NCBI GenBank assembly: GCA_017938625.1
Contig: JAGBBD010000041.1
Coordinates: 1 to 52,851 of the forward strand
Direction: 5' to 3'
DNA: 52,851 nt
Source of the DNA: Oscillospiraceae bacterium
Lineage (GTDB): Bacteria > Bacillota > Clostridia > Oscillospirales > Oscillospiraceae
A program made the position numbers and the translations under genes. The notes beneath the pieces are model-generated. The model was not told where the DNA came from, searched no databases, and saw nothing but the letters and a program-made list of their open reading frames with translations. Numbering within the stretch: position 1 is the stretch's first letter; each line of letters begins with the position of its first letter. Of the stretch, positions 1 through 52,851 are shown piece by piece.

Positions 1-6
1 ACAAAC

Positions 7-633
7 ATGAATAGCAAACGTACATCTCTGGAAAAGACCAAGGTCCTTGTGGGCATGGCCATTTTCACAGCACTGGTGGTTGTTCTGCAGCAACTTGCAG
101 GTACGATCAAGATCGGTGCATTTTCTCCGTCCCTTGTGCTGGTACCCATTGTCATCGGTGCCGCGTCCTATGGCGCTGCATCCGGCGCATGGCTGGGTCT
201 GGTCTTTGGTGCATTGGTCCTGATGGGCTGTATCACGGGAACGGATCTCGGCGGAAACGCCATGTGGAACGTTAACCCCTTCGTCACAGCGCTGATCTGC
301 ATTGTCAAGGGTGTCGCTGCCGGTTATCTGGCCGGTCTGACCTTCAAGGCTCTGCAGAAAAAAAGCCAGATCGCGGCAACCGTTGCCGCGGCCATCGTGT
401 GCCCTCTGGTCAACACAGGCTTATTCACCATTGGCGCTGTGACTGTGTTTAAGCCTTTGCTCATGGAATGGGCAGCGGGCTGGGCGGCACAGACCGGCAG
501 AGCAGCCGATACGCCCTTGGTCGTGTACATTTTCCTTGGTATGATCGGTCTGAATTTCCTTGTGGAGATGGGCATCAATGTTGTACTCAGTCCTGTGATC
601 GTCCGTATTTTAAAGATCAGAAAGATCGCTTGA
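7..633 (+). CDS. ECF transporter S component, substrate unknown
   Basis: A 208-residue, very hydrophobic protein with about six predicted membrane segments separated by short loops, the size and layout of substrate-binding (S) components of energy-coupling-factor vitamin transporters. The first segment follows a short basic N-terminus (MNSKRTSLEKTK), and the C-terminus is basic (KIRKIA), consistent with the inside-positive rule. S components capture a vitamin or its precursor and dock on a shared EcfAA'T module, which is not encoded in this window. Only six bases precede the ATG, so the ribosome binding site and promoter lie outside the window. It ends right before a strong hairpin shared with the convergent nrdD. 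The substrate cannot be inferred from what is visible; the neighbour nrdD gives no hint. Confidence 0.75.
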   Translation: MNSKRTSLEKTKVLVGMAIFTALVVVLQQLAGTIKIGAFSPSLVLVPIVIGAASYGAASGAWLGLVFGALVLMGCITGTDLGGNAMWNVNPFVTALICIVKGVAAGYLAGLTFKALQKKSQIAATVAAAIVCPLVNTGLFTIGAVTVFKPLLMEWAAGWAAQTGRAADTPLVVYIFLGMIGLNFLVEMGINVVLSPVIVRILKIRKIA

Positions 634-635
634 TA

Positions 636-670
636 AAAAACTCCCTGCCGCGATGCGGCAGGGAGTTTTT
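636..670. terminator. Bidirectional intrinsic terminator between ECF gene and nrdD
   Basis: Perfect inverted repeat: AAAAACTCCCTGCCGC, a three-base loop region, then GCGGCAGGGAGTTTTT. The stem is flanked by A-runs on the left and T-runs on the right, so it can stop transcription arriving from both convergent genes. Confidence 0.93.
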
Positions 671-675
671 GGCTG

Positions 676-2877
676 TTACAGATGCAGGACTCTGTCTTTA
701 ATCTCTTGTGTACGGCCCTGATTCCAGAACTGGGTCCCGATGTAGCCGCAGGTACGGCGAGCCACATTCATTTTGTTCTGGTCCTGATTGCCGCACTGGG
801 GGCAGGTCCAGACCAGCTTGCCATCCTCGTCATCGTGGATCTCGATCTCACCATCGAAGCCACAGACTTGACAGTAGTCAGACTTGGTGTTCAGCTCTGC
901 GTAAATGATGTTGTCGTAAATAAACTTCATCACATCCAGAACAGCATCCAGATTGTTCTGCATATTGGGAACTTCCACATAGCTGATAGCACCGCCGGGA
1001 GACAGATGCTGGAACTGTGCCTCAAAATGGAGCTTCTCAAAGGCATTGATGGTCTCTGTGACGTGAACGTGATAAGAATTTGTGATGTAGCTCTTATCTG
1101 TCACGCCGGGAATCACACCAAAGCGCTTCTGCAGGCACTTGGCGAATTTATAGGTGGTGCTCTCCAGAGGTGTTCCGTAGAGGGAGAAGTCCACATTGTG
1201 CTCGGCCTTCCAGCGCTTGCAGGCGTCGTTCATGTGGTTCATGACTTCCAGCGCAAAAGGAGTTGCTTCGGGATCGGTGTGGCTCTTTCCGGTCATATAC
1301 TTGACGCATTCATAAAGACCTGCGTAGCCCAGAGAGATGGTGGAGTAGCCGTCATAGAGCAGCTTGTCGATGGGCTCGCCCTTTTCCAGACGAGCGCAGG
1401 CGCCATGCTGCCACAGAATGGGAGCGGCGTCGGAGAGCGTACCCTTCAGCCGTTCATGACGGCACAGCAGAGCGCGGTAGCACAGATCAAGACGCTCATC
1501 AAAGATCTGCCAGAACTTGGTCTGATCTCTGCCGGAGGTCAGGGCTACGTCCACCAGATTGATGGTCACAACGCCCTGATTGAAGCGGCCGTAGTAGCGA
1601 TGCTTGCCGGGCTTGTAGTTGCCGGCGTTTGCAATGTTGCCGATGCCTGCATCGGTGAAGCGGTCGGGAGTCAGGAAACTGCGGCAGCCCATGCAGGCGT
1701 AGACGTCGCCCTTGAGCTCCAGCATCTTCTTTTCTGAGATATAGTCGGGAACCATGCGCTTGGCGGTGCAGCGGGCAGCCAGCTTGGTCAGCTCATAGTA
1801 AGGTGCGCCTTCGTGGATGTTGTCCTCTTCCAGCACATAGATGAGCTTTGGGAAGGCGGGAGTGACCCACACGCCCTTCTCGTTCTTGACGCCTTCGATA
1901 CGCTGCAGGAGCACTTCTTCAATGATCAGTGCCAGATCCTTCTTTTCCTGCTCATTTTCTGCTTCGCCCAGATACATGAACACGGTAACAAAGGGAGCCT
2001 GTCCATTGGTGGTGAGCAGCGTGACCATCTGATACTGAATGGTCTGCACACCGCCCTTGATCTCATCACGCAGCCGCTTTTCGGCGATCTGCGTGATGAC
2101 TTCCTGACTGGCGGGGATGCCTGCCTGCGCCATTTCCTGTTCCACATTTTTGCGGATCTTTTCACGGCTGACCTGCACAAAGGGAGCCAGATGAGTCAGA
2201 GAGATGGACTGACCGCCGTACTGGTTGGAAGCGACCTGCGCTACGATCTGAGTGGCGATGTTGCAGGCGGTGGCAAAGGAGTGGGGGCGCTCGATCATGG
2301 TGCCGGTAATGACGGTGCCATTCTGCAGCATATCCTCCAGATTGACCAGATCGCAGTTGTGCATATGCTGGGCAAAGTAATCGCTGTCGTGGAAGTGGAT
2401 CAGACCCTCTTCGTGAGCCTTTACAATATCCTCCGGCAGCAGAATGCGCTCGGTGATGTCGCGGCTGACTTCACCGGCCATGTAGTCGCGCTGGGTGGAG
2501 TTGACCACAGGGTTTTTGTTGGAGTTCTCCTGTTTGGCCTCTTCGTTGTTGCACTCGATCAGGCTGAGGATCTTGTCATCGGTGGTGTTGGACTTGCGGA
2601 TCAGACTTCTGGTGTAGCGGTAGGTGATATAGCGCTTGGCGACTTCGTATGCGCCGTGCGCCATGATCTGGGTTTCCACCAGATCCTGAATCTCTTCCAC
2701 ACTCAGACTGCGGTTGACATCCTGACAGGCCAGCTCCACGCGCTGGGCGATGCGCTTGATCTGAGTGGGAGTCATGCGCTCTGCTTCATCGACCACGGCA
2801 TTTGCCTTGGTGATGGCATTTTCGATCTTTGTAATGTCGAAAACAACTTCAGACCCGTTTCTTTTTATGATCTTCAT
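676..2877 (-). CDS. nrdD: Anaerobic (class III) ribonucleoside-triphosphate reductase
   Basis: Reduces ribonucleoside triphosphates to deoxy forms without oxygen, using a glycyl radical. Residues 1-90 (MKIIKRNGSEVVFDITKIE...) form an ATP-cone regulatory domain. The C-terminus has two CxxC pairs (CQVCG and CPQCG) for a structural zinc, followed by the glycyl-radical motif RRTCGYIGTQFWNQGR. The length, 733 residues, is normal. I start at 2877 because GAGAGG sits a few bases upstream of this ATG; the frame stays open 48 bases further, but those residues are not family-like and overlap the regulatory sites. The radical-SAM activase NrdG that installs the glycyl radical is not in the window. Regulation by NrdR is likely (see sites upstream). 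Confidence 0.96.
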   Translation of the reverse strand: MKIIKRNGSEVVFDITKIENAITKANAVVDEAERMTPTQIKRIAQRVELACQDVNRSLSVEEIQDLVETQIMAHGAYEVAKRYITYRYTRSLIRKSNTTDDKILSLIECNNEEAKQENSNKNPVVNSTQRDYMAGEVSRDITERILLPEDIVKAHEEGLIHFHDSDYFAQHMHNCDLVNLEDMLQNGTVITGTMIERPHSFATACNIATQIVAQVASNQYGGQSISLTHLAPFVQVSREKIRKNVEQEMAQAGIPASQEVITQIAEKRLRDEIKGGVQTIQYQMVTLLTTNGQAPFVTVFMYLGEAENEQEKKDLALIIEEVLLQRIEGVKNEKGVWVTPAFPKLIYVLEEDNIHEGAPYYELTKLAARCTAKRMVPDYISEKKMLELKGDVYACMGCRSFLTPDRFTDAGIGNIANAGNYKPGKHRYYGRFNQGVVTINLVDVALTSGRDQTKFWQIFDERLDLCYRALLCRHERLKGTLSDAAPILWQHGACARLEKGEPIDKLLYDGYSTISLGYAGLYECVKYMTGKSHTDPEATPFALEVMNHMNDACKRWKAEHNVDFSLYGTPLESTTYKFAKCLQKRFGVIPGVTDKSYITNSYHVHVTETINAFEKLHFEAQFQHLSPGGAISYVEVPNMQNNLDAVLDVMKFIYDNIIYAELNTKSDYCQVCGFDGEIEIHDDEDGKLVWTCPQCGNQDQNKMNVARRTCGYIGTQFWNQGRTQEIKDRVLHL

Positions 2878-2919
2878 ATACTCGACCTCTCTATATCTTG
2901 GATTATTTTGCAAATGATA

Positions 2920-2935
2920 ATACAATATATTGTGT
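2920..2935 (-). promoter_or_regulatory. NrdR box, promoter-proximal
   Basis: ATACAATATATTGTGT matches 15 of 16 positions of the NrdR box pattern as I recall it (acaCwATATaTwGtgt). It lies immediately downstream of the predicted nrdD transcription start, where bound NrdR would block RNA polymerase. Confidence 0.75.
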
Positions 2936-2947
2936 GTCGGTAGACAT

Positions 2948-2976
2948 ATTATGCCAGATATTCCAGGTTATGTCAA
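2948..2976 (-). promoter_or_regulatory. nrdD promoter
   Basis: On the minus strand TTGACA (complement of 2971-2976) and CATAAT (complement of 2948-2953) are separated by 17 bp. The predicted transcript begins near 2941, about 64 bases before the nrdD start codon. NrdR-box-like sites lie directly on both sides of it. Confidence 0.75.
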
Positions 2977-2984
2977 TCCCTTAA

Positions 2985-3043
2985 ACAGAAAATATTGTGG
3001 TCTTTTCCGCGCAAAAAGCGCAGCATAACACAATATATAGGAA
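2985..3043. promoter_or_regulatory. Two further NrdR-box-like sites
   Basis: ACAGAAAATATTGTGG (2985-3000) and ACACAATATATAGGAA (3028-3043) each match about 13 of 16 positions of the NrdR pattern. The first is just upstream of the nrdD -35 element. NrdR usually binds tandem boxes about 31-32 bp apart; here the start-to-start distances are 65 and 43 bp, so the pairing is unusual and the outermost site may be weak. Confidence 0.5.
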
Positions 3044-3186
3044 ATGCGCAAAAAAAGATACTGGCAATATCTCCAAAATATCGAAGAAAGATTTTATCTT
3101 TTCTTCATGCTCCTATTATGGCACAGTCAATGTCCGAAAAAGAGTACCTTACGCAAGGCTATACTGCGTACAAAGGAAGCAGATGC

Positions 3187-4782
3187 ATGAAGCCGGACAA
3201 GGTTGCCGAGTACATCTGGCAGGAAATGCTGGCAGACGCCTATGCAGAGCTGGAACGCTTCTCCAATACAGAAGGCCCAGCCCGGTGGAGTGAGTATGTC
3301 CGCGGCGAGATGGAGCAGGCAGAAACAAAAAACACCGCCGAAGGCGGTGTGAGGTTTGCAAGGGATGCAGGAGAGAACGATGTGGATCAATATGATGCTG
3401 ATGTTGGCTACAAGGAGTACGAAGTAGGTCCTGTTATCTACGACATCAGACATCATAGTGCAGAGAGACGTAAAGATCTTTTGAAAATAGGAACAATGCC
3501 GCGGTTGTATCGCAGACTATTCAGTTTAAAAGGGAATGTGTATGTCAGCAGTTCGCACCTGTATCAGAATATTGTGTCCAAAGAAGAGGCTATTGCAGAC
3601 GGGCGATGGGTAGAAGGTGCTGACTATCATGCTCTGGGCGAACCTAAAGTCATTGAGGCGATATTGCAGTCACAGGATCCAATGGTATTGATGGAATCTT
3701 TGAAAGATTATGAGTCGCCGAGGCTTGTTGCTATCGTAGAAGAAAAAGGGAAAGACGGATTGCCGCTGATCGTTGTAACAGAACTGTATGCAAAACGAAC
3801 TGCATTTGGAGAACAACAAGACAGGAACCATGTACTTATTACGGTCTATGAAAAAACAGGCTTGCCGGACTATGTAAAGAATACCTTGGAAAAAGGACGC
3901 ATTTTGCATATAAAAGAAGGACTGTCAGCTGATACACAAGCCAGCCTCCAATTGGCTGGGGGCATATCAGAAGAAGTCCTCAAGCAGAATGTAGCACAGT
4001 TCAATAAAAAAATCAAGGCGTTTAAGGAGAAAAACAAAATCAACTACTCCGCAGCAGGTGAAAGCGCTCTGACAGCAGACGAAGCCTCTTTACAGGCAGC
4101 GAAGGATATGCTGGACATGGGCGAGAGTATGGAGTCCATCCGGCAGAAGACGGGCTGGTATCAAGGCCGTGACGGCAAGTGGCGGTTTGACTCTGGGGAA
4201 CTCCAATGGGCAGGCAATGCAGAACAGTATGAACAGCAAACTCTTGAAACGGAAGAAACTGCGGAGTATACTGGTGTCAATGAAACCAATACGGGAGGAA
4301 CTGCATATGAAACATATAGACAAGGAGAAAGTGCGGAAAGTCGTATACGAATTGGCGGAAGATGGAGAAACGGAGAAAGAACTGGAAGCGAGAACAGAAA
4401 AAATCTGGACGGGATATCTTACCTCAATCTCAACAAAAGGGCAAGAGGAAGAATCCGAAGAACAGTCCTAAAAACGTTAGCGTCAGACAAGTTCTTTGCC
4501 GAGCAACTGATTGGGGATCGTGGCAGTGACAAACTCGCAGAAACGTTATATAAAAGAATTGTCCTTGACGGTGAAGTATTGACAGAAGTGGAGAGTGTTT
4601 TTCCAGGAATACATGAAGCCATTCTTAATGCAGCAGCGATGGCACAGTATGACATTGAGGAAAGAACCGGCAAAGCGTCATGGACAGAGGAACGTTTGGA
4701 GCGTTTGTATAATACATATGGTAAAGATGGGGACGCTGCATATGCCGTCAGAATGACGCCTGGTGAGTTTGTCGTATTTTAA
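3187..4782 (+). CDS. Degenerate phage/ICE polyvalent-protein fragment with MuF-C-like region
   Basis: Not a housekeeping gene. Two stretches look familiar from large multi-domain proteins of phages and conjugative elements: a region around residues 85-260 (PLIVVTELYAKR ... HVLITVYEKTGLPDY ... LHIKE) like the phage MuF C-terminal domain, and a segment ADEASLQAAKDMLDMGES followed by IRQKTGWYQGRDGKWRF that recurs in such proteins. The frame is open upstream to 2995 and its first residues read like the tail of a preceding domain, so this is probably an N-terminally truncated remnant. I chose 3187 because AAAGGAAG stands 7 bases before this ATG; the in-frame ATGs at 3118 and 3130 lack a ribosome site. 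A/T-richer than its neighbours and an isolated insertion between nrdD and ribU. Reading frame quality drops near 4310-4470, where another frame looks coding. Confidence 0.55.
   Translation: MKPDKVAEYIWQEMLADAYAELERFSNTEGPARWSEYVRGEMEQAETKNTAEGGVRFARDAGENDVDQYDADVGYKEYEVGPVIYDIRHHSAERRKDLLKIGTMPRLYRRLFSLKGNVYVSSSHLYQNIVSKEEAIADGRWVEGADYHALGEPKVIEAILQSQDPMVLMESLKDYESPRLVAIVEEKGKDGLPLIVVTELYAKRTAFGEQQDRNHVLITVYEKTGLPDYVKNTLEKGRILHIKEGLSADTQASLQLAGGISEEVLKQNVAQFNKKIKAFKEKNKINYSAAGESALTADEASLQAAKDMLDMGESMESIRQKTGWYQGRDGKWRFDSGELQWAGNAEQYEQQTLETEETAEYTGVNETNTGGTAYETYRQGESAESRIRIGGRWRNGERTGSENRKNLDGISYLNLNKRARGRIRRTVLKTLASDKFFAEQLIGDRGSDKLAETLYKRIVLDGEVLTEVESVFPGIHEAILNAAAMAQYDIEERTGKASWTEERLERLYNTYGKDGDAAYAVRMTPGEFVVF
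4307..4471 (+). CDS. Small 54-residue protein overlapping the polyvalent fragment
   Basis: ATG at 4307 preceded by a good ribosome site (GGGAGGAA, then CTGCAT) and encoding a charged, helix-prone peptide beginning MKHIDKEKVRKVVYELAEDG and ending in an acidic EEESEEQS tail. It lies wholly inside the longer frame, which over the same bases reads as an arginine-rich low-quality sequence. I infer that this frame, not the long one, was or is translated here. Function unknown; the small helical charged type recalls accessory phage or plasmid proteins. Confidence 0.5.
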   Translation: MKHIDKEKVRKVVYELAEDGETEKELEARTEKIWTGYLTSISTKGQEEESEEQS

Positions 4783-4795
4783 AGAGGCCCCAACA

Positions 4796-4826
4796 AAAAC
4801 CGCGATGCCGTTTGGCACCGCGGTTT
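4796..4826 (-). terminator. Intrinsic terminator of ribU
   Basis: AAACCGCG-A-TGCC-GTTT-GGCA-C-CGCGGTTT forms a near-perfect stem with a four-base loop. On the minus strand it is followed by a T-run (GGTTTTTG), which makes it a terminator for ribU; toward the plus strand the downstream sequence is only moderately T-rich. Confidence 0.85.
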
Positions 4827-4830
4827 CGCT

Positions 4831-5544
4831 TTATTTCATTCTCAGCAGCCGCTCCACGCGCTTGTAAAGCAGCAGGGTAACGACCGATACCAGCACGCCT
4901 TTGAGCAGATTAAAGGGAACAACGGCATACAGCACCAAGGTGGAAACGCTTGTAATATGGGCATTGACGTCTGTGCCCATGCCGATGATCGCCTCAAGAG
5001 GCATACCGTAGAGCTGCGCGAACTTGGGCAGCAGATAGATGGCGTTGAAAGCGCTGCCGAATACGGTCATGATCAGCGTACCTGCGACCATGCCCCAGAT
5101 GGCGGTGGCTCTTGTTTTTCTGCAATGATAAATGATGGATGCAGGCAGCACCAGTGCGCAGCCTACCACAAAGTTGGCGAAGTCGCCCACAAAGGCGGTG
5201 GAAGTGCCTTTGAGCAGCAGTTTCAGCAGTACCTTCACAAATTCACAGATCACGCCGGATACAGGCCCCAGATAGAATGTGCAGATCAGCACAGGGATCT
5301 CGCTGAAATCGATCTGATAGAAGGGTGGCGCAAAGGGGAGCGCGATCTCAATGTACATCAGCGCAGCAGCAATGGCGCCGAACATGGCGATAAAGCTCAC
5401 ACGGCGGGCAGATGAGATGTTCTTTTTGCTTTTGGTGAGGAAGTGCTCTGCCAGCCATGCAACAAGCACGATCGCCAGAAAGATCCCAAGACAGGTGAGC
5501 AGGAAGAGTCCATTTTCTTTTGCTGTTAAAAGCAGTTCTTTCAT
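4831..5544 (-). CDS. ribU: Riboflavin ECF transporter S component
   Basis: A 237-residue integral membrane protein that binds riboflavin or FMN outside the cell and works with an EcfAA'T energizing module. Two N-terminal segments precede a core beginning near VSFIAMFGAIAAALMYIEI; the stretch FAPPFYQIDFSEIPVLI and the GPVSGV loop are typical of RibU. The substrate call is supported independently by an FMN riboswitch directly upstream. Start: ATG at 5544 follows GGAGG with good spacing; the frame extends ten residues upstream into the riboswitch terminator region and that extension is not credible. It has its own terminator downstream. Confidence 0.93.
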   Translation of the reverse strand: MKELLLTAKENGLFLLTCLGIFLAIVLVAWLAEHFLTKSKKNISSARRVSFIAMFGAIAAALMYIEIALPFAPPFYQIDFSEIPVLICTFYLGPVSGVICEFVKVLLKLLLKGTSTAFVGDFANFVVGCALVLPASIIYHCRKTRATAIWGMVAGTLIMTVFGSAFNAIYLLPKFAQLYGMPLEAIIGMGTDVNAHITSVSTLVLYAVVPFNLLKGVLVSVVTLLLYKRVERLLRMK

Positions 5545-5559
5545 AAGTAAAACCTCCGG

Positions 5560-5600
5560 AAAAAAGTCAAACACCCGGAAAGCAGAATTGCCTCCGGGTG
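5560..5600 (-). terminator. Riboswitch-controlled terminator
   Basis: On the minus strand CACCCGGA (complement of 5593-5600) pairs with TCCGGGTG (complement of 5572-5579) and is followed by TTTGACTTTTTT. It lies between the FMN aptamer and ribU, the expected expression platform: FMN binding should favour this terminator. Confidence 0.85.
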
Positions 5601-5618
5601 AGAAGAGCCAAAGCCCCT

Positions 5619-5724
5619 ATCTTCTTTCATCCAGACTATACTGTCGGTACCGGAGTTTCACCGGTTCAGCTTACGCGCGCGGACTTTACCGCCGATCGGG
5701 AATTTCACCCTGCCCTGAAGACAT
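5619..5724 (-). ncRNA. FMN riboswitch (RFN element)
   Basis: The minus strand carries the conserved RFN blocks in order: GGGCAGGGTGAAATTCCCGA, CGGCGGTAAAGTCCGCG, GAACCGGTGAAACTCCGGTA and CCGACAGTATAGTCTGGATG, closed by a short CTTC/GAAG stem. It senses FMN and shuts off ribU when flavin is plentiful. Confidence 0.97.
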
Positions 5725-5749
5725 CCTTATTTCCTTGTTTGTACTAACT

Positions 5750-5800
5750 ATTATACCGAAGATCAAAAGTTTTGCAACAGGGATTTTTCTGTGGTATAAT
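5750..5800. promoter_or_regulatory. Divergent promoters sharing one palindromic -35
   Basis: TTGCAA at 5772-5777 is its own reverse complement. Rightward it stands 17 bp before TATAAT (5795-5800), serving the SLOG gene; leftward it stands 16 bp from TATAAT (complement of 5750-5755), serving the ribU riboswitch transcript. Both hexamers therefore appear to use the same -35 box. Confidence 0.65.
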
Positions 5801-5862
5801 GATGCGAACGTTTTTATGCGCGATCTCGTCTAATTAGGCAGATGCGCCGAAAGGAGGTCTTT

Positions 5863-6333
5863 ATGCGCTGCGCATTTACAGGTCATCGTCCTCAGCGGCT
5901 GCCTTGGGGCAGTGCAGAAGAAGATCCCCGCTGTCTGGCGCTGAAATACATGATCGAAAAAACGGTACATGAAGCGGCAGCACTTGGATGCAGCGAGTTT
6001 GTCTGCGGCATGGCGCTGGGCTGCGATTTCTGGTTTGCCGAAGCTGTTTTGAAAAAAGGTTATCCTTTGATCGCCATGCTGCCTTGTCCCAATCAGTCGG
6101 TGTATTGGTCAAAGCCGCAGCAGGAAAGGTATCAAGAGCTCCTTTCGCAGTGCAGTGAGGTTTATGTGCTGGAAGACAGCTACTCCGATGGTTGTATGCT
6201 CCGCCGAAACCGCACCATGATCGACCGTGCAAACGTTCTGATCACCGTCTATGATGGCGGCAGCGGCGGTACAGCCAGTGCTGTGCAGTATGCTCTGTCA
6301 AAGGGAAAGCGGATCCTGCCGATCTGGCGTTAA
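5863..6333 (+). CDS. SLOG-family protein (DUF1273/YpsA-like)
   Basis: A 156-residue protein with the motif FTGHRPQRLP near the N-terminus, FVCGMALGCDFWFAE in the middle and LITVYDGGSGGT near the end, the pattern of the SLOG nucleotide-binding superfamily (YpsA/DUF1273 branch). These Rossmann-like proteins bind or process a nucleotide-type ligand; the exact substrate of this branch is not settled. Start at 5863 because AAAGGAGGT lies six bases upstream; seven extra upstream codons lack a site. Its last four bases overlap the end of the convergent DUF4830 gene, and no terminator is visible between them. Confidence 0.85.
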   Translation: MRCAFTGHRPQRLPWGSAEEDPRCLALKYMIEKTVHEAAALGCSEFVCGMALGCDFWFAEAVLKKGYPLIAMLPCPNQSVYWSKPQQERYQELLSQCSEVYVLEDSYSDGCMLRRNRTMIDRANVLITVYDGGSGGTASAVQYALSKGKRILPIWR

Positions 6334-6824
6334 TCCGGCATGTTGAATCCGTGCATGGTGCCGCCTTGCGCGGTACTTGTCACATCGCCGCCAATGATCT
6401 TATTCTTGTGGACCAGTACTGTGGCAAAATGATCCTGACTGCCGCCGGGATAATTGGTCACGGCATAGACATAGCGTTTGGCGGTCTTGCCGGCAAATTC
6501 ACTCAGATCAAATCCCTGTTTCTGCTGGATCTCGTTGTAACGGGTGAAAACCTCATTGAATTCCTGCGGAACGCGGACTTCCTGCGTTTCGGTGGGAGTG
6601 GGATTCACCTGCCAGCCGAAGCTTTGGAGAAATGCCACCCGTTCTTCGTTGCTGCCGCCATCCAGACTTTGCTGCTGCGTGGCTTCCTGCAGCTGTTCCT
6701 GCGGCTGCACATTGGGCTCGTCAGCCTTGTTCAGCAGAAAGACCAAAAGCACAACGATACATACGGCGGCGAGAATGCCCAAAAGAACATTCCGTTTTGA
6801 TATTTTTGCAGATACGATGACCAT
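6330..6824 (-). CDS. Membrane-anchored DUF4830-like protein
   Basis: A 164-residue protein with one N-terminal membrane segment (residues 12-30, VLLGILAAVCIVVLLVFLL), a glutamine-rich linker (about 35-50) and an exported domain that contains RVAFLQSFGWQVNP and EFAGKTAKRYVYAVTNYP, the pattern of DUF4830. Function unknown. Start at 6824: GGAGGT is 8 bases upstream. The same frame continues far upstream across the divergent pseudouridine synthase gene, but that part is an antisense shadow. Divergent from the rsuA-type gene with 54 bp between start codons. Confidence 0.8.
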   Translation of the reverse strand: MVIVSAKISKRNVLLGILAAVCIVVLLVFLLNKADEPNVQPQEQLQEATQQQSLDGGSNEERVAFLQSFGWQVNPTPTETQEVRVPQEFNEVFTRYNEIQQKQGFDLSEFAGKTAKRYVYAVTNYPGGSQDHFATVLVHKNKIIGGDVTSTAQGGTMHGFNMPD

Positions 6825-6878
6825 AGTCTTACCTCCGGTTATTCTGGTGGTACAGCCTATGAGAAAGGTTGGACAAAT

Positions 6879-7568
6879 ATGCAGCGTCTTGACAAGCTTT
6901 TGTCCGAGGCGGGAGTTGCCTCGAGAAAAGATCTCAAAGCCATGATCCGCGCAGGACGTGTCAGCGTGGATGGTGTGACAGCAAAAAGCCCGGAACAGAA
7001 GGTGGATGAAACTGCCGCTCAGGTTTTTGTGGACGGTGCTCCTGTGGGAAAGCAGCGAGCCATACTTCTGATGCTTCACAAACCGGCAGGCTTTGTGACC
7101 TCCACGGACGATCCCAGAGACCGAACTGTCATGGAACTGATTCCGGAGCAGTACCGCTATCTCAGACCCAAACCTGTTGGAAGGCTGGACAAGGATACGG
7201 AGGGACTTCTGCTGTTTACCAATGACGGTCAGCTTGCTCACAGGATCCTTTCTCCCAAAAAGCAGGTCTTTAAATGCTACTATGCTGAGCATGAAGGACA
7301 GGCGACCGAGGATGATGTTGCAGCCTTCCAAGCCGGTATTATCTTGAAAGACGGTGATGTATGTCTGCCTGCCGTTCTCACACCACAGGGGCAGGGGAGA
7401 AGCCTTGTGGAGATCTGCGAAGGCAAGTATCATCAGGTGCGCAGAATGATGGCATCCCGAGGGATGCATGTGAACTATCTGAAGCGGATCTCGGAAGCGG
7501 GATTGGAACTGGGCGACCTTCCGGTCGGCTGTGTCAGAGAGGTGGAAGTGTCGGAATTGGATTTGTGA
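6879..7568 (+). CDS. rsuA: RsuA-family 16S rRNA pseudouridine synthase
   Basis: Converts a specific uridine of rRNA to pseudouridine. Residues 1-60 form an S4 RNA-binding domain (MQRLDKLLSEAGVASR). The catalytic aspartate lies in GRLDKDTEGLLLFTNDG, the signature of the RsuA/RluB/RluE/RluF group, and GKYHQVRRMM follows near the C-terminus. At 229 residues it is RsuA-sized; RluB or RluF specificity cannot be excluded by reading alone. The ATG at 6879 is close to GAGAAAGG. It stands alone, followed by a 200-bp AT-rich promoter region. Confidence 0.85.
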   Translation: MQRLDKLLSEAGVASRKDLKAMIRAGRVSVDGVTAKSPEQKVDETAAQVFVDGAPVGKQRAILLMLHKPAGFVTSTDDPRDRTVMELIPEQYRYLRPKPVGRLDKDTEGLLLFTNDGQLAHRILSPKKQVFKCYYAEHEGQATEDDVAAFQAGIILKDGDVCLPAVLTPQGQGRSLVEICEGKYHQVRRMMASRGMHVNYLKRISEAGLELGDLPVGCVREVEVSELDL

Positions 7569-7583
7569 TTTTGCACAAGTCAC

Positions 7584-7680
7584 AAAAAACGGACAAGTCA
7601 ATAAAAAACAGGCCAAGTTTAGCAACCTTGACGAAAAACAAGCAATGTTGCATAAAAAACGAACGAAATTTTGAAAAAAA
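7584..7680 (+). repeat. Phased A-tracts and short direct repeats upstream of regulator promoter
   Basis: Runs of five to seven A begin at 7584, 7603, 7634, 7654 and 7674, spaced 19, 31, 20 and 20 bp, i.e. near whole helical turns. The unit ACAAGTCA..AAAAAAC is repeated at 7575 and 7593. Such phasing predicts intrinsically curved DNA just upstream of the promoter at 7694. Confidence 0.6.
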
Positions 7681-7693
7681 TGTCAACACCCTC

Positions 7694-7722
7694 TTGAAAA
7701 ATTGCCAAAGACGATGTATTAT
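7694..7722 (+). promoter_or_regulatory. Promoter of PucR-type regulator / ftsEX region
   Basis: TTGAAA at 7694-7699 and TATTAT at 7717-7722 with a 17-bp spacer, followed after about 55 bases by the regulator start codon. The A-rich curved region lies directly upstream and could act as an UP element. Confidence 0.65.
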
Positions 7723-7776
7723 GTCAATAAGGCTTTGTGAAAAACTACTGTGTACAATTTTAAGGGAGGGCGTTTT

Positions 7777-8871
7777 ATGTCCAGCCGTACATTTCAGAGT
7801 GTGATCGTTCAGATGAAAGAAGCGACCGATCGTGTGATCGGTGTCATCGATGCAGAAGGCAATGTGATCTCCTGCAGCGATACTGCCATGATCGGAGAGA
7901 AGTGGCCCGAAGCGGTGCTGCGTCTGAATAACGCACCGGATTCTCTGGTGGTCGCCGATAAGCGCACCATGAAGCCCTTGATCAGCTGGGGTGTCTATTT
8001 TGATTATGCGGTTTTTGTCGAAGGTGAAGATGAAACGGCAAAGAGCGTCTGCTTGATGGCACACGTTGCGCTCAGCGGCGCCAAGACCTATTACGAAGAA
8101 AAGCACGACAAGGGTACCTTTGTCAAAAACATCATCACCGATAATATCCTGTCCGGTGATATCTATATCCGCGCAAAGGAACTGCACTTTACCACCGATC
8201 TGCCCAGAGCAGTTCTGCTCATTCGACAGGTCGGCCGTGCGGATGTTGCTGCCGTAGATGTGCTGCAGGGCATGTTCCCGGATAAGCAGCAGGATTTTGT
8301 GCTCAATATCAATGAGACCGATATTGCTGTTATCAAGCAGATGACTCCCGGTATGGATACTCAGGAACTGGTGAAGCTGGCACAGAACATTGAAGATACG
8401 CTCAAAACAGAACTGTTCATCAAGACTGTCATCGGCATCTCTACTGTGGCAGGTCACCTGCGTGAGCTGTCCGATGCCTATAAAGAGGCACAGACTGCCA
8501 TCGAGGTCGGCAAGGTCTTCGATACGGAGAAGAGCATCATGACCTACGAGAATCTCGGTATCGGCAGACTGATCTATCAGCTGCCTACCACTCTGTGCGA
8601 GATCTTCCTGTCTGAAGTGTTCAAGAAGAATTCCATCGATTCTCTGGATCAGGAGACTCTTTTCACCATCAACAAGTTCTTTGAAAACAATCTGAACGTG
8701 TCCGAAACGTCCAGAAAGCTGTTTGTTCACAGAAATACTCTTGTCTATCGTCTGGAAAAGATCAAAAAGCTCACAGGGCTTGATTTGCGTGAGTTTGACC
8801 ATGCCATTATTTTCAAAGTGGCACTCATGGTCAAGAAATACCTTTCGTCCCGGGAGAACCGTCTGATCTGA
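7777..8871 (+). CDS. PucR/CdaR-type transcriptional regulator
   Basis: A 364-residue cytoplasmic protein. The C-terminal 60 residues (FFENNLNVSETSRKLFVHR, then NTLVYRLEKIKKLTGLDLRE) are the PucR/CdaR helix-turn-helix, in which the recognition helix carries HRNTLVYRL. The N-terminal half (VIGVIDAEGNVISCSDTA) resembles the sugar-diacid-recognition or PAS-like sensor of the CdaR group; no ligand can be named. Start at 7777: AAGGGAGG is 8 bases upstream. The gene precedes ftsE by 25 bp with no terminator between, so the division genes may be co-transcribed with it; whether it regulates them is not shown. Confidence 0.82.
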   Translation: MSSRTFQSVIVQMKEATDRVIGVIDAEGNVISCSDTAMIGEKWPEAVLRLNNAPDSLVVADKRTMKPLISWGVYFDYAVFVEGEDETAKSVCLMAHVALSGAKTYYEEKHDKGTFVKNIITDNILSGDIYIRAKELHFTTDLPRAVLLIRQVGRADVAAVDVLQGMFPDKQQDFVLNINETDIAVIKQMTPGMDTQELVKLAQNIEDTLKTELFIKTVIGISTVAGHLRELSDAYKEAQTAIEVGKVFDTEKSIMTYENLGIGRLIYQLPTTLCEIFLSEVFKKNSIDSLDQETLFTINKFFENNLNVSETSRKLFVHRNTLVYRLEKIKKLTGLDLREFDHAIIFKVALMVKKYLSSRENRLI

Positions 8872-8896
8872 CATCCCGGGTGTATCGGAGAGAATT

Positions 8897-9586
8897 ATGA
8901 TTGAATTTAGAAATGTCTATAAGGTCTATGAACCGGGCACTCGTGCGCTCAATGGTGTATCTTTGAAGATCGAAGACGGGGAGTTCGTGTTTCTGGTCGG
9001 GCCTTCCGGCTCTGGCAAGTCTACGATTATCAAGATCTTGACTGCTGAGCTGCAGCCCACATCCGGCAGTGTGTTCGTCAACGGATTTACGCTGGAAAAA
9101 ATTCGCCGCAGCGCTGTTCCTTATATGAGAAGAACGCTTGGTGTTATCTTCCAGGATTTCCGCTTGATCGAGAACAAGTCTGTCTATGAGAATGTGGCAT
9201 TTGCCATGCGCGTGATCGGCGCTTCGGAAAAAGAGATCAAAAAGCGAGTTCCTTATGTGCTGGAACTGGTCGGCCTTGAAAACAAGAGCCGCCGTCTGCC
9301 CAACGAGCTTTCCGGCGGTGAGCAGCAGCGTGTTGCCATTGCAAGAGCGCTTGTCAATAACCCCAATATGATCATTGCCGACGAGCCTACGGGCAATTTG
9401 GATCCTGCCCGTTCTCTGGAGATCATGATGCTGCTGGAGCAGATCAATGCCCTCGGCACTACGGTCATGGTCGTTACCCACGCAAATCAGCTGGTCGACC
9501 GCTTCACCAAGCGTGTCATTGCCATTGACAACGGCGAGATCATCAGCGACGGAATGGATGGATATTTCGCTTATGAAGAAGAATAA
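8897..9586 (+). CDS. ftsE: Cell-division ABC transporter ATPase FtsE
   Basis: A 229-residue ABC ATPase with Walker A GPSGSGKST (about residues 36-44), signature LSGGEQQR, Walker B MIIADEPTGNLD and the switch histidine in VVTHA. FtsE binds FtsX at the membrane and uses ATP to trigger peptidoglycan hydrolases at division. The stop codon region overlaps ftsX by 14 bases, implying translational coupling. The M23 peptidase two genes on is the likely hydrolase partner. Confidence 0.96.
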   Translation: MIEFRNVYKVYEPGTRALNGVSLKIEDGEFVFLVGPSGSGKSTIIKILTAELQPTSGSVFVNGFTLEKIRRSAVPYMRRTLGVIFQDFRLIENKSVYENVAFAMRVIGASEKEIKKRVPYVLELVGLENKSRRLPNELSGGEQQRVAIARALVNNPNMIIADEPTGNLDPARSLEIMMLLEQINALGTTVMVVTHANQLVDRFTKRVIAIDNGEIISDGMDGYFAYEEE

Positions 9587-10460
9587 TATCGGATATCTGC
9601 TGCGCGAGGGCATCCGCAGCGTATTCCTCCATGGCTTCATGTCCTTTGCTGCCATCTGGGTCACTGTGGCATGTCTGCTGATCATGGGTACGTTCAGCCT
9701 TGTGCTGTATAACCTCAATGAGATGATTCTGGATCTGGAAAAGGATAACCAGGTGTTGGTCTACATTGATGAAACGTATTCCGAGGCAGAAGCCAAGAGT
9801 GTCGGCTCACAGCTCAACATGATCGCCAACATTCATGATGCCCGTTTTATGTCCAGAGGCGAAGCGCTCAATTCTTTTGTTGCCGAGCAGCAGGATGAGG
9901 CTTTGTTTGAAGGCCTTGACAGCTCCACCTTCCGTGATCGGTTTGTGGTGTCTATGGAAAACAACGATCTGATGAAGCAGACCTGCGAAGAGATCAAAAA
10001 GATCGAAGGTGTCTCGGATGTGCAGGCGCACTATGAGATCGCAGAAGGCTTCCAGATGATCCAGCGTATGTTGAACATTGCCTCTATGATCATCATTGCG
10101 GTTTTGTTCGTTGTATCTGTGCTGATCATTTCCAACACGGTCAAGCTTGCCATGTATGACCGCAAGGAAGAGATCTCTATCATGAAGATGGTCGGTGCTA
10201 CCAACGGTTTTATCCGCTGGCCCTTTGTGGTGGAGGGATTCATCCTCGGCTTTGTGGCATCTGTGCTTGCCTTCTTCCTGCAGTGGGGTCTGTATAATTT
10301 CCTTGAGAATCAGATCACTTCTCTGGACACCCTGCATCTGTTCACCATGGTACCTTTTGTGGAAGTGGTGGAACTGGTGGCAGTGTGTTATGCGGCAGTG
10401 GGCTTCTTTGTCGGTGTGTTCGGCAGCTTGCTGTCTATTCGCAAATTCTTGAAGGTGTGA
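9573..10460 (+). CDS. ftsX: Cell-division permease-like protein FtsX
   Basis: A 295-residue protein with one membrane segment near residues 22-45 (AAIWVTVACLLIMGTFSLVL), an extracellular domain of about 120 residues, then three membrane segments in the C-terminal half (starting at MIIIAVLFVVSVLIISNTV) with the FtsX-type cytoplasmic motif MYDRKEEISIMKMVGAT. This is the FtsX topology. It starts inside the end of ftsE (ATG at 9573). FtsX passes the FtsE ATPase signal to an outside coiled-coil hydrolase; such a protein is encoded next. Confidence 0.96.
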   Translation: MKKNNIGYLLREGIRSVFLHGFMSFAAIWVTVACLLIMGTFSLVLYNLNEMILDLEKDNQVLVYIDETYSEAEAKSVGSQLNMIANIHDARFMSRGEALNSFVAEQQDEALFEGLDSSTFRDRFVVSMENNDLMKQTCEEIKKIEGVSDVQAHYEIAEGFQMIQRMLNIASMIIIAVLFVVSVLIISNTVKLAMYDRKEEISIMKMVGATNGFIRWPFVVEGFILGFVASVLAFFLQWGLYNFLENQITSLDTLHLFTMVPFVEVVELVAVCYAAVGFFVGVFGSLLSIRKFLKV

Positions 10461-10489
10461 TCCTTCGTCTTATAATTTAGGAGTTATCT

Positions 10490-11758
10490 ATGAGATCAAC
10501 GAACCACAAAGACAAACGAGCCGTTATGACTCGAATCGTCTGTCTTCTTCTGTGTGTACTGATGGTCGGTGGTCTGGTCACATCAGCATTGCTGATCATG
10601 GTCTCCGGTGCCGGTTCTGCCGAAATTCGAAAAGAACTCGACGCTCTCAAATCTCAGGCAAACGAGATCGCAGCGCAGGGCGCTGCCTTGGAAAAGGAAT
10701 TGTCCGAAAATAAAAGCGAGACTCAGACGACCATTGAGAAAAAAGTGGCGATCGATCAGCGAATCAGCGTCACAGAAGCAGAAATTCAAAATATCAACCA
10801 ACAGATCAAGCAGTATAATCTCTTGATCGCGGAAAAGCAGACGGAACTGGAGGCTTCACAGGAAGACCTCGCACAGATGAATGCTCGCTATAAAGCGCGC
10901 ATCCGCGCCATGGAGGAGTCCGGCAAGGTATCTTACTGGTCTATCCTCTTCAAGGCAAACAGCTTTTCCGATCTTCTCAGCCGGATCGACAGTATTCAGG
11001 AGATCGCTCAGGCAGATCAGCTGATGCTGGCGCAGATGAAGGAACTGTCTGTGCAGATCGAAGCAGACAGACAGGAACTGGAAACGGAGCTTGCTGCCCA
11101 GGAGGATGCAAAGGTAGCTCTGGCTGACATGGAGCAGACATTGCAGCTGCAGAGAGAAGAAGCTGATGCGCTTCTCATCCAACTGGCAGAGGCATATAAC
11201 GAACTTTCCGAAGAGTATCTTGCCAATGCGGCAAGAGAGGAAGAGCTGCAGAAGGAAATGATCCAGGTGCAGCTGGCATATGAGGCGGCTCTGTCTGCTG
11301 AGCAGAAAGCAGCGCTTGCGCAGCAGAACAAGAATAACGTGGCAGGCGGCGGAACGGTTTCCGGCGGCGGCTCCGGCTTTTCTTCTCCGCTGAATTATCT
11401 GACAGTTACCTGTGCGTTTGGCCCTCGCATTCATCCGTTATGGGGAACCAAGAGCAACCACACCGGTGTGGATCTTGCAGCCAATCAGGGTGATCCCATC
11501 TATGCTATCGCCTCCGGCACTGTTACGGCGGCTGGCTATAGTGATGCCTATGGTTATAATGTGACCATCTCTCACGGTAATGGCTACGGCAGCATGTATG
11601 CGCATATGACCAACTACACGGTTTCTGTCGGTCAATCTGTTTCTCAGGGACAGGTCATCGGCTATGTCGGCTCCACCGGTTGGTCTACGGGCCCGCATCT
11701 GCACTTTGAGATCTATGTTAACGGTGCACCTGTCAATCCCATGCGTTATATTGGCTAA
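10490..11758 (+). CDS. Coiled-coil M23 peptidoglycan hydrolase (EnvC/PcsB-like role)
   Basis: A 422-residue exported protein: basic N-terminus and one hydrophobic signal/anchor segment (about 15-40), a long coiled coil (about 45-275, rich in E, Q, K, A), a glycine-rich linker, and a C-terminal LytM/M23 domain from about residue 300. The zinc ligands are visible in HTGVDLAA and in GPHLHFEIYVNG, with SHGNGYGSMYAHM between. M23 enzymes cut peptide cross-links in the cell wall. A coiled coil plus hydrolase directly behind ftsEX is the classic arrangement in which FtsX activates the hydrolase. A ribosome site AGGAG precedes the ATG. Confidence 0.92.
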   Translation: MRSTNHKDKRAVMTRIVCLLLCVLMVGGLVTSALLIMVSGAGSAEIRKELDALKSQANEIAAQGAALEKELSENKSETQTTIEKKVAIDQRISVTEAEIQNINQQIKQYNLLIAEKQTELEASQEDLAQMNARYKARIRAMEESGKVSYWSILFKANSFSDLLSRIDSIQEIAQADQLMLAQMKELSVQIEADRQELETELAAQEDAKVALADMEQTLQLQREEADALLIQLAEAYNELSEEYLANAAREEELQKEMIQVQLAYEAALSAEQKAALAQQNKNNVAGGGTVSGGGSGFSSPLNYLTVTCAFGPRIHPLWGTKSNHTGVDLAANQGDPIYAIASGTVTAAGYSDAYGYNVTISHGNGYGSMYAHMTNYTVSVGQSVSQGQVIGYVGSTGWSTGPHLHFEIYVNGAPVNPMRYIG

Positions 11759-11769
11759 TATGGAAAACG

Positions 11770-11799
11770 AACAGCGTGTCAAGAAATTGGCACGCTGTT
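11770..11799 (+). other. Intergenic hairpin before ctpA
   Basis: AACAGCGTGTC and GGCACGCTGTT form an 11-bp stem (one G-U pair) with an eight-base loop, ending 20 bases before the ctpA start. No T-run follows, so it is more likely an RNA processing or stability element, or a weak attenuator, than a terminator. Confidence 0.5.
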
Positions 11800-11819
11800 G
11801 CGATTGAAAGGCAGATTTT

Positions 11820-13001
11820 ATGAACAAACTTTTCAAATGGCTTCTGGGCATTCTGGCTCTTCTGATCGTAGTGTGTCTGACATTTACTATCACTGTAGGA
11901 TGGATGCGCACACGCTATATGACATCTATGTCCGATGATGCTGTGAAATACAAAATGCAGCAGGTCGATCGTTTGCTCAACACCTATTTTATAGATGAGT
12001 ATGATGCATCTGCTGTGGAGCAGGCAGCCGCGGACGGAGCTGCTGCCGCTATGATCACGGCAACAGGTGACCGTTGGAGCTACTATATCAGTCAGGCAGA
12101 TATGCAGGCATATGAGGAGCAGATGACCAACTCCTATGTTGGTATCGGTGTGGTCATTCAGGAAGTGGATAAAGGCATGGAAGTCATGTCCGTCACAGCC
12201 GGAAGTCCGGCAGAAGAGGTTGGTATCCAAATCGGAGATATCTGCACCGCGGTTGAAGGGCAGGAAACTTCGGAACTTGGCATGGATGCCACCCAGAAAC
12301 TTGTCCGCGGTGAAGAAGGGACAACGGTCAATATGCGCTTTCTGCGTGGAGAGCAGGAGTTTGATGTAACAGTCGAGCGGCGCGCCATTATTACCGATGT
12401 GGCGACTTTTGAAATGCTGGATGATATTGCCCTCATTACCATCAAAAACTTTGATTATCATTGTGCCGAACAGACCATTTCCTGTATGGAAGATGCTTTG
12501 GAACAGGGCGCACAGGCGCTGCTGTTTGATGTTCGATTTAACGGCGGCGGTCTGAAGGATGAGATGGTGGAGATCCTGGATCTGCTCTTGCCGGAAGGCG
12601 AGGTCTTCCGCAGTGTGGACTACCGCGGTGTGGAGGAGGTCGATACCTCTGATGCAGCGCACCTGGAAATTCCTGTGGCAGTTCTTGTCAATGAGGACAG
12701 CTATTCTGCTGCCGAGTTCTTTGCAGCTGCCCTGCAGGAATATGGTGTAGCACAAGTTGTGGGAACTCAGACCGTCGGCAAGGGAAACTTCCAGTATACA
12801 CTGGAGCTGGGAGATGGCTCAGCCGTATCTTTGTCTGTCGGTAAGTACTATACTCCTAAGGGCGTCAGTATGACAGATGTGGGTGTCACCCCCGATATTT
12901 TGCAGGATCTGTCGTATGATGACAATCTGTCATTGTATTACGGCAATCTTTCCCACGAAGACGATGAGCAGCTGCAGGCAGCGCTGCAGGCTCTGAAATA
13001 A
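11820..13001 (+). CDS. ctpA: C-terminal processing peptidase, S41 family
   Basis: A 393-residue serine protease with an N-terminal membrane anchor (residues 5-30), a PDZ domain (SYVGIGVVIQEVDKGMEV ... VTAGSPAEEVGIQIGDIC) and the S41 catalytic domain. The serine lies in the NEDSYSAAEFFAAAL segment and the lysine in TVGKGNFQYTLELG. These enzymes trim or degrade exported proteins, often cell-wall hydrolases, which fits its position behind ftsEX and an M23 hydrolase. The serine motif differs from the usual NEGSASASE by reading NEDSYSAAE, but the serine is kept. Ribosome site AAAGG upstream of the ATG. Confidence 0.92.
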   Translation: MNKLFKWLLGILALLIVVCLTFTITVGWMRTRYMTSMSDDAVKYKMQQVDRLLNTYFIDEYDASAVEQAAADGAAAAMITATGDRWSYYISQADMQAYEEQMTNSYVGIGVVIQEVDKGMEVMSVTAGSPAEEVGIQIGDICTAVEGQETSELGMDATQKLVRGEEGTTVNMRFLRGEQEFDVTVERRAIITDVATFEMLDDIALITIKNFDYHCAEQTISCMEDALEQGAQALLFDVRFNGGGLKDEMVEILDLLLPEGEVFRSVDYRGVEEVDTSDAAHLEIPVAVLVNEDSYSAAEFFAAALQEYGVAQVVGTQTVGKGNFQYTLELGDGSAVSLSVGKYYTPKGVSMTDVGVTPDILQDLSYDDNLSLYYGNLSHEDDEQLQAALQALK

Positions 13002-13006
13002 ATGTC

Positions 13007-13036
13007 TTGACAGAAAGAAGTTTGCGGGACTATAAT
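13007..13036 (+). promoter_or_regulatory. greA promoter
   Basis: TTGACA at 13007-13012 and TATAAT at 13031-13036, both perfect consensus, spaced by 18 bp. Transcription is predicted to begin near 13043, 40 bases before the greA GTG. Confidence 0.88.
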
Positions 13037-13082
13037 AGTGCCTGTTGACTAAGTACTATTGTTCGTAAAGGATGGATCGTTC

Positions 13083-13553
13083 GTGGCTAAAGAAAAGATT
13101 ACCAGCGCACGGCTCAAAGAGCTGGAGGAAGAACTGCATTTTCTCAAGACCGTTCGTGAGAAGGAAGTAGCGGAGCAGATCAAGGAAGCTCGTTCCTTCG
13201 GCGACCTGTCGGAAAACAGTGAATATGATGAGGCGAAGAATGAGCAGGGCAAGCTCTACAGCCGCATTGCAGAGGTTCAGAAAATTCTGGATAATGCAGA
13301 GATCATCGAAGAAGATGAAGCAAATACCGGTTATGTTGGTCTTGGCTGCCGTGTCCGCGTTTTGGATATGGAACTGGACGAAGAAGAGGAGTACTATGTC
13401 GTTGGCTCTCAGGAAGCCGACCCCATGAACTTCCGCATTTCGGATGACTCTCCTTTCGGTCGCGCCATGATCGGTAAGACTGAGGGCGATATCGTGGAAG
13501 TGGAAGCGCCTGTCGGTACTCTGAAATTCCGCATCATCAGCATAGAAAGATAA
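13083..13553 (+). CDS. greA: Transcription elongation factor GreA
   Basis: Rescues backtracked RNA polymerase by stimulating transcript cleavage. A long N-terminal coiled coil (residues 10-75) contains ARSFGDLSENSEYDEAKNEQ, the tip motif with the acidic pair that reaches the polymerase active site, followed by the C-terminal FKBP-like domain (GCRVRVLDMEL ... SPFGRAMIGKTEGDIVEV). At 156 residues it is the usual size. I prefer the GTG at 13083 (VAKEKITSARL), since the eight residues before it are not family-like; a TTG at 13059 is the alternative. Its own consensus promoter lies just upstream. Confidence 0.94.
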   Translation: MAKEKITSARLKELEEELHFLKTVREKEVAEQIKEARSFGDLSENSEYDEAKNEQGKLYSRIAEVQKILDNAEIIEEDEANTGYVGLGCRVRVLDMELDEEEEYYVVGSQEADPMNFRISDDSPFGRAMIGKTEGDIVEVEAPVGTLKFRIISIER

Positions 13554-13631
13554 TGAATTCGCAGGGGACGTGCCTCGGTGTCGCGTGACAGCCGAAGGCC
13601 GCCCTCTTGCGTGCTTTATGGGAGAAATCTT

Positions 13632-15011
13632 ATGAGGTTGAAAATGCGTATGCTGCTGCGGCGGCTGCGGCAGCGAATCGGGCAGCTTTCCGCCATGCAG
13701 ATCATCGTTCTGGTGTTTCTGGCGATCATTCTGGCAGGTGCTCTGCTCTTGACCCTGCCCATAGCGGCAAAGAACGGACAGAGCACGCCGTTTCTGACAG
13801 CTCTGTTCACTGCCACCTCCTGTACCTGTGTAACGGGACTTTCTCTGGTGGATACCTTCACCCATTGGACTTCCTTTGGGCAGGTCGTCATGCTGCTGCT
13901 TATTCAGATTGGCGGCTTGGGATTTATGACGGTGATGACATTGTTTTTCCTTGTTGCCCGTCGCAGACTTGGTCTGAAAGAGCGTCTGATCATTGCCCAG
14001 AGCTTTGCCTTGGATAACCTCAGCGGCATTGCCGATACAGTGAAAAAAGTGCTTTGTCGTACCCTTGTGCTGGAAGCTGTCGGCGCGGTGATCCTAACCA
14101 TTCGCTTTTTATTCCAGATGCCTGTCGGACGAGCCGTCTGGTGCGGTGTGTTCCATGCAGTATCGGCGTTCTGCAATGCAGGCTTCGACATCTTTGGCGC
14201 GGTGGAGCAGGGCGGAAGCCTGATGCCTTATGTGGCAGATCCCGTGGTGAACATCACCTTGATGCTGCTGATCGTGCTGGGCGGTCTTGGCTTCTTTGTT
14301 TGGGACGATATTCTGACTGCAAAACGTCTGAAGGATCTGAGAGCGTATTCCAAGCTGATTTTGATCATCAGCGGTGTGCTGATCTTCGGCGGAGCTGCAC
14401 TTTATTGTGTGTTTGAGTGGAACAATCCTGCCACGCTTGGTGCTATGTCCATTGGCGAAAAGATACTTGCTGCGCTGTTCCAGTCTGTAACGGTGCGAAC
14501 AGCCGGTTTTTATACTGTTTCCCAAGTTGCCCTGACCGATGCGTCTGTGGCGTTGACGGATGTTTTGATGTTTATCGGCGGCGGCAGCGGTTCTACCGCA
14601 GGCGGTGCAAAGATGGCGACTGTAGCTGTCTTGCTGCTGTCTGTTCTTGCAACGGCACGGGGCAGATCCCGTGTGACCGTATTTCGCAGAACGGTCAGTG
14701 AGAGTCGGATCAAAGATGCCATGACTCTGGTGGTCATGATGTTTGTGCTCTGTCTGACAACAGGTGTGTTTCTGAGCTGTGTCAATGCCCTGCCGCTGCG
14801 TGATTGTTTCTATGAAACGATCTCTGCTTTGGCGACGGTGGGGTTGACCACGGGAATCACCCCGCAGCTGAGTGGGATCTCACATGTGATCTTGATCGTT
14901 CTGATGTTCTTTGGCAGAGTGGGTATTATGACCATCAGCCTTGGATTCCTGTTCTCTGACAGAGCGCAGGAGCGTTACCGTTATGCTGATACAAACATTC
15001 TCATTGGATAG
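13632..15011 (+). CDS. trkH: Potassium uptake channel subunit TrkH/KtrB
   Basis: A 459-residue membrane protein with the four-fold repeated M1-P-M2 layout of the Trk/Ktr/HKT superfamily. Filter-type loops can be seen at TSCTCVTGLSLVDT, SAFCNAGFDIFGAV, SVTVRTAGFYTV and SALATVGLTTGITPQ, each with the conserved glycine. Start at 13632: GGGAGA is 7 bases upstream; eighteen upstream codons in the same frame are dismissed. Followed after 11 bases by its regulatory subunit TrkA. Confidence 0.94.
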   Translation: MRLKMRMLLRRLRQRIGQLSAMQIIVLVFLAIILAGALLLTLPIAAKNGQSTPFLTALFTATSCTCVTGLSLVDTFTHWTSFGQVVMLLLIQIGGLGFMTVMTLFFLVARRRLGLKERLIIAQSFALDNLSGIADTVKKVLCRTLVLEAVGAVILTIRFLFQMPVGRAVWCGVFHAVSAFCNAGFDIFGAVEQGGSLMPYVADPVVNITLMLLIVLGGLGFFVWDDILTAKRLKDLRAYSKLILIISGVLIFGGAALYCVFEWNNPATLGAMSIGEKILAALFQSVTVRTAGFYTVSQVALTDASVALTDVLMFIGGGSGSTAGGAKMATVAVLLLSVLATARGRSRVTVFRRTVSESRIKDAMTLVVMMFVLCLTTGVFLSCVNALPLRDCFYETISALATVGLTTGITPQLSGISHVILIVLMFFGRVGIMTISLGFLFSDRAQERYRYADTNILIG

Positions 15012-15022
15012 GAGGGGCTTTT

Positions 15023-15670
15023 GTGAAAACATTTTTAGTTGCCGGTCTTGGCAGATTTGGATCTGCTGTTGCGTTAAAACTGCGTGAATTGGGAAACGAA
15101 GTCATGGTCATCGATGATGACGCGGAGATCGTACAGAGAATTGCTGATCGAGTGACCTATGCTGTAGTTGGCGATGCCAGAGATGAAGCTGTGCTGGAGT
15201 CTCTTGGTGTCAAGGATATTGACTGTGCGGTTGTTGCCATTGGCGACGATCTGGCTGCAGGGATTCTGATCACGCTGAACTTAAAATCTCTTGGTGTGCC
15301 GCAGGTCATTTGCAAAGCACGAAACGAGCAGCAGAAACGTGCACTGGAGAAGATCGGTGCAGACCGTGTGCTCATTCCGGAGCGGGAGATGGGCATCAAG
15401 CTGGCGCAAAATCTGACATCTACCAGCGTGTTGGATTATATCGAGCTGTCCAGTCAGTGCGGCATAGCTGAAATTAAGACTCCCGAACCTTGGGTCGGCA
15501 AAAACCTGCGTGATATCAATGTTCGTGTGGAATATGGCGTCAACGTCATTGCGCTGCGAAAGAATGAGCAGATTCAAGTTTCCATCTCTCCTGACTATGC
15601 GTTGCAGGCGGAGGATGTTCTGGTGATCATCGGCAGCAATGAGGAGCTGGCAGGTGTGCAGAGCTTATGA
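15023..15670 (+). CDS. trkA: Potassium uptake regulatory subunit TrkA/KtrA
   Basis: A 215-residue cytosolic RCK protein: an NAD-type Rossmann fold at the N-terminus (VAGLGRFGSAVALKLRELG with acidic VIDDD after it) and a C-terminal RCK_C domain (IAEIKTPEPWVGKNLRDINV). It forms a gating ring on TrkH and responds to nucleotides. A second ligand such as c-di-AMP at RCK_C is possible. GTG start with GGAGGGG upstream. Its stop codon overlaps the next gene (ATGATGA). Confidence 0.94.
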   Translation: MKTFLVAGLGRFGSAVALKLRELGNEVMVIDDDAEIVQRIADRVTYAVVGDARDEAVLESLGVKDIDCAVVAIGDDLAAGILITLNLKSLGVPQVICKARNEQQKRALEKIGADRVLIPEREMGIKLAQNLTSTSVLDYIELSSQCGIAEIKTPEPWVGKNLRDINVRVEYGVNVIALRKNEQIQVSISPDYALQAEDVLVIIGSNEELAGVQSL

Positions 15671-16422
15671 TGAGAGAAACAATCAGCAGCCGGAAAAACC
15701 CTCTTTTGCAGCATGTGCGGAAGCTTCTGTCCAATCGCAGCTATCGTGAAAGCTGCGGTGAGTATGCGGCAGATGGCACCAAGCTGCTGGAAGAGGCGAT
15801 CAAGTGGATCCCGGAGCAGCTGCGGACTGTCCTGCTCACGCAAAAAGCCTGTGTGGAGAATATTCCGTCCCATGTTCGGGTGGTGGAGATTCCGGACGAT
15901 GTCATGGCGCAGATCTCTCCTATGGAAACGCCCCAGGGGGCGCTGTTTGTCTGTGCCCTTCCTCAAAGTCAGCCACCGCGTCTGGACGACCGTTGTCTGA
16001 TCCTGGACGGGATCCAGGATCCCGGCAATCTTGGTACGATACTTCGTACTGCTGATGCCCTTGAGATCCCGGTGATCTTGACTCCCGGATGTGCAGATGC
16101 CTATAGTCACAAGACAGTTCGCGCTTCCATGGGTGCTGTGTTTCGCAGTGCGCCTCATTGGGCGCAGCAGGAGCAGATCGTGGAACTTTGCAAAAAGCAG
16201 AACATACCCCTGTATGTGACTGCGCTGTCTGAGCGAGCGGTAGATCTTCGAAAAGCAGATCTGACAAAAGCTGCCATGGTGATCGGCAGCGAGGGTCGAG
16301 GAGTCGGTACGTACTTTCTTGACCATGCAGACAGAGAGTTGATCATCCCTATGAACAGCCGATGTGAATCTCTGAATGCCGCTGTAGCTGCAACCATTGT
16401 TATGTGGGAAATGAAACGATAG
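15667..16422 (+). CDS. SpoU/TrmH-family RNA 2'-O-methyltransferase
   Basis: A 251-residue SPOUT-class methylase. An N-terminal substrate-binding region (MRETISSRKNPLLQHVRKLL) precedes the three SpoU motifs: NLGTILRTADALEIP, MVIGSEGRGV and IPMNSRCESLNAAVAATIV. Such enzymes methylate ribose in rRNA or tRNA using S-adenosylmethionine; the target (RlmB- or YsgA-like 23S rRNA) is not decided by the sequence. Overlaps the end of trkA by four bases. Confidence 0.9.
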   Translation: MMRETISSRKNPLLQHVRKLLSNRSYRESCGEYAADGTKLLEEAIKWIPEQLRTVLLTQKACVENIPSHVRVVEIPDDVMAQISPMETPQGALFVCALPQSQPPRLDDRCLILDGIQDPGNLGTILRTADALEIPVILTPGCADAYSHKTVRASMGAVFRSAPHWAQQEQIVELCKKQNIPLYVTALSERAVDLRKADLTKAAMVIGSEGRGVGTYFLDHADRELIIPMNSRCESLNAAVAATIVMWEMKR

Positions 16423-16437
16423 AAAGGAGATGTGCCC

Positions 16438-17616
16438 ATGCTGAAATACTGGCTTTGGCTTGCCACCCGTAAAGGACTTGGAGCGAGAGATGCCTGCATG
16501 GTGGCACGTTACTTTTCTTCTCCGGAAACAGCGTTCCTTGCTTCGGAAAAGGAACTTCGCGCTGTACCGGGACTTCGTTCTGTGCAGCCTTTGCTGGACA
16601 AAGAACTGAAAACTTCAGAAACGATCCTGCAGCGATGCAGAGAGCTTGGAATTGGCATCATAACTATGCAGGATGCGGCATACCCACAGCGTCTGCGCAC
16701 CTTGGACGATGCTCCTGTGGTTTTGTATCATAAAGGTACGCTCACGGACTTTAGTGTTCCGTGTGTCGCAGTAGTCGGAACAAGGAAAGCGTCTGTCTAT
16801 GGAATGACGCAGGCACGCAGATTGTCCTATGGAATGGCAAAATGCGGCTGCCGTGTCGTCTCCGGCGGAGCCTCAGGTGTGGATACACAGGCGCTGCGCG
16901 GCGCGCTGATGGGCGGCGGCACTGCTGTTGCCGTTCTCGGCTGCGGCTTGGATATCGATTATCCGAAAGAAAACAGCCGGCTGTTTGCGGAAGTGATGCA
17001 AAACGGCTGCCTGCTCAGCGAGTATCCTCCGGGAACTGCACCGTATCGCGGAAATTTTCCGGTGCGAAACCGCATTATCAGCGGCATCAGTCTTGGCGTT
17101 CTGGTGACGGAAGCGCCTGCCAGAAGCGGAGCGCTGATCACAGCAGACCATGCCTTGGAGCAGGGAAGAGACGTCTTTGTCATTCCCGCCAATGTGGGAG
17201 TAGATACATTCGGCGGCAATCTGAAGCTTTTGCGAGACGGCGCCATCCCTGTGGGAGATGCTTGGGACATTCTGCAGGAATACGCTGCCCTCTACCCGGA
17301 TAAGCTGAAAAAACAGGATGTTCGGATGCCGAAGTCAGATGTCCAACCGGAACCTGCAGAGGAAGAAAAAGGGAAAAAAGTCATTGACAAGCCGAAAGTC
17401 AAGGCTTATATTGACCTAAAAGATATTGCCGATACCATCAGTCCCCACGAACGTGCTCTGTTGGAGCTGCTTCAAAATGGGGCGATGCATATCGATGATC
17501 TGGTGGAAAAGACCGGATCGGCAGCCGGCAGCGTGCTGGCAGCTCTGACTGTTTTGGAGGTCAGAGGAATCGTCACTCGTCCGTCTCCAAGGATGTATGA
17601 GCTGGCGGAAAAATAG
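16438..17616 (+). CDS. dprA: DNA-processing protein DprA (Smf)
   Basis: Loads RecA on incoming single-stranded DNA in natural transformation. The extended Rossmann fold is clear: VAVVGTRKASVYG, then VVSGGASGVDTQALRGAL and GTAVAVLGCGLDIDYP, and FPVRNRIISGIS in the strand-binding region. A SAM-like N-terminus and a C-terminal winged-helix domain (about residues 325-392, LELLQNGAMHIDDLVEKTGS) flank it. Start at the ATG at 16438 (AGGAGA 7 bases upstream) rather than the GTG six bases earlier. Placed directly before topA, a common Firmicutes order. Confidence 0.95.
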   Translation: MLKYWLWLATRKGLGARDACMVARYFSSPETAFLASEKELRAVPGLRSVQPLLDKELKTSETILQRCRELGIGIITMQDAAYPQRLRTLDDAPVVLYHKGTLTDFSVPCVAVVGTRKASVYGMTQARRLSYGMAKCGCRVVSGGASGVDTQALRGALMGGGTAVAVLGCGLDIDYPKENSRLFAEVMQNGCLLSEYPPGTAPYRGNFPVRNRIISGISLGVLVTEAPARSGALITADHALEQGRDVFVIPANVGVDTFGGNLKLLRDGAIPVGDAWDILQEYAALYPDKLKKQDVRMPKSDVQPEPAEEEKGKKVIDKPKVKAYIDLKDIADTISPHERALLELLQNGAMHIDDLVEKTGSAAGSVLAALTVLEVRGIVTRPSPRMYELAEK

Positions 17617-17633
17617 TCTGAAGGAGCATTTAC

Positions 17634-19934
17634 ATGCCAAAGGCAAAAACTGATCTTGTGATCGTCGAGTCGCCCTCCAAGGCAAAGACGATCGGAAAAT
17701 ATCTTGGCAGTGACTATCAGGTGAAAGCTTGCATGGGTCATCTGCGGGATCTTCCCAAAAGCACTATGGGTGTCGATCTTGAAAACGATTTCACCCCTGC
17801 TTACCAGCCTGTCAAGGGTAAGGAAGATATCATCAATGAACTGAAAAAGTGCGTAAAAAACAGCGATAAAGTCTATCTGGCAACTGACCCGGACCGTGAA
17901 GGTGAGGCAATCTCCTGGCATCTGCAGGCGCTTCTGGGGTTGGAAGAGGGCAAGGTCAACCGTGTGACCTTCAATGAGATCACCAAGGGCGTTGTTACCA
18001 AGGCGATCCAAGAGCCTCGTGCCATTGACCAGGATCTGGTGGATGCGCAGCAGGCGCGCCGTATTCTGGATCGTATCGTAGGCTATCAGCTTTCTCCGCT
18101 GCTTTGGAAGAAGGTGCGCCGTGGCCTGTCGGCAGGCAGAGTTCAGTCTGTGGCGACTCGCCTTGTGGTGGATCGCGAAGAAGAGATCAGAGCCTTCGTC
18201 CCTCAGGAATACTGGACGATCGATGTTACACTTGAACGAGTGGAAAAGCCCGGCTCTTTTACGGCTCGCTTTTATGGTGATCCCAAGAAGCGTGATTTGA
18301 CAGACGAAGCGCAGGTCAAGGAAGTGCTCAACTCCATGGAGGGCGTGCCGTTCCATGTAAGCAGCGTCAAACGTACGCAGAAGAAGCGCTCTCCCGCGCC
18401 TCCTTTTATTACTTCCACGCTGCAGCAGGAAGCTTCACGGAAGCTGGGCATGACGCCCAAGCGTACTATGGCGATCGCGCAGCAGCTGTATGAAGGTATT
18501 GAGATCAGCGGCATTGGTGCCGTCGGTCTGATCACTTATATGCGTACCGATTCTCTTCGCATTTCCGAAGAAGCTCTGGCTGCTGCCAAGGATTATATCC
18601 TCGGCAGATGGGGTGCTGCGTATTACTATGGTGAACCCCATCGTTATAAGACAAAGAGCGCTGCACAGGATGCCCACGAAGCCATCCGTCCCAGCGATGT
18701 GCGTCTGGATCCTGACCGTGTCCGAGCAGATCTCAACAAGGATCAGTTCCGCCTTTATAAGCTGATCTGGGATCGTTTCACCGCATCACAGATGGCATGT
18801 GCCGTCTATGATAATGTTGCGATCGAATCGACCTGCGGCAAAAATGTGTTCCGCGCCAACCATCAGAGCCTTCGCTTTGCAGGTTTTACTGCGCTTTATG
18901 AAGAGGGCAGAGACGATGAGCAGGAAGAACTGCAGTCACCTCTGCCGGATCTTGCGGAAGGCGAGCCCTTGAAGCGTACTGGTACCAAGCCGGAGCAGCA
19001 TTTTACTGCGCCGCCTGCCCGTTATACGGAGGCGACTTTGGTCAGAGCTATGGAAGAGCAGGGGGTGGGACGTCCTTCCACCTATGCCAGCATCATTTCC
19101 ACCATTCAGGATCGTGACTATGTGATCAAGAAGGAAAAACGCCTGTGGCCCACTCCTTTGGGAGAGGTCGTTACCGGCTTGATGAAAGAGCGCTTCCAAG
19201 GCATCATTGATGTGGCATTTACGGCACAAATGGAACAGAAGCTTGACCAGGTGGAAGAAGGTACTCTTGCATGGAAGAGCGTTCTGGGCGAGTTCTATGC
19301 CGATTTTAAGGAAGACATGGAAAATGCCGAAGCAGCTTTGGATGGCGTCCGTCTGAAAGTACCGGATGAAGAGACCGATGAGATCTGCGAAGTTTGCGGC
19401 AGAAACATGGTCATTAAAAACGGCAGATTTGGCCGCTTCCTTGCCTGTCCCGGTTTCCCGGAATGTACCAATACCAGGGCCATCGTGGAGCATATGCCCG
19501 GTCGCTGCCCCAAGTGCGGAAGCGGTATGCTTAAGCGAAAGTCCAAGCGTGGCTTTGCCTATTACAGCTGTGAAAAGGGTGTAGAGTGCGGCTTTATGTC
19601 CTGGGATGTTCCCACGGAACTGGATTGTCCCACCTGTGGACAGAGCCTGTTCAAGAAGTCCGGCAGAGGCGCTATGAAGCCCTTCTGTATCAATGAAGCC
19701 TGTCCCGACTTCCTGCCGGAGGATAAGCGCGGCTACCGCAAAAAGCCGGCTGCGTCGGTGGAAGCTGCGGAAGCAGAAGCTGCTGCAGAAGAGGCAAAGG
19801 CACCGGCAAAGAAACCTGCCGCGAAAAAGCCTTCTGCCAAAAAGACAACGGCAAAGAAAACAACTGCGAAAAAAACTACAGCCAAGAAAACAGCCGCAAA
19901 GAAAACTGCCGCTGCGAAAAAGGAAACGAAATAG
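17634..19934 (+). CDS. topA: DNA topoisomerase I (type IA)
   Basis: Relaxes negative supercoils. A Toprim domain (VIVESPSKAKTIGKYLG; DPDREGEAISWHL) opens the protein, and the catalytic tyrosine is Tyr302 in GLITYMRTDS. The C-terminus has three zinc-ribbon units: CEVCG with CPGFPEC, CPKCG with CEKGVEC, and CPTCG with CINEAC. It ends with an unusual tail of about 45 residues made of alanine and lysine (KKTTAKKTTAKK type), like the basic tails of some actinobacterial and clostridial TopA proteins that aid processivity. Length 766. The stop codon abuts trmFO (TAGATG). Confidence 0.97.
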   Translation: MPKAKTDLVIVESPSKAKTIGKYLGSDYQVKACMGHLRDLPKSTMGVDLENDFTPAYQPVKGKEDIINELKKCVKNSDKVYLATDPDREGEAISWHLQALLGLEEGKVNRVTFNEITKGVVTKAIQEPRAIDQDLVDAQQARRILDRIVGYQLSPLLWKKVRRGLSAGRVQSVATRLVVDREEEIRAFVPQEYWTIDVTLERVEKPGSFTARFYGDPKKRDLTDEAQVKEVLNSMEGVPFHVSSVKRTQKKRSPAPPFITSTLQQEASRKLGMTPKRTMAIAQQLYEGIEISGIGAVGLITYMRTDSLRISEEALAAAKDYILGRWGAAYYYGEPHRYKTKSAAQDAHEAIRPSDVRLDPDRVRADLNKDQFRLYKLIWDRFTASQMACAVYDNVAIESTCGKNVFRANHQSLRFAGFTALYEEGRDDEQEELQSPLPDLAEGEPLKRTGTKPEQHFTAPPARYTEATLVRAMEEQGVGRPSTYASIISTIQDRDYVIKKEKRLWPTPLGEVVTGLMKERFQGIIDVAFTAQMEQKLDQVEEGTLAWKSVLGEFYADFKEDMENAEAALDGVRLKVPDEETDEICEVCGRNMVIKNGRFGRFLACPGFPECTNTRAIVEHMPGRCPKCGSGMLKRKSKRGFAYYSCEKGVECGFMSWDVPTELDCPTCGQSLFKKSGRGAMKPFCINEACPDFLPEDKRGYRKKPAASVEAAEAEAAAEEAKAPAKKPAAKKPSAKKTTAKKTTAKKTTAKKTAAKKTAAAKKETK

Positions 19935-21242
19935 ATGAATGAAGTAAAAGTGATCGGTGCCGGACTTGCCGGCTGCGAGGCTGCGTGGCAGCTGGCGCAG
20001 CGAGGGATTCCTGTGCGCCTGTATGAAATGCGTCCCGGCAAAAAAAGCCCTGCACACCATACAGGGGATTTCGCGGAATTGGTTTGTTCCAACTCTCTGC
20101 GTGGTGACCGTCTGGAAAATGCTGTGGGATTGCTGAAAGAAGAACTTCGCCGACTGGACAGCATCATTCTTGCCTGCGCCGAGGCTACTCGTGTGGAAGC
20201 CGGTGGCGCACTTGCGGTGGATCGCTACGGCTTTTCTTCCATGGTCACGGAGAAAATTCGCAATCATCCCATGATCACCGTGGTGGAAGAGGAAGTGACC
20301 GAAGTGCCGCAGGGGCCTGTGATCATTGCCACCGGTCCTCTGACCTCCAATGCTATGTCCGATGCCATTCATAAGTATTTTGGCGATGCGGAATATCTGA
20401 ATTTCTTTGATGCCGCTGCACCTCTTGTAACGGCAGAGAGCATCGATATGGAGTGCGCATGGTTTGCTTCCCGTTATGACCGTGGTACAGCTGACTATAT
20501 CAACTGTGCCATGAATGCCGAGGAGTATCAGGCATTTGTCCGCGAATTGACTACTGCGGAGGAAGCAGAGGTACATGGCTTTGAGGACAAAAAGGTGTTT
20601 GAGGGCTGTATGCCTGTAGAAGTCATGGCACGGCGCGGTGTGGATACCCTCCGTTACGGGCCTCTGAAGCCCGTGGGTCTGACCGATCCGAAGACTGGGA
20701 AAGAGCCGTATGCCGTGGTGCAGCTGCGCCGTGATAATGCAGCCGGCAGCATCTACAACATTGTCGGTTTCCAGACCCATCTGAAATTTCCGGAGCAGAA
20801 GCGTGTGTTTTCCATGATCCCTGCTCTGAAAAACGCGGAGTTTGTCCGCTATGGTGTTATGCACCGCAACACATTCCTCCACTCTCCCAAACTGTTGGAC
20901 TGCTTCTATGCTGACCGTCGTGATCCCATGGTAGCATTTGCAGGTCAGATGACAGGTGTGGAGGGGTATGTAGAATCCACGGCCTCCGGCTATCTTGCTG
21001 CTGTTGCAATGGCCTATAAGCTCAGAGGAGAAGAGCCTCTGGACTTCACGCGGCAGACTGCCATCGGCGCGCTGGGTCACTATATTTGTGATGAGAGTAT
21101 TGTGAATTTCCAGCCCATGAATGTAAACTATGGCATTATGGAGCCTCTGGGCTACCGCGTCAAGGGTAAAGCAAACAAAAACCTTGCCATTGCTAATCGC
21201 GGCTTGGAAGTTCTGGAGACGATTAAAGAGAAGCTGAAGTAA
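19935..21242 (+). CDS. trmFO: Folate-dependent tRNA uracil-54 C5-methyltransferase TrmFO
   Basis: Makes m5U54 in the T-loop of tRNAs using methylenetetrahydrofolate and FAD, the typical route in Firmicutes. The N-terminus is the FAD-binding motif [19 protein letters not shown]; the conserved blocks [23 protein letters not shown] and [14 protein letters not shown] follow, and [19 protein letters not shown] is characteristic. 435 residues, as usual. It begins with no gap after topA, so translation is probably coupled. Confidence 0.97.
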
Positions 21243-21270
21243 GAAGCGAGAAACAGAAAGGAATTATCCT

Positions 21271-22296
21271 ATGAGAATCCTGATTGACGCAATGGGCGGC
21301 GATCATGCCCCGAACGCCATTGTACAAGGCGCGATCGATGCTGCCAAGGAATTTGATGTGCAGATCGTTCTGGTTGGTCGTGGTGAAGCGATCTTGAAAA
21401 GTTTGAGCGATCTTGGCTATGAGACACTCCCCAAGGGAATCGAGGTTGCCAATGCAGACGATGTGGTGGATATGCACGATGATCCTGCTACAGTGATCCG
21501 CACCAGAAAGGATTCTTCTATGGTCGTCGGTCTGCGTATGCTGTCCGAAGGAGAGGGCGATGCGTTTATTTCTGCCGGCAGTACCGGTGCGCTGCTGTCT
21601 GCCGCGACATTGATCGTCAAACGCGTCAAGGGCATCCGCCGCGCGGCATTCTGCCCGGAAATTCCCACCGACAACAAGACACTTCTGGTGGACTGCGGTG
21701 CAAACAGTGAGTGTACGCCCGAGTTTTTGCTCCAGTTTGCCTACCTGGGTACGGTCTATGCTGAGCAGGTTCAGGGCAAGACAAATCCCTCAGTGGGTCT
21801 TCTGAACATCGGTGCGGAAGAGACTAAGGGAACTGCCTTGCAGAAAGAGGTCTATGGACTTTTGCAGAAAGCGCACAAACAGGGGCTGATCAACTTTGTC
21901 GGCAACGTGGAGGCCAGAGATGTTCCTCTGGGTGCTGTGGATGTGGTCGTCACCGACGGCTTCTCCGGTAACATCCTGCTCAAGTCGATTGAGGGCACAG
22001 CGTCTTTCATGGCAAAGATGATGAAGAGCATGTTCAAGAAAAATCTGCTAACCAAACTGGCAGCGTTGGCATGCAAGAGCGGCATCGATGCGTTCAAAAA
22101 ACGCATGGATTACCGCGAGGTGGGTGGTACAATGCTTCTCGGTATCACTAAGCCTGTGGTCAAGGCACATGGATCTTCCGATGCCAGAGCCATCCGCAGC
22201 GCGGTCTGCCAGGCAATGGAGGCGGCAAAGAGCGATCTGACACCGACTCTGCAGGCAGTTGCACCGCAGCTTGCAAAGATGATGAAGGAAGAATGA
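21271..22296 (+). CDS. plsX: Phosphate acyltransferase PlsX
   Basis: Makes acyl-phosphate from acyl-ACP, the first step of phospholipid synthesis by the PlsX-PlsY route. The start MRILIDAMGGDHAPNAIVQG and the blocks SFVCAG-equivalent FISAGSTGALLSAA, LLVDCGANSECTPEFL and TDGFSGNILLKSIEG are hallmark. 341 residues. Ribosome site AAAGGA. It is followed directly by rnc; the acyl-carrier-protein gene often found between them is absent. Confidence 0.97.
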   Translation: MRILIDAMGGDHAPNAIVQGAIDAAKEFDVQIVLVGRGEAILKSLSDLGYETLPKGIEVANADDVVDMHDDPATVIRTRKDSSMVVGLRMLSEGEGDAFISAGSTGALLSAATLIVKRVKGIRRAAFCPEIPTDNKTLLVDCGANSECTPEFLLQFAYLGTVYAEQVQGKTNPSVGLLNIGAEETKGTALQKEVYGLLQKAHKQGLINFVGNVEARDVPLGAVDVVVTDGFSGNILLKSIEGTASFMAKMMKSMFKKNLLTKLAALACKSGIDAFKKRMDYREVGGTMLLGITKPVVKAHGSSDARAIRSAVCQAMEAAKSDLTPTLQAVAPQLAKMMKEE

Positions 22297-22335
22297 TTAC
22301 ATATGGGCACAACAGATGCCCGAAAAGAGGACTGT

Positions 22336-23027
22336 ATGATGTATCAAGAGCTTGAGAAGGGCCTTGGCTATACTTTTCAAAATAAACAGCTTCTGGAAAA
22401 TGCGCTGACGCACAGCTCCTATGCCAATGAGCGCCGCGGCGGACGCAGCAGCAACGAGCGTCTGGAGTTTTTGGGCGACAGCATCCTTGGCTTTGTGGTG
22501 GCAGATCATTTGTATCACGCCAATCCTGACAAGCCGGAGGGAGATCTGACCAGAATCCGTGCCGATCTTGTGTGCGAGCGAAATCTGGCAAAGGCGGCAG
22601 GTACCATTCGTCTCGGAGAGTTCCTGCTGCTTGGTCACGGTGAAGAGCACGGCGGCGGCAGAACTCGTGACAGCATCGTTTCCGATGCCATGGAATCTGT
22701 GATCGCAGCAGCTTATCTGGACGGAGGCTTTGAGGCAGCCAAGGGGATCATAGATCGTCTGATCCTAACAGATATGCCCAAGGGCAGACCCGGAAACTTT
22801 GATTATAAGACCATGTTCAGGAATTGGTGCAGAGGCAGAAGGATCAGGTGATCGCCTATGTGCTGGCAGGAGAGGAAGGCCCGGACCATGATAAGGTCTT
22901 TAAGGTGCAGGTACTGCTCAACGGCAAGACAGTAGGTGAGGGCACAGGCCGCAGTAAGAAAAAAGCCGAGCAGGCAGCAGCCGAGCAAGCAATTTCCAAG
23001 CTGTTTCCGGCAGAATATGAAGTATAA
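22336..23027 (+). pseudogene. rnc: Ribonuclease III, split by a one-base frameshift
   Basis: RNase III cuts double-stranded RNA in rRNA maturation. The nuclease domain is complete in the first frame (HSSYANE, then NERLEFLGDSILGFVVAD and DAMESVIAAAYLDGG), but after DYKTM at 22813-22815 the frame runs into a stop at 22851. The double-stranded RNA binding domain (VIAYVLAGEEGPDHDKVF ... GTGRSKKKAEQAAA) continues in another frame to 23027. Restoring one base near 22816-22818 would give an uninterrupted product of about 230 residues, the normal length. Either a real mutation, a sequencing error, or rarely a programmed shift. Start at 22336 or 22339 with AGAGGA upstream; an ATG at 22303 is the alternative. 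Confidence 0.85.
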
Positions 23028-23066
23028 ACAAATGGCAGACACTCATCGGTGTCTGCCATTTGTTTT
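23028..23066 (+). terminator. Strong intrinsic terminator after rnc
   Basis: ACAAATGGCAGACAC and GTGTCTGCCATTTGT form a perfect 15-bp stem with a six-base loop, followed by TTTTT. It separates the plsX-rnc transcript from smc. Confidence 0.93.
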
Positions 23067-23104
23067 TGTCTGTGTCAGTGTGTAAAATATTCCCGTACTC
23101 ATAC

Positions 23105-23133
23105 TTGCAATTGCGCACAGAAGTTGCTAAAAT
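23105..23133 (+). promoter_or_regulatory. smc promoter candidate
   Basis: TTGCAA at 23105-23110 and TAAAAT at 23128-23133 with a 17-bp spacer, between the rnc terminator and the smc start. Position and spacing fit a promoter for smc-ftsY; hexamers are near but not exact consensus. Confidence 0.5.
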
Positions 23134-23166
23134 ATGAGGATAAAAAGAAAATGGAGAAGTGTTAGC

Positions 23167-26100
23167 GTGTATCTGAAAAGACTTGAAATCCAAGGCTTTA
23201 AGTCCTTTGCCGATAAGACGGTGCTGCATTTTGGTGATGATATCACAGCCATCGTCGGCCCTAACGGCAGCGGTAAATCAAATATCTCCGATGCCATCAG
23301 CTGGGTCATGGGCGAAATGAGCTCCAAAGCTCTGCGCGGATCCAAGATGGAGGACGTCATTTTTGGCGGCACACAAAAGCGCGGACAGGTCGGTTTTGCC
23401 GAAGCGACTCTGGTTTTGGACAATTCCGACGGCGCATTGCCCGTGGAAACTTCTGAGGTCATGGTGACCCGACGTTACTACCGTTCGGGTGAAAGCGAAT
23501 ATTATATCAACAAGCAGTCTGCCCGCCTTCGTGACATCAATGAGATGTTTATGGATACCGGCCTTGGCAAAGAGGGCTATTCCAATATCGGGCAGGGTCG
23601 CATCGATGAGATTCTGGCAGTCAAGAGCACTGACCGCCGTGAGGTCTTTGAGGAAGCGGCAGGCATTTCCAAGTTCCGTCACCGCAAGGAAGAAACGGAG
23701 CGTCGTCTGGCTTCCACAGAGGATAACCTGATGCGTATCGGAGATAAGATTTCCGAGCTGGAACTGCAGGTGGAGCCTCTGCGTGCACAGGCAGAAAAGG
23801 CAAAGAAGTTTCTGGAGCTTCGAGATGAACTGAAGGGACTGGAGATCGCTGTCTGGCTGGAGAAGCTGCGTACACTGGCAGACGCTGCTCAGAAAGCAGA
23901 AGCTGACTATACCTCCGCTGCCTTTATTCTGGAGCAGCAGCACTCCGAATTGACCCGGCTTTATCAAATGACTGAGCAATTGACCATGCAGCTCAATCAC
24001 CAGAGTCTGGAACTGGATCAAAAGCGTGAGAAGATCACCCTTCGTGAAGGGGAACTTCACCAGAAAGAAAGTGAAACAGCTGTCCTGCAGGCAGGTGTGG
24101 AGAATGCCCGCCAGAATATTGCCCGTGTCCGGCAGGAACTGGCAGAGCAGCAGGACAGAAGCGGCGGCGTGGGTGAGCAGATCGCCCAGCAGGAGCGCCG
24201 CATCGAAGAAATCGCAGGCAGTCTTGCATCTTTGCTGACAGAACTTGAGACTGCTCAGAAAGAAGCCGACAAACTGGCTGCTTCTGCAGACAGCGCCGAG
24301 CGCAAGGCGTTGGGGCTGCGTGCCAGTCAGGCTCTGCTGCAGACGGAAGCTGCCAGAAAGCGTGCCGAGATCGCGTCCATTGATGCATCTTTGGAAGAAT
24401 CCCGTCAGCGCCGTGATACGGTGCAGGAGGATTTGGATGCCGCGACCCAGCGCCGCGATGATCTGGCGCAGCAGGCAAAGACCTTCCGTGCAGCGTTGGA
24501 AGAGGCACAGGAAACTGTCACCTCCTGCAAGAACAGTGCCGCAGGCTATGCGCTCAGGCAGAAGTCCAGAACAGACAAACGCGATGCTCTGCAGAAAGAA
24601 GTCGACAGTCTTCGCATCGAACTGCAGACCGCCCAGTCGCGCAGCCATATGCTGCAGGAAATGCTCCGAGACCATGAGGGCGCGCCCAAGGCGGTGCGGA
24701 TCGTCATGCAGGAAGCAGGCAGAAGCCTGCGCAATATCCATGGGCCCGTATCTTCTTTGATCAGAACGGACGATGACTATACCGTTGCCATCGAAACTGC
24801 CCTTGGTGCCGGTATGCAGAATGTGGTGGTAGACAGCGAGGAAGACGGCAAAGCAGCCATGCAGTATCTGAAGCGCTGCGATGGCGGCAGAGCAACGTTC
24901 CTGCCCATCAGCACCATGCGCGGCAAGCTTCTGCAGGAACAGGGACTGGAGCAGTGCCCCGGCTTTGTGGGTGTTGCATCGAGCCTTGTTCGTTGTGATA
25001 AGGTATACACGGATGTTGTTCGCTATTTGCTTGGCAGGATCGTTTTGGTTGAAACCTTGGATCATGCCATCAAAATGGCAAGAAAATATCAAAACCGTTT
25101 TAAGATTGTCACATTAGACGGACAGGTCATGAACGCAGGCGGCTCTATGACAGGCGGCTCCGTATCCAAGAGCTCCGGTATTTTGTCCCGTGCCAATGAA
25201 TTGACAAGACTGCAGGAAAAAGAGCAGAAGCTGAAAGAGAAACTGCAGGAAAAAGAACGGGAGCTGACAGAGGCCACACGCTCTGCCGCACAGGTGGAAT
25301 TTGAACTGTCTGCCATTCAAGGGCAGCTTCGGCAGGCGGAGGACGATGTTCTTCGTGCCCAGGGTGATTTCCGTCAGGCAAGCGCTCTGGTCGAGGCACT
25401 TGAAGCCAATATCCATGCCTATGAGCGTGAGTTGGAGAGCATCAAAGAACGTACAGCGGGTGAGGACGGCCGTCTGAATATCCTGCGTGCCGATGCGGAA
25501 AAGGCAGAGCAGGAAGTCGTGCGTCTGGAGACGGAACTGGAAGAAATGGCGCAGGGACAGACCGCGCTTAGCCAGCAGACCAATACCCTTGCAGATAAGA
25601 TCACTTCTCTTCGCATGGACGAAGCGGCTCTGGAAGCGGAGCGCACCACAGCGCGGGAGAGTGTTCAAAGACTGCGCTCTCTGGCAGATGCCATGGAGGG
25701 CGACCGCGGACAGAAGGAGCAGCTGATTGCTGTTTATGAGCAGGAGATCTGTGATCTGCAGGCAAAGATCGCTCGCTCTGAGGAAGAGAAAAAGCTGGTG
25801 GAGGATGCTCTGGCGGAGGCTCGGCAGGAGTTGCAGCAGTCTGTGCAGAAACGTGCTGAAACGGAAGCAAAGCGTGTTAAGACCGATAAAGATGTGCAGG
25901 ATAAGAACAAAGACATTCTGGACATGGAACGTGAAGCTGCCCGTCTGGAGCAGAAGAAGAATTCAGCTGCGATGGAGGAACAGCAGATCCTTGATAAGCT
26001 GTGGGACAGCTATGAGCTGACTCCCAGTACAGCAGAGGATTTCAAGGCTCAGATCGAAAGCACGGCTGCTGCCAACAAACGTATTTCCGAACTGAAGCGG

Positions 26101-26736
26101 AAAATCTCCGGTCTTGGTACACCAAACCTTGGCGCTATCGAAGAGTTTGCCCGCGTCAACGAGCGCTACGAATATCTGACCGGTCAGCGTGACGATGTGC
26201 TCCATGCCAAGAAGGAACTGGAAAACATCGTTGCTACCATTACAGAAGAGATGACGGAGATCTTTGTGCGCGAGTTTACAAAGATCAATGAGCACTTCTC
26301 CAAGACCTTTGTGGAGATGTTCGGCGGCGGCAAGGGCGAACTGGTGCTGGAGGATGCGGAGCAGCCCCTGTCCTGCGGCATTGAGATTCGCGTACAGCCG
26401 CCCGGAAAGCAGCTTAAGACCATCACGCTGCTGTCCGGCGGTGAGAAGGCATTTGTTGCCATTGCGCTGTATTTTGCAATTTTGAAGGTGCGTCCCACGC
26501 CCTTCTGTCTGCTTGATGAGATCGATGCAGCTCTCGACGACAGAAACGTAGAGCGCTTTGCCAGCTATCTGCGCAACCTGTGCGAAAAGACACAGTTTAT
26601 CGTCATTACCCATCGTCGCGGCACTATGGAAGCTTCCGATGTGCTCTACGGTGTGACCATGCAGGAGCAGGGTGTTTCCAAGATTCTGCATCTGGATCTC
26701 AATCAGATGCAGCAGGAATTGGGAATCGCCAATTAA
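23167..26736 (+). CDS. smc: Chromosome segregation ATPase SMC
   Basis: Bacterial condensin that folds and resolves chromosomes with ScpA and ScpB (not here). The N-terminus has GFKSFADKT and Walker A GPNGSGKSN; two long coiled coils flank a hinge (about residues 500-670, ending near GGSMTGGS); the C-terminus has the ABC signature LSGGEKAFVAIAL and Walker B CLLDEIDAALDDRN. About 1189 residues, normal. I start at the GTG at 23167 (VYLKRLEIQGFKSF), with GGAG ten bases upstream, rather than at 23134, since family proteins begin at this point. Confidence 0.97.
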   Translation: MYLKRLEIQGFKSFADKTVLHFGDDITAIVGPNGSGKSNISDAISWVMGEMSSKALRGSKMEDVIFGGTQKRGQVGFAEATLVLDNSDGALPVETSEVMVTRRYYRSGESEYYINKQSARLRDINEMFMDTGLGKEGYSNIGQGRIDEILAVKSTDRREVFEEAAGISKFRHRKEETERRLASTEDNLMRIGDKISELELQVEPLRAQAEKAKKFLELRDELKGLEIAVWLEKLRTLADAAQKAEADYTSAAFILEQQHSELTRLYQMTEQLTMQLNHQSLELDQKREKITLREGELHQKESETAVLQAGVENARQNIARVRQELAEQQDRSGGVGEQIAQQERRIEEIAGSLASLLTELETAQKEADKLAASADSAERKALGLRASQALLQTEAARKRAEIASIDASLEESRQRRDTVQEDLDAATQRRDDLAQQAKTFRAALEEAQETVTSCKNSAAGYALRQKSRTDKRDALQKEVDSLRIELQTAQSRSHMLQEMLRDHEGAPKAVRIVMQEAGRSLRNIHGPVSSLIRTDDDYTVAIETALGAGMQNVVVDSEEDGKAAMQYLKRCDGGRATFLPISTMRGKLLQEQGLEQCPGFVGVASSLVRCDKVYTDVVRYLLGRIVLVETLDHAIKMARKYQNRFKIVTLDGQVMNAGGSMTGGSVSKSSGILSRANELTRLQEKEQKLKEKLQEKERELTEATRSAAQVEFELSAIQGQLRQAEDDVLRAQGDFRQASALVEALEANIHAYERELESIKERTAGEDGRLNILRADAEKAEQEVVRLETELEEMAQGQTALSQQTNTLADKITSLRMDEAALEAERTTARESVQRLRSLADAMEGDRGQKEQLIAVYEQEICDLQAKIARSEEEKKLVEDALAEARQELQQSVQKRAETEAKRVKTDKDVQDKNKDILDMEREAARLEQKKNSAAMEEQQILDKLWDSYELTPSTAEDFKAQIESTAAANKRISELKRKISGLGTPNLGAIEEFARVNERYEYLTGQRDDVLHAKKELENIVATITEEMTEIFVREFTKINEHFSKTFVEMFGGGKGELVLEDAEQPLSCGIEIRVQPPGKQLKTITLLSGGEKAFVAIALYFAILKVRPTPFCLLDEIDAALDDRNVERFASYLRNLCEKTQFIVITHRRGTMEASDVLYGVTMQEQGVSKILHLDLNQMQQELGIAN

Positions 26737-26749
26737 GAAAGGATATACT

Positions 26750-27643
26750 ATGGGTTTTTTTGATAAGATCAAGCAAGGCTTGAGCAAGACTGCTACAGCC
26801 ATCAGTCAAGTCTTTACGGGCTTCTCTGAGATCGACGACGACTTTTATGATGAGCTGGAAGAAAGCCTGATTCTGGCGGATCTGGGCTTTGAGACGACAG
26901 AAAAGGCGATGGATGCCCTTCGTCAGCGCGTCAAGGAGCAGAAACTGACCACAACAGATGAAGCAAGAACAGCTTTGCGCGAGATTCTGGCATCTATGGT
27001 GGATGTAGGTGATACGTCCTTGAATCTTTCCACCCAGCCTTCTGTAGTGCTGGTGATCGGTGTCAACGGTGTCGGCAAGACCACCACCATCGGCAAGATC
27101 GCCCATCAACTGAAGGACAGCGGCAAAAAAGTACTTCTGTGCGCTGCCGATACGTTCCGCGCTGCAGCTGCCGACCAGTTGGAGATCTGGGCAGGCAGAG
27201 CCGGTGTGGAGATCGTCCGGCAGGATGAAGGCGCAGATCCTGCCGCCGTGGTGTTCGATGCCATTGCAGCAGCAAGAGCGAGAAAAGCGGATGTGATCTT
27301 ATGCGATACGGCAGGTCGTCTGCATAACAAGCAGAATTTGATGAATGAGCTGGGCAAGATCGCTCGTATCATCGAAAGAGAACTGCCCGGCGCTGCCAAA
27401 GAAGTCCTGTTGGTGTTGGACGGTACTACAGGTCAGAACGGTTTGATGCAGGCAAGGCAGTTCAGTCAGATCGCAGGTGTTACCGGTATGGTACTGACAA
27501 AACTGGATGGTACTGCCAAGGGTGGTATCGTCATTGCTGTGGCAGATGATCTGCAGATTCCTGTCAAGTTTATCGGTGTCGGAGAGCAGATCGACGATCT
27601 GATGCCCTTTGTACCCAAAGATTTTGCGGAGGCATTGATATGA
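26750..27643 (+). CDS. ftsY: Signal recognition particle receptor FtsY
   Basis: GTPase that receives ribosomes delivered by SRP at the membrane. The short N domain (MGFFDKIKQGLSKTATAISQ) is followed by the G domain with GVNGVGKTTTIGKIA, DTAGRLHNKQNLM, TKLDGTAKGG and the closing PVKFIGVGEQIDDLMPF. At 297 residues it lacks the acidic A domain seen in enterobacteria, as is usual in Firmicutes. AAAGGA precedes the ATG. It overlaps rdgB by four bases. Confidence 0.97.
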   Translation: MGFFDKIKQGLSKTATAISQVFTGFSEIDDDFYDELEESLILADLGFETTEKAMDALRQRVKEQKLTTTDEARTALREILASMVDVGDTSLNLSTQPSVVLVIGVNGVGKTTTIGKIAHQLKDSGKKVLLCAADTFRAAAADQLEIWAGRAGVEIVRQDEGADPAAVVFDAIAAARARKADVILCDTAGRLHNKQNLMNELGKIARIIERELPGAAKEVLLVLDGTTGQNGLMQARQFSQIAGVTGMVLTKLDGTAKGGIVIAVADDLQIPVKFIGVGEQIDDLMPFVPKDFAEALI

Positions 27644-28233
27644 AATTGGTATTAGCCAGTAAAAATCAGCACAAGCTGGTAGAATTGCAGACCATTCTGG
27701 GTCAGATGGGTCTGGAAGTTGTGTTAGAGTCCGAGATCGGCATTGACGTGGATGTGGAAGAGACCGGTGTGACGTTTGCCGAAAATGCTATGCTCAAGGC
27801 AAAAGCGGTGATGGAGGCTTCCGGCATGGCAGCCATTGCCGATGATTCCGGTCTGATGGTGGATGCGCTGAACGGCGAACCCGGTGTGTATTCTGCCAGA
27901 TACGGCGGCAGGGAAACGGATCTTGATCGCACCATGCTGCTTTTGGAAAATATGAAGGATGTACCGGAAGAAAAGCGTACAGGTCGCTTTGTCAGCGCCA
28001 TTGCCTGCGCTCTGCCCGATGGCAGAGAGGTCACGGCAGAAGGTGTCTGCGAAGGTACGATCCTGTTTGAACTGCGCGGCAACGGCGGTTTTGGCTATGA
28101 TCCTGTGTTCTATGTTCCTGTGTTGGGCAAGACCTTTGCCGAAGCAGGTGCGGAAGAAAAGAATGCCATCAGCCACCGCGGAAACGCGCTGAGAGAATTC
28201 TGCAAAGCATGGAAGGAGAGCGGCTTATGCTGA
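27640..28233 (+). CDS. rdgB: XTP/dITP diphosphatase (RdgB/HAM1)
   Basis: House-cleaning pyrophosphatase that removes inosine and xanthosine triphosphates. The opening MKLVLASKNQHKLVELQTIL, the block FAENAMLKAKAV, the catalytic ADDSGLMVDALNGEPGVYSA and FGYDPVFYVP are the family motifs. 197 residues. The start ATG overlaps the ftsY stop (ATGA), and its end overlaps yhbY by seven bases, so the three are translated as a coupled set. Confidence 0.96.
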   Translation: MKLVLASKNQHKLVELQTILGQMGLEVVLESEIGIDVDVEETGVTFAENAMLKAKAVMEASGMAAIADDSGLMVDALNGEPGVYSARYGGRETDLDRTMLLLENMKDVPEEKRTGRFVSAIACALPDGREVTAEGVCEGTILFELRGNGGFGYDPVFYVPVLGKTFAEAGAEEKNAISHRGNALREFCKAWKESGLC

Positions 28234-28682
28234 CGAGCAAACAGCGGTCAGAACTGCGGGCGCAGGCAAATGCGCTGGAAGTGACCTTGATGGTCGGCAA
28301 GGGCGGTGTGTCCGAAAGTGTGATCTCCGAAGCAGAGATCTTGCTGGAAAGCCATGAACTGGTCAAGGGCAGAGTGCTGGAAACGGCTATGATGACTGCC
28401 CGTGAGGTCAGCGATGCCATTTGTGAAGAAACAGGAGCCGAGGGTGTGTCCTGTGTTGGCTATACCTTTGTGATCTGGCGTAAATCCAAAAAGCTGGAAG
28501 CTGCGCAGAAGGCAAAAGAGAAAGCTGCCACTGCGCAGAAAAAGAAAGTCAATCCTGTCAAGGCAGGTCGCCAAAAGCGCAGAGCTGCGGCTAAAGCGGA
28601 AAAAGAACGCAAAGCACAGTATTTCCATGATGAAGCCGTAAAGGCAGCCATTGAGCGCAGAAAGCAGTATTATCAGGAGTAA
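28227..28682 (+). CDS. yhbY: YhbY-type CRM-domain RNA-binding protein
   Basis: A CRM domain (residues 1-95: LTSKQRSELRAQANALE, VGKGGVSESVI, VGYTFVIWRKSKK) as in YhbY, a protein tied to assembly of the large ribosomal subunit. It is longer than E. coli YhbY (about 97) because of a lysine/arginine-rich tail of about 55 residues (KEKAATAQKKK ... RRAAAKAEKERK), which should add non-specific RNA affinity. Start at 28227 within the end of rdgB; AGGAGA lies upstream. Confidence 0.92.
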   Translation: MLTSKQRSELRAQANALEVTLMVGKGGVSESVISEAEILLESHELVKGRVLETAMMTAREVSDAICEETGAEGVSCVGYTFVIWRKSKKLEAAQKAKEKAATAQKKKVNPVKAGRQKRRAAAKAEKERKAQYFHDEAVKAAIERRKQYYQE

Positions 28683-28721
28683 GCAAGGCATTTTGTGATC
28701 TTCGGCAGGGGAGGCATGAAC

Positions 28722-29906
28722 ATGGCAAGAATCGGTATCTACGGCGGAAGCTTCAATCCGCCCCATCTTGGACACATTCTGGCAGCAAAGGAGTTTTACC
28801 GCATTTTGCAGCTGGATGCATTGCTGCTCATACCTGCGGCTGTGCCGCCTCATAAGGCGCTGCCGGAGGAGTCTGCTGATGCCCCTGCACGGGTGCGGAT
28901 GCTTCGTCTTGCAGCAAAAGATCTTCCCTTTACACAGGTGGATGAACTGGAGCTGGAAAGAGACGGCGCCAGTTATACTGTGGATACCCTGCGTGTCTTG
29001 CGGGAAAGATATCCTGATGATGAGTTGTTCCTCTGTATGGGCACGGATATGTTCCGTTCGTTCTCTTCCTGGTATCAGCCGCAGGAGATCTGCCGTATGG
29101 CAAATATCGTTATGGCACACCGGGCGGATGACGATACAGCAGAGCTGAAAATGCTTGCAGAAGATTTTGTAAAGACCTATGGAAAAGAGCCGATCTTTAT
29201 TGAAAACGATTTTCTGCAAATCAGTTCCACCCATGTGCGCCGCCTTCTGGCTTTGGGCTGTGCCGATGCCTTTGTTGATGCAAAAGTTCTGCAGCTGATC
29301 GAAGAAGAAGGATTGTACGGAACAAAAAAGAACAGAAAAAACCTTCCCTATGAAGAACTGCGGAAGGAAAGTATTCGTCTTCATAAGAGCAAACGCGTTG
29401 CGCATGTGATCGGCTGCAGCGAAACGGCAAAGGAATTGGCGCTGATTCACGGTGCGGATCCTACGGATGCCGAGCGCGCAGGCATTTTGCATGATATTAC
29501 GAAAGCGTTGACCGGCGAGGACCAGTTGCGCTTGTGTGAAAAATATGGTATAATCATCAGCGACTTTGACAGAAAACACACCAAGCTTCTCCACGCTGTC
29601 ACAGGTGCCAATGTGGCGCAGCGTGTCTTTGGTGAAAATGAAGCTGTGTGTGAGGCAATACGTTGGCACACCTCCGGCAGAGCCAATATGACGACGCTGG
29701 AAAAGATCATTTATATTGCAGATTACATGGAACCCAATCGCGATTTTCCCGGTGTGGAAAAGCTGCGCGAATTAGCACATACTGATCTGGATGCGGCGCT
29801 GCTGTTGGGGCTGCAGATGACGGCGGAGCACTTGCGTGAGCAGGGAGCGGAAATGGGTCGTCATTCCCTCGAAGCGATCGAGTTCCTTACCCGAAAAAAG
29901 GGATGA
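28722..29906 (+). CDS. nadD: Fused nicotinate-mononucleotide adenylyltransferase and YqeK HD hydrolase
   Basis: One frame joins two enzymes. Residues 1-200 are NadD (IGIYGGSFNPPHLGHILAA, MGTDMFRSFSSWY, ISSTHVRRLLALG), which makes deamido-NAD from nicotinate mononucleotide and ATP. Residues 210-394 are a YqeK-type HD hydrolase (RVAHVIGCSETAKELA, AGILHDITKAL, RWHTSGRANMTTLEKI, IADYMEPNRDFPGV), which cleaves Ap4A symmetrically. In Bacillus these are separate neighbouring genes. No internal start or stop breaks the join. Start at 28722: GGGGAGG is 7 bases upstream; the ATG at 28716 is too close to it. Confidence 0.93.
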   Translation: MARIGIYGGSFNPPHLGHILAAKEFYRILQLDALLLIPAAVPPHKALPEESADAPARVRMLRLAAKDLPFTQVDELELERDGASYTVDTLRVLRERYPDDELFLCMGTDMFRSFSSWYQPQEICRMANIVMAHRADDDTAELKMLAEDFVKTYGKEPIFIENDFLQISSTHVRRLLALGCADAFVDAKVLQLIEEEGLYGTKKNRKNLPYEELRKESIRLHKSKRVAHVIGCSETAKELALIHGADPTDAERAGILHDITKALTGEDQLRLCEKYGIIISDFDRKHTKLLHAVTGANVAQRVFGENEAVCEAIRWHTSGRANMTTLEKIIYIADYMEPNRDFPGVEKLRELAHTDLDAALLLGLQMTAEHLREQGAEMGRHSLEAIEFLTRKKG

Positions 29907-29912
29907 GGCATT

Positions 29913-31238
29913 TTGAAATTATTTGGAAATAGACGCCGCGCGGAGCATCTTGGCAAAAAACGCTTGAGCGGTCTGCAGCGTGGACTGATTATGCTGGCAG
30001 TCAGCCTGGTGTTTCTTGGTGCTTCTGTGGCAGCTCTGTATGTTTCGTTTGTGCGGCCTATGCAGCTGAAAGACCCGGTTCTTCCCGACACACAGCATGA
30101 GGATACCTTTGTCCCGCCTACTGTGGTGGAGACTAAAGAGGAATTGGATGAAGAGACGGGCGAGGTCGTTATGGTGCAGGTGGAAAGACCTGCCAGTCAC
30201 AAGTCAAATTTTTATAATATTCTGGTCGTGGGAACGGACGATGACGGCACCAGAACGGATACCATCATGATCGCACGTCTCGATACTGCGGATCATTCCG
30301 TTGCGCTTTTGAGTATCCCGCGCGATACAGTGATCACAGGTAATTACAGCGTACCTAAGATCAACGGTGTCTATGGCGGAGCGGGCAAAGGTGAAAAGGG
30401 AATCAATGCGTTAAAAAGCAAGCTGGCGCAGCTGCTTGGCTTTGAGGTCGATGCCTATGCCATGGTCAATCTGGACGCGTTTATTGAGCTTGTTGATCTT
30501 GTGGGCGGTGTGGAATTTGAAGTTCCCGTGAGTATGCATTATGAAGATCCCACGCAGGATCTTTATATCCACCTGGATGCGGGACTTCAGCATCTCGACG
30601 GGCAGAAAGCCATGCAGCTCGTTCGTTTCCGCAAGGGCTATGCCACGCAGGATATTGAGCGCACTCATGTGCAGCAGCGTTTCTTGCAGGCGCTTGCAAA
30701 AAAGTGTCTGGAGGAAGTCAGCATTGCCAACATTGGATCCATGGCAGAGATCTTCCTGGATAATGTGAGCACCGATCTGTCTTTGGGAAACATTGCTTAT
30801 TTTGGGCAAGAACTTCTCAAATGTGATTTTGAGAATATGTACACTTACACCCTTGAGGGTGAAGCTGTCATGATTAACGATGCATCCTGTTATGCCATTT
30901 ATCGAGGCAAGACCCTGGATGTGGTCAATGCGTATTTTAACCCCTATGATACAGAACTGACAGCAGCCAACGTTTCCATCCGCACACCGGAAGAAATATT
31001 TGCCGAACAGGCAGCGATCCGGGCGCAGCAGGAGGCACTGGAAGAACAGCAAAAGAAGCAAGAGCAGGAGGAACAGGGGGAAACTTCTGAGGACGATACG
31101 CTCTTTGAAGACTTGCCGGAAGAAAACCCCGAGGAAGACTGGGGGCTGGAACAATTGCCGGACACGGAGCTTCCCACAGACGACTGGATCACGGAAGAAT
31201 TTGTGGATGTGACAGCTCAGACAGAGAATGTAAATTGA
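29913..31238 (+). CDS. LytR-CpsA-Psr (LCP) family cell-wall ligase
   Basis: LCP enzymes attach anionic polymers or polysaccharides to peptidoglycan from undecaprenyl-linked donors. A basic cytoplasmic start, one membrane segment (about residues 27-49), then the LCP domain from about 100: LVVGTDDDGTRTDTIMIARL, SIPRDTVITGNYSVPKINGVY, LVDLVGGVEFEVP, LDGQKAMQLVRFRKG. The C-terminal 80 residues are low complexity, rich in E, Q and D (EEQQKKQEQEEQ). TTG start at 29913, with GATGAGG just upstream at the end of the previous gene. Order nadD/yqeK-LCP-rsfS is typical of Firmicutes. Confidence 0.92.
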   Translation: MKLFGNRRRAEHLGKKRLSGLQRGLIMLAVSLVFLGASVAALYVSFVRPMQLKDPVLPDTQHEDTFVPPTVVETKEELDEETGEVVMVQVERPASHKSNFYNILVVGTDDDGTRTDTIMIARLDTADHSVALLSIPRDTVITGNYSVPKINGVYGGAGKGEKGINALKSKLAQLLGFEVDAYAMVNLDAFIELVDLVGGVEFEVPVSMHYEDPTQDLYIHLDAGLQHLDGQKAMQLVRFRKGYATQDIERTHVQQRFLQALAKKCLEEVSIANIGSMAEIFLDNVSTDLSLGNIAYFGQELLKCDFENMYTYTLEGEAVMINDASCYAIYRGKTLDVVNAYFNPYDTELTAANVSIRTPEEIFAEQAAIRAQQEALEEQQKKQEQEEQGETSEDDTLFEDLPEENPEEDWGLEQLPDTELPTDDWITEEFVDVTAQTENVN

Positions 31239-31273
31239 TTTGGTATTTATCGATATAGAAAGAAGGATGCTCA

Positions 31274-31633
31274 ATGAGAACACCCAAAGAAGTAGCTGCA
31301 ATCGCAGCAAAAGCACTCGATGACAGAAAAGGTGTTGACATCAGCTTGCTTGAGATCGCTGAGGTCACCACATTGGCAGATCATTTTCTGATCTGTACCG
31401 GCACTTCCAGCACCCATGTCAAGAGCTTGTGCGACAGCGTGGAAGAGGCGCTTGACAACGCAGGTGAGCCTGCTCTTCGCAGAGAAGGTCACCGCAGCGG
31501 TTCCTGGGTCCTGTTGGACTATGGCTGCCTTGTGGTCCATGTTTTTACAGAAGAAACCAGACAGTTTTATGATCTTGAGCGCCTGTGGGGCGATGCCAAG
31601 AAAGTAGATCTGGAAGCATTTATCAACGAATAA
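31274..31633 (+). CDS. rsfS: Ribosomal silencing factor RsfS
   Basis: Binds ribosomal protein L14 and prevents joining of the subunits under starvation. A 119-residue DUF143 protein: ALDDRKGVDISLLEIAEVT, TLADHFLICTGTSSTHVK and DYGCLVVHVFTEETRQFYDLERLWGD-type end (motif VVHVF, then YDLERLW). Ribosome site GAAGGA. Directly precedes leuS by 18 bases. Confidence 0.95.
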   Translation: MRTPKEVAAIAAKALDDRKGVDISLLEIAEVTTLADHFLICTGTSSTHVKSLCDSVEEALDNAGEPALRREGHRSGSWVLLDYGCLVVHVFTEETRQFYDLERLWGDAKKVDLEAFINE

Positions 31634-31651
31634 AAAAGGTGAGAGAAAGCG

Positions 31652-34150
31652 ATGAAGTACGATTTTACAGCAATTGAGCAAAAATGGCAGGATATCTGGG
31701 CAGAGAAGAAGCCCTATGCTGCAGAAAACGGCGGCGATAAGCCCAAATTCTTTGCGCTGGTAGAGTTCCCTTATCCCAGCGCAGCCGGTCTGCATGTGGG
31801 ACACCCCAGACCTTACACCGCAATGGATATCATTGCGCGTAAAAAGCGTATGCAGGGCTACAATGTGCTCTTCCCCATGGGTTACGATGCATTCGGCCTG
31901 CCGACTGAAAACTATGCCATCAAAAATCATATCCATCCCAGAATCGTTACCGAGAACAACATCAAGAACTTCCGTCGCCAGCTGAAGGCTCTGGGTTACA
32001 GCTTTGACTGGGATCGCGAGATCAATACCACCGATCCCAACTATTTCAAGTGGACCCAGTGGATCTTCCTGCAGTTGTATAAGAACGGACTGGCATATAA
32101 AGCGAAAATGCCCGTTAATTGGTGCACCAGCTGTAAGTGCGTCCTTGCCAACGAAGAAGTGGTGGAAGGTGTCTGTGAGCGCTGCGGTGCTCCTGTTGTC
32201 CGCAAGGAGAAGAGCCAGTGGATGCTGCGTATCACCAAGTACGCAGATCGTCTGATCGATGATCTGGAGGATCTGGACTTCATCGACCGTGTCAAGGCTC
32301 AGCAGACCAACTGGATCGGCAGAAGCCACGGTGCGGAAGTGACTTTCAAGTCTACGCTGGGTGATGACATCGTTGTCTATACCACCCGTCCCGACACTCT
32401 GTTCGGTGCTACTTACATGGTTCTGTCTCCTGAGCATGCCCTCGTGGCACAGTGGATGGACAAGCTGGGCAATGCCGATGCCGTCAAGGCATATCAGGCG
32501 GCAGCCGCAGCCAAGAGCGATCTGGAACGTACGGAGCTCAATAAGGAAAAGACCGGCGTGAAGCTGGACGGTGTCATGGGCATCAACCCTGTCAACGGCA
32601 AGCAGATCCCCATCTTTATTTCCGACTATGTCCTCGCCACCTATGGTACCGGCGCTATTATGGCAGTTCCTGCCCATGACACCCGTGACTGGGAGTTCGC
32701 CAAGGAGTTTGGCTGTGAAATCATCGAAGTCGTGGAAGGCGGCGATGTTGAGAAGGAAGCCTTTACGCTGAAGGACGATACCGGCATCATGGTCAACTCT
32801 GACTTCCTCAACGGTCTGACGGTTGCCGATGCCATCCCTGTTATCACCAAGTGGCTGGAAGAGAAGGGCTATGGCTATGCCAAGACCAACTTCAAACTCC
32901 GTGACTGGGTTTTCTCCCGTCAGCGTTACTGGGGCGAGCCCATTCCCATCGTCCACTGTCCCTGCTGCGGCGAAGTGCCCATGGGCGAAGACCAGCTGCC
33001 TCTGCTCCTGCCGGATGTAGAGAGCTATGAGCCTACCGATGATGGTGAAAGCCCTCTGGCTGCCATGACCGATTGGGTCAACTGCAAGTGTCCCAAGTGC
33101 GGTGGCGACGCCAAGCGCGAGACCGACACCATGCCTCAGTGGGCAGGCTCTTCCTGGTACTACCTGCGCTATATGGATCCCCATAACGATAAGGCGCTGG
33201 CTTCCAAGGAAGCGCTGGAATACTGGGGACAGGTCGACTGGTACAACGGCGGTATGGAGCATACGACTCTGCACCTGTTGTACAGCCGTTTCTGGCACAA
33301 GTTCCTCTATGATATCGGTGTTGTGCCTTCCAAGGAACCTTATGCCAAGCGTACCAGCCATGGCATGATCCTGGGTCACAATCCTCACTATATCGACAAC
33401 TATAAGACGCAGGAAGAAAAAGATGCCGCCATTGCCAAGTACGGCAGTGAGGTCTATCGTACTGCTGTGAAGATGTCCAAATCTCTGGGCAATGTGGTCA
33501 ATCCCGATGATGTCATCCGCACCTACGGTTCTGACACCATGCGTCTGTATATTATGTTCATCGGTGACTTCGAGAAAGTCGCCACCTGGTCCAACGAAGC
33601 TGTCAAGGGCTGTAAGCGTTTTCTGGATCGCTGCTGGAATCTGGCTGAGATGGCCTCTGTCGATGAAGCCGTTTCCTCTGTCAATGAGTCTACTGTCCAC
33701 AAGACCATCAAGAAGGTCACGCAGGACATTGATGAGCTGAAGATGAACACTGCCATTGCTGCGCTTATGACCATGGTCAACGAGTTCTACTCCAACGGCT
33801 GCAGCAAGGGTGATCTGGAGCAGCTGCTGCTGATGCTCAGCCCCTTCGCACCTCACATGGTGGAAGAACTGTGGGAGCAGGGCGGCTACGCTGCCAAGTA
33901 TGGCAAGATGGCTTGCCAGATGGATTGGCCTGTCTATGACGAAGCCAAGACCGTGGATGCCAGCGTTGAGATGGCAGTGCAGGTCTGCGGCAAGCTGAAG
34001 GGCACCATTCATGTGGCAACTGACTCCGATCAGGATACGGTCGTTGCAGCTGCCATGGCACAGGAAAAGATCGCTAAACTGGCAGAGGGCAAAAACCTTG
34101 TCAAGGTCATTCTGGTTCCCAATAAACTGGTGAATTTGATTTTGAAATAA
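31652..34150 (+). CDS. leuS: Leucyl-tRNA synthetase
   Basis: Charges tRNA-Leu. The HIGH-type motif is in [20 protein letters not shown], the editing (CP1) domain with [19 protein letters not shown] and [15 protein letters not shown] lies in the middle, a zinc-type CPCCG segment follows RYWGEPIPI, and KMSKS is present ([15 protein letters not shown]). 832 residues, standard for the bacterial form. AGGTGAG precedes the ATG. Six bases after the stop codon the rpsU promoter begins. Confidence 0.97.
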
Positions 34151-34155
34151 AACTC

Positions 34156-34184
34156 TTGACAAATTATGAAACCTTGAGTATAAT
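34156..34184 (+). promoter_or_regulatory. rpsU promoter
   Basis: TTGACA at 34156-34161 and TATAAT at 34179-34184, both exact consensus with a 17-bp spacer. The 70-base leader that follows can form a small hairpin (GCTGTT..AACAGC) and a second (GTATCC..GGATAC at 34214-34235) just ahead of a very strong ribosome site. Confidence 0.9.
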
Positions 34185-34258
34185 TATCTACGCTGTTCGA
34201 AACAGCCCTGAAAGTATCCAGGATAGAGCCGGATACATTGGAGGGAGGGAAATCATCA

Positions 34259-34441
34259 ATGTCTGAAGTTCACGTTAAAGAAAATGAATCTCTGGAATCT
34301 GCTCTGAAGCGTTTTAAGCGCAGCTGTGCCAAGGCCGGTGTCATTCAGGAGGTCAAGAAGAGAGAGCATTATGTGAGCCCCAGCCTGAAGCGTAAGCAGA
34401 AGTCTGAAGCTGCTCGTAAGAACAAGAGAAAGTTCTATTGA
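34259..34441 (+). CDS. rpsU: 30S ribosomal protein S21
   Basis: A 60-residue basic protein, [19 protein letters not shown] followed by [19 protein letters not shown] and a lysine/arginine-rich end, the full S21 pattern. S21 helps the small subunit accept mRNA at initiation. The ribosome site GGAGGGAGGG lies upstream of the ATG at 34259. It has its own consensus promoter and terminator, so it is a single-gene unit. Confidence 0.97.
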
Positions 34442-34462
34442 TTTTCCTCGTTTGAAGCGAAT

Positions 34463-34497
34463 AAAAACTCCGCAGTCATTTGACTGCGGAGTTTTTT
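34463..34497. terminator. Bidirectional terminator between rpsU and SorC-type regulator
   Basis: AAAAACTCCGCAGTCA, loop TT, TGACTGCGGAGTTTTTT. A 16-bp stem with A- and T-runs on both sides; serves rpsU and the convergent regulator, whose stop codon touches it. Confidence 0.95.
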
Positions 34498-35419
34498 ATG
34501 TTTCAAGAAGTTGTCGGGCGGTGTACTCATCGGTGATCAGTGTGTCCAAAAGTCCAGTCTTCAAGGCTCCCACCAGAGCCTGTATTTTGTCGCTGCCACA
34601 GGCAATGCCAATGGTCTGCTTCGCGTTTTTGATGTTTTGCACACTGGCACAAAGGGTATTCTGATAGAGCTCTGCGATCGTACCATCCTTATCGAAAAAG
34701 TGCGTGGCAATATCGCCGGAAATGTTTGTAGCATTGAGTGGACGGTTGATGATCTGAGAAAACATGGTGACGACATCGGTATTGCCAATACCCACGAGGG
34801 CAATGTCGATCTGCGCCCAAAGTGATTTGATCTTTTTGTAGTACCCTGTATTCTGGAACAGATTCAGATCCTGCTCATTTTCTGTCAGATAGGGGAACCA
34901 GGCGTATTGCACAGCAGCGCCCAGCCTGTCAGCCAGATCTCTCGCGATCTCGTTGCTGGAAAAACAGGGGTCTTCCACATCTGTTGCGCCAAATAAGGGG
35001 AACACCAGATTTCCGGTGGTCTGCAAAGACGGAAGCTGTTTGATGGTCTTGTTGATTGTCCGTCCCCATGAAACAGCGATCTTTTGACCGCCTTGCTTCA
35101 GAATAGGTATTAAATGCTCGGCTGCTGCTTTTACGGTCATCTCTTGCCGCAGTGTATCTCTTCCGCTGCTGACAGGACAGACTACTGCGGAAGTGATGCC
35201 AAAGCGCTCGCAGAGCAAACGCTCCAGATCCAGACAGCTCTTGCGAGGGTCATGAATTCGGATCTCTACAATATGTTCTCTCACCGCATCTGTCAGCAGC
35301 TTTGAAACGGTCTGTCTGGAAAGATCCAGCAGCTCCGCGATCTGCTGTTGGGTGTATTTTTTTTCGTAGTAAAGCGCAGCGGCTTCCCACATTAAGATTT
35401 TTTCATCACGGCTTTTCAT
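34496..35419 (-). CDS. SorC/DeoR-type sugar-binding transcriptional regulator
   Basis: A 307-residue regulator: N-terminal helix-turn-helix (AALYYEKKYTQQQIAELLDL, then SRQTVSKLL) and a C-terminal SorC sugar-phosphate binding domain (AVSWGRTINKTIKQLP; DIALVGIGNTD; GIACGSDKIQALVGALKTGLLDTLITDE). Such proteins bind a phosphorylated sugar and control the adjacent catabolic operon. Start at 35419 with AGGTGA upstream; a GTG three codons earlier is the alternative. Divergent from the aldolase-dehydrogenase operon, the expected target, with a tandem repeat operator candidate in the gap. Confidence 0.9.
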   Translation of the reverse strand: MKSRDEKILMWEAAALYYEKKYTQQQIAELLDLSRQTVSKLLTDAVREHIVEIRIHDPRKSCLDLERLLCERFGITSAVVCPVSSGRDTLRQEMTVKAAAEHLIPILKQGGQKIAVSWGRTINKTIKQLPSLQTTGNLVFPLFGATDVEDPCFSSNEIARDLADRLGAAVQYAWFPYLTENEQDLNLFQNTGYYKKIKSLWAQIDIALVGIGNTDVVTMFSQIINRPLNATNISGDIATHFFDKDGTIAELYQNTLCASVQNIKNAKQTIGIACGSDKIQALVGALKTGLLDTLITDEYTARQLLET

Positions 35420-35466
35420 ACGTTTCACCTGCCTATGACCATTCTAACACCGTAAAAGGCCTGTGT

Positions 35467-35511
35467 CAATTAACAAATGCAATTGACAAATGTTAAACAT
35501 GATGTTATCAT
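35467..35511 (+). promoter_or_regulatory. Aldolase operon promoter with tandem 13-bp operator
   Basis: Two head-to-tail copies of CAATTRACAAATG (35467-35479 with A, 35480-35492 with G) touch one another. The second supplies the -35 TTGACA (35483-35488), and TATCAT (35506-35511) follows with a 17-bp spacer. A regulator bound at these repeats would directly control the promoter; the divergent SorC-type protein is the obvious candidate. Confidence 0.7.
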
Positions 35512-35540
35512 GTAGGAAACAAAGTGAAGGAGCGATATCC

Positions 35541-36410
35541 ATGTTGGTTTCTATGAAAGGAATGCTGGCTGATGCAAGGAAAAATCACTATGCGATCCCT
35601 GCCTTCGATGTCAGCAATTACGAAATGATGCGAGCTGTTCTGGAAGCTTGTGAGGAAGCTCATTCTCCTGCGCTTTTACAGGTGTTGGAGATCGACCTGC
35701 AGGGCAGAAGTCTGCAGATGATGACAGCTCTGGCTAAGGAAGCCTCTAAGCTTTATCGGATTCCCATTTGTCTGCATCTGGATCATGCAACCGAGCTTTC
35801 TTCCATCAAGGCGGCGTGTGAGGCAGGCTTCAGCTCTGTCATGTTTGATGGCTCTGTGCTTCCCTTTGAAGACAATGCCGCAAAAACAGCAGAAGTTGTC
35901 CGTTATGCCCATGCTCACGGCATTACGGTAGAAGCGGAGCTGGGACATGTCGGCAATGCCATGGTGGGCAATGAAGGCGACAAGGCTTGCAATGAGGATC
36001 CCGAAGATACCCTTACTGTTCCGGAAGAAGTCGTGGAATTTGTGAAGAGAACCGATGTTGATGCCCTTGCCATCGCCATTGGTACAGCACACGGCGTATA
36101 TAAGAAAACGCCGATGCTTCGTATTGACCGTCTTGATGAGATCACAGCAGTGAGTGAGTGTCCCCTCGTTCTGCACGGCGGCAGCGGCACGCCGGATGAT
36201 CAGATGAAAACTGCGATCGCGCATGGTATCACAAAGATCAACATTTTCTCCGATGTGGTTGCTGCTATGAACAGTGGACTGAAAGAAAAGCTCAACACCA
36301 TGGAAAATCCCGCCACATGGCCTGCCTATGTGTTTGAGGATGCCAGAACCCGGATGATGCGTGTAGTCCGCGAAAAGCTGGAGACCTTCGGCAGTGCCGG
36401 AAGAGTGTGA
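35541..36410 (+). CDS. Class II fructose/tagatose-bisphosphate-type aldolase
   Basis: Zinc-dependent aldolase that splits a ketose bisphosphate into two triose phosphates. 289 residues. Visible: AIPAFDVSNYEMM at the N-terminus, the zinc histidines in CLHLDHATELSSI, MFDGSVLPFEDNA, the EAELGHVG block, IGTAHGVYKKTP with a further zinc histidine, and LVLHGGSGTPDDQ. The proteins GatY/KbaY (tagatose) and FbaA (fructose) are alike; the neighbouring SorE-like dehydrogenase and SorC-type regulator argue for a dedicated sugar pathway. Start 35541, GGAG upstream. Confidence 0.88.
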   Translation: MLVSMKGMLADARKNHYAIPAFDVSNYEMMRAVLEACEEAHSPALLQVLEIDLQGRSLQMMTALAKEASKLYRIPICLHLDHATELSSIKAACEAGFSSVMFDGSVLPFEDNAAKTAEVVRYAHAHGITVEAELGHVGNAMVGNEGDKACNEDPEDTLTVPEEVVEFVKRTDVDALAIAIGTAHGVYKKTPMLRIDRLDEITAVSECPLVLHGGSGTPDDQMKTAIAHGITKINIFSDVVAAMNSGLKEKLNTMENPATWPAYVFEDARTRMMRVVREKLETFGSAGRV

Positions 36411-36421
36411 GGAGTGCTGAA

Positions 36422-37648
36422 ATGAAAACAAAAGCGGTTCGTCTTTACGCAGAAAATGATATAAGACTGGAGGAGTTTGAACTCCCCGAATTGAAAAACG
36501 GAGACCTTTTGATCAAGATCGTATCCGACAGCGTCTGTATGTCTACATACAAGACAGTGAAGCAGGGCGCAAAGCATATCCGCGTTCCGGATGATGTAGC
36601 GCAGCATCCTGCCATTATCGGTCATGAGTTTTGTGCCGAGATCGTCACGGTCACCGAAAAGTGGGAAGACCGCTTCAAGGCAGGGGAGAAGGTGGTCATG
36701 TCCCCGGTGCTGTCCTATCTTGGCGGAATGCAGACCGTGGGCTACTCCTTTGGGCATATCGGCGGTGATGCGACCTACTGCGTGGTAGATGACCATATCA
36801 TTGAAAACGGACATCTGATCAAATTGGAGAGCGATGCATTTTTCAGTGGATCTTTGATCGAGCCGGCATCCTGCGTGATCCGCGGCTATAAGGCCAATCT
36901 CCATCTGGATGAAGACTTGAATCCCTATACCAACATCAGACCCGGCGGCAAAACAGCCATTCTTGCCGGGTGCGGCCCTATGGGTCTTCTTGCCATTGAC
37001 ATTGCACTTCACGGCGATGTAAAGCCTTCCTTGCTTGTTGTGACGGATCTGGATCACGAAAGACTGGAGCGAGCTGAGCAGATCTTCGGTAAGGATCCTG
37101 AAGTGAAGGTGATCTTCACCGATACCACAGACAAAGATGCTCTGTTGGCGTTGACAGATGGTACCGGATTTGATGATGTTTTTGTCTATGCACCTGTTCC
37201 TGCTGTGGTGGAATTGGCAGATGCAGTTCTTGGTTTTGATGGATGTCTAAATTTCTTTGCAGGCCCGTTGGATAAGCAGTTTTCTGCCAATTTCAATTTC
37301 TATAATGTCCACTATGCACAGCACCATGTGGCAGGCACCAGCGGCAGCAATCTTGAAGATATGCACGATATCGTGCGCTTGATCGGTGAAAAGAGGATCG
37401 ATCCTGCTGTCATGATCACGCACATCGGCGGTATGGATGCGGTCATCGATACCACGGTCAATCTGCCGCAGATCCCGGGCGGAAAAAAGCTGATCTATAC
37501 CCATATTGAGCTGCCTCTGACTGCCCTTTCCGACTTTGCCAAGCTGGGAGAAACGGATCCTCGTTTCCGCACTCTCGATACAATGGTAAGTGAAAACAAC
37601 GGTCTTTGGTCTGCCAAGGCTGAGCAGTATTTGCTTGAAAACTTCTGA
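36422..37648 (+). CDS. Zinc-binding dehydrogenase, L-sorbose-1-phosphate-reductase-like
   Basis: A 408-residue medium-chain dehydrogenase. Zinc-site residues appear in DSVCMSTYK and GHEFCAEIV, and the nucleotide-binding fold in ILAGCGPMGLLAIDIALHG followed by VTDLDHERLERA. The opening AVRLYAENDIRLEEFELPE and the block YSFGHIGGDATYCVV resemble SorE, which reduces L-sorbose 1-phosphate to glucitol 6-phosphate. Paired with an aldolase under a SorC-type regulator, this supports ketose-phosphate catabolism. No sugar transporter is present, so the substrate remains inferred. Followed by a strong terminator. Confidence 0.75.
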   Translation: MKTKAVRLYAENDIRLEEFELPELKNGDLLIKIVSDSVCMSTYKTVKQGAKHIRVPDDVAQHPAIIGHEFCAEIVTVTEKWEDRFKAGEKVVMSPVLSYLGGMQTVGYSFGHIGGDATYCVVDDHIIENGHLIKLESDAFFSGSLIEPASCVIRGYKANLHLDEDLNPYTNIRPGGKTAILAGCGPMGLLAIDIALHGDVKPSLLVVTDLDHERLERAEQIFGKDPEVKVIFTDTTDKDALLALTDGTGFDDVFVYAPVPAVVELADAVLGFDGCLNFFAGPLDKQFSANFNFYNVHYAQHHVAGTSGSNLEDMHDIVRLIGEKRIDPAVMITHIGGMDAVIDTTVNLPQIPGGKKLIYTHIELPLTALSDFAKLGETDPRFRTLDTMVSENNGLWSAKAEQYLLENF

Positions 37649-37653
37649 AGTAA

Positions 37654-37687
37654 AAAGATGCCGTTTCTGAAAGGAAACGGCATCTTT
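37654..37687. terminator. Bidirectional terminator
   Basis: AAAGATGCCGTTTC, loop TGAAAG, GAAACGGCATCTTT followed by CTT; on the minus strand the stem is followed by TTTTTAC. It ends the sorE-like gene and the convergent unknown gene. Confidence 0.92.
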
Positions 37688-37688
37688 C

Positions 37689-38195
37689 TTATAAAGACGG
37701 CAAAACAAAGCCGTGAAACCCTGCATCTTTAGCCAGCTGAATCTTTTTTTGTATGGTATCTTCCGTGTCCCACAAAACCATTTCTCCGGATGGGACTGCG
37801 CCGTGAGAGTAATGGCAGCATAGGGAAGCAGCGTAAAACCCATCGATTGGTGGCATATCGCAGGACTGCCCTATAGCGTCGAGACATGGCAAGGGGAAAC
37901 GATGGCAGATCTTTTCTACAAGAAGCCAGCATGGACGTTCTTTTGCGGCAGAAATAAAACGCTCTTTGATCTCTCCACCGCAGATGGCAGAGGAGATCAT
38001 GATCGCAGCCTGGGGAATGACTTCTTTCCAGATCTCCGGTACGATCAGAAGGTCAGAAAACTTCAGTGCATACTGCTGCAGCAATGGCTCATGAACGCGG
38101 TCTCGTGTCAGTATTGCCACAGGCGCAGTTGGCTCATTCGGCAGAGTTTCCGGAGTATAAACAGCTGCCCGGGGGAAGGATAAATATGACGGCAT
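37689..38195 (-). CDS. Conserved-looking protein of unknown function
   Basis: Not recognised. 168 residues, no membrane segment or signal peptide. It opens MPSYLSFPRAAVYTPETLP and contains DLLIVPEIWKEVIPQAA, five cysteines in the second half (CWLLVEKICHRFPLPC; SLCCHYSHGAVP) and an ending KIQLAKDAGFHGFVLPSL that resembles the strand-helix edge of a TIM-barrel enzyme. Start at 38195 since GGAAGGA stands at normal distance; a further ATG three codons upstream is too close to it. It is convergent with the sorE-like gene and divergent from yqeG. The coding frame is clean, so it is probably real. Confidence 0.7.
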   Translation of the reverse strand: MPSYLSFPRAAVYTPETLPNEPTAPVAILTRDRVHEPLLQQYALKFSDLLIVPEIWKEVIPQAAIMISSAICGGEIKERFISAAKERPCWLLVEKICHRFPLPCLDAIGQSCDMPPIDGFYAASLCCHYSHGAVPSGEMVLWDTEDTIQKKIQLAKDAGFHGFVLPSL

Positions 38196-38196
38196 G

Positions 38197-38226
38197 TTGG
38201 ACATCCTTCCTTTCGTGTGATATACT
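38197..38226 (+). promoter_or_regulatory. yqeG promoter candidate
   Basis: TTGGAC at 38197-38202 and TATACT at 38221-38226 with an 18-bp spacer, 34 bases before the yqeG start. The -35 lies over the start of the divergent unknown gene. Confidence 0.5.
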
Positions 38227-38259
38227 GTATCTGAAATTTATGAAAGAGCAGGCGCTGAT

Positions 38260-38757
38260 ATGTCCTTTTCTTTAATACCCAACATGATCGTCCACGAACT
38301 GACAGATCTGACTCCTGAATTGCTGCACAGCAGAGGGATACGCTTCTTGATGCTGGATTTTGATAATACCATTGTTCCATATACCTGTAATGAGCCGACG
38401 CCTGAGATGGAAGCGTGGCTTGCCGAGATGGCGCAGAGCGATATTGGTTTGTGTGTCGTTTCCAACAGCAGACGTGAGCGTGTGGTCAAGTTCTGCCAAG
38501 CCAGAGGCATTGCATGCATTACCCATTCAAAAAAACCATTCCCCAAGGGCATCAGACAGTGCCGAGATCAGTTTTCGCTGGATCTTTCCCATGCTGCTCT
38601 TGCAGGGGACCAGATCTATACAGATGTGCTGGGTGCAAACGGTGCAGGAGTCATGTCCATTCTGGTCACGCCGATTCATCTGCACAATATCTGGCTGAAG
38701 CTTCGTCATGTGGCAGAAAAACCCTTTATTGCCTTAGGAAAGAGGAATAAAATATGA
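38260..38757 (+). CDS. yqeG: YqeG-family HAD phosphatase
   Basis: A 165-residue HAD-superfamily (IIIA) protein. Motif I is LDFDNTIVPY, motif II lies in VVSNSRRERVVKFC, the lysine in KKPFPKGI, and motif IV ALAGDQIYTDVLGAN. The Bacillus homologue belongs to a ribosome-assembly and metabolism gene group, and the physiological substrate is uncertain. ATG at 38260. Overlaps the next gene by four bases (ATGA). Confidence 0.92.
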   Translation: MSFSLIPNMIVHELTDLTPELLHSRGIRFLMLDFDNTIVPYTCNEPTPEMEAWLAEMAQSDIGLCVVSNSRRERVVKFCQARGIACITHSKKPFPKGIRQCRDQFSLDLSHAALAGDQIYTDVLGANGAGVMSILVTPIHLHNIWLKLRHVAEKPFIALGKRNKI

Positions 38758-39818
38758 CAAATCTTGAAAAAATGCAGTCCATCCTCTGTGATCAGACACA
38801 GGCGCTGCTATTGACTTCACAGGTCAGCAGACTTTATGCTGCCCGGTATGATGTTCATGAAGGTGTGGCGATGATCGGCAAGGGCAAGTGTTACTATTTT
38901 ACTGACAGCCGCTACATTGAAGTGGCGCAGAATAATTTGCCCGATTTTACCGTGCAGGAAATGAACAGAGAGCATCTTTATCCTGCCCTCATCAATTCAG
39001 CGCTGAAAGAACTGGGAGCGGAAGCTCTTGGTATCGAAGAAGATTATCTGACCTACGGGGAATACTTGTACTATGAAAAATCCTTGTCCGCACAGCTTGT
39101 GCCCTGCCAGAAGCAGATCTCTTCTTTCCGCCAGGTGAAAGAACCTTGGGAACTGGAATACATGAAAAAGGCGCAGCAGATCACAGATCATGCGTTTGCT
39201 GAGATCTGCAAGATCCTTGCGCCCGGTATGACAGAAAAAGAAGCAGCTACGGAACTGATCCATTGTCTTTTGAAAAACGGGTCGGAGGGTCTGGCATTTG
39301 ATCCTATTGTGGTGTCCGGACCCAATTCCAGCAAGCCTCACGGCGTACCCGGTGAACGTGTCATGGAGTATGGCGATTTTGTGACCATGGATTTTGGTGC
39401 AAAAGTAGGCGGATATTGCGCGGATATGACAAGAACGGTGGCACTTGGCTTCGTGAACGAGGAAATGCGTCGCGTCTATGATATCGTTCTGCAGGCGCAG
39501 GAGGCGGCAATTGCTGCTACAAAAGAAGGCGTGACCGGTGCACAGGTCGATGGCGTTGCAAGAAAGATCATTGAAGATGCAGGCTACGGGCAGTATTTCG
39601 GTCATGGCTATGGGCACAGCGTAGGTCTGGAGATCCATGAAGCACCCAATTGCAGCCCCGGAAATCGTGAGCCGCTGTCTGCCGGTGTGGTTTGCTCCGC
39701 AGAGCCCGGAATCTATCTGCCGGGAAAATTCGGCGTGAGAATCGAAGATGTTGTTATTGTGACTTCCGATGGCTGCGAGGATATTACCCGAAGCCCCAAA
39801 AATTTAATGATAATTTGA
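38754..39818 (+). CDS. M24 family Xaa-Pro aminopeptidase
   Basis: Cleaves peptides next to proline using two metal ions. 354 residues, with a creatinase-like N-terminal domain and the pita-bread catalytic domain from about residue 130: GPNSSKPHGVPG, VTMDFGAKVGGYCADMTRT (metal aspartates), FGHGYGHSVGLEIHEAP (histidine) and GIYLPGKFGVRIEDVVIVT (metal glutamate). In Clostridia this gene often precedes efp, as here. Coupled to yqeG by a four-base overlap. Confidence 0.94.
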   Translation: MTNLEKMQSILCDQTQALLLTSQVSRLYAARYDVHEGVAMIGKGKCYYFTDSRYIEVAQNNLPDFTVQEMNREHLYPALINSALKELGAEALGIEEDYLTYGEYLYYEKSLSAQLVPCQKQISSFRQVKEPWELEYMKKAQQITDHAFAEICKILAPGMTEKEAATELIHCLLKNGSEGLAFDPIVVSGPNSSKPHGVPGERVMEYGDFVTMDFGAKVGGYCADMTRTVALGFVNEEMRRVYDIVLQAQEAAIAATKEGVTGAQVDGVARKIIEDAGYGQYFGHGYGHSVGLEIHEAPNCSPGNREPLSAGVVCSAEPGIYLPGKFGVRIEDVVIVTSDGCEDITRSPKNLMII

Positions 39819-39837
39819 TAAAAACTGTGATTCCCTC

Positions 39838-39866
39838 TTGAAATAAAGGGTATAATCCTGTATAAT
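39838..39866 (+). promoter_or_regulatory. efp promoter
   Basis: TTGAAA at 39838-39843 and TATAAT at 39861-39866 with a 17-bp spacer; another TATAAT at 39851-39856 lies between them. Predicted start about 62 bases before the efp ATG. Confidence 0.75.
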
Positions 39867-39934
39867 TTTCGTGACTGTTTTAATGGTTGTATATTGTCGC
39901 GCCTGTCATTGGGTGCGTGAGGAGGAAAATTTTT

Positions 39935-40498
39935 ATGATTTCTGTTAGTGATTTTAGAAACGGCATTACCTTCGAGATGGATGGTAAAGTCATGCAGATC
40001 GTGGAATTCCAGCACGTTAAGCCCGGTAAGGGTGCTGCGTTCGTTCGTGTCAAGATGAAGAACGTCATCACCGGTGGTGTGACTGAAACCACTTTCAACC
40101 CCAACGACAAGTATCCTACTGCTTACATCGAGAGAAAGAAAATGGAGTTCTCCTATGCCGACGGCAACCTGTACTACTTCATGGATTCCGAGACTTATGA
40201 ACTGGTGCCTGTTGACGAAGCTACTCTCGATTCCAGCTTCAAGTTTGTGAAGGAGAACGACACCTGCACCGTTCTGTCCTACAAGGGCAATGTGTTCAGC
40301 GTGGAAGCTCCCAACTTTGTTGACCTGACCGTCACCAAGGCTGATCCCGGTGTCAAGGGCGATACTGCTACCAATGTCACCAAGCCTGCAACTGTCGAGA
40401 CCGGTGCTGAGGTCAAGGTTCCTCTGTTTATCAACGAGGGCGATCGCATCACTCTGGATACCCGTACCGGTGAGTATCTGGGCCGCGCTAAGACCTAA
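39935..40498 (+). CDS. efp: Translation elongation factor P
   Basis: Relieves ribosome stalling at polyproline stretches. 187 residues with three beta-barrel domains; the loop that reaches the peptidyl-transferase centre is HVKPGKGAAFVRVK with Lys32 at the tip (PGKG), the position that may be modified. The end IDTRTGEYLGRA-type signature appears as LDTRTGEYLGRAKT. Start at 39935 with GAGGAGGAAA upstream; the longer reading to 39887 is rejected. Own promoter. Confidence 0.97.
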   Translation: MISVSDFRNGITFEMDGKVMQIVEFQHVKPGKGAAFVRVKMKNVITGGVTETTFNPNDKYPTAYIERKKMEFSYADGNLYYFMDSETYELVPVDEATLDSSFKFVKENDTCTVLSYKGNVFSVEAPNFVDLTVTKADPGVKGDTATNVTKPATVETGAEVKVPLFINEGDRITLDTRTGEYLGRAKT

Positions 40499-40528
40499 GT
40501 TTGATCACACCGAAAGGAGAATACTGCA

Positions 40529-40936
40529 ATGACTCTGTCTGAAAGAGCTGCTTATCTCAAGGGCCTGATGGAAGGCATGAATATCGACACCGAAACCAAC
40601 GAGGGCAAACTGTTTAAAGCTATTATCGAAACTCTGGAAGATATGGCTCTGACTGTTACCGATGTGGAAGACGTGGTGGATGCCATCTGCGATGAGCTGG
40701 ATGTCATCGAAGAGGATCTGGAGACTGTTGAAGAGTATCTCCTGGACGAAGAAGAGTACGACGAAGACGACTACGACGAAGAAGACGAGTATGACTTCGG
40801 TGACGAAGTACTTTACGACGTCAAGTGCGGCGCTTGTGGCTGCGTCATCACTCTGGATGAAGAAATGCTGGAAGCAGGCAGCATCGACTGCCCTGATTGC
40901 GGCGAAGTTCTGGAGTTCGATCTGGACGAAGAATAA
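40529..40936 (+). CDS. CD1247-type acidic zinc-ribbon protein
   Basis: A 135-residue protein of unknown function. An N-terminal helical domain (SERAAYLKGLMEGMNIDTET ... KLFKAIIETLEDMA) of the CD1247 type, a very acidic middle (runs of E and D around residues 60-90), and a C-terminal zinc ribbon with CGACG and CPDCG. GAAAGGAGA upstream. It follows efp by 30 bases without a terminator and is probably co-transcribed. The acidic tail and ribbon suggest a partner in transcription or translation, which is inference only. Confidence 0.85.
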   Translation: MTLSERAAYLKGLMEGMNIDTETNEGKLFKAIIETLEDMALTVTDVEDVVDAICDELDVIEEDLETVEEYLLDEEEYDEDDYDEEDEYDFGDEVLYDVKCGACGCVITLDEEMLEAGSIDCPDCGEVLEFDLDEE

Positions 40937-40943
40937 TAGAAAC

Positions 40944-40967
40944 GTACCCCTCTTCGGAGGGGTACTT
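40944..40967 (+). terminator. Intrinsic terminator after CD1247-type gene
   Basis: GTACCCCTC, tetraloop TTCG, GAGGGGTAC followed by TTTAT. A stable UUCG-capped hairpin; T-run short. Confidence 0.85.
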
Positions 40968-40970
40968 TAT

Positions 40971-41044
40971 GGCCCTGTAGCGCAGCTGGGAGCGCATTAC
41001 ATTCGCATCGATATGGACGCACATCGACCAACGACGGCTGGCCC
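40971..41044 (+). pseudogene. Decayed tRNA gene
   Basis: Resembles a tRNA in its first half: GTAGCGCAGCTGGGAGCGC is a D-arm and the following CATTCGCAT copies an anticodon loop (CGC). After that the anticodon stem does not close, no T-arm (GGTTCGA) exists and the acceptor ends do not pair. It shares the D-arm and anticodon-loop pattern with the intact tRNA-Ala 96 bases on, so it looks like a broken duplicate. Confidence 0.6.
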
Positions 41045-41139
41045 AAAATTTTGGAGAGAAATTCCTCCGAAACTCACGAAAACTTCAAAACACAAAAATC
41101 CGCTTTTTGTTCTGAAAAACGGAAAAAAAGCGGCAATAT

Positions 41140-41215
41140 GGGCCTATAGCTCAGCTGGGAGAGCGTACGGTTCGCATCCGTAAGGTCGTCGGTTCGATCC
41201 CGATTAGGTCCACCA
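41140..41215 (+). tRNA. tRNA-Ala (anticodon CGC)
   Basis: Acceptor GGGCCTA pairs with TAGGTCC (one G-U), D-arm GCTC/GAGC, anticodon stem TACGG/CCGTA around the loop TTCGCAT, T-arm GTCGG-TTCGATC-CCGAT, and an encoded ACCA end at 41212-41215. The anticodon CGC reads GCG alanine codons. A terminator hairpin follows. Accessory DNA starts right after it, so it could be the attachment site of the adjacent element. Confidence 0.95.
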
Positions 41216-41222
41216 TTTCGAG

Positions 41223-41254
41223 AAAAATCACCGCCAAATTGGCGGTGATTTTTC
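41223..41254 (+). terminator. Terminator after tRNA-Ala
   Basis: AAAAATCACCGCC, AAATT, GGCGGTGATTTTT: a 13-bp stem with flanking A- and T-runs, so it can act for both directions. Confidence 0.92.
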
Positions 41255-41306
41255 GTTTGACCACAATAATACCACAGACGGGAATAAATCTTGGTCACTT
41301 TACTAG

Positions 41307-41345
41307 AACAAGGTCGGCGAGCATTAGATGCGCACCGACCTTGTT
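41307..41345. terminator. Hairpin at the end of the TIR-caspase operon
   Basis: AACAAGGTCGG and CCGACCTTGTT form an 11-bp stem around a 17-base region that holds a smaller hairpin (GCAT/ATGC). It lies 50 bases beyond the TIR stop codon. A T-stretch (TTGTTTTAG) follows only on the plus strand; on the minus strand it is a hairpin without a T-run. Confidence 0.55.
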
Positions 41346-41394
41346 TTAGATTATCTTTGATTATAGCGACGCAAATGCCAACGTAATTGGCGTA

Positions 41395-41808
41395 TTATCC
41401 CAACTCTTTTATTGCGTTTACAATAGAATTGGTATTCCAACCCACGACCTTATCTGCTGCCGCTTTAACAACAGAAGACGTCTTCTCTGCTCCCCACGGT
41501 TGAATTGCAATAATCGGCTTTGGGTTGTTAAACCCATTCTGGGCTAAATCAATTTCTTTGTTTATCCACTTGCTATATGTGGAGTAGACACCCGCCAAAA
41601 TCAAAACCACACTGGCATGAGACATCTGCTCTTTGATTGCAGCTTTGAGCTGAGCATCAGTCTTTGCCCCTTTGATTGGATCATCCTCAGGTACAGAGTA
41701 GTCGCAATACGTAAAGTTTTCAGCTTTGTCGAGCAACTTTATCAGTTTCTCATAAGCATCAGAATACTTCCAGGAATGGCTTATAAAAATATGATATGTC
41801 TTAGACAT
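41395..41808 (-). CDS. TIR-like domain protein (ThsB-type sensor/synthase candidate)
   Basis: A compact 137-residue single-domain protein. It opens HIFISHSWKYSDAYEKL, the box-1 strand and helix of TIR-like (DUF1863/MTH538) domains, has ASVVLILAGVYSTYSKWI, and places a glutamate (Glu85) in WINKEIDLA, where TIR NADases carry their catalytic acid. In Thoeris defence such proteins sense phage and turn NAD into a cyclic nucleotide signal. It is the second gene of an operon behind a caspase-like gene; GGAGGA is six bases upstream of the ATG and only 12 bases separate the genes. Enzymatic activity is inferred. Confidence 0.88.
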   Translation of the reverse strand: MSKTYHIFISHSWKYSDAYEKLIKLLDKAENFTYCDYSVPEDDPIKGAKTDAQLKAAIKEQMSHASVVLILAGVYSTYSKWINKEIDLAQNGFNNPKPIIAIQPWGAEKTSSVVKAAADKVVGWNTNSIVNAIKELG

Positions 41809-41820
41809 GCTACTTCCTCC

Positions 41821-42789
41821 TCATATAGTGTTTTTCTTCACGAGATTCCAATAGTGCTGTCCTTGTGCCGTTAACTTACAGGATTTATAGTTGATTGCAG
41901 CATAATACATATGCTCAGCGTTGACAGGAACAACCAGATTAAGTTTTACATATTTCTGCAGGATAGCAAAAATCGCCTCGTGTTCCTTATTGATCGTTTT
42001 ATCAGCCACCTCATGCTTGTCAGGTTCATAAGTCGGATCAAGCGCATACTCCTCGTATGGAGAGGTAAAAATGTCCGTTATCTTGCGCAACTCGGTAATC
42101 TGAATAGGTGGCGCATTCTTTCTCAAAGAAACAAAGCTGTTGATATTGGCCTTAAAAACAGGCCGTTGCTCCCACGCACCCAGCGATCGATCTATATATG
42201 AATAGATACTGCCGGGAGACACTTCTCCAAGCAAGTTCATAGCTCCGCCGTATAAAGCTTCCACGAGTAAAGACGTAAAAATCCCGTGCCCATTTTCTTC
42301 GGTGGCATATTCGGATTCTCCACAAGCCGCAAGAATTGTTGTCCCGTTATGAAGCACCGAATACTCTGGCATGTTTACGGAATTAGCAATAGCACCGCTA
42401 AAACAGCTATCAAGAATAATGATCTTGTTCTGGGCGTTAGATTTTGACACAAACCCCATAATATCACTCAAAGGAAGACCCTCGTCAGGTCTGCTAATCT
42501 CACTTGTGCATAAGTAGCCACCCAAGGCATCAAAGGAACCGTGTCCAGAATAGTAGAACACCGCTATCTCGGGTGCACCGCTAAACAGCTCTTCAACAGC
42601 ATCCCTCAGGTCAGCGCGCGTAACATAGGATGCATCGCTTGTTGCAGAAATAAGTTTTACGTCAAAGTTCAAAGTTCCATCGCCATTGCGCTCTAAAGCC
42701 GACTTTACGGAGTTAGCATCGTTAACACACCCGTGCAAATCATTAATAACCTTATAGCTATCTATACCGACACACAATGCTTTTCTCAT
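41821..42789 (-). CDS. Caspase-like (C14) protease, effector candidate of TIR-caspase defence
   Basis: A 322-residue protein whose first 210 residues are a caspase/metacaspase fold: KALCVGIDSYKVINDLHGCV at the N-terminus, the catalytic histidine His83 in YYSGHGS and cysteine Cys129 in ILDSCFSGA, and a further block ILAACGESEYATEENGHGIF. The last 110 residues (from about ITELRKITDIFTSPYEEYAL) are not caspase and are the natural place for a ligand sensor. With a TIR partner it matches the TIR-caspase system known as type IV Thoeris, in which the signal N7-cADPR activates the protease and it degrades cell proteins to stop the phage. Ribosome site GGAGG; own promoter upstream. Confidence 0.88.
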   Translation of the reverse strand: MRKALCVGIDSYKVINDLHGCVNDANSVKSALERNGDGTLNFDVKLISATSDASYVTRADLRDAVEELFSGAPEIAVFYYSGHGSFDALGGYLCTSEISRPDEGLPLSDIMGFVSKSNAQNKIIILDSCFSGAIANSVNMPEYSVLHNGTTILAACGESEYATEENGHGIFTSLLVEALYGGAMNLLGEVSPGSIYSYIDRSLGAWEQRPVFKANINSFVSLRKNAPPIQITELRKITDIFTSPYEEYALDPTYEPDKHEVADKTINKEHEAIFAILQKYVKLNLVVPVNAEHMYYAAINYKSCKLTAQGQHYWNLVKKNTI

Positions 42790-42825
42790 GTTGCCTCCTA
42801 TAAAGTAAAAGTCATGGTTTCTTTA

Positions 42826-42854
42826 ATTATACCGCAGTAGCATCCACTTTACAA
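42826..42854 (-). promoter_or_regulatory. Promoter of the caspase-TIR operon
   Basis: On the minus strand TTGTAA (complement of 42849-42854), a 17-bp spacer and an exact TATAAT (complement of 42826-42831), 37 bases before the caspase start codon. The pair therefore has its own expression signal, independent of the integrase genes. Confidence 0.75.
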
Positions 42855-42888
42855 GGTAACTTTAGGTTATTACACCTATTAAATGCCA

Positions 42889-42927
42889 AAGGAGACTACG
42901 CCATCAATTTTGTGGCATAGTCTCCTT
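42889..42927. terminator. Hairpin between integrase and caspase operon
   Basis: AAGGAGACTACGCCA and TGGCATAGTCTCCTT form a long stem (one mismatch pair) with a nine-base loop. It lies just past the integrase stop and upstream of the caspase promoter, insulating the two; a T-rich run follows on the plus side (CTTTTATATT). Confidence 0.75.
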
Positions 42928-42935
42928 CTTTTATA

Positions 42936-44519
42936 TTATGGTGTTGATGATACTGCCATCTCTGCTCGAACTTCATCATAGTATTTCTGCACCGTAGTTC
43001 GGTCAATGCCTAACTGCCGTGCGATGTAGCTTTTGTTGCTCACGCCGGGGTTCTCCACCAAGTAGGCAGCAATCTGCTTTTTCTTGGGGCTGACGCCGTC
43101 AGGATATTCCGTGGCCTTGCCGGAGCGCAGAGCGGCAATCTCTGCTTTCATCTGGATGATGAGGTCTGCCAGCTTCGCCTCTGTCTCCTCTTGGGTTCGT
43201 CCATATACATTTCGTGAATGCTTTTTACCATCAGGCCATACCGGAGAGTACCGGCCTTCCCAGAGATGGTCGTTGAGTTGCTTGATGTACCCCGTGCCTG
43301 GTCTGCGGCGAGGTAACTTGACTGGCTCGAACACCTGTGTTTCAGCGTGCGTTTCCGTTTCCTTTTCCTCGACCTCCGCTTTTGCGATGCCTCGGTCAAT
43401 ATTTGCGGCAGCGTTTTCCTGCATCTCACTGGTGATGTGGCTGTAGATATTCAATGTGGTCCTGGAGGAGACGTGTCCAATGATGCTGGAGAGCGTTTTC
43501 ACATCCATGCCATGCTCCAGTGACATGGTTACAAATGTGTGCCGGAGATCATGGAAACGCACCTTTTTACAGTCCGCACGCTGCAGTATCTGTTGGAGTC
43601 GCTTTCGGACATAGCCAGGGTCAATCGGCTGTTCCGGCTTGATGCGGGACGGGAACATCAGCGGGGAGAAGATCCCCTTTTTGTATTCTTTCAGCAGTTC
43701 CACCATAGGCGGTGGCAGGACGATGGTGCGGAATGCGGCCTTGGTTTTCGGCTCACACAGAATGATTTTGCCTCCTGCAGGTGTAAACTGCTTGTTGATG
43801 TGCAGTTCGCCTGTTTTGAAGTTCAGGTCATCCCATGTGAGTGCCAGGATTTCTCCACGGCGAAGGCCCGTAGTCAATTCCAAAAGGAAGAGTTCGTACA
43901 TACCTTCCTCTTTTGCTTGGATCAGAAACCGTTGGATTTCATCCATCGAGAGAAGCTTCATTTCCTTTTGCTCTGTTGGCGGCAGCTTTACGCCAAGGAT
44001 GGGGTTCTTTTTGATAAGACCGTCTTTGACAGCCCTCTCCAGCGCCATCCTGATCATGTGATAGCAGCTTCGTACAGACTTCTCTGACATTCCGGGGCCT
44101 TTCGTATCACGATGAATTTTGCGTCCGTTAGCTTTCATTTCATTGAGGAACTTCTGGCAGTCGGCCTGGGTCAGTTTGTTCAGCTTGATATGACCGAGCG
44201 CAGGAATGACATGGACATAGATCCATTCCTCGTAGCCCTTTTGCGTGGTAGGACGGATGCTGGGTTTGCTGTGGTTTTCGTACCAGTAGTTGATCCAATC
44301 ACCGAAGCGCATGTCGGGCTTGATTTTGAAGGGCGACACCTCGCCGTATTCAGCCTGTAGCTTATTCAGCTTTTCGATGCACTCGGCCTTGGTCTTTGCC
44401 AGTACGCTTTTTGTCTTGGCCTTGCCGTTTTCATCATAGCCTACGATATGGCGGCCCTCCCAGCGTCCGTCCTTTCTCTCGCGGACAGTGCCTTGACCGT
44501 TTTTGCGTTTCTTGGCCAT
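42936..44519 (-). CDS. Tyrosine integrase with duplicated arm-binding domain and C-terminal HTH
   Basis: A 527-residue site-specific recombinase. N-terminal AP2-like arm-binding domain (GQGTVRERKDGRWEGRHIV), a SAM-like core-binding domain (DWINYWYENHSKPSIRPTT) and the catalytic domain with LTTGLRRGEILALTW, HDLRHTFVTMSLEHG and IIGHVSSRTTLNIYSH. It is about 140 residues longer than usual: after residue 405 a second copy of the arm-binding pattern appears (GTGYIKQLNDHLWEGRY) and then a helix-turn-helix (KSYIARQLGIDRTTVQKYYD). Start codon four bases beyond the stop of the other integrase. Confidence 0.93.
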   Translation of the reverse strand: MAKKRKNGQGTVRERKDGRWEGRHIVGYDENGKAKTKSVLAKTKAECIEKLNKLQAEYGEVSPFKIKPDMRFGDWINYWYENHSKPSIRPTTQKGYEEWIYVHVIPALGHIKLNKLTQADCQKFLNEMKANGRKIHRDTKGPGMSEKSVRSCYHMIRMALERAVKDGLIKKNPILGVKLPPTEQKEMKLLSMDEIQRFLIQAKEEGMYELFLLELTTGLRRGEILALTWDDLNFKTGELHINKQFTPAGGKIILCEPKTKAAFRTIVLPPPMVELLKEYKKGIFSPLMFPSRIKPEQPIDPGYVRKRLQQILQRADCKKVRFHDLRHTFVTMSLEHGMDVKTLSSIIGHVSSRTTLNIYSHITSEMQENAAANIDRGIAKAEVEEKETETHAETQVFEPVKLPRRRPGTGYIKQLNDHLWEGRYSPVWPDGKKHSRNVYGRTQEETEAKLADLIIQMKAEIAALRSGKATEYPDGVSPKKKQIAAYLVENPGVSNKSYIARQLGIDRTTVQKYYDEVRAEMAVSSTP

Positions 44520-44523
44520 GTGT

Positions 44524-45669
44524 TCACCCCTTTACCATGAAATTTTCCATGAAGCCACCTACAATTTCTGATGCTTTTTGATGCATATCACCGGTGACAT
44601 GGGTGTAGGTATCCAGTGTGAAGGATGTCTTCGTATGACCTAAGATGCCTGAGAGCGTTTTGGCATCCACGCCGCTGGTCAGGGCATGGGTTGCGAAGGT
44701 GTGTCTGAGGTCATGGAAACGCATGTTGGGTAGCCCTGCGTCTTTCATTATCTTCTTCATGCGGTGGTATCCGCTGTTGGGCATTACAGGGTCTTCCGGA
44801 CGGATGGGATTATGGAATATCCACTGAGAGATGGATTTCTTTTTCCGCTCTGCCAGAAGCTGTACTGTGCTGGGCGGCAATTTGATATTTCTGCGGCCTG
44901 TGCCGGTTTTGGTGTCGCCCACATAGTAACCGCCACCGTCCTTGCGGTGCAGTGTCCTGCGAATGGTGAGCGTGCCTTTCTTCTCATCAAAGTCTGTCCA
45001 CATGAGACCGCACAGCTCACCCTGCCGCAGACCTGTGGTGATCTCCAGATAGAAGAAGTCGTGCCAGTGTTCGTCAGCTTTGATGGCTTCCATGAAGCGT
45101 TCCAGCTGTTCATCATTGAGAATGGTTTTGGCGGTGGCCACCTTCTTGGGCAATGTCACATCGTTGGAAGGATTCTTTGCGATGAGGTGCCGATTTACCG
45201 CTACATCCAGTGCCTGATGCAGTACGTTGTGTATCCTGCGCACCGTGGTTCCTGCCAGAGGGCCGCCATTGACGGAACCTTCTGTCTGGAGCTTGCGGTA
45301 CAGGCTCTGGATTTCTGCGGTGGTGACCTTGCAGATTTGTTTGTTGCCAAGGTAGGGCTTGATGTTCTTTTCCACGTATCCACGGTAGCCTTTAATGGTG
45401 GTAGGACGTACTGTCGGCTCCGCACATTCAACCAGCCAGATATCCAGCCATTCGCCCAGTGTCATTCGGCTCTGCTCAGTCAGCTCTGCACCGTCATATT
45501 CATCGATGCTCTTGTGGAGTTTCTCCAGAAGAGTTTTTTGTGTTTTTGCGGACATGTAATGGAAGATGGGGTCGCCGTTTTTCTTGTGACCGACCACGAT
45601 GCGGCCTTCCCATCGCCCATCATCACGCTGTCGTACCAGTCCGTCGCCGGACGGTCTTCGTTTTGCCAT
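44524..45669 (-). CDS. Tyrosine integrase
   Basis: A 381-residue recombinase of standard layout: AP2-like arm-binding domain (GDGLVRQRDDGRWEGRIVV), SAM-like domain (WLDIWLVECAEPTVRPTT), and catalytic residues in ITTGLRQGELCGLMW, FHDLRHTFATHALTSG and ILGHTKTSFTLDTYTHV. Similar in build to the integrase next to it but clearly divergent, so the two are paralogues rather than a recent tandem copy. AAGGAGG precedes the ATG and overlaps the previous gene's stop. Confidence 0.95.
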   Translation of the reverse strand: MAKRRPSGDGLVRQRDDGRWEGRIVVGHKKNGDPIFHYMSAKTQKTLLEKLHKSIDEYDGAELTEQSRMTLGEWLDIWLVECAEPTVRPTTIKGYRGYVEKNIKPYLGNKQICKVTTAEIQSLYRKLQTEGSVNGGPLAGTTVRRIHNVLHQALDVAVNRHLIAKNPSNDVTLPKKVATAKTILNDEQLERFMEAIKADEHWHDFFYLEITTGLRQGELCGLMWTDFDEKKGTLTIRRTLHRKDGGGYYVGDTKTGTGRRNIKLPPSTVQLLAERKKKSISQWIFHNPIRPEDPVMPNSGYHRMKKIMKDAGLPNMRFHDLRHTFATHALTSGVDAKTLSGILGHTKTSFTLDTYTHVTGDMHQKASEIVGGFMENFMVKG

Positions 45670-45672
45670 GGG

Positions 45673-45987
45673 TCATTCCTCCTTTCTCGGTAGGATCATT
45701 TGTCGGGAGCGCTCTTCCTCCTCTCTGTCGAAGGAGTACATCGGTTCTGCGGATAGCTCATAGTGAATACCGCAGGCGAGGCGGTATCCACTGGTGAAGC
45801 TGTGGAGGGTGGCCTCACATCGGAGGGAATCCTCCAAGTCCACCAGCTTCAGCAGGAGCCGTCTGTCCTCCTTCGAGAGTCGGGCAGAGAGTTCTTTGTG
45901 TGTCTGATTGACCTCGGTTTTGAGGTCTTGGATGTATTCGGGCTTGCTTTCGAACTGCTGCTGCAGAGATTTCATATAGTCGTACAT
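45673..45987 (-). CDS. DUF6809-like accessory protein
   Basis: A 104-residue soluble helical protein starting MYDYMKSLQQQFESKP, with KEDRRLLLKLVDLEDSL and SFTSGYRLACGI. The pattern fits DUF6809, a family I associate with mobilizable elements of gut Clostridia; function unknown. Ribosome site AAGGAG. Its stop codon sits inside the ribosome site of the integrase that follows, which points to coupled translation. Confidence 0.7.
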   Translation of the reverse strand: MYDYMKSLQQQFESKPEYIQDLKTEVNQTHKELSARLSKEDRRLLLKLVDLEDSLRCEATLHSFTSGYRLACGIHYELSAEPMYSFDREEEERSRQMILPRKEE

Positions 45988-45998
45988 GGCCGTGCTCC

Positions 45999-46202
45999 TT
46001 ATCGAACGGACGGGAACTTATGAGGCTCGGCCACGCACTGGTACAGCACGGCGCCGCATCTGCGGCAGATCAGGTATTGCAGGCGGTTGCCGAACACACC
46101 GTGCTTTTTGAATGTCACCAGTGCTTCGCCGTGCTGCCAGCCCAGACCAATATCCGTGCCGCCGCAGTACTGACACTGCTTCACTGGAAGTTGCTTTGTC
46201 AT
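45999..46202 (-). CDS. Small zinc-ribbon protein of the element
   Basis: A 67-residue protein with CQYCGG and CRRCGA, a four-cysteine zinc ribbon, and little else. Start at 46202, with GGAGGAAA upstream; the longer open frame to 46400 runs into the relaxase gene and its extra residues are an artefact. Sits between the relaxase and the DUF6809-like gene. Function unknown; ribbons of this size usually bind nucleic acid. Confidence 0.75.
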   Translation of the reverse strand: MTKQLPVKQCQYCGGTDIGLGWQHGEALVTFKKHGVFGNRLQYLICRRCGAVLYQCVAEPHKFPSVR

Positions 46203-46341
46203 CGTCGTTTCCTCCGTTTCTGTGTTTTTTGCAAACACACAATAGCGGAAACACAGACAGAAAGCTAATGAAAGAAGAGTCAAATACGAAAATTCTACGA
46301 AAGCAACAATGAGGTTTGTAACAAATTGTAGGCGTAACCTC

Positions 46342-48282
46342 CTACATGGACATGGTCGGGCCAGTGTACTCATGGTCATCTTCCTTGTGACCGAGTGCAA
46401 TCTTCTTCTCCTGAAGCCGCTTCAACCGCTTACGGTCGATTTGAATACCGCCGGGGCGGGACTGGGGAAGAGAGTTGTCCTGAAAGATCCGTCCCATGTG
46501 GTGGAGCAGTCTGGTGACACCCAGAAACACATTGGGCGGTAAATCGCTGTTCTGCCTGTTCAGCAGTGCATCAGCATAGGCGTTGCCCTGGTATGCAGAT
46601 TTGGTCAGCCAGTGGATGCCCCTGTCTCTATCATACTCCACACCCTGTCCCATAAGATACACTTTACCGAGCATGTATTGGGCGTATTGGTTTCCGTCCT
46701 GTGCAGCTCGTTCAAACCACTGCGCCGCCGTGGTGTAGCTGCCAGGTACGTTGAGGCCTTTGTAGTATTCCTTGCCCAGACGGTAGGCGGCGTAGTCATT
46801 GCCGTTCTGAGCGGAGATCTCCAGCCAGCGTATTCCAGAGTCCGGATCACGCACTTCAACATCATAGGAGAGCTGGAGTTTGCCGAGAGAGTACTGCGCG
46901 TACATGTGACCTTGCTGTGCCGCCTGCCGAAACCAGTATCTTGCCGTCACGCTGTCCGGTGTCAGTAGCGGCCCGTCACGGTACAGCTTGCCCATGAGAT
47001 ACTGGGCATCCATATCACCCTCTCTCGCCAGCTGCTCCATGTCGTTGACTGCATCCAGCCGGTCTTCCAGAGAGTAGTCCTCGTTGTAGATGTCGCTTCG
47101 GAAGTCCCAATAGTCACGGGAACAGTATTCAAAATCCTCCGGCTCACTTTCTGCTTCCACACCCTTATCTTCGAAGAATAGGTCACACTTGCGGATGTGC
47201 TCGGCCTGTTTGATGACCGCGTTCTTGATAGCACGGAACTCTTGCTGCTGAGACAGAGGAGCACGCTCGCGAGGATTATCATCGTAGTAGCCGTCCACCT
47301 TGTTCTGGAGTTCCAGCCACTTGTCGTATGCCTGACTGACAGAACGGATGCGCTCCATTTGGTCAACGATCTTGTCCACCAACACCTTCTGCTTTTTCGG
47401 AAGGTAGCCGTAGCTTTTCTTGCCACTGACATTTTGTAATTGCATGGCCAGCTCCAGTATCAGGTTCTCTGCTTCCGGATGGTCACAGATACCATCCTTC
47501 ATGTACTGCACCATTTCCAGCATGGCCTTCCGCGCTTCATGCACCAACTCATCGCGAGACTCAGATTTCTGCTCGTGGAGATGGTGCATCTCATCATGGA
47601 AGATGTCGTTGGTGAGTTTGGACTTGATTGCTTTGATGCCGTCCTTGGACAGATAGGCCTGTCCTGGTTTTGCAGACCATGCCATCATGTGAACGTGTGG
47701 ATGGTCGCCTTCATCATGGAAGGCAGCGCACCAACGGAAGTCGTTGGGGTGGATCTTCATGGCGTCCGCAATCTGATTGCGGTTTGCACGGAGCAGGTCA
47801 CGCCACGCGGATGCGTTATCGTAACCGAGACGGACAGCGTCCTCACGCTTGACGGAAATGATGTGTGTCCACACATTGCCGGTGTAGTTCTCCAGCTCCG
47901 CCATGGCCTTGTCCAGTGAGACGGTATCGTCATCACTGAACAGGCCGTGAGAGCCGAAGCGCTCTGCGCGGGGGCGGGTTGCGATGTACTTCATGTACTG
48001 CTCCGACCGGATCACCGAGTCCCAGTTGGATTCCAGCGCCAGCGTGATGAACGCAGAGGCGTTGACCTTGGTGGGCTTTGCCATATAGTCTTCGTACTCG
48101 TAGAGCGTTTTGGTATCTGGGAAATCTTTCACCAGTTTTGCGATGAGCTGCTCCTGCTTTCGTGTCGGCGGACGGTCATCGGGAACGACCTCTACTCGTT
48201 CACGGGTCGCGATGTACTTGAGATAGCCGGACGCGCCACCGGTGCTTTTGATATAGGGACTTTTTAATATCAGCTTTACCAT
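46342..48282 (-). CDS. MobP3-family relaxase with Sel1-like repeats
   Basis: Nicks the element's transfer origin and pilots the strand into a recipient. 646 residues. The N-terminal 250 are a MOB relaxase: the repeat GYLKYIATRERVEVVP with QYMKYIATRPRAERF, and the metal-binding three-histidine motif in FHDEGDHPHVHMMAW. From about residue 405 to 565 come Sel1-type repeats (AREGDMDAQYLMGKLYRDG; QQGHMYAQYSLGKLQL; NGNDYAAYRLGKEYYKG; DGNQYAQYMLGKVYLMG), a helical protein-interaction scaffold. Its start overlaps the mobC-like gene by seven bases. Confidence 0.92.
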   Translation of the reverse strand: MVKLILKSPYIKSTGGASGYLKYIATRERVEVVPDDRPPTRKQEQLIAKLVKDFPDTKTLYEYEDYMAKPTKVNASAFITLALESNWDSVIRSEQYMKYIATRPRAERFGSHGLFSDDDTVSLDKAMAELENYTGNVWTHIISVKREDAVRLGYDNASAWRDLLRANRNQIADAMKIHPNDFRWCAAFHDEGDHPHVHMMAWSAKPGQAYLSKDGIKAIKSKLTNDIFHDEMHHLHEQKSESRDELVHEARKAMLEMVQYMKDGICDHPEAENLILELAMQLQNVSGKKSYGYLPKKQKVLVDKIVDQMERIRSVSQAYDKWLELQNKVDGYYDDNPRERAPLSQQQEFRAIKNAVIKQAEHIRKCDLFFEDKGVEAESEPEDFEYCSRDYWDFRSDIYNEDYSLEDRLDAVNDMEQLAREGDMDAQYLMGKLYRDGPLLTPDSVTARYWFRQAAQQGHMYAQYSLGKLQLSYDVEVRDPDSGIRWLEISAQNGNDYAAYRLGKEYYKGLNVPGSYTTAAQWFERAAQDGNQYAQYMLGKVYLMGQGVEYDRDRGIHWLTKSAYQGNAYADALLNRQNSDLPPNVFLGVTRLLHHMGRIFQDNSLPQSRPGGIQIDRKRLKRLQEKKIALGHKEDDHEYTGPTMSM

Positions 48283-48710
48283 TCAGCTTCATCCATTTCA
48301 TATTCATCAGTTTGCTGTGTGCGCTTTTCGAGAGAGATACGACCGTTGGTGGCCTTTACATTTTTCACACTCTGCGCGCGAAGCTGCTTCATATCCTCGC
48401 GGTTGAAATTGAATGCTCCGGCAATGACACCCACCAGCATGTCCAGTTCTACCGCGTGATTGAAAGACAGTGCAGAGAGTTTTTTTTCCAGCATTCCAAG
48501 TCGACCGTCGATAGCAGAGCTGATTGCCAGCGGCAGCACACGATTGTCATCGTTAATCTCCAACCGGTCAATGTAATCGTTCACGGCCTTCTCAATAAAG
48601 TCATTCAGGCTGTTGCAGTTGTCGGCTTTGTACCATTGCTCGATTCTCTGCCTGGTTTCATCGGACGGCCTAAATGTGAGTCTACTTTTGGTTGTTTTGT
48701 TTTCACCCAT
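48276..48710 (-). CDS. MobC-like relaxosome accessory protein
   Basis: A 144-residue protein that opens with MGENKTTKSRLTFRPSDETR and has RIEQWYKADNCNSLNDFIEKAV, the pattern of a ribbon-helix-helix DNA-binding domain seen in plasmid mobilization proteins; the rest is helical. It would bind the transfer origin and recruit the relaxase. Start at 48710 (GGAGGAA upstream); a longer reading to 48809 is rejected. Overlaps the relaxase start, and the oriT candidate lies directly upstream. Confidence 0.8.
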   Translation of the reverse strand: MGENKTTKSRLTFRPSDETRQRIEQWYKADNCNSLNDFIEKAVNDYIDRLEINDDNRVLPLAISSAIDGRLGMLEKKLSALSFNHAVELDMLVGVIAGAFNFNREDMKQLRAQSVKNVKATNGRISLEKRTQQTDEYEMDEAEW

Positions 48711-48729
48711 GGTTTTTCCTCCAATCTTG

Positions 48730-48860
48730 GTAAGATGCCGCCGAAAAGCCTGCAACCATCGGCGGTTTGGGGAAAGCAGACGCCAGGTCGGGTTTTCAAG
48801 CCTCAACAAGACGCCAGCTTTGTCCCCGTGAAACTGCCCGCACTGCGGGCAGTTGTGCCT
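48730..48860 (-). other. Transfer-origin (oriT) candidate
   Basis: Non-coding gap upstream of the mobC-like gene with two inverted repeats: CCGCCGA (48738-48744) with TCGGCGG (48759-48765), and a perfect 11-bp one, AACTGCCCGCA (48832-48842) with TGCGGGCAGTT (48844-48854), one base apart. Position between accessory genes and relaxase is where oriT is usually found. The nick site is not identified. Confidence 0.5.
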
Positions 48861-48889
48861 GCGCCGACGGCGATTAAGACGCCGGTGCT

Positions 48890-49387
48890 TTATCCTGCTT
48901 CCTCGTTCGTCCTCGGAAGTTGCTCAAAAGCAGCCCAATTTCGGGCGGTTTTCGGCACCCCTATCCACGCCCTACCGCATCTGAAAAAGCGGACACGACG
49001 GCGCACAACGGGCGACACGGGGCTTGTTCGTAGGTCTATGATGATGGGAAACGGCGGCGTAATTTGCAGGAGTTTTTCAGCTCGCCGTTCGATTTCTTCG
49101 TAGTTCATCGGTGCTTCAGAACGCAGTGCTTCATCCACCAGTGCGGCATACACGGTGTTGACGATTTCTCTACACCGTTCTGCATATGCTTGTTCATGTT
49201 TGCTCAGAGTGCACCGTTTTTTATCTGCGAGGTACATTCTGAACTGGTCGATGTCGCGGAGCGGCGTGTCGAAGACGGTGTTCCAGAACTTTGCGACGTA
49301 CTCCAGATACGCACCTGTGCGTTTGAGATTGAGCATCGGATTGCGGTCGATCCAACTGTTGATGATGTTACGCTCCAATCTGATCAC
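48890..49387 (-). CDS. Unknown protein of the mobilizable element
   Basis: Not recognised. 165 residues; the first 110 are a plausible helical domain (NSWIDRNPMLNLKRTGAYLE; FDTPLRDIDQFRMYLADKKR), whereas the last 45 are arginine-rich and of lower quality (SPVVRRRVRFFRCGRAW), as if the true end were damaged or read through. It begins inside the end of the previous gene (20-base overlap). Its position between the helix-turn-helix gene and oriT suggests a replication or mobilization role, without direct support. Confidence 0.6.
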   Translation of the reverse strand: MIRLERNIINSWIDRNPMLNLKRTGAYLEYVAKFWNTVFDTPLRDIDQFRMYLADKKRCTLSKHEQAYAERCREIVNTVYAALVDEALRSEAPMNYEEIERRAEKLLQITPPFPIIIDLRTSPVSPVVRRRVRFFRCGRAWIGVPKTARNWAAFEQLPRTNEEAG

Positions 49388-49838
49388 CGCCTTCCATGGA
49401 TACTGTTGCCGGACGGAACTCTACACCTTTCTTCTCTGCCAGTGTCTGCGCTTTTTGAATCGCCGCGGTACGCTGGAGTTTGAGCATCTGCCGTTCATGA
49501 TAGAGGTCGATGGCATTCTGGATCGGCAGGATGGTGTACTTGAGACAGCCGTTGCGTTTGAGCCCTTCTTTGGTAACGATCTCTGTGCGCTCAGTACGGA
49601 TGAGACCGTGTTCCTCCAGTGCTGCGACGTATTTGGCAACCGTGTTCACAGAGAGACCGAGCTTTCTGGCGATGGTCGGATAACTTGCGAGGCACTGGTA
49701 GGTACGTCGGTTTTCAATACGCATCAGGTATGCGTAGATATCAATTTCGATGTGGTGCAGTTCCAGATCGAAGACTGCATTGGGGACCGGGAAATAATTA
49801 CTGACCGAGTCCTTTTTCACATAGGGAGTGTTGATCAT
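49368..49838 (-). CDS. Helix-turn-helix replication-initiator-like protein
   Basis: A 156-residue protein, MINTPYVKKDSVSNYFPVPN followed by an HTH (YPTIARKLGLSVNTVAKYVA) and EHGLIRTERTEIVTKEGLK. The motif PVPNAVFDLELHHIEIDIYA is common to small replication or regulatory proteins of Gram-positive elements. Start at 49838, GCAGGA just upstream; extra upstream codons overlap xis. Overlaps xis by four bases. Replication function is inferred; a pure regulator is possible. Confidence 0.75.
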   Translation of the reverse strand: MINTPYVKKDSVSNYFPVPNAVFDLELHHIEIDIYAYLMRIENRRTYQCLASYPTIARKLGLSVNTVAKYVAALEEHGLIRTERTEIVTKEGLKRNGCLKYTILPIQNAIDLYHERQMLKLQRTAAIQKAQTLAEKKGVEFRPATVSMEGGDQIGA

Positions 49839-50047
49839 TCCTGCACCCCCTTCGTGTGTGCGGAGATCCACTTCCGCAGTTCTTCTTTCGGAACGACAAT
49901 GCGTTTGCCGATCCGCAGAGAGGGAAAATCATCTTCCTGGATGAGTTCGTAGATGGTGGAGTCCGAGACTCCCATGAGATCGACGAGTTGCTTCACACTC
50001 AGCAGCAGAGGCAGTTCGTCATAGCTGGTATAAATACTTTTCTTCAA
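49835..50047 (-). CDS. xis: Excisionase-type DNA-binding protein
   Basis: A 70-residue MerR/Xis-type winged HTH: LLLSVKQLVDLMGVSDSTIY, then ELIQEDDFPSLRIGKRIVVP and KEELRKWI, the usual excisionase pattern. It would bend the attachment DNA and direct the integrases to excision. TTG start at 50047, with GGAGGT ten bases upstream. First gene of the leftward element operon; preceded by a leader of about 390 bases. Confidence 0.85.
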   Translation of the reverse strand: MKKSIYTSYDELPLLLSVKQLVDLMGVSDSTIYELIQEDDFPSLRIGKRIVVPKEELRKWISAHTKGVQE

Positions 50048-50446
50048 ATGGTGGGTTACCTCCTGTGTAGCTTAGTTGGTTAGAGCGTATTCAGTTTTTA
50101 TGTGGCTGCGCGAATCTTGGGTATCACCTCCAATCGTGTTGCGCGTGATGACAACGAGTTTGTTGTCCAAATAGTTTTTATCACCCCTTTCGAATTTGCT
50201 TTGCCGTGCACCGTGTTCATGTTCCTACAGGGAAGCCTTGCGTGACTCCGATGCGTTTTCTTCTCTGTTGGTGCGCTCGTCTTTGCAGAGTCGTGGCGGC
50301 ACTTCGCCCAGAGAGTATGAACAGCGGTGACGGGTATTCAGTTTTCAAGGTGCAATTTACAGATAACAAAAATTTCTGTTGACACAGCGCTTTTTATGGT
50401 TTAGACTAATGTCAGAGAAATAGTTTTATCTGTCTATTTCGGTTAC
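50048..50446 (-). promoter_or_regulatory. Long untranslated leader of the element operon
   Basis: No credible gene on either strand. Read leftward, it holds CACCTTGAAAACTGAATAC (complement of 50334-50352), which resembles the rRNA-leader boxA of Gram-positives, and a second related copy TAAAAACTGAATAC (complement of 50087-50100). The second copy abuts the complement of a tRNA D-arm (50068-50087). A leader of this type suggests antitermination or attenuation ahead of xis. Confidence 0.5.
50379..50407 (+). promoter_or_regulatory. Promoter of the DUF6076 gene
   Basis: TTGACA at 50379-50384 and TAGACT at 50402-50407, 17-bp spacer, with a palindrome TTAGACTAA (50401-50409) lying over the -10. A second copy, TTAGTCTAA, is at 50501-50509 just before the gene's ribosome site; both are probably operators. 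Confidence 0.65.
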
Positions 50447-50475
50447 ACTATAACATTGCCATAACTGTTTGTCAA
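50447..50475 (-). promoter_or_regulatory. Promoter of the leftward element operon
   Basis: On the minus strand TTGACA (complement of 50470-50475), 17-bp spacer, TATAGT (complement of 50447-50452). The transcript would start near 50440 and run left through the rightward promoter, so the two promoters face each other. Confidence 0.7.
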
Positions 50476-50527
50476 GACTGATAGAAATATATTTTTGGAA
50501 TTAGTCTAATTACAAGGAGCGACTACG

Positions 50528-51487
50528 ATGTCCAACTTTATGTTCAAGACCTATATCGCTGAAGGCAGAGAGTACTATGAGTACACTGCCGATGGAGAGC
50601 AGACCATAAAAAAAGACTTCCCGTTTCCAGAAAGTCTGATGAGCTTACTGTATATGGATATCTGGGAGATTGAACCAATTACGAAGAAGATGGAGAAGGC
50701 TCTGCGTACTTTTTATCAGTCCAAGGAGCAGACTGATCTGCATGATGTTGTGACGGGACTGAATGAGCTGGCTCCCAAGCACGTCTACTTTGAACTGCTG
50801 CGTTTGAGTTGGTTGGAGAAACTGGACGCTGTGGACAGCACCGCACCCAGAGACTATCAGGACTTGCTTCCCCACAAGAAGATTTCTCATCTCTGTAGCA
50901 ACATCGATACCATGCAGAAGCAGATCAAGGGGTTGATTGCACGGGCGTTGGATGTAGACGGCGAGAAGAAATCCGTGTCCGAGAAGATGGTGGAGTACTA
51001 CAACGCAGAGGGCAACGATACTTTGAACACCTTTCAGTTCCAGCCACAACCCATGAGCTTTGAGGTCATCGACAGAAAGGTGTTTGCCGAGGTGCTCTAT
51101 CCCAATGACATTTATGACCTCATGGACTTTCATGCTCGCGAGTGTGTGAAGCGTGAGATCAAGATGCGTGTATGCAAGAACTGCCTGCGCTACTTTGCTG
51201 TGACCAGAAAGGCCAGCACCGAGTACTGCGACCGTGTCTGCGACAGCAAGGGCCGCACCTGCCGGGAGATCGGTGCTATCAATACCTGGACACAGAGCAA
51301 GCGTGATGATGAGGTATTCAAGGAATACCGCAGAGAGTACAAGAAACGCTTCGCCCGCATCAATGCCGGCAAGCTGACCAAAAGTGCTTTCTATGCATGG
51401 AGCGAAGAAGCCAGACGGAAGAAGGAGGATTGCGACAGCAGCGTGATCACCGCCGAGGAGTTCTCCCAGTGGCTGAAGGAGTCATAA
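50528..51487 (+). CDS. DUF6076-like protein with zinc-finger motif
   Basis: A 319-residue soluble protein, strongly charged, with no membrane segment. The N-terminal two thirds are helical; a cysteine cluster CKNCLRYFAVTRKASTEYC followed by DRVCDSKGRTC (about residues 217-247) resembles CGNR-like or transposon-encoded zinc fingers, and a basic region follows (RREYKKRFARINAGKL). I recall such proteins as DUF6076, common next to mobile elements in gut Clostridia; function unknown. AAGGAG precedes the ATG. Transcribed opposite to the element operon from an overlapping promoter pair. Confidence 0.75.
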   Translation: MSNFMFKTYIAEGREYYEYTADGEQTIKKDFPFPESLMSLLYMDIWEIEPITKKMEKALRTFYQSKEQTDLHDVVTGLNELAPKHVYFELLRLSWLEKLDAVDSTAPRDYQDLLPHKKISHLCSNIDTMQKQIKGLIARALDVDGEKKSVSEKMVEYYNAEGNDTLNTFQFQPQPMSFEVIDRKVFAEVLYPNDIYDLMDFHARECVKREIKMRVCKNCLRYFAVTRKASTEYCDRVCDSKGRTCREIGAINTWTQSKRDDEVFKEYRREYKKRFARINAGKLTKSAFYAWSEEARRKKEDCDSSVITAEEFSQWLKES

Positions 51488-51488
51488 G

Positions 51489-51535
51489 AAAAAAGAGCAG
51501 AGGTCAAGCTGTGGAGCTTGGCCCTCTGCTTTTTC
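51489..51535 (+). terminator. Intrinsic terminator after DUF6076 gene
   Basis: A-run, AGCAGAGGTCAAGCT, loop GTGG, AGCTTGGCCCTCTGCT and TTTTTC. Long stem with one mismatch and terminal T-run. Confidence 0.9.
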
Positions 51536-51572
51536 TTTGATTATAGCATGCAAAACAATGAGATTAAACTTA

Positions 51573-51650
51573 TCATACAAGAGCTGTGATAATCAGTACA
51601 ACACCAATTACGATGCAAATGCCACCCCATACTCTGATAATGAGTTTCAT
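51573..51650 (-). CDS. 25-residue hydrophobic peptide
   Basis: ATG at 51650 overlaps the stop of the preceding small gene (ATGA), giving a peptide MKLIIRVWGGICIVIGVVLI plus ITALV, which is one membrane helix. Too small for automatic calling but placed as a coupled partner of the 39-residue gene. Function unknown. Confidence 0.5.
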   Translation of the reverse strand: MKLIIRVWGGICIVIGVVLIITALV

Positions 51651-51766
51651 TTTATAACATTTAATAATTTCTCCGGAATCCTTGGACTTTTAAGTTTCAT
51701 AAAAAATTCCGGAAATGCAATCATCAAAACTGCAACGATTGTAACTATAATGCCTGCAACCAACAT
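51647..51766 (-). CDS. 39-residue membrane peptide
   Basis: ATG at 51766 with AAGGAGA seven bases upstream; the peptide MLVAGIIVTIVAVLMIAFPE then FFMKLKSPRI has one membrane helix and a basic cytoplasmic end. Last of the small set after the DUF2975/Xre pair. Function unknown. The opposite strand over this interval is also open but has no ribosome site. Confidence 0.6.
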   Translation of the reverse strand: MLVAGIIVTIVAVLMIAFPEFFMKLKSPRIPEKLLNVIK

Positions 51767-51816
51767 AACGAGATCTCCTTAGTTATTTATCTTCTTTATC
51801 CTTGTCCTCTTTGCTC

Positions 51817-51981
51817 TTAATTTGAACGTGATATACCAAGGTAAAGGAGTGTTGAACCAATGCATATCCAAAGACCACCCAAATATCGGCTGTTTTCACC
51901 TTCAAAGTTTACAATTGCAGATACGTAGGATAATATTGCTGCCACATAGTACAGTGCAGCAGTAATTTTGTGTTTCTTCAT
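51817..51981 (-). CDS. 54-residue membrane protein
   Basis: MKKHKITAALYYVAAILSYV starts a protein with two hydrophobic segments (residues 6-19 and 33-49) joined by a short polar loop (NFEGENSRYLGG). Start at 51981, AGAGGT five bases upstream. Follows the Xre gene by 28 bases in the same direction. Function unknown. Confidence 0.65.
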   Translation of the reverse strand: MKKHKITAALYYVAAILSYVSAIVNFEGENSRYLGGLWICIGSTLLYLGISRSN

Positions 51982-52009
51982 TTTATACCTCTGCCAAATC
52001 CTGATTCCC

Positions 52010-52219
52010 TCAATCCTTCTGATATTCCAGAATGTCTCCGGCTTCGCACTGAAGAACCTCGCAGATCGCTGCAAGGGTGGCAAAGCGAATAGCCGTTACT
52101 TTGTTGTTTTTGATTTTGGAAAGGTTGACATTGGAGATACCTACGCGCTCTGCAAGCTCGTTTAAGGACATTTTTCTCTCAACCATCATTCTATCCAAAC
52201 GGAGTACTATTTTACCCAT
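52010..52219 (-). CDS. Xre-family transcriptional regulator
   Basis: A 69-residue Cro/CI-type helix-turn-helix protein: MMVERKMSLNELAERVGISN then VNLSKIKNNKVTAIRFATL and CEVLQCEAGDILEY. This is the short single-domain group that regularly pairs with DUF2975 genes. GGAGGT precedes the ATG. Ten bases behind the DUF2975 gene, presumably one operon. Confidence 0.92.
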   Translation of the reverse strand: MGKIVLRLDRMMVERKMSLNELAERVGISNVNLSKIKNNKVTAIRFATLAAICEVLQCEAGDILEYQKD

Positions 52220-52229
52220 AGCGACCTCC

Positions 52230-52787
52230 TTACAGCAAACCGTCTACATCTTTTTCAAGCTCAGCACCGTGAACAAAGAATTGTGTCAGACAGAGAACGA
52301 TGATACCCATAAAGATGCCTGCCGTATCAACGCTAAGCTCGGCTGTTTCCACACCGGTTACCAAGCGAATAATTACGCTCATAATGAACCCAATTACGGG
52401 AACGGCAATGGAAAAAATACCGATCTCACGCATCATGCGAATGTTGTCCTTTTGGAATGGAGTGGCATTTTCTGACTTCTTAAAGATAAGATGCAGATTG
52501 CGAAATACCATAGCCATAACTGCAAGGATGATAACTGCACCAATGCCAAAGAGCATAAACGTCAACATATCAGTGTTGCCATCGGTAACGGGAGCATTGA
52601 CCTCAAAGCCATAAACCTTCAGTTCTGCACCGCAACAATCCTTTGCATCGAAGCCGACAAAATATTTTACCCAATCGGGTGCTACGGCAGAACAAACAGT
52701 GGCCGCCGTTATTAAAGCTGCACCAACCCAATGGAATACCTCTAAAATCTTTGTAATAACCTTTCCGAGTTTATTAAGACCTTTCAT
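52230..52787 (-). CDS. DUF2975 membrane protein
   Basis: A 185-residue protein with four predicted membrane segments (VFHWVGAALITAATVCSAV; LTFMLFGIGAVIILAVMAMV; IGIFSIAVPVIGFIMSVII; GIFMGIIVLCLTQFFV) and the loop KSENATPFQKDNIRMMREIG, a DUF2975 hallmark. These partner with a small Xre regulator; the role is unknown but resembles membrane-stress or signal-sensing modules. GGAGGT before the ATG. Confidence 0.88.
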   Translation of the reverse strand: MKGLNKLGKVITKILEVFHWVGAALITAATVCSAVAPDWVKYFVGFDAKDCCGAELKVYGFEVNAPVTDGNTDMLTFMLFGIGAVIILAVMAMVFRNLHLIFKKSENATPFQKDNIRMMREIGIFSIAVPVIGFIMSVIIRLVTGVETAELSVDTAGIFMGIIVLCLTQFFVHGAELEKDVDGLL

Positions 52788-52819
52788 TACTCATACCTCC
52801 TGAGTGATTTGTTGGCATA

Positions 52820-52848
52820 AGTATAGCACAATCCTTAATGTTTGTCAA
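52820..52848 (-). promoter_or_regulatory. Promoter of DUF2975-xre operon
   Basis: On the minus strand TTGACA (complement of 52843-52848), 17-bp spacer, TATACT (complement of 52820-52825), 33 bases before the DUF2975 start. Confidence 0.82.
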
Positions 52849-52851
52849 TGG

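Follow-up and report, generated by a model that had tools for sequence, protein, structure and literature searches.

This locus raises the question of whether a caspase-like protease gene and a TIR gene lying side by side form an anti-phage operon of the type IV Thoeris kind, and which signal would then connect the two proteins. The founding paper on type IV Thoeris, reported as a TIR-caspase system with the signal N7-cADPR, is that of Rousset et al. 2025 (doi 10.1126/science.adu2262). We analysed a stretch of 52,851 nucleotides (the window), which is one contig of a genome assembly that comprises 68 contigs and is 71% complete. The features referred to below are collected in Table 1.

The caspase and TIR genes form an intact operon

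The TIR-caspase operon is real, and both of its genes are intact. They lie on the same strand, the caspase gene first, and are separated by 12 nt (41809-41820), just as the earlier note had read them. Within the source assembly, at its 71% completeness, each of the two proteins is the only match to its family. A scan of the 2-kb region found six promoter-like sites as compared to 4.3 expected by chance, so the promoter-like site upstream of the caspase gene proves little by itself. The inverted repeat that follows the TIR gene was absent from the terminator-like sites of the promoter and terminator scan.

Table 1. Positions of features in the window and in the DNA of relatives (named by locus)
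Feature	Locus	Position	Strand	Evidence or remark
FMN riboswitch	window	5615-5726	-	side feature of the window
5' remnant of tRNA-Ala gene, approximate ends	window	40971..41008	+	sequence; probably left by an earlier insertion
tRNA-Ala (CGC), likely integration target	window	41140..41215	+	tRNA search; same-genus genome G395
Inverted repeat, 22-nt arms, 86% complementary, just 3' of the TIR stop; possible terminator	window	41303..41349	.	repeat search
Single-domain TIR gene, ThsB type, 137 aa	window	41395..41808	-	ORF list, Pfam; Phe8, Trp81, Glu85
Ribosome-binding site GGAGGA of the TIR gene, inside the 12-nt gap	window	41815..41820	-	read in sequence
Caspase-fold protease gene, 322 aa	window	41821..42789	-	ORF list; His83, Cys129
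C-terminal domain of the caspase, residues 226-322, putative signal-receiving part	window	41824..42114	-	alignment, model
Ribosome-binding site AGGAGG of the caspase gene	window	42794..42799	-	read in sequence
Promoter-like site TTGTAA-17-TATAAT upstream of the caspase gene	window	42826..42854	-	10/12 matches
Tyrosine integrase, 527 aa	window	42936..44519	-	PF00589, E 4.2e-24
Second tyrosine integrase, 381 aa	window	44524..45669	-	PF00589, E 7e-25
MobP3 relaxase with Sel1 repeats, 646 aa	window	46342..48282	-	NF041499, 382.7 bits (cut-off 150); Pfam Sel1
8xMP membrane protein beside a TIR	L019; L020	2986-3914; 2953-4029		PF24838, E 3.9e-39; E 3.1e-28
Protein of about 76-104 aa, gene immediately 3' of the caspase gene	L016; L018; L064; L065; L070; L072; L090; L098; L100; L111	4002-4280; 3987-4268; 5016-5243; 5023-5289; 4994-5275; 4987-5274; 5010-5321; 4987-5268; 4981-5259; 5004-5276		
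Protein of about 161 aa upstream of the caspase	L024; also L026, L029, L030, L004, L005, L011, L037	3313-3798 (L024)		
Protein of about 174 aa downstream of the caspase	L104; also L106, L107, L108 (viral contigs)	4987-5517 (L104)		

The pair is carried by a mobilisable element at a tRNA gene

The tRNA and mobile-element setting that had been claimed for the pair was also found: tRNA-Ala(CGC), the TIR-caspase pair, two tandem integrases, and the MobP3 relaxase follow each other in this order. By its position, the pair is cargo of an integrative mobilisable element. The alignment of the window with the same-genus genome G395 stops at 41008, and at the equivalent position G395 carries an intact tRNA-Ala(CGC). 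Another genome of the genus, G392, contains two tandem tRNA-like stretches, the second of which is cut by the contig end. Together with the tRNA remnant in the window, these arrangements point to an insertion site that was used repeatedly, and the region 40971-41215 is probably an integration hotspot.

A search for the second attachment site recovered the tRNA 3' end only once in the window (up to three mismatches), and the 17-nt tRNA core only once in the incomplete source genome (up to one mismatch). A 17-nt near-repeat at 41351 and 51531 may be due to chance and was not accepted as an attachment site. Searches for the tRNA end and for repeats in the window and the incomplete genome did not reveal the far end of the element; the contigs of the same-genus genomes G392, G395, and G396 stop at or shortly past the corresponding place. 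No plasmid record resembled the element, since seven records matched only 2-3% each of the 5.2-kb query, mostly within the caspase gene.

The protease has a conserved C-terminal domain

The protease matched Peptidase_C14 in Pfam (PF00656; E 1e-15, 58.5 bits with a cut-off of 21.4) and the PADLOC model 'caspase' (E 2.9e-18), the latter over residues 4-179 only. Its score against the NCBIfam model caspase_w_EACC1 (NF047832) was 93.6 bits and remained below the cut-off of 140. The catalytic residues, H83 in YYSGHGS and C129 in ILDSCFSGA, had been named correctly, and both are present in all 101 family caspases that we aligned. Pfam, the alignment, and the structure model agree on a caspase fold with a His/Cys dyad.

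A non-protease part of 110 residues had been proposed to follow the protease. Such a part exists and comprises about 97 residues, the caspase-fold match extending over residues 1-225 (VIA-align). In the structure model, pLDDT is 84-97 per ten-residue block from residue 221 onward and 88 for the last two residues. Eighteen columns of this domain are invariant across 38 aligned sequences including the window, and several positions are invariant among 92 full-length caspases, for example, H293, M294, A297, A298, T307, G310, and Y313. The suggestion that this part differs from known sensors was not supported: It is conserved in all aligned relatives, bacterial and archaeal, and therefore represents the standard domain of this caspase family rather than something special to the window.

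Pfam returned no match for the window copy of the domain at E 10 or for the copies of two other relatives that were scanned. An NlpE match in the domain of L041 (E 0.0096, 17.2 bits with a cut-off of 22) was dismissed. Against PDB sequences, the domain gave just chance-level rows (E about 1) that touch its start; PDB sequence searches with the window proteins returned metacaspases and MALT1 and no member of this caspase family. We consider the C-terminal domain to be most likely the signal receptor of the caspase. Its secondary structure would allow the guess of a winged-helix-like arrangement.

TIR genes accompany the caspase family

Scanning species genomes for caspase relatives at E 1e-3 resulted in at least 534 stretches, of which the best 80 were kept. 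These best 80 show near full-length matches with 49-83% identity and come from bacteria and archaea. Further relatives were found at 15 viral-contig loci, in 103 plasmid records (in 44 of these, a single place covers 80% or more of the query), and in two records among 50,697 from phages. Our sample of 101 caspases was composed of 79 from genome contigs, 13 from viral contigs, seven from plasmids, one from a whole-genome search, and the window; it consists mainly of the best 80 of at least 534 and is therefore biased toward sequences near this caspase family. We dropped before counting L004, a relative near-identical to L024, as well as L005, L011, and L037 (caspase frame broken), the second caspase ORF of L032 (less than 300 aa), and L116 and L117, which are cut by the contig end.

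A TIR gene is located within 250 nt of the caspase in 96 of the 101 sampled family members. As a control, we used other caspase-domain proteins of the same class (nine loci, six of them distinct), and no TIR match was obtained at E 1 in about 1.5 kb of flanking DNA on each side, that is, at none of the six distinct loci. Among the five exceptions in the family, L104 possesses an overlapping TIR that was overlooked by the script, L111 has TIRs on the opposite strand more than 1 kb away, and the sequence downstream of the L085 caspase resembles, by eye, a larger TIR-domain protein. In L071 (Methanocorpusculum), the caspase is intact, and a TIR of this type just downstream has decayed with a broken frame (about 4960-5400). 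L073 probably also contains a decayed TIR, because its caspase is identical to that of L071 and the DNA matches there too.

Within the host lineage, the TIR-caspase pair is patchy. Only eight of 391 genomes of the host class gave any caspase match; four of these are family members (the window genome, G295, G203, and a frame-broken copy in G010). The TIR was found in two of 60 relatives, namely, the window's own genome and G408, and in none of the seven other genomes of the host genus.

The TIR protein retains the active-site residues of ThsB

The TIR protein matched ThsB_TIR in Pfam (PF08937; E 2.8e-17, 63.4 bits with a cut-off of 21.2) and was called ThsB by PADLOC (E 1.7e-13). Foldseek searches with its AF2 model (mean pLDDT 83.8, pTM 0.82) returned MTH538, a B. 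cereus TIR, and EcThsB2, and also flavodoxin-like proteins with E-values similar to those of the ThsB proteins. E85 in WINKEIDLA had also been named correctly. Among 32 aligned clade-A-like TIRs including the window, F8 and E85 are invariant, and W81 is present in at least 90%. Judging from the alignment, the model, and Foldseek, the active-site Glu and Phe are in place. A study on S. aureus ThsB2 states that immunity requires the Phe/Glu pair F6 and E81 (PMC12578639), and we take F8 and E85 as their presumable counterparts.

The TIRs encoded beside the family caspases were assigned by hand, from a quick tree, to six clades (A-F). The column of Glu85 is occupied by Glu in 31/31, 15/15, 11/11, 13/14 (one gap), and 23/23 members of five of these clades. 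Several of the checks named in the earlier note turned out in its favor: The catalytic residues are kept in the alignments, the pair co-occurs in other genomes, and both folds were found in the structure models.

These data also bear on a quite different function, in which the TIR protein would hold the protease in check by binding to it, and the two would act as a toxin-antitoxin pair or maintain the element. Two small, close genes on a mobile element, in a cargo place between integrase and tRNA, would suit such a pair. But binding alone would not need the active-site Glu, which is kept over five clades, and a specific protein-protein antitoxin is hard to reconcile with very different TIR clades serving the same caspase family. 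Therefore, we regard this function as very unlikely.

The TIR gene of the window belongs to another clade than those beside the closest relatives of the caspase

A TIR type could be assigned at 95 of the 101 loci. The remaining six are the five loci without an adjacent TIR and L081, whose TIR falls between clades; L068 and L091 each have a second TIR that is also untyped. The window caspase belongs to a clade of 18 members (support 99 in the quick tree), and a careful tree with 32 rows recovered 16 of these with support 100/99. Fifteen of the 18 are accompanied by clade-B TIRs, L035 by clade C, L038 by clade F, and the window by clade A. The window TIR is 30-37% identical to the TIR type of these 15 members, and the split between it and clade B is firm (100/100 in the careful tree).

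The closest caspase, that of L023, is 83% identical to the window caspase; the corresponding TIRs are 34% identical. The TIR of L041 is 69% identical to the window TIR, and its caspase 58% identical to the window caspase. A tree with the window and L041 caspases as sisters was rejected by the AU test (p-AU 1.7e-43, a value that is too sharp because the groups were named after the trees had been seen). The window TIR joins L041 in the quick tree (96), and in a careful tree with added rows L041 joins G408 (95/43), the window TIR being unplaced inside clade A. G408, which belongs to the same taxonomic family, encodes a TIR that is 66% identical to the window's beside a 43%-identical caspase; for a Salmonella record in the phage collection, these values are 60% and 44%. 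At the DNA level, similarity to L023 spans 42792-41823 and ends with the caspase gene, and similarity to L041 continues through the TIR gene at about 66%. None of the compared loci was a donor close enough for mapping the breakpoint of an exchange.

On the caspase tree of the 95 typed loci, the TIR type changes at least 22 times, as counted on quick trees with a TIR alignment of few (138) columns; 200 shuffles gave a mean of 54.4 and a minimum of 49 changes. Gene order changes only twice (shuffles: mean 22.3, least 17). The TIR type is thus far from random, and related caspases usually retain it. At the same time, the TIRs change, whereas the side of the caspase on which they lie is kept. The caspase gene comes first at 25 of the 95 typed loci, and the TIR gene at the other 70. 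In the 18-member caspase clade, the typed TIR is always located downstream, L036 having an extra clade-F TIR upstream; 27 of 31 clade-A TIRs lie upstream of their caspase. Taken together, one conserved protease appears to stay while the TIR genes next to it are replaced in situ, in the manner of sensor cassettes. No description of such an exchange of TIR types was found in the literature that we covered, which comprised titles and the beginnings of abstracts and extended to papers other than the founding one on type IV.

An exchange of this kind could also have left a mismatched chimera without function, if the acquired TIR made a signal that the window caspase cannot read. All 17 other members of the caspase clade do occur with other TIR types, and the L071 locus demonstrates that a decayed TIR can stand beside an intact caspase. 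In the window, however, both frames are intact with conserved catalytic residues, and the TIR type has switched many times in the family. We consider a dead chimera very unlikely.

TIR type, effector, and signal

TIRs near that of the window also occur on a cyanobacterial and a haloarchaeal plasmid, where they adjoin 8xMP membrane proteins. In the careful tree, the TIR of L019 is placed inside clade A, and that of L020 is basal to it. TIR and 8xMP may represent a further TIR-effector pairing. This TIR type is accordingly not restricted to caspases and may have a product other than N7-cADPR; either caspase and 8xMP respond to one and the same signal, or such TIRs make more than one.

The locus could accordingly encode the same two-gene alarm with another signal (2'cADPR, 3'cADPR, His-ADPR, or another), read by a receptor that is co-adapted or permissive. 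The clade of the window TIR, which differs from that of the TIRs of the caspase's close relatives, agrees with this idea, as does the L019 TIR beside 8xMP. But TIRs from six clades are found with a single caspase family, the C-terminal domain of which is well conserved, and one shared signal is the simplest explanation for this. Therefore, we judge a different signal to be unlikely.

For the shared slot itself, we tentatively propose the following possibility, to which we give somewhat less than an even chance. The TIR position would be a sensor-cassette slot, in which six distant clades swap gene for gene on the same side of the conserved protease. This would require either a common signal for all of them or a receptor that reads more than one. 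The window would be a natural chimera: Its caspase, from a mostly gut-Firmicute clade, would have retained the receptor and acquired a TIR of clade A, a clade that would serve both caspase and 8xMP effectors.

Taken alone, the locus adds one further example of a putative TIR-caspase defence operon carried by a mobile element. Together with L023, which has nearly the same protease and a different TIR, it constitutes a natural sensor-swap experiment and hence a ready-made test of whether the signal chemistry of a TIR follows its ancestry or the neighboring effector. Swapping the TIRs between L023 and the window would also show whether TIR exchange alters the phages that are recognised.

Other genes near the caspases of relatives

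Ten relatives, five of them actinobacterial, have a gene for a protein of about 76-104 aa immediately after the caspase gene. All ten proteins tested match the RyR domain (PF02026) weakly and below the cut-off (E 2.7e-4 to 0.021); for the protein of L072, two other families score slightly above PF02026. In phages, proteins with a RyR domain have been described that break down cyclic ADPR signals or bind them (PMC13232231). By analogy, the downstream proteins could erase the signal from within the system or be additional proteins that bind it.

Several close relatives of the window caspase are preceded by a gene for a protein of about 161 aa that contains two hydrophobic stretches and is absent from the window; the one tested (L024) had no Pfam match. 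In four viral-contig copies, the caspase gene is followed by one for a protein of about 174 aa that likewise contains hydrophobic stretches, and its tested representative (L104) again gave no Pfam match. Further clade-F TIRs are found near the caspase in L014, L022, L036, L040, L102, L006, and others, and also in G408 (L121). Overall, the examined DNA of 14 of the 101 loci contains a clade-F match, and that of the window none.

Proposed mechanism and comparison with known systems

PMC12847820 describes type IV Thoeris as a TIR protein plus a caspase-like protease with the signal N7-cADPR: Triggered by infection, the TIR makes a cyclic ADPR isomer from NAD+, the protease is switched on and degrades cell proteins, and the phage is halted. 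The name is also used in PMC13373217. Adjacent genes for a TIR and a caspase-like protease in one operon are what we found at this locus. Together with the conserved catalytic residues, the co-occurrence of the pair, and the mobile setting, this upholds the original assignment to the type IV Thoeris kind, with membership resting on architecture and on the descriptions in other papers. We conclude that the locus is very probably a type IV Thoeris-class defence operon on a mobilisable element at tRNA-Ala(CGC).

Following this model, the TIR protein would sense a phage component, and its Phe8 and Glu85 would convert NAD+ to a nucleotide signal, most likely N7-cADPR. The signal would bind to the C-terminal domain of the caspase. 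The His83/Cys129 protease would then cut cellular proteins, so that the infection is stopped and the cell is lost. The weakest link of this mechanism is the identity of the signal.

Metacaspases and the paracaspase MALT1 correspond to the window caspase only over about residues 1-225; the C-terminal domain, compared with them by sequence only, has no convincing match there. The ThsB proteins of type I/II Thoeris (PF08937; PDB 8fz9, 8v6t, 6lhy) share the TIR fold and the Phe/Glu pair with the window TIR, but their effector is SIR2-SLOG or TM-macro, whereas that of the window is a caspase. Accordingly, the neighbor of the window TIR is not the type I effector ThsA (SIR2 plus SLOG). With type IV Thoeris, as described in the papers cited above, the window shares the two-gene operon of TIR and caspase-like protease, the conserved catalytic residues, and the mobile setting. 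It differs from most of the sampled loci in the rarer order of caspase then TIR, and from the loci of its close relatives in that its caspase stands beside a TIR of another clade.
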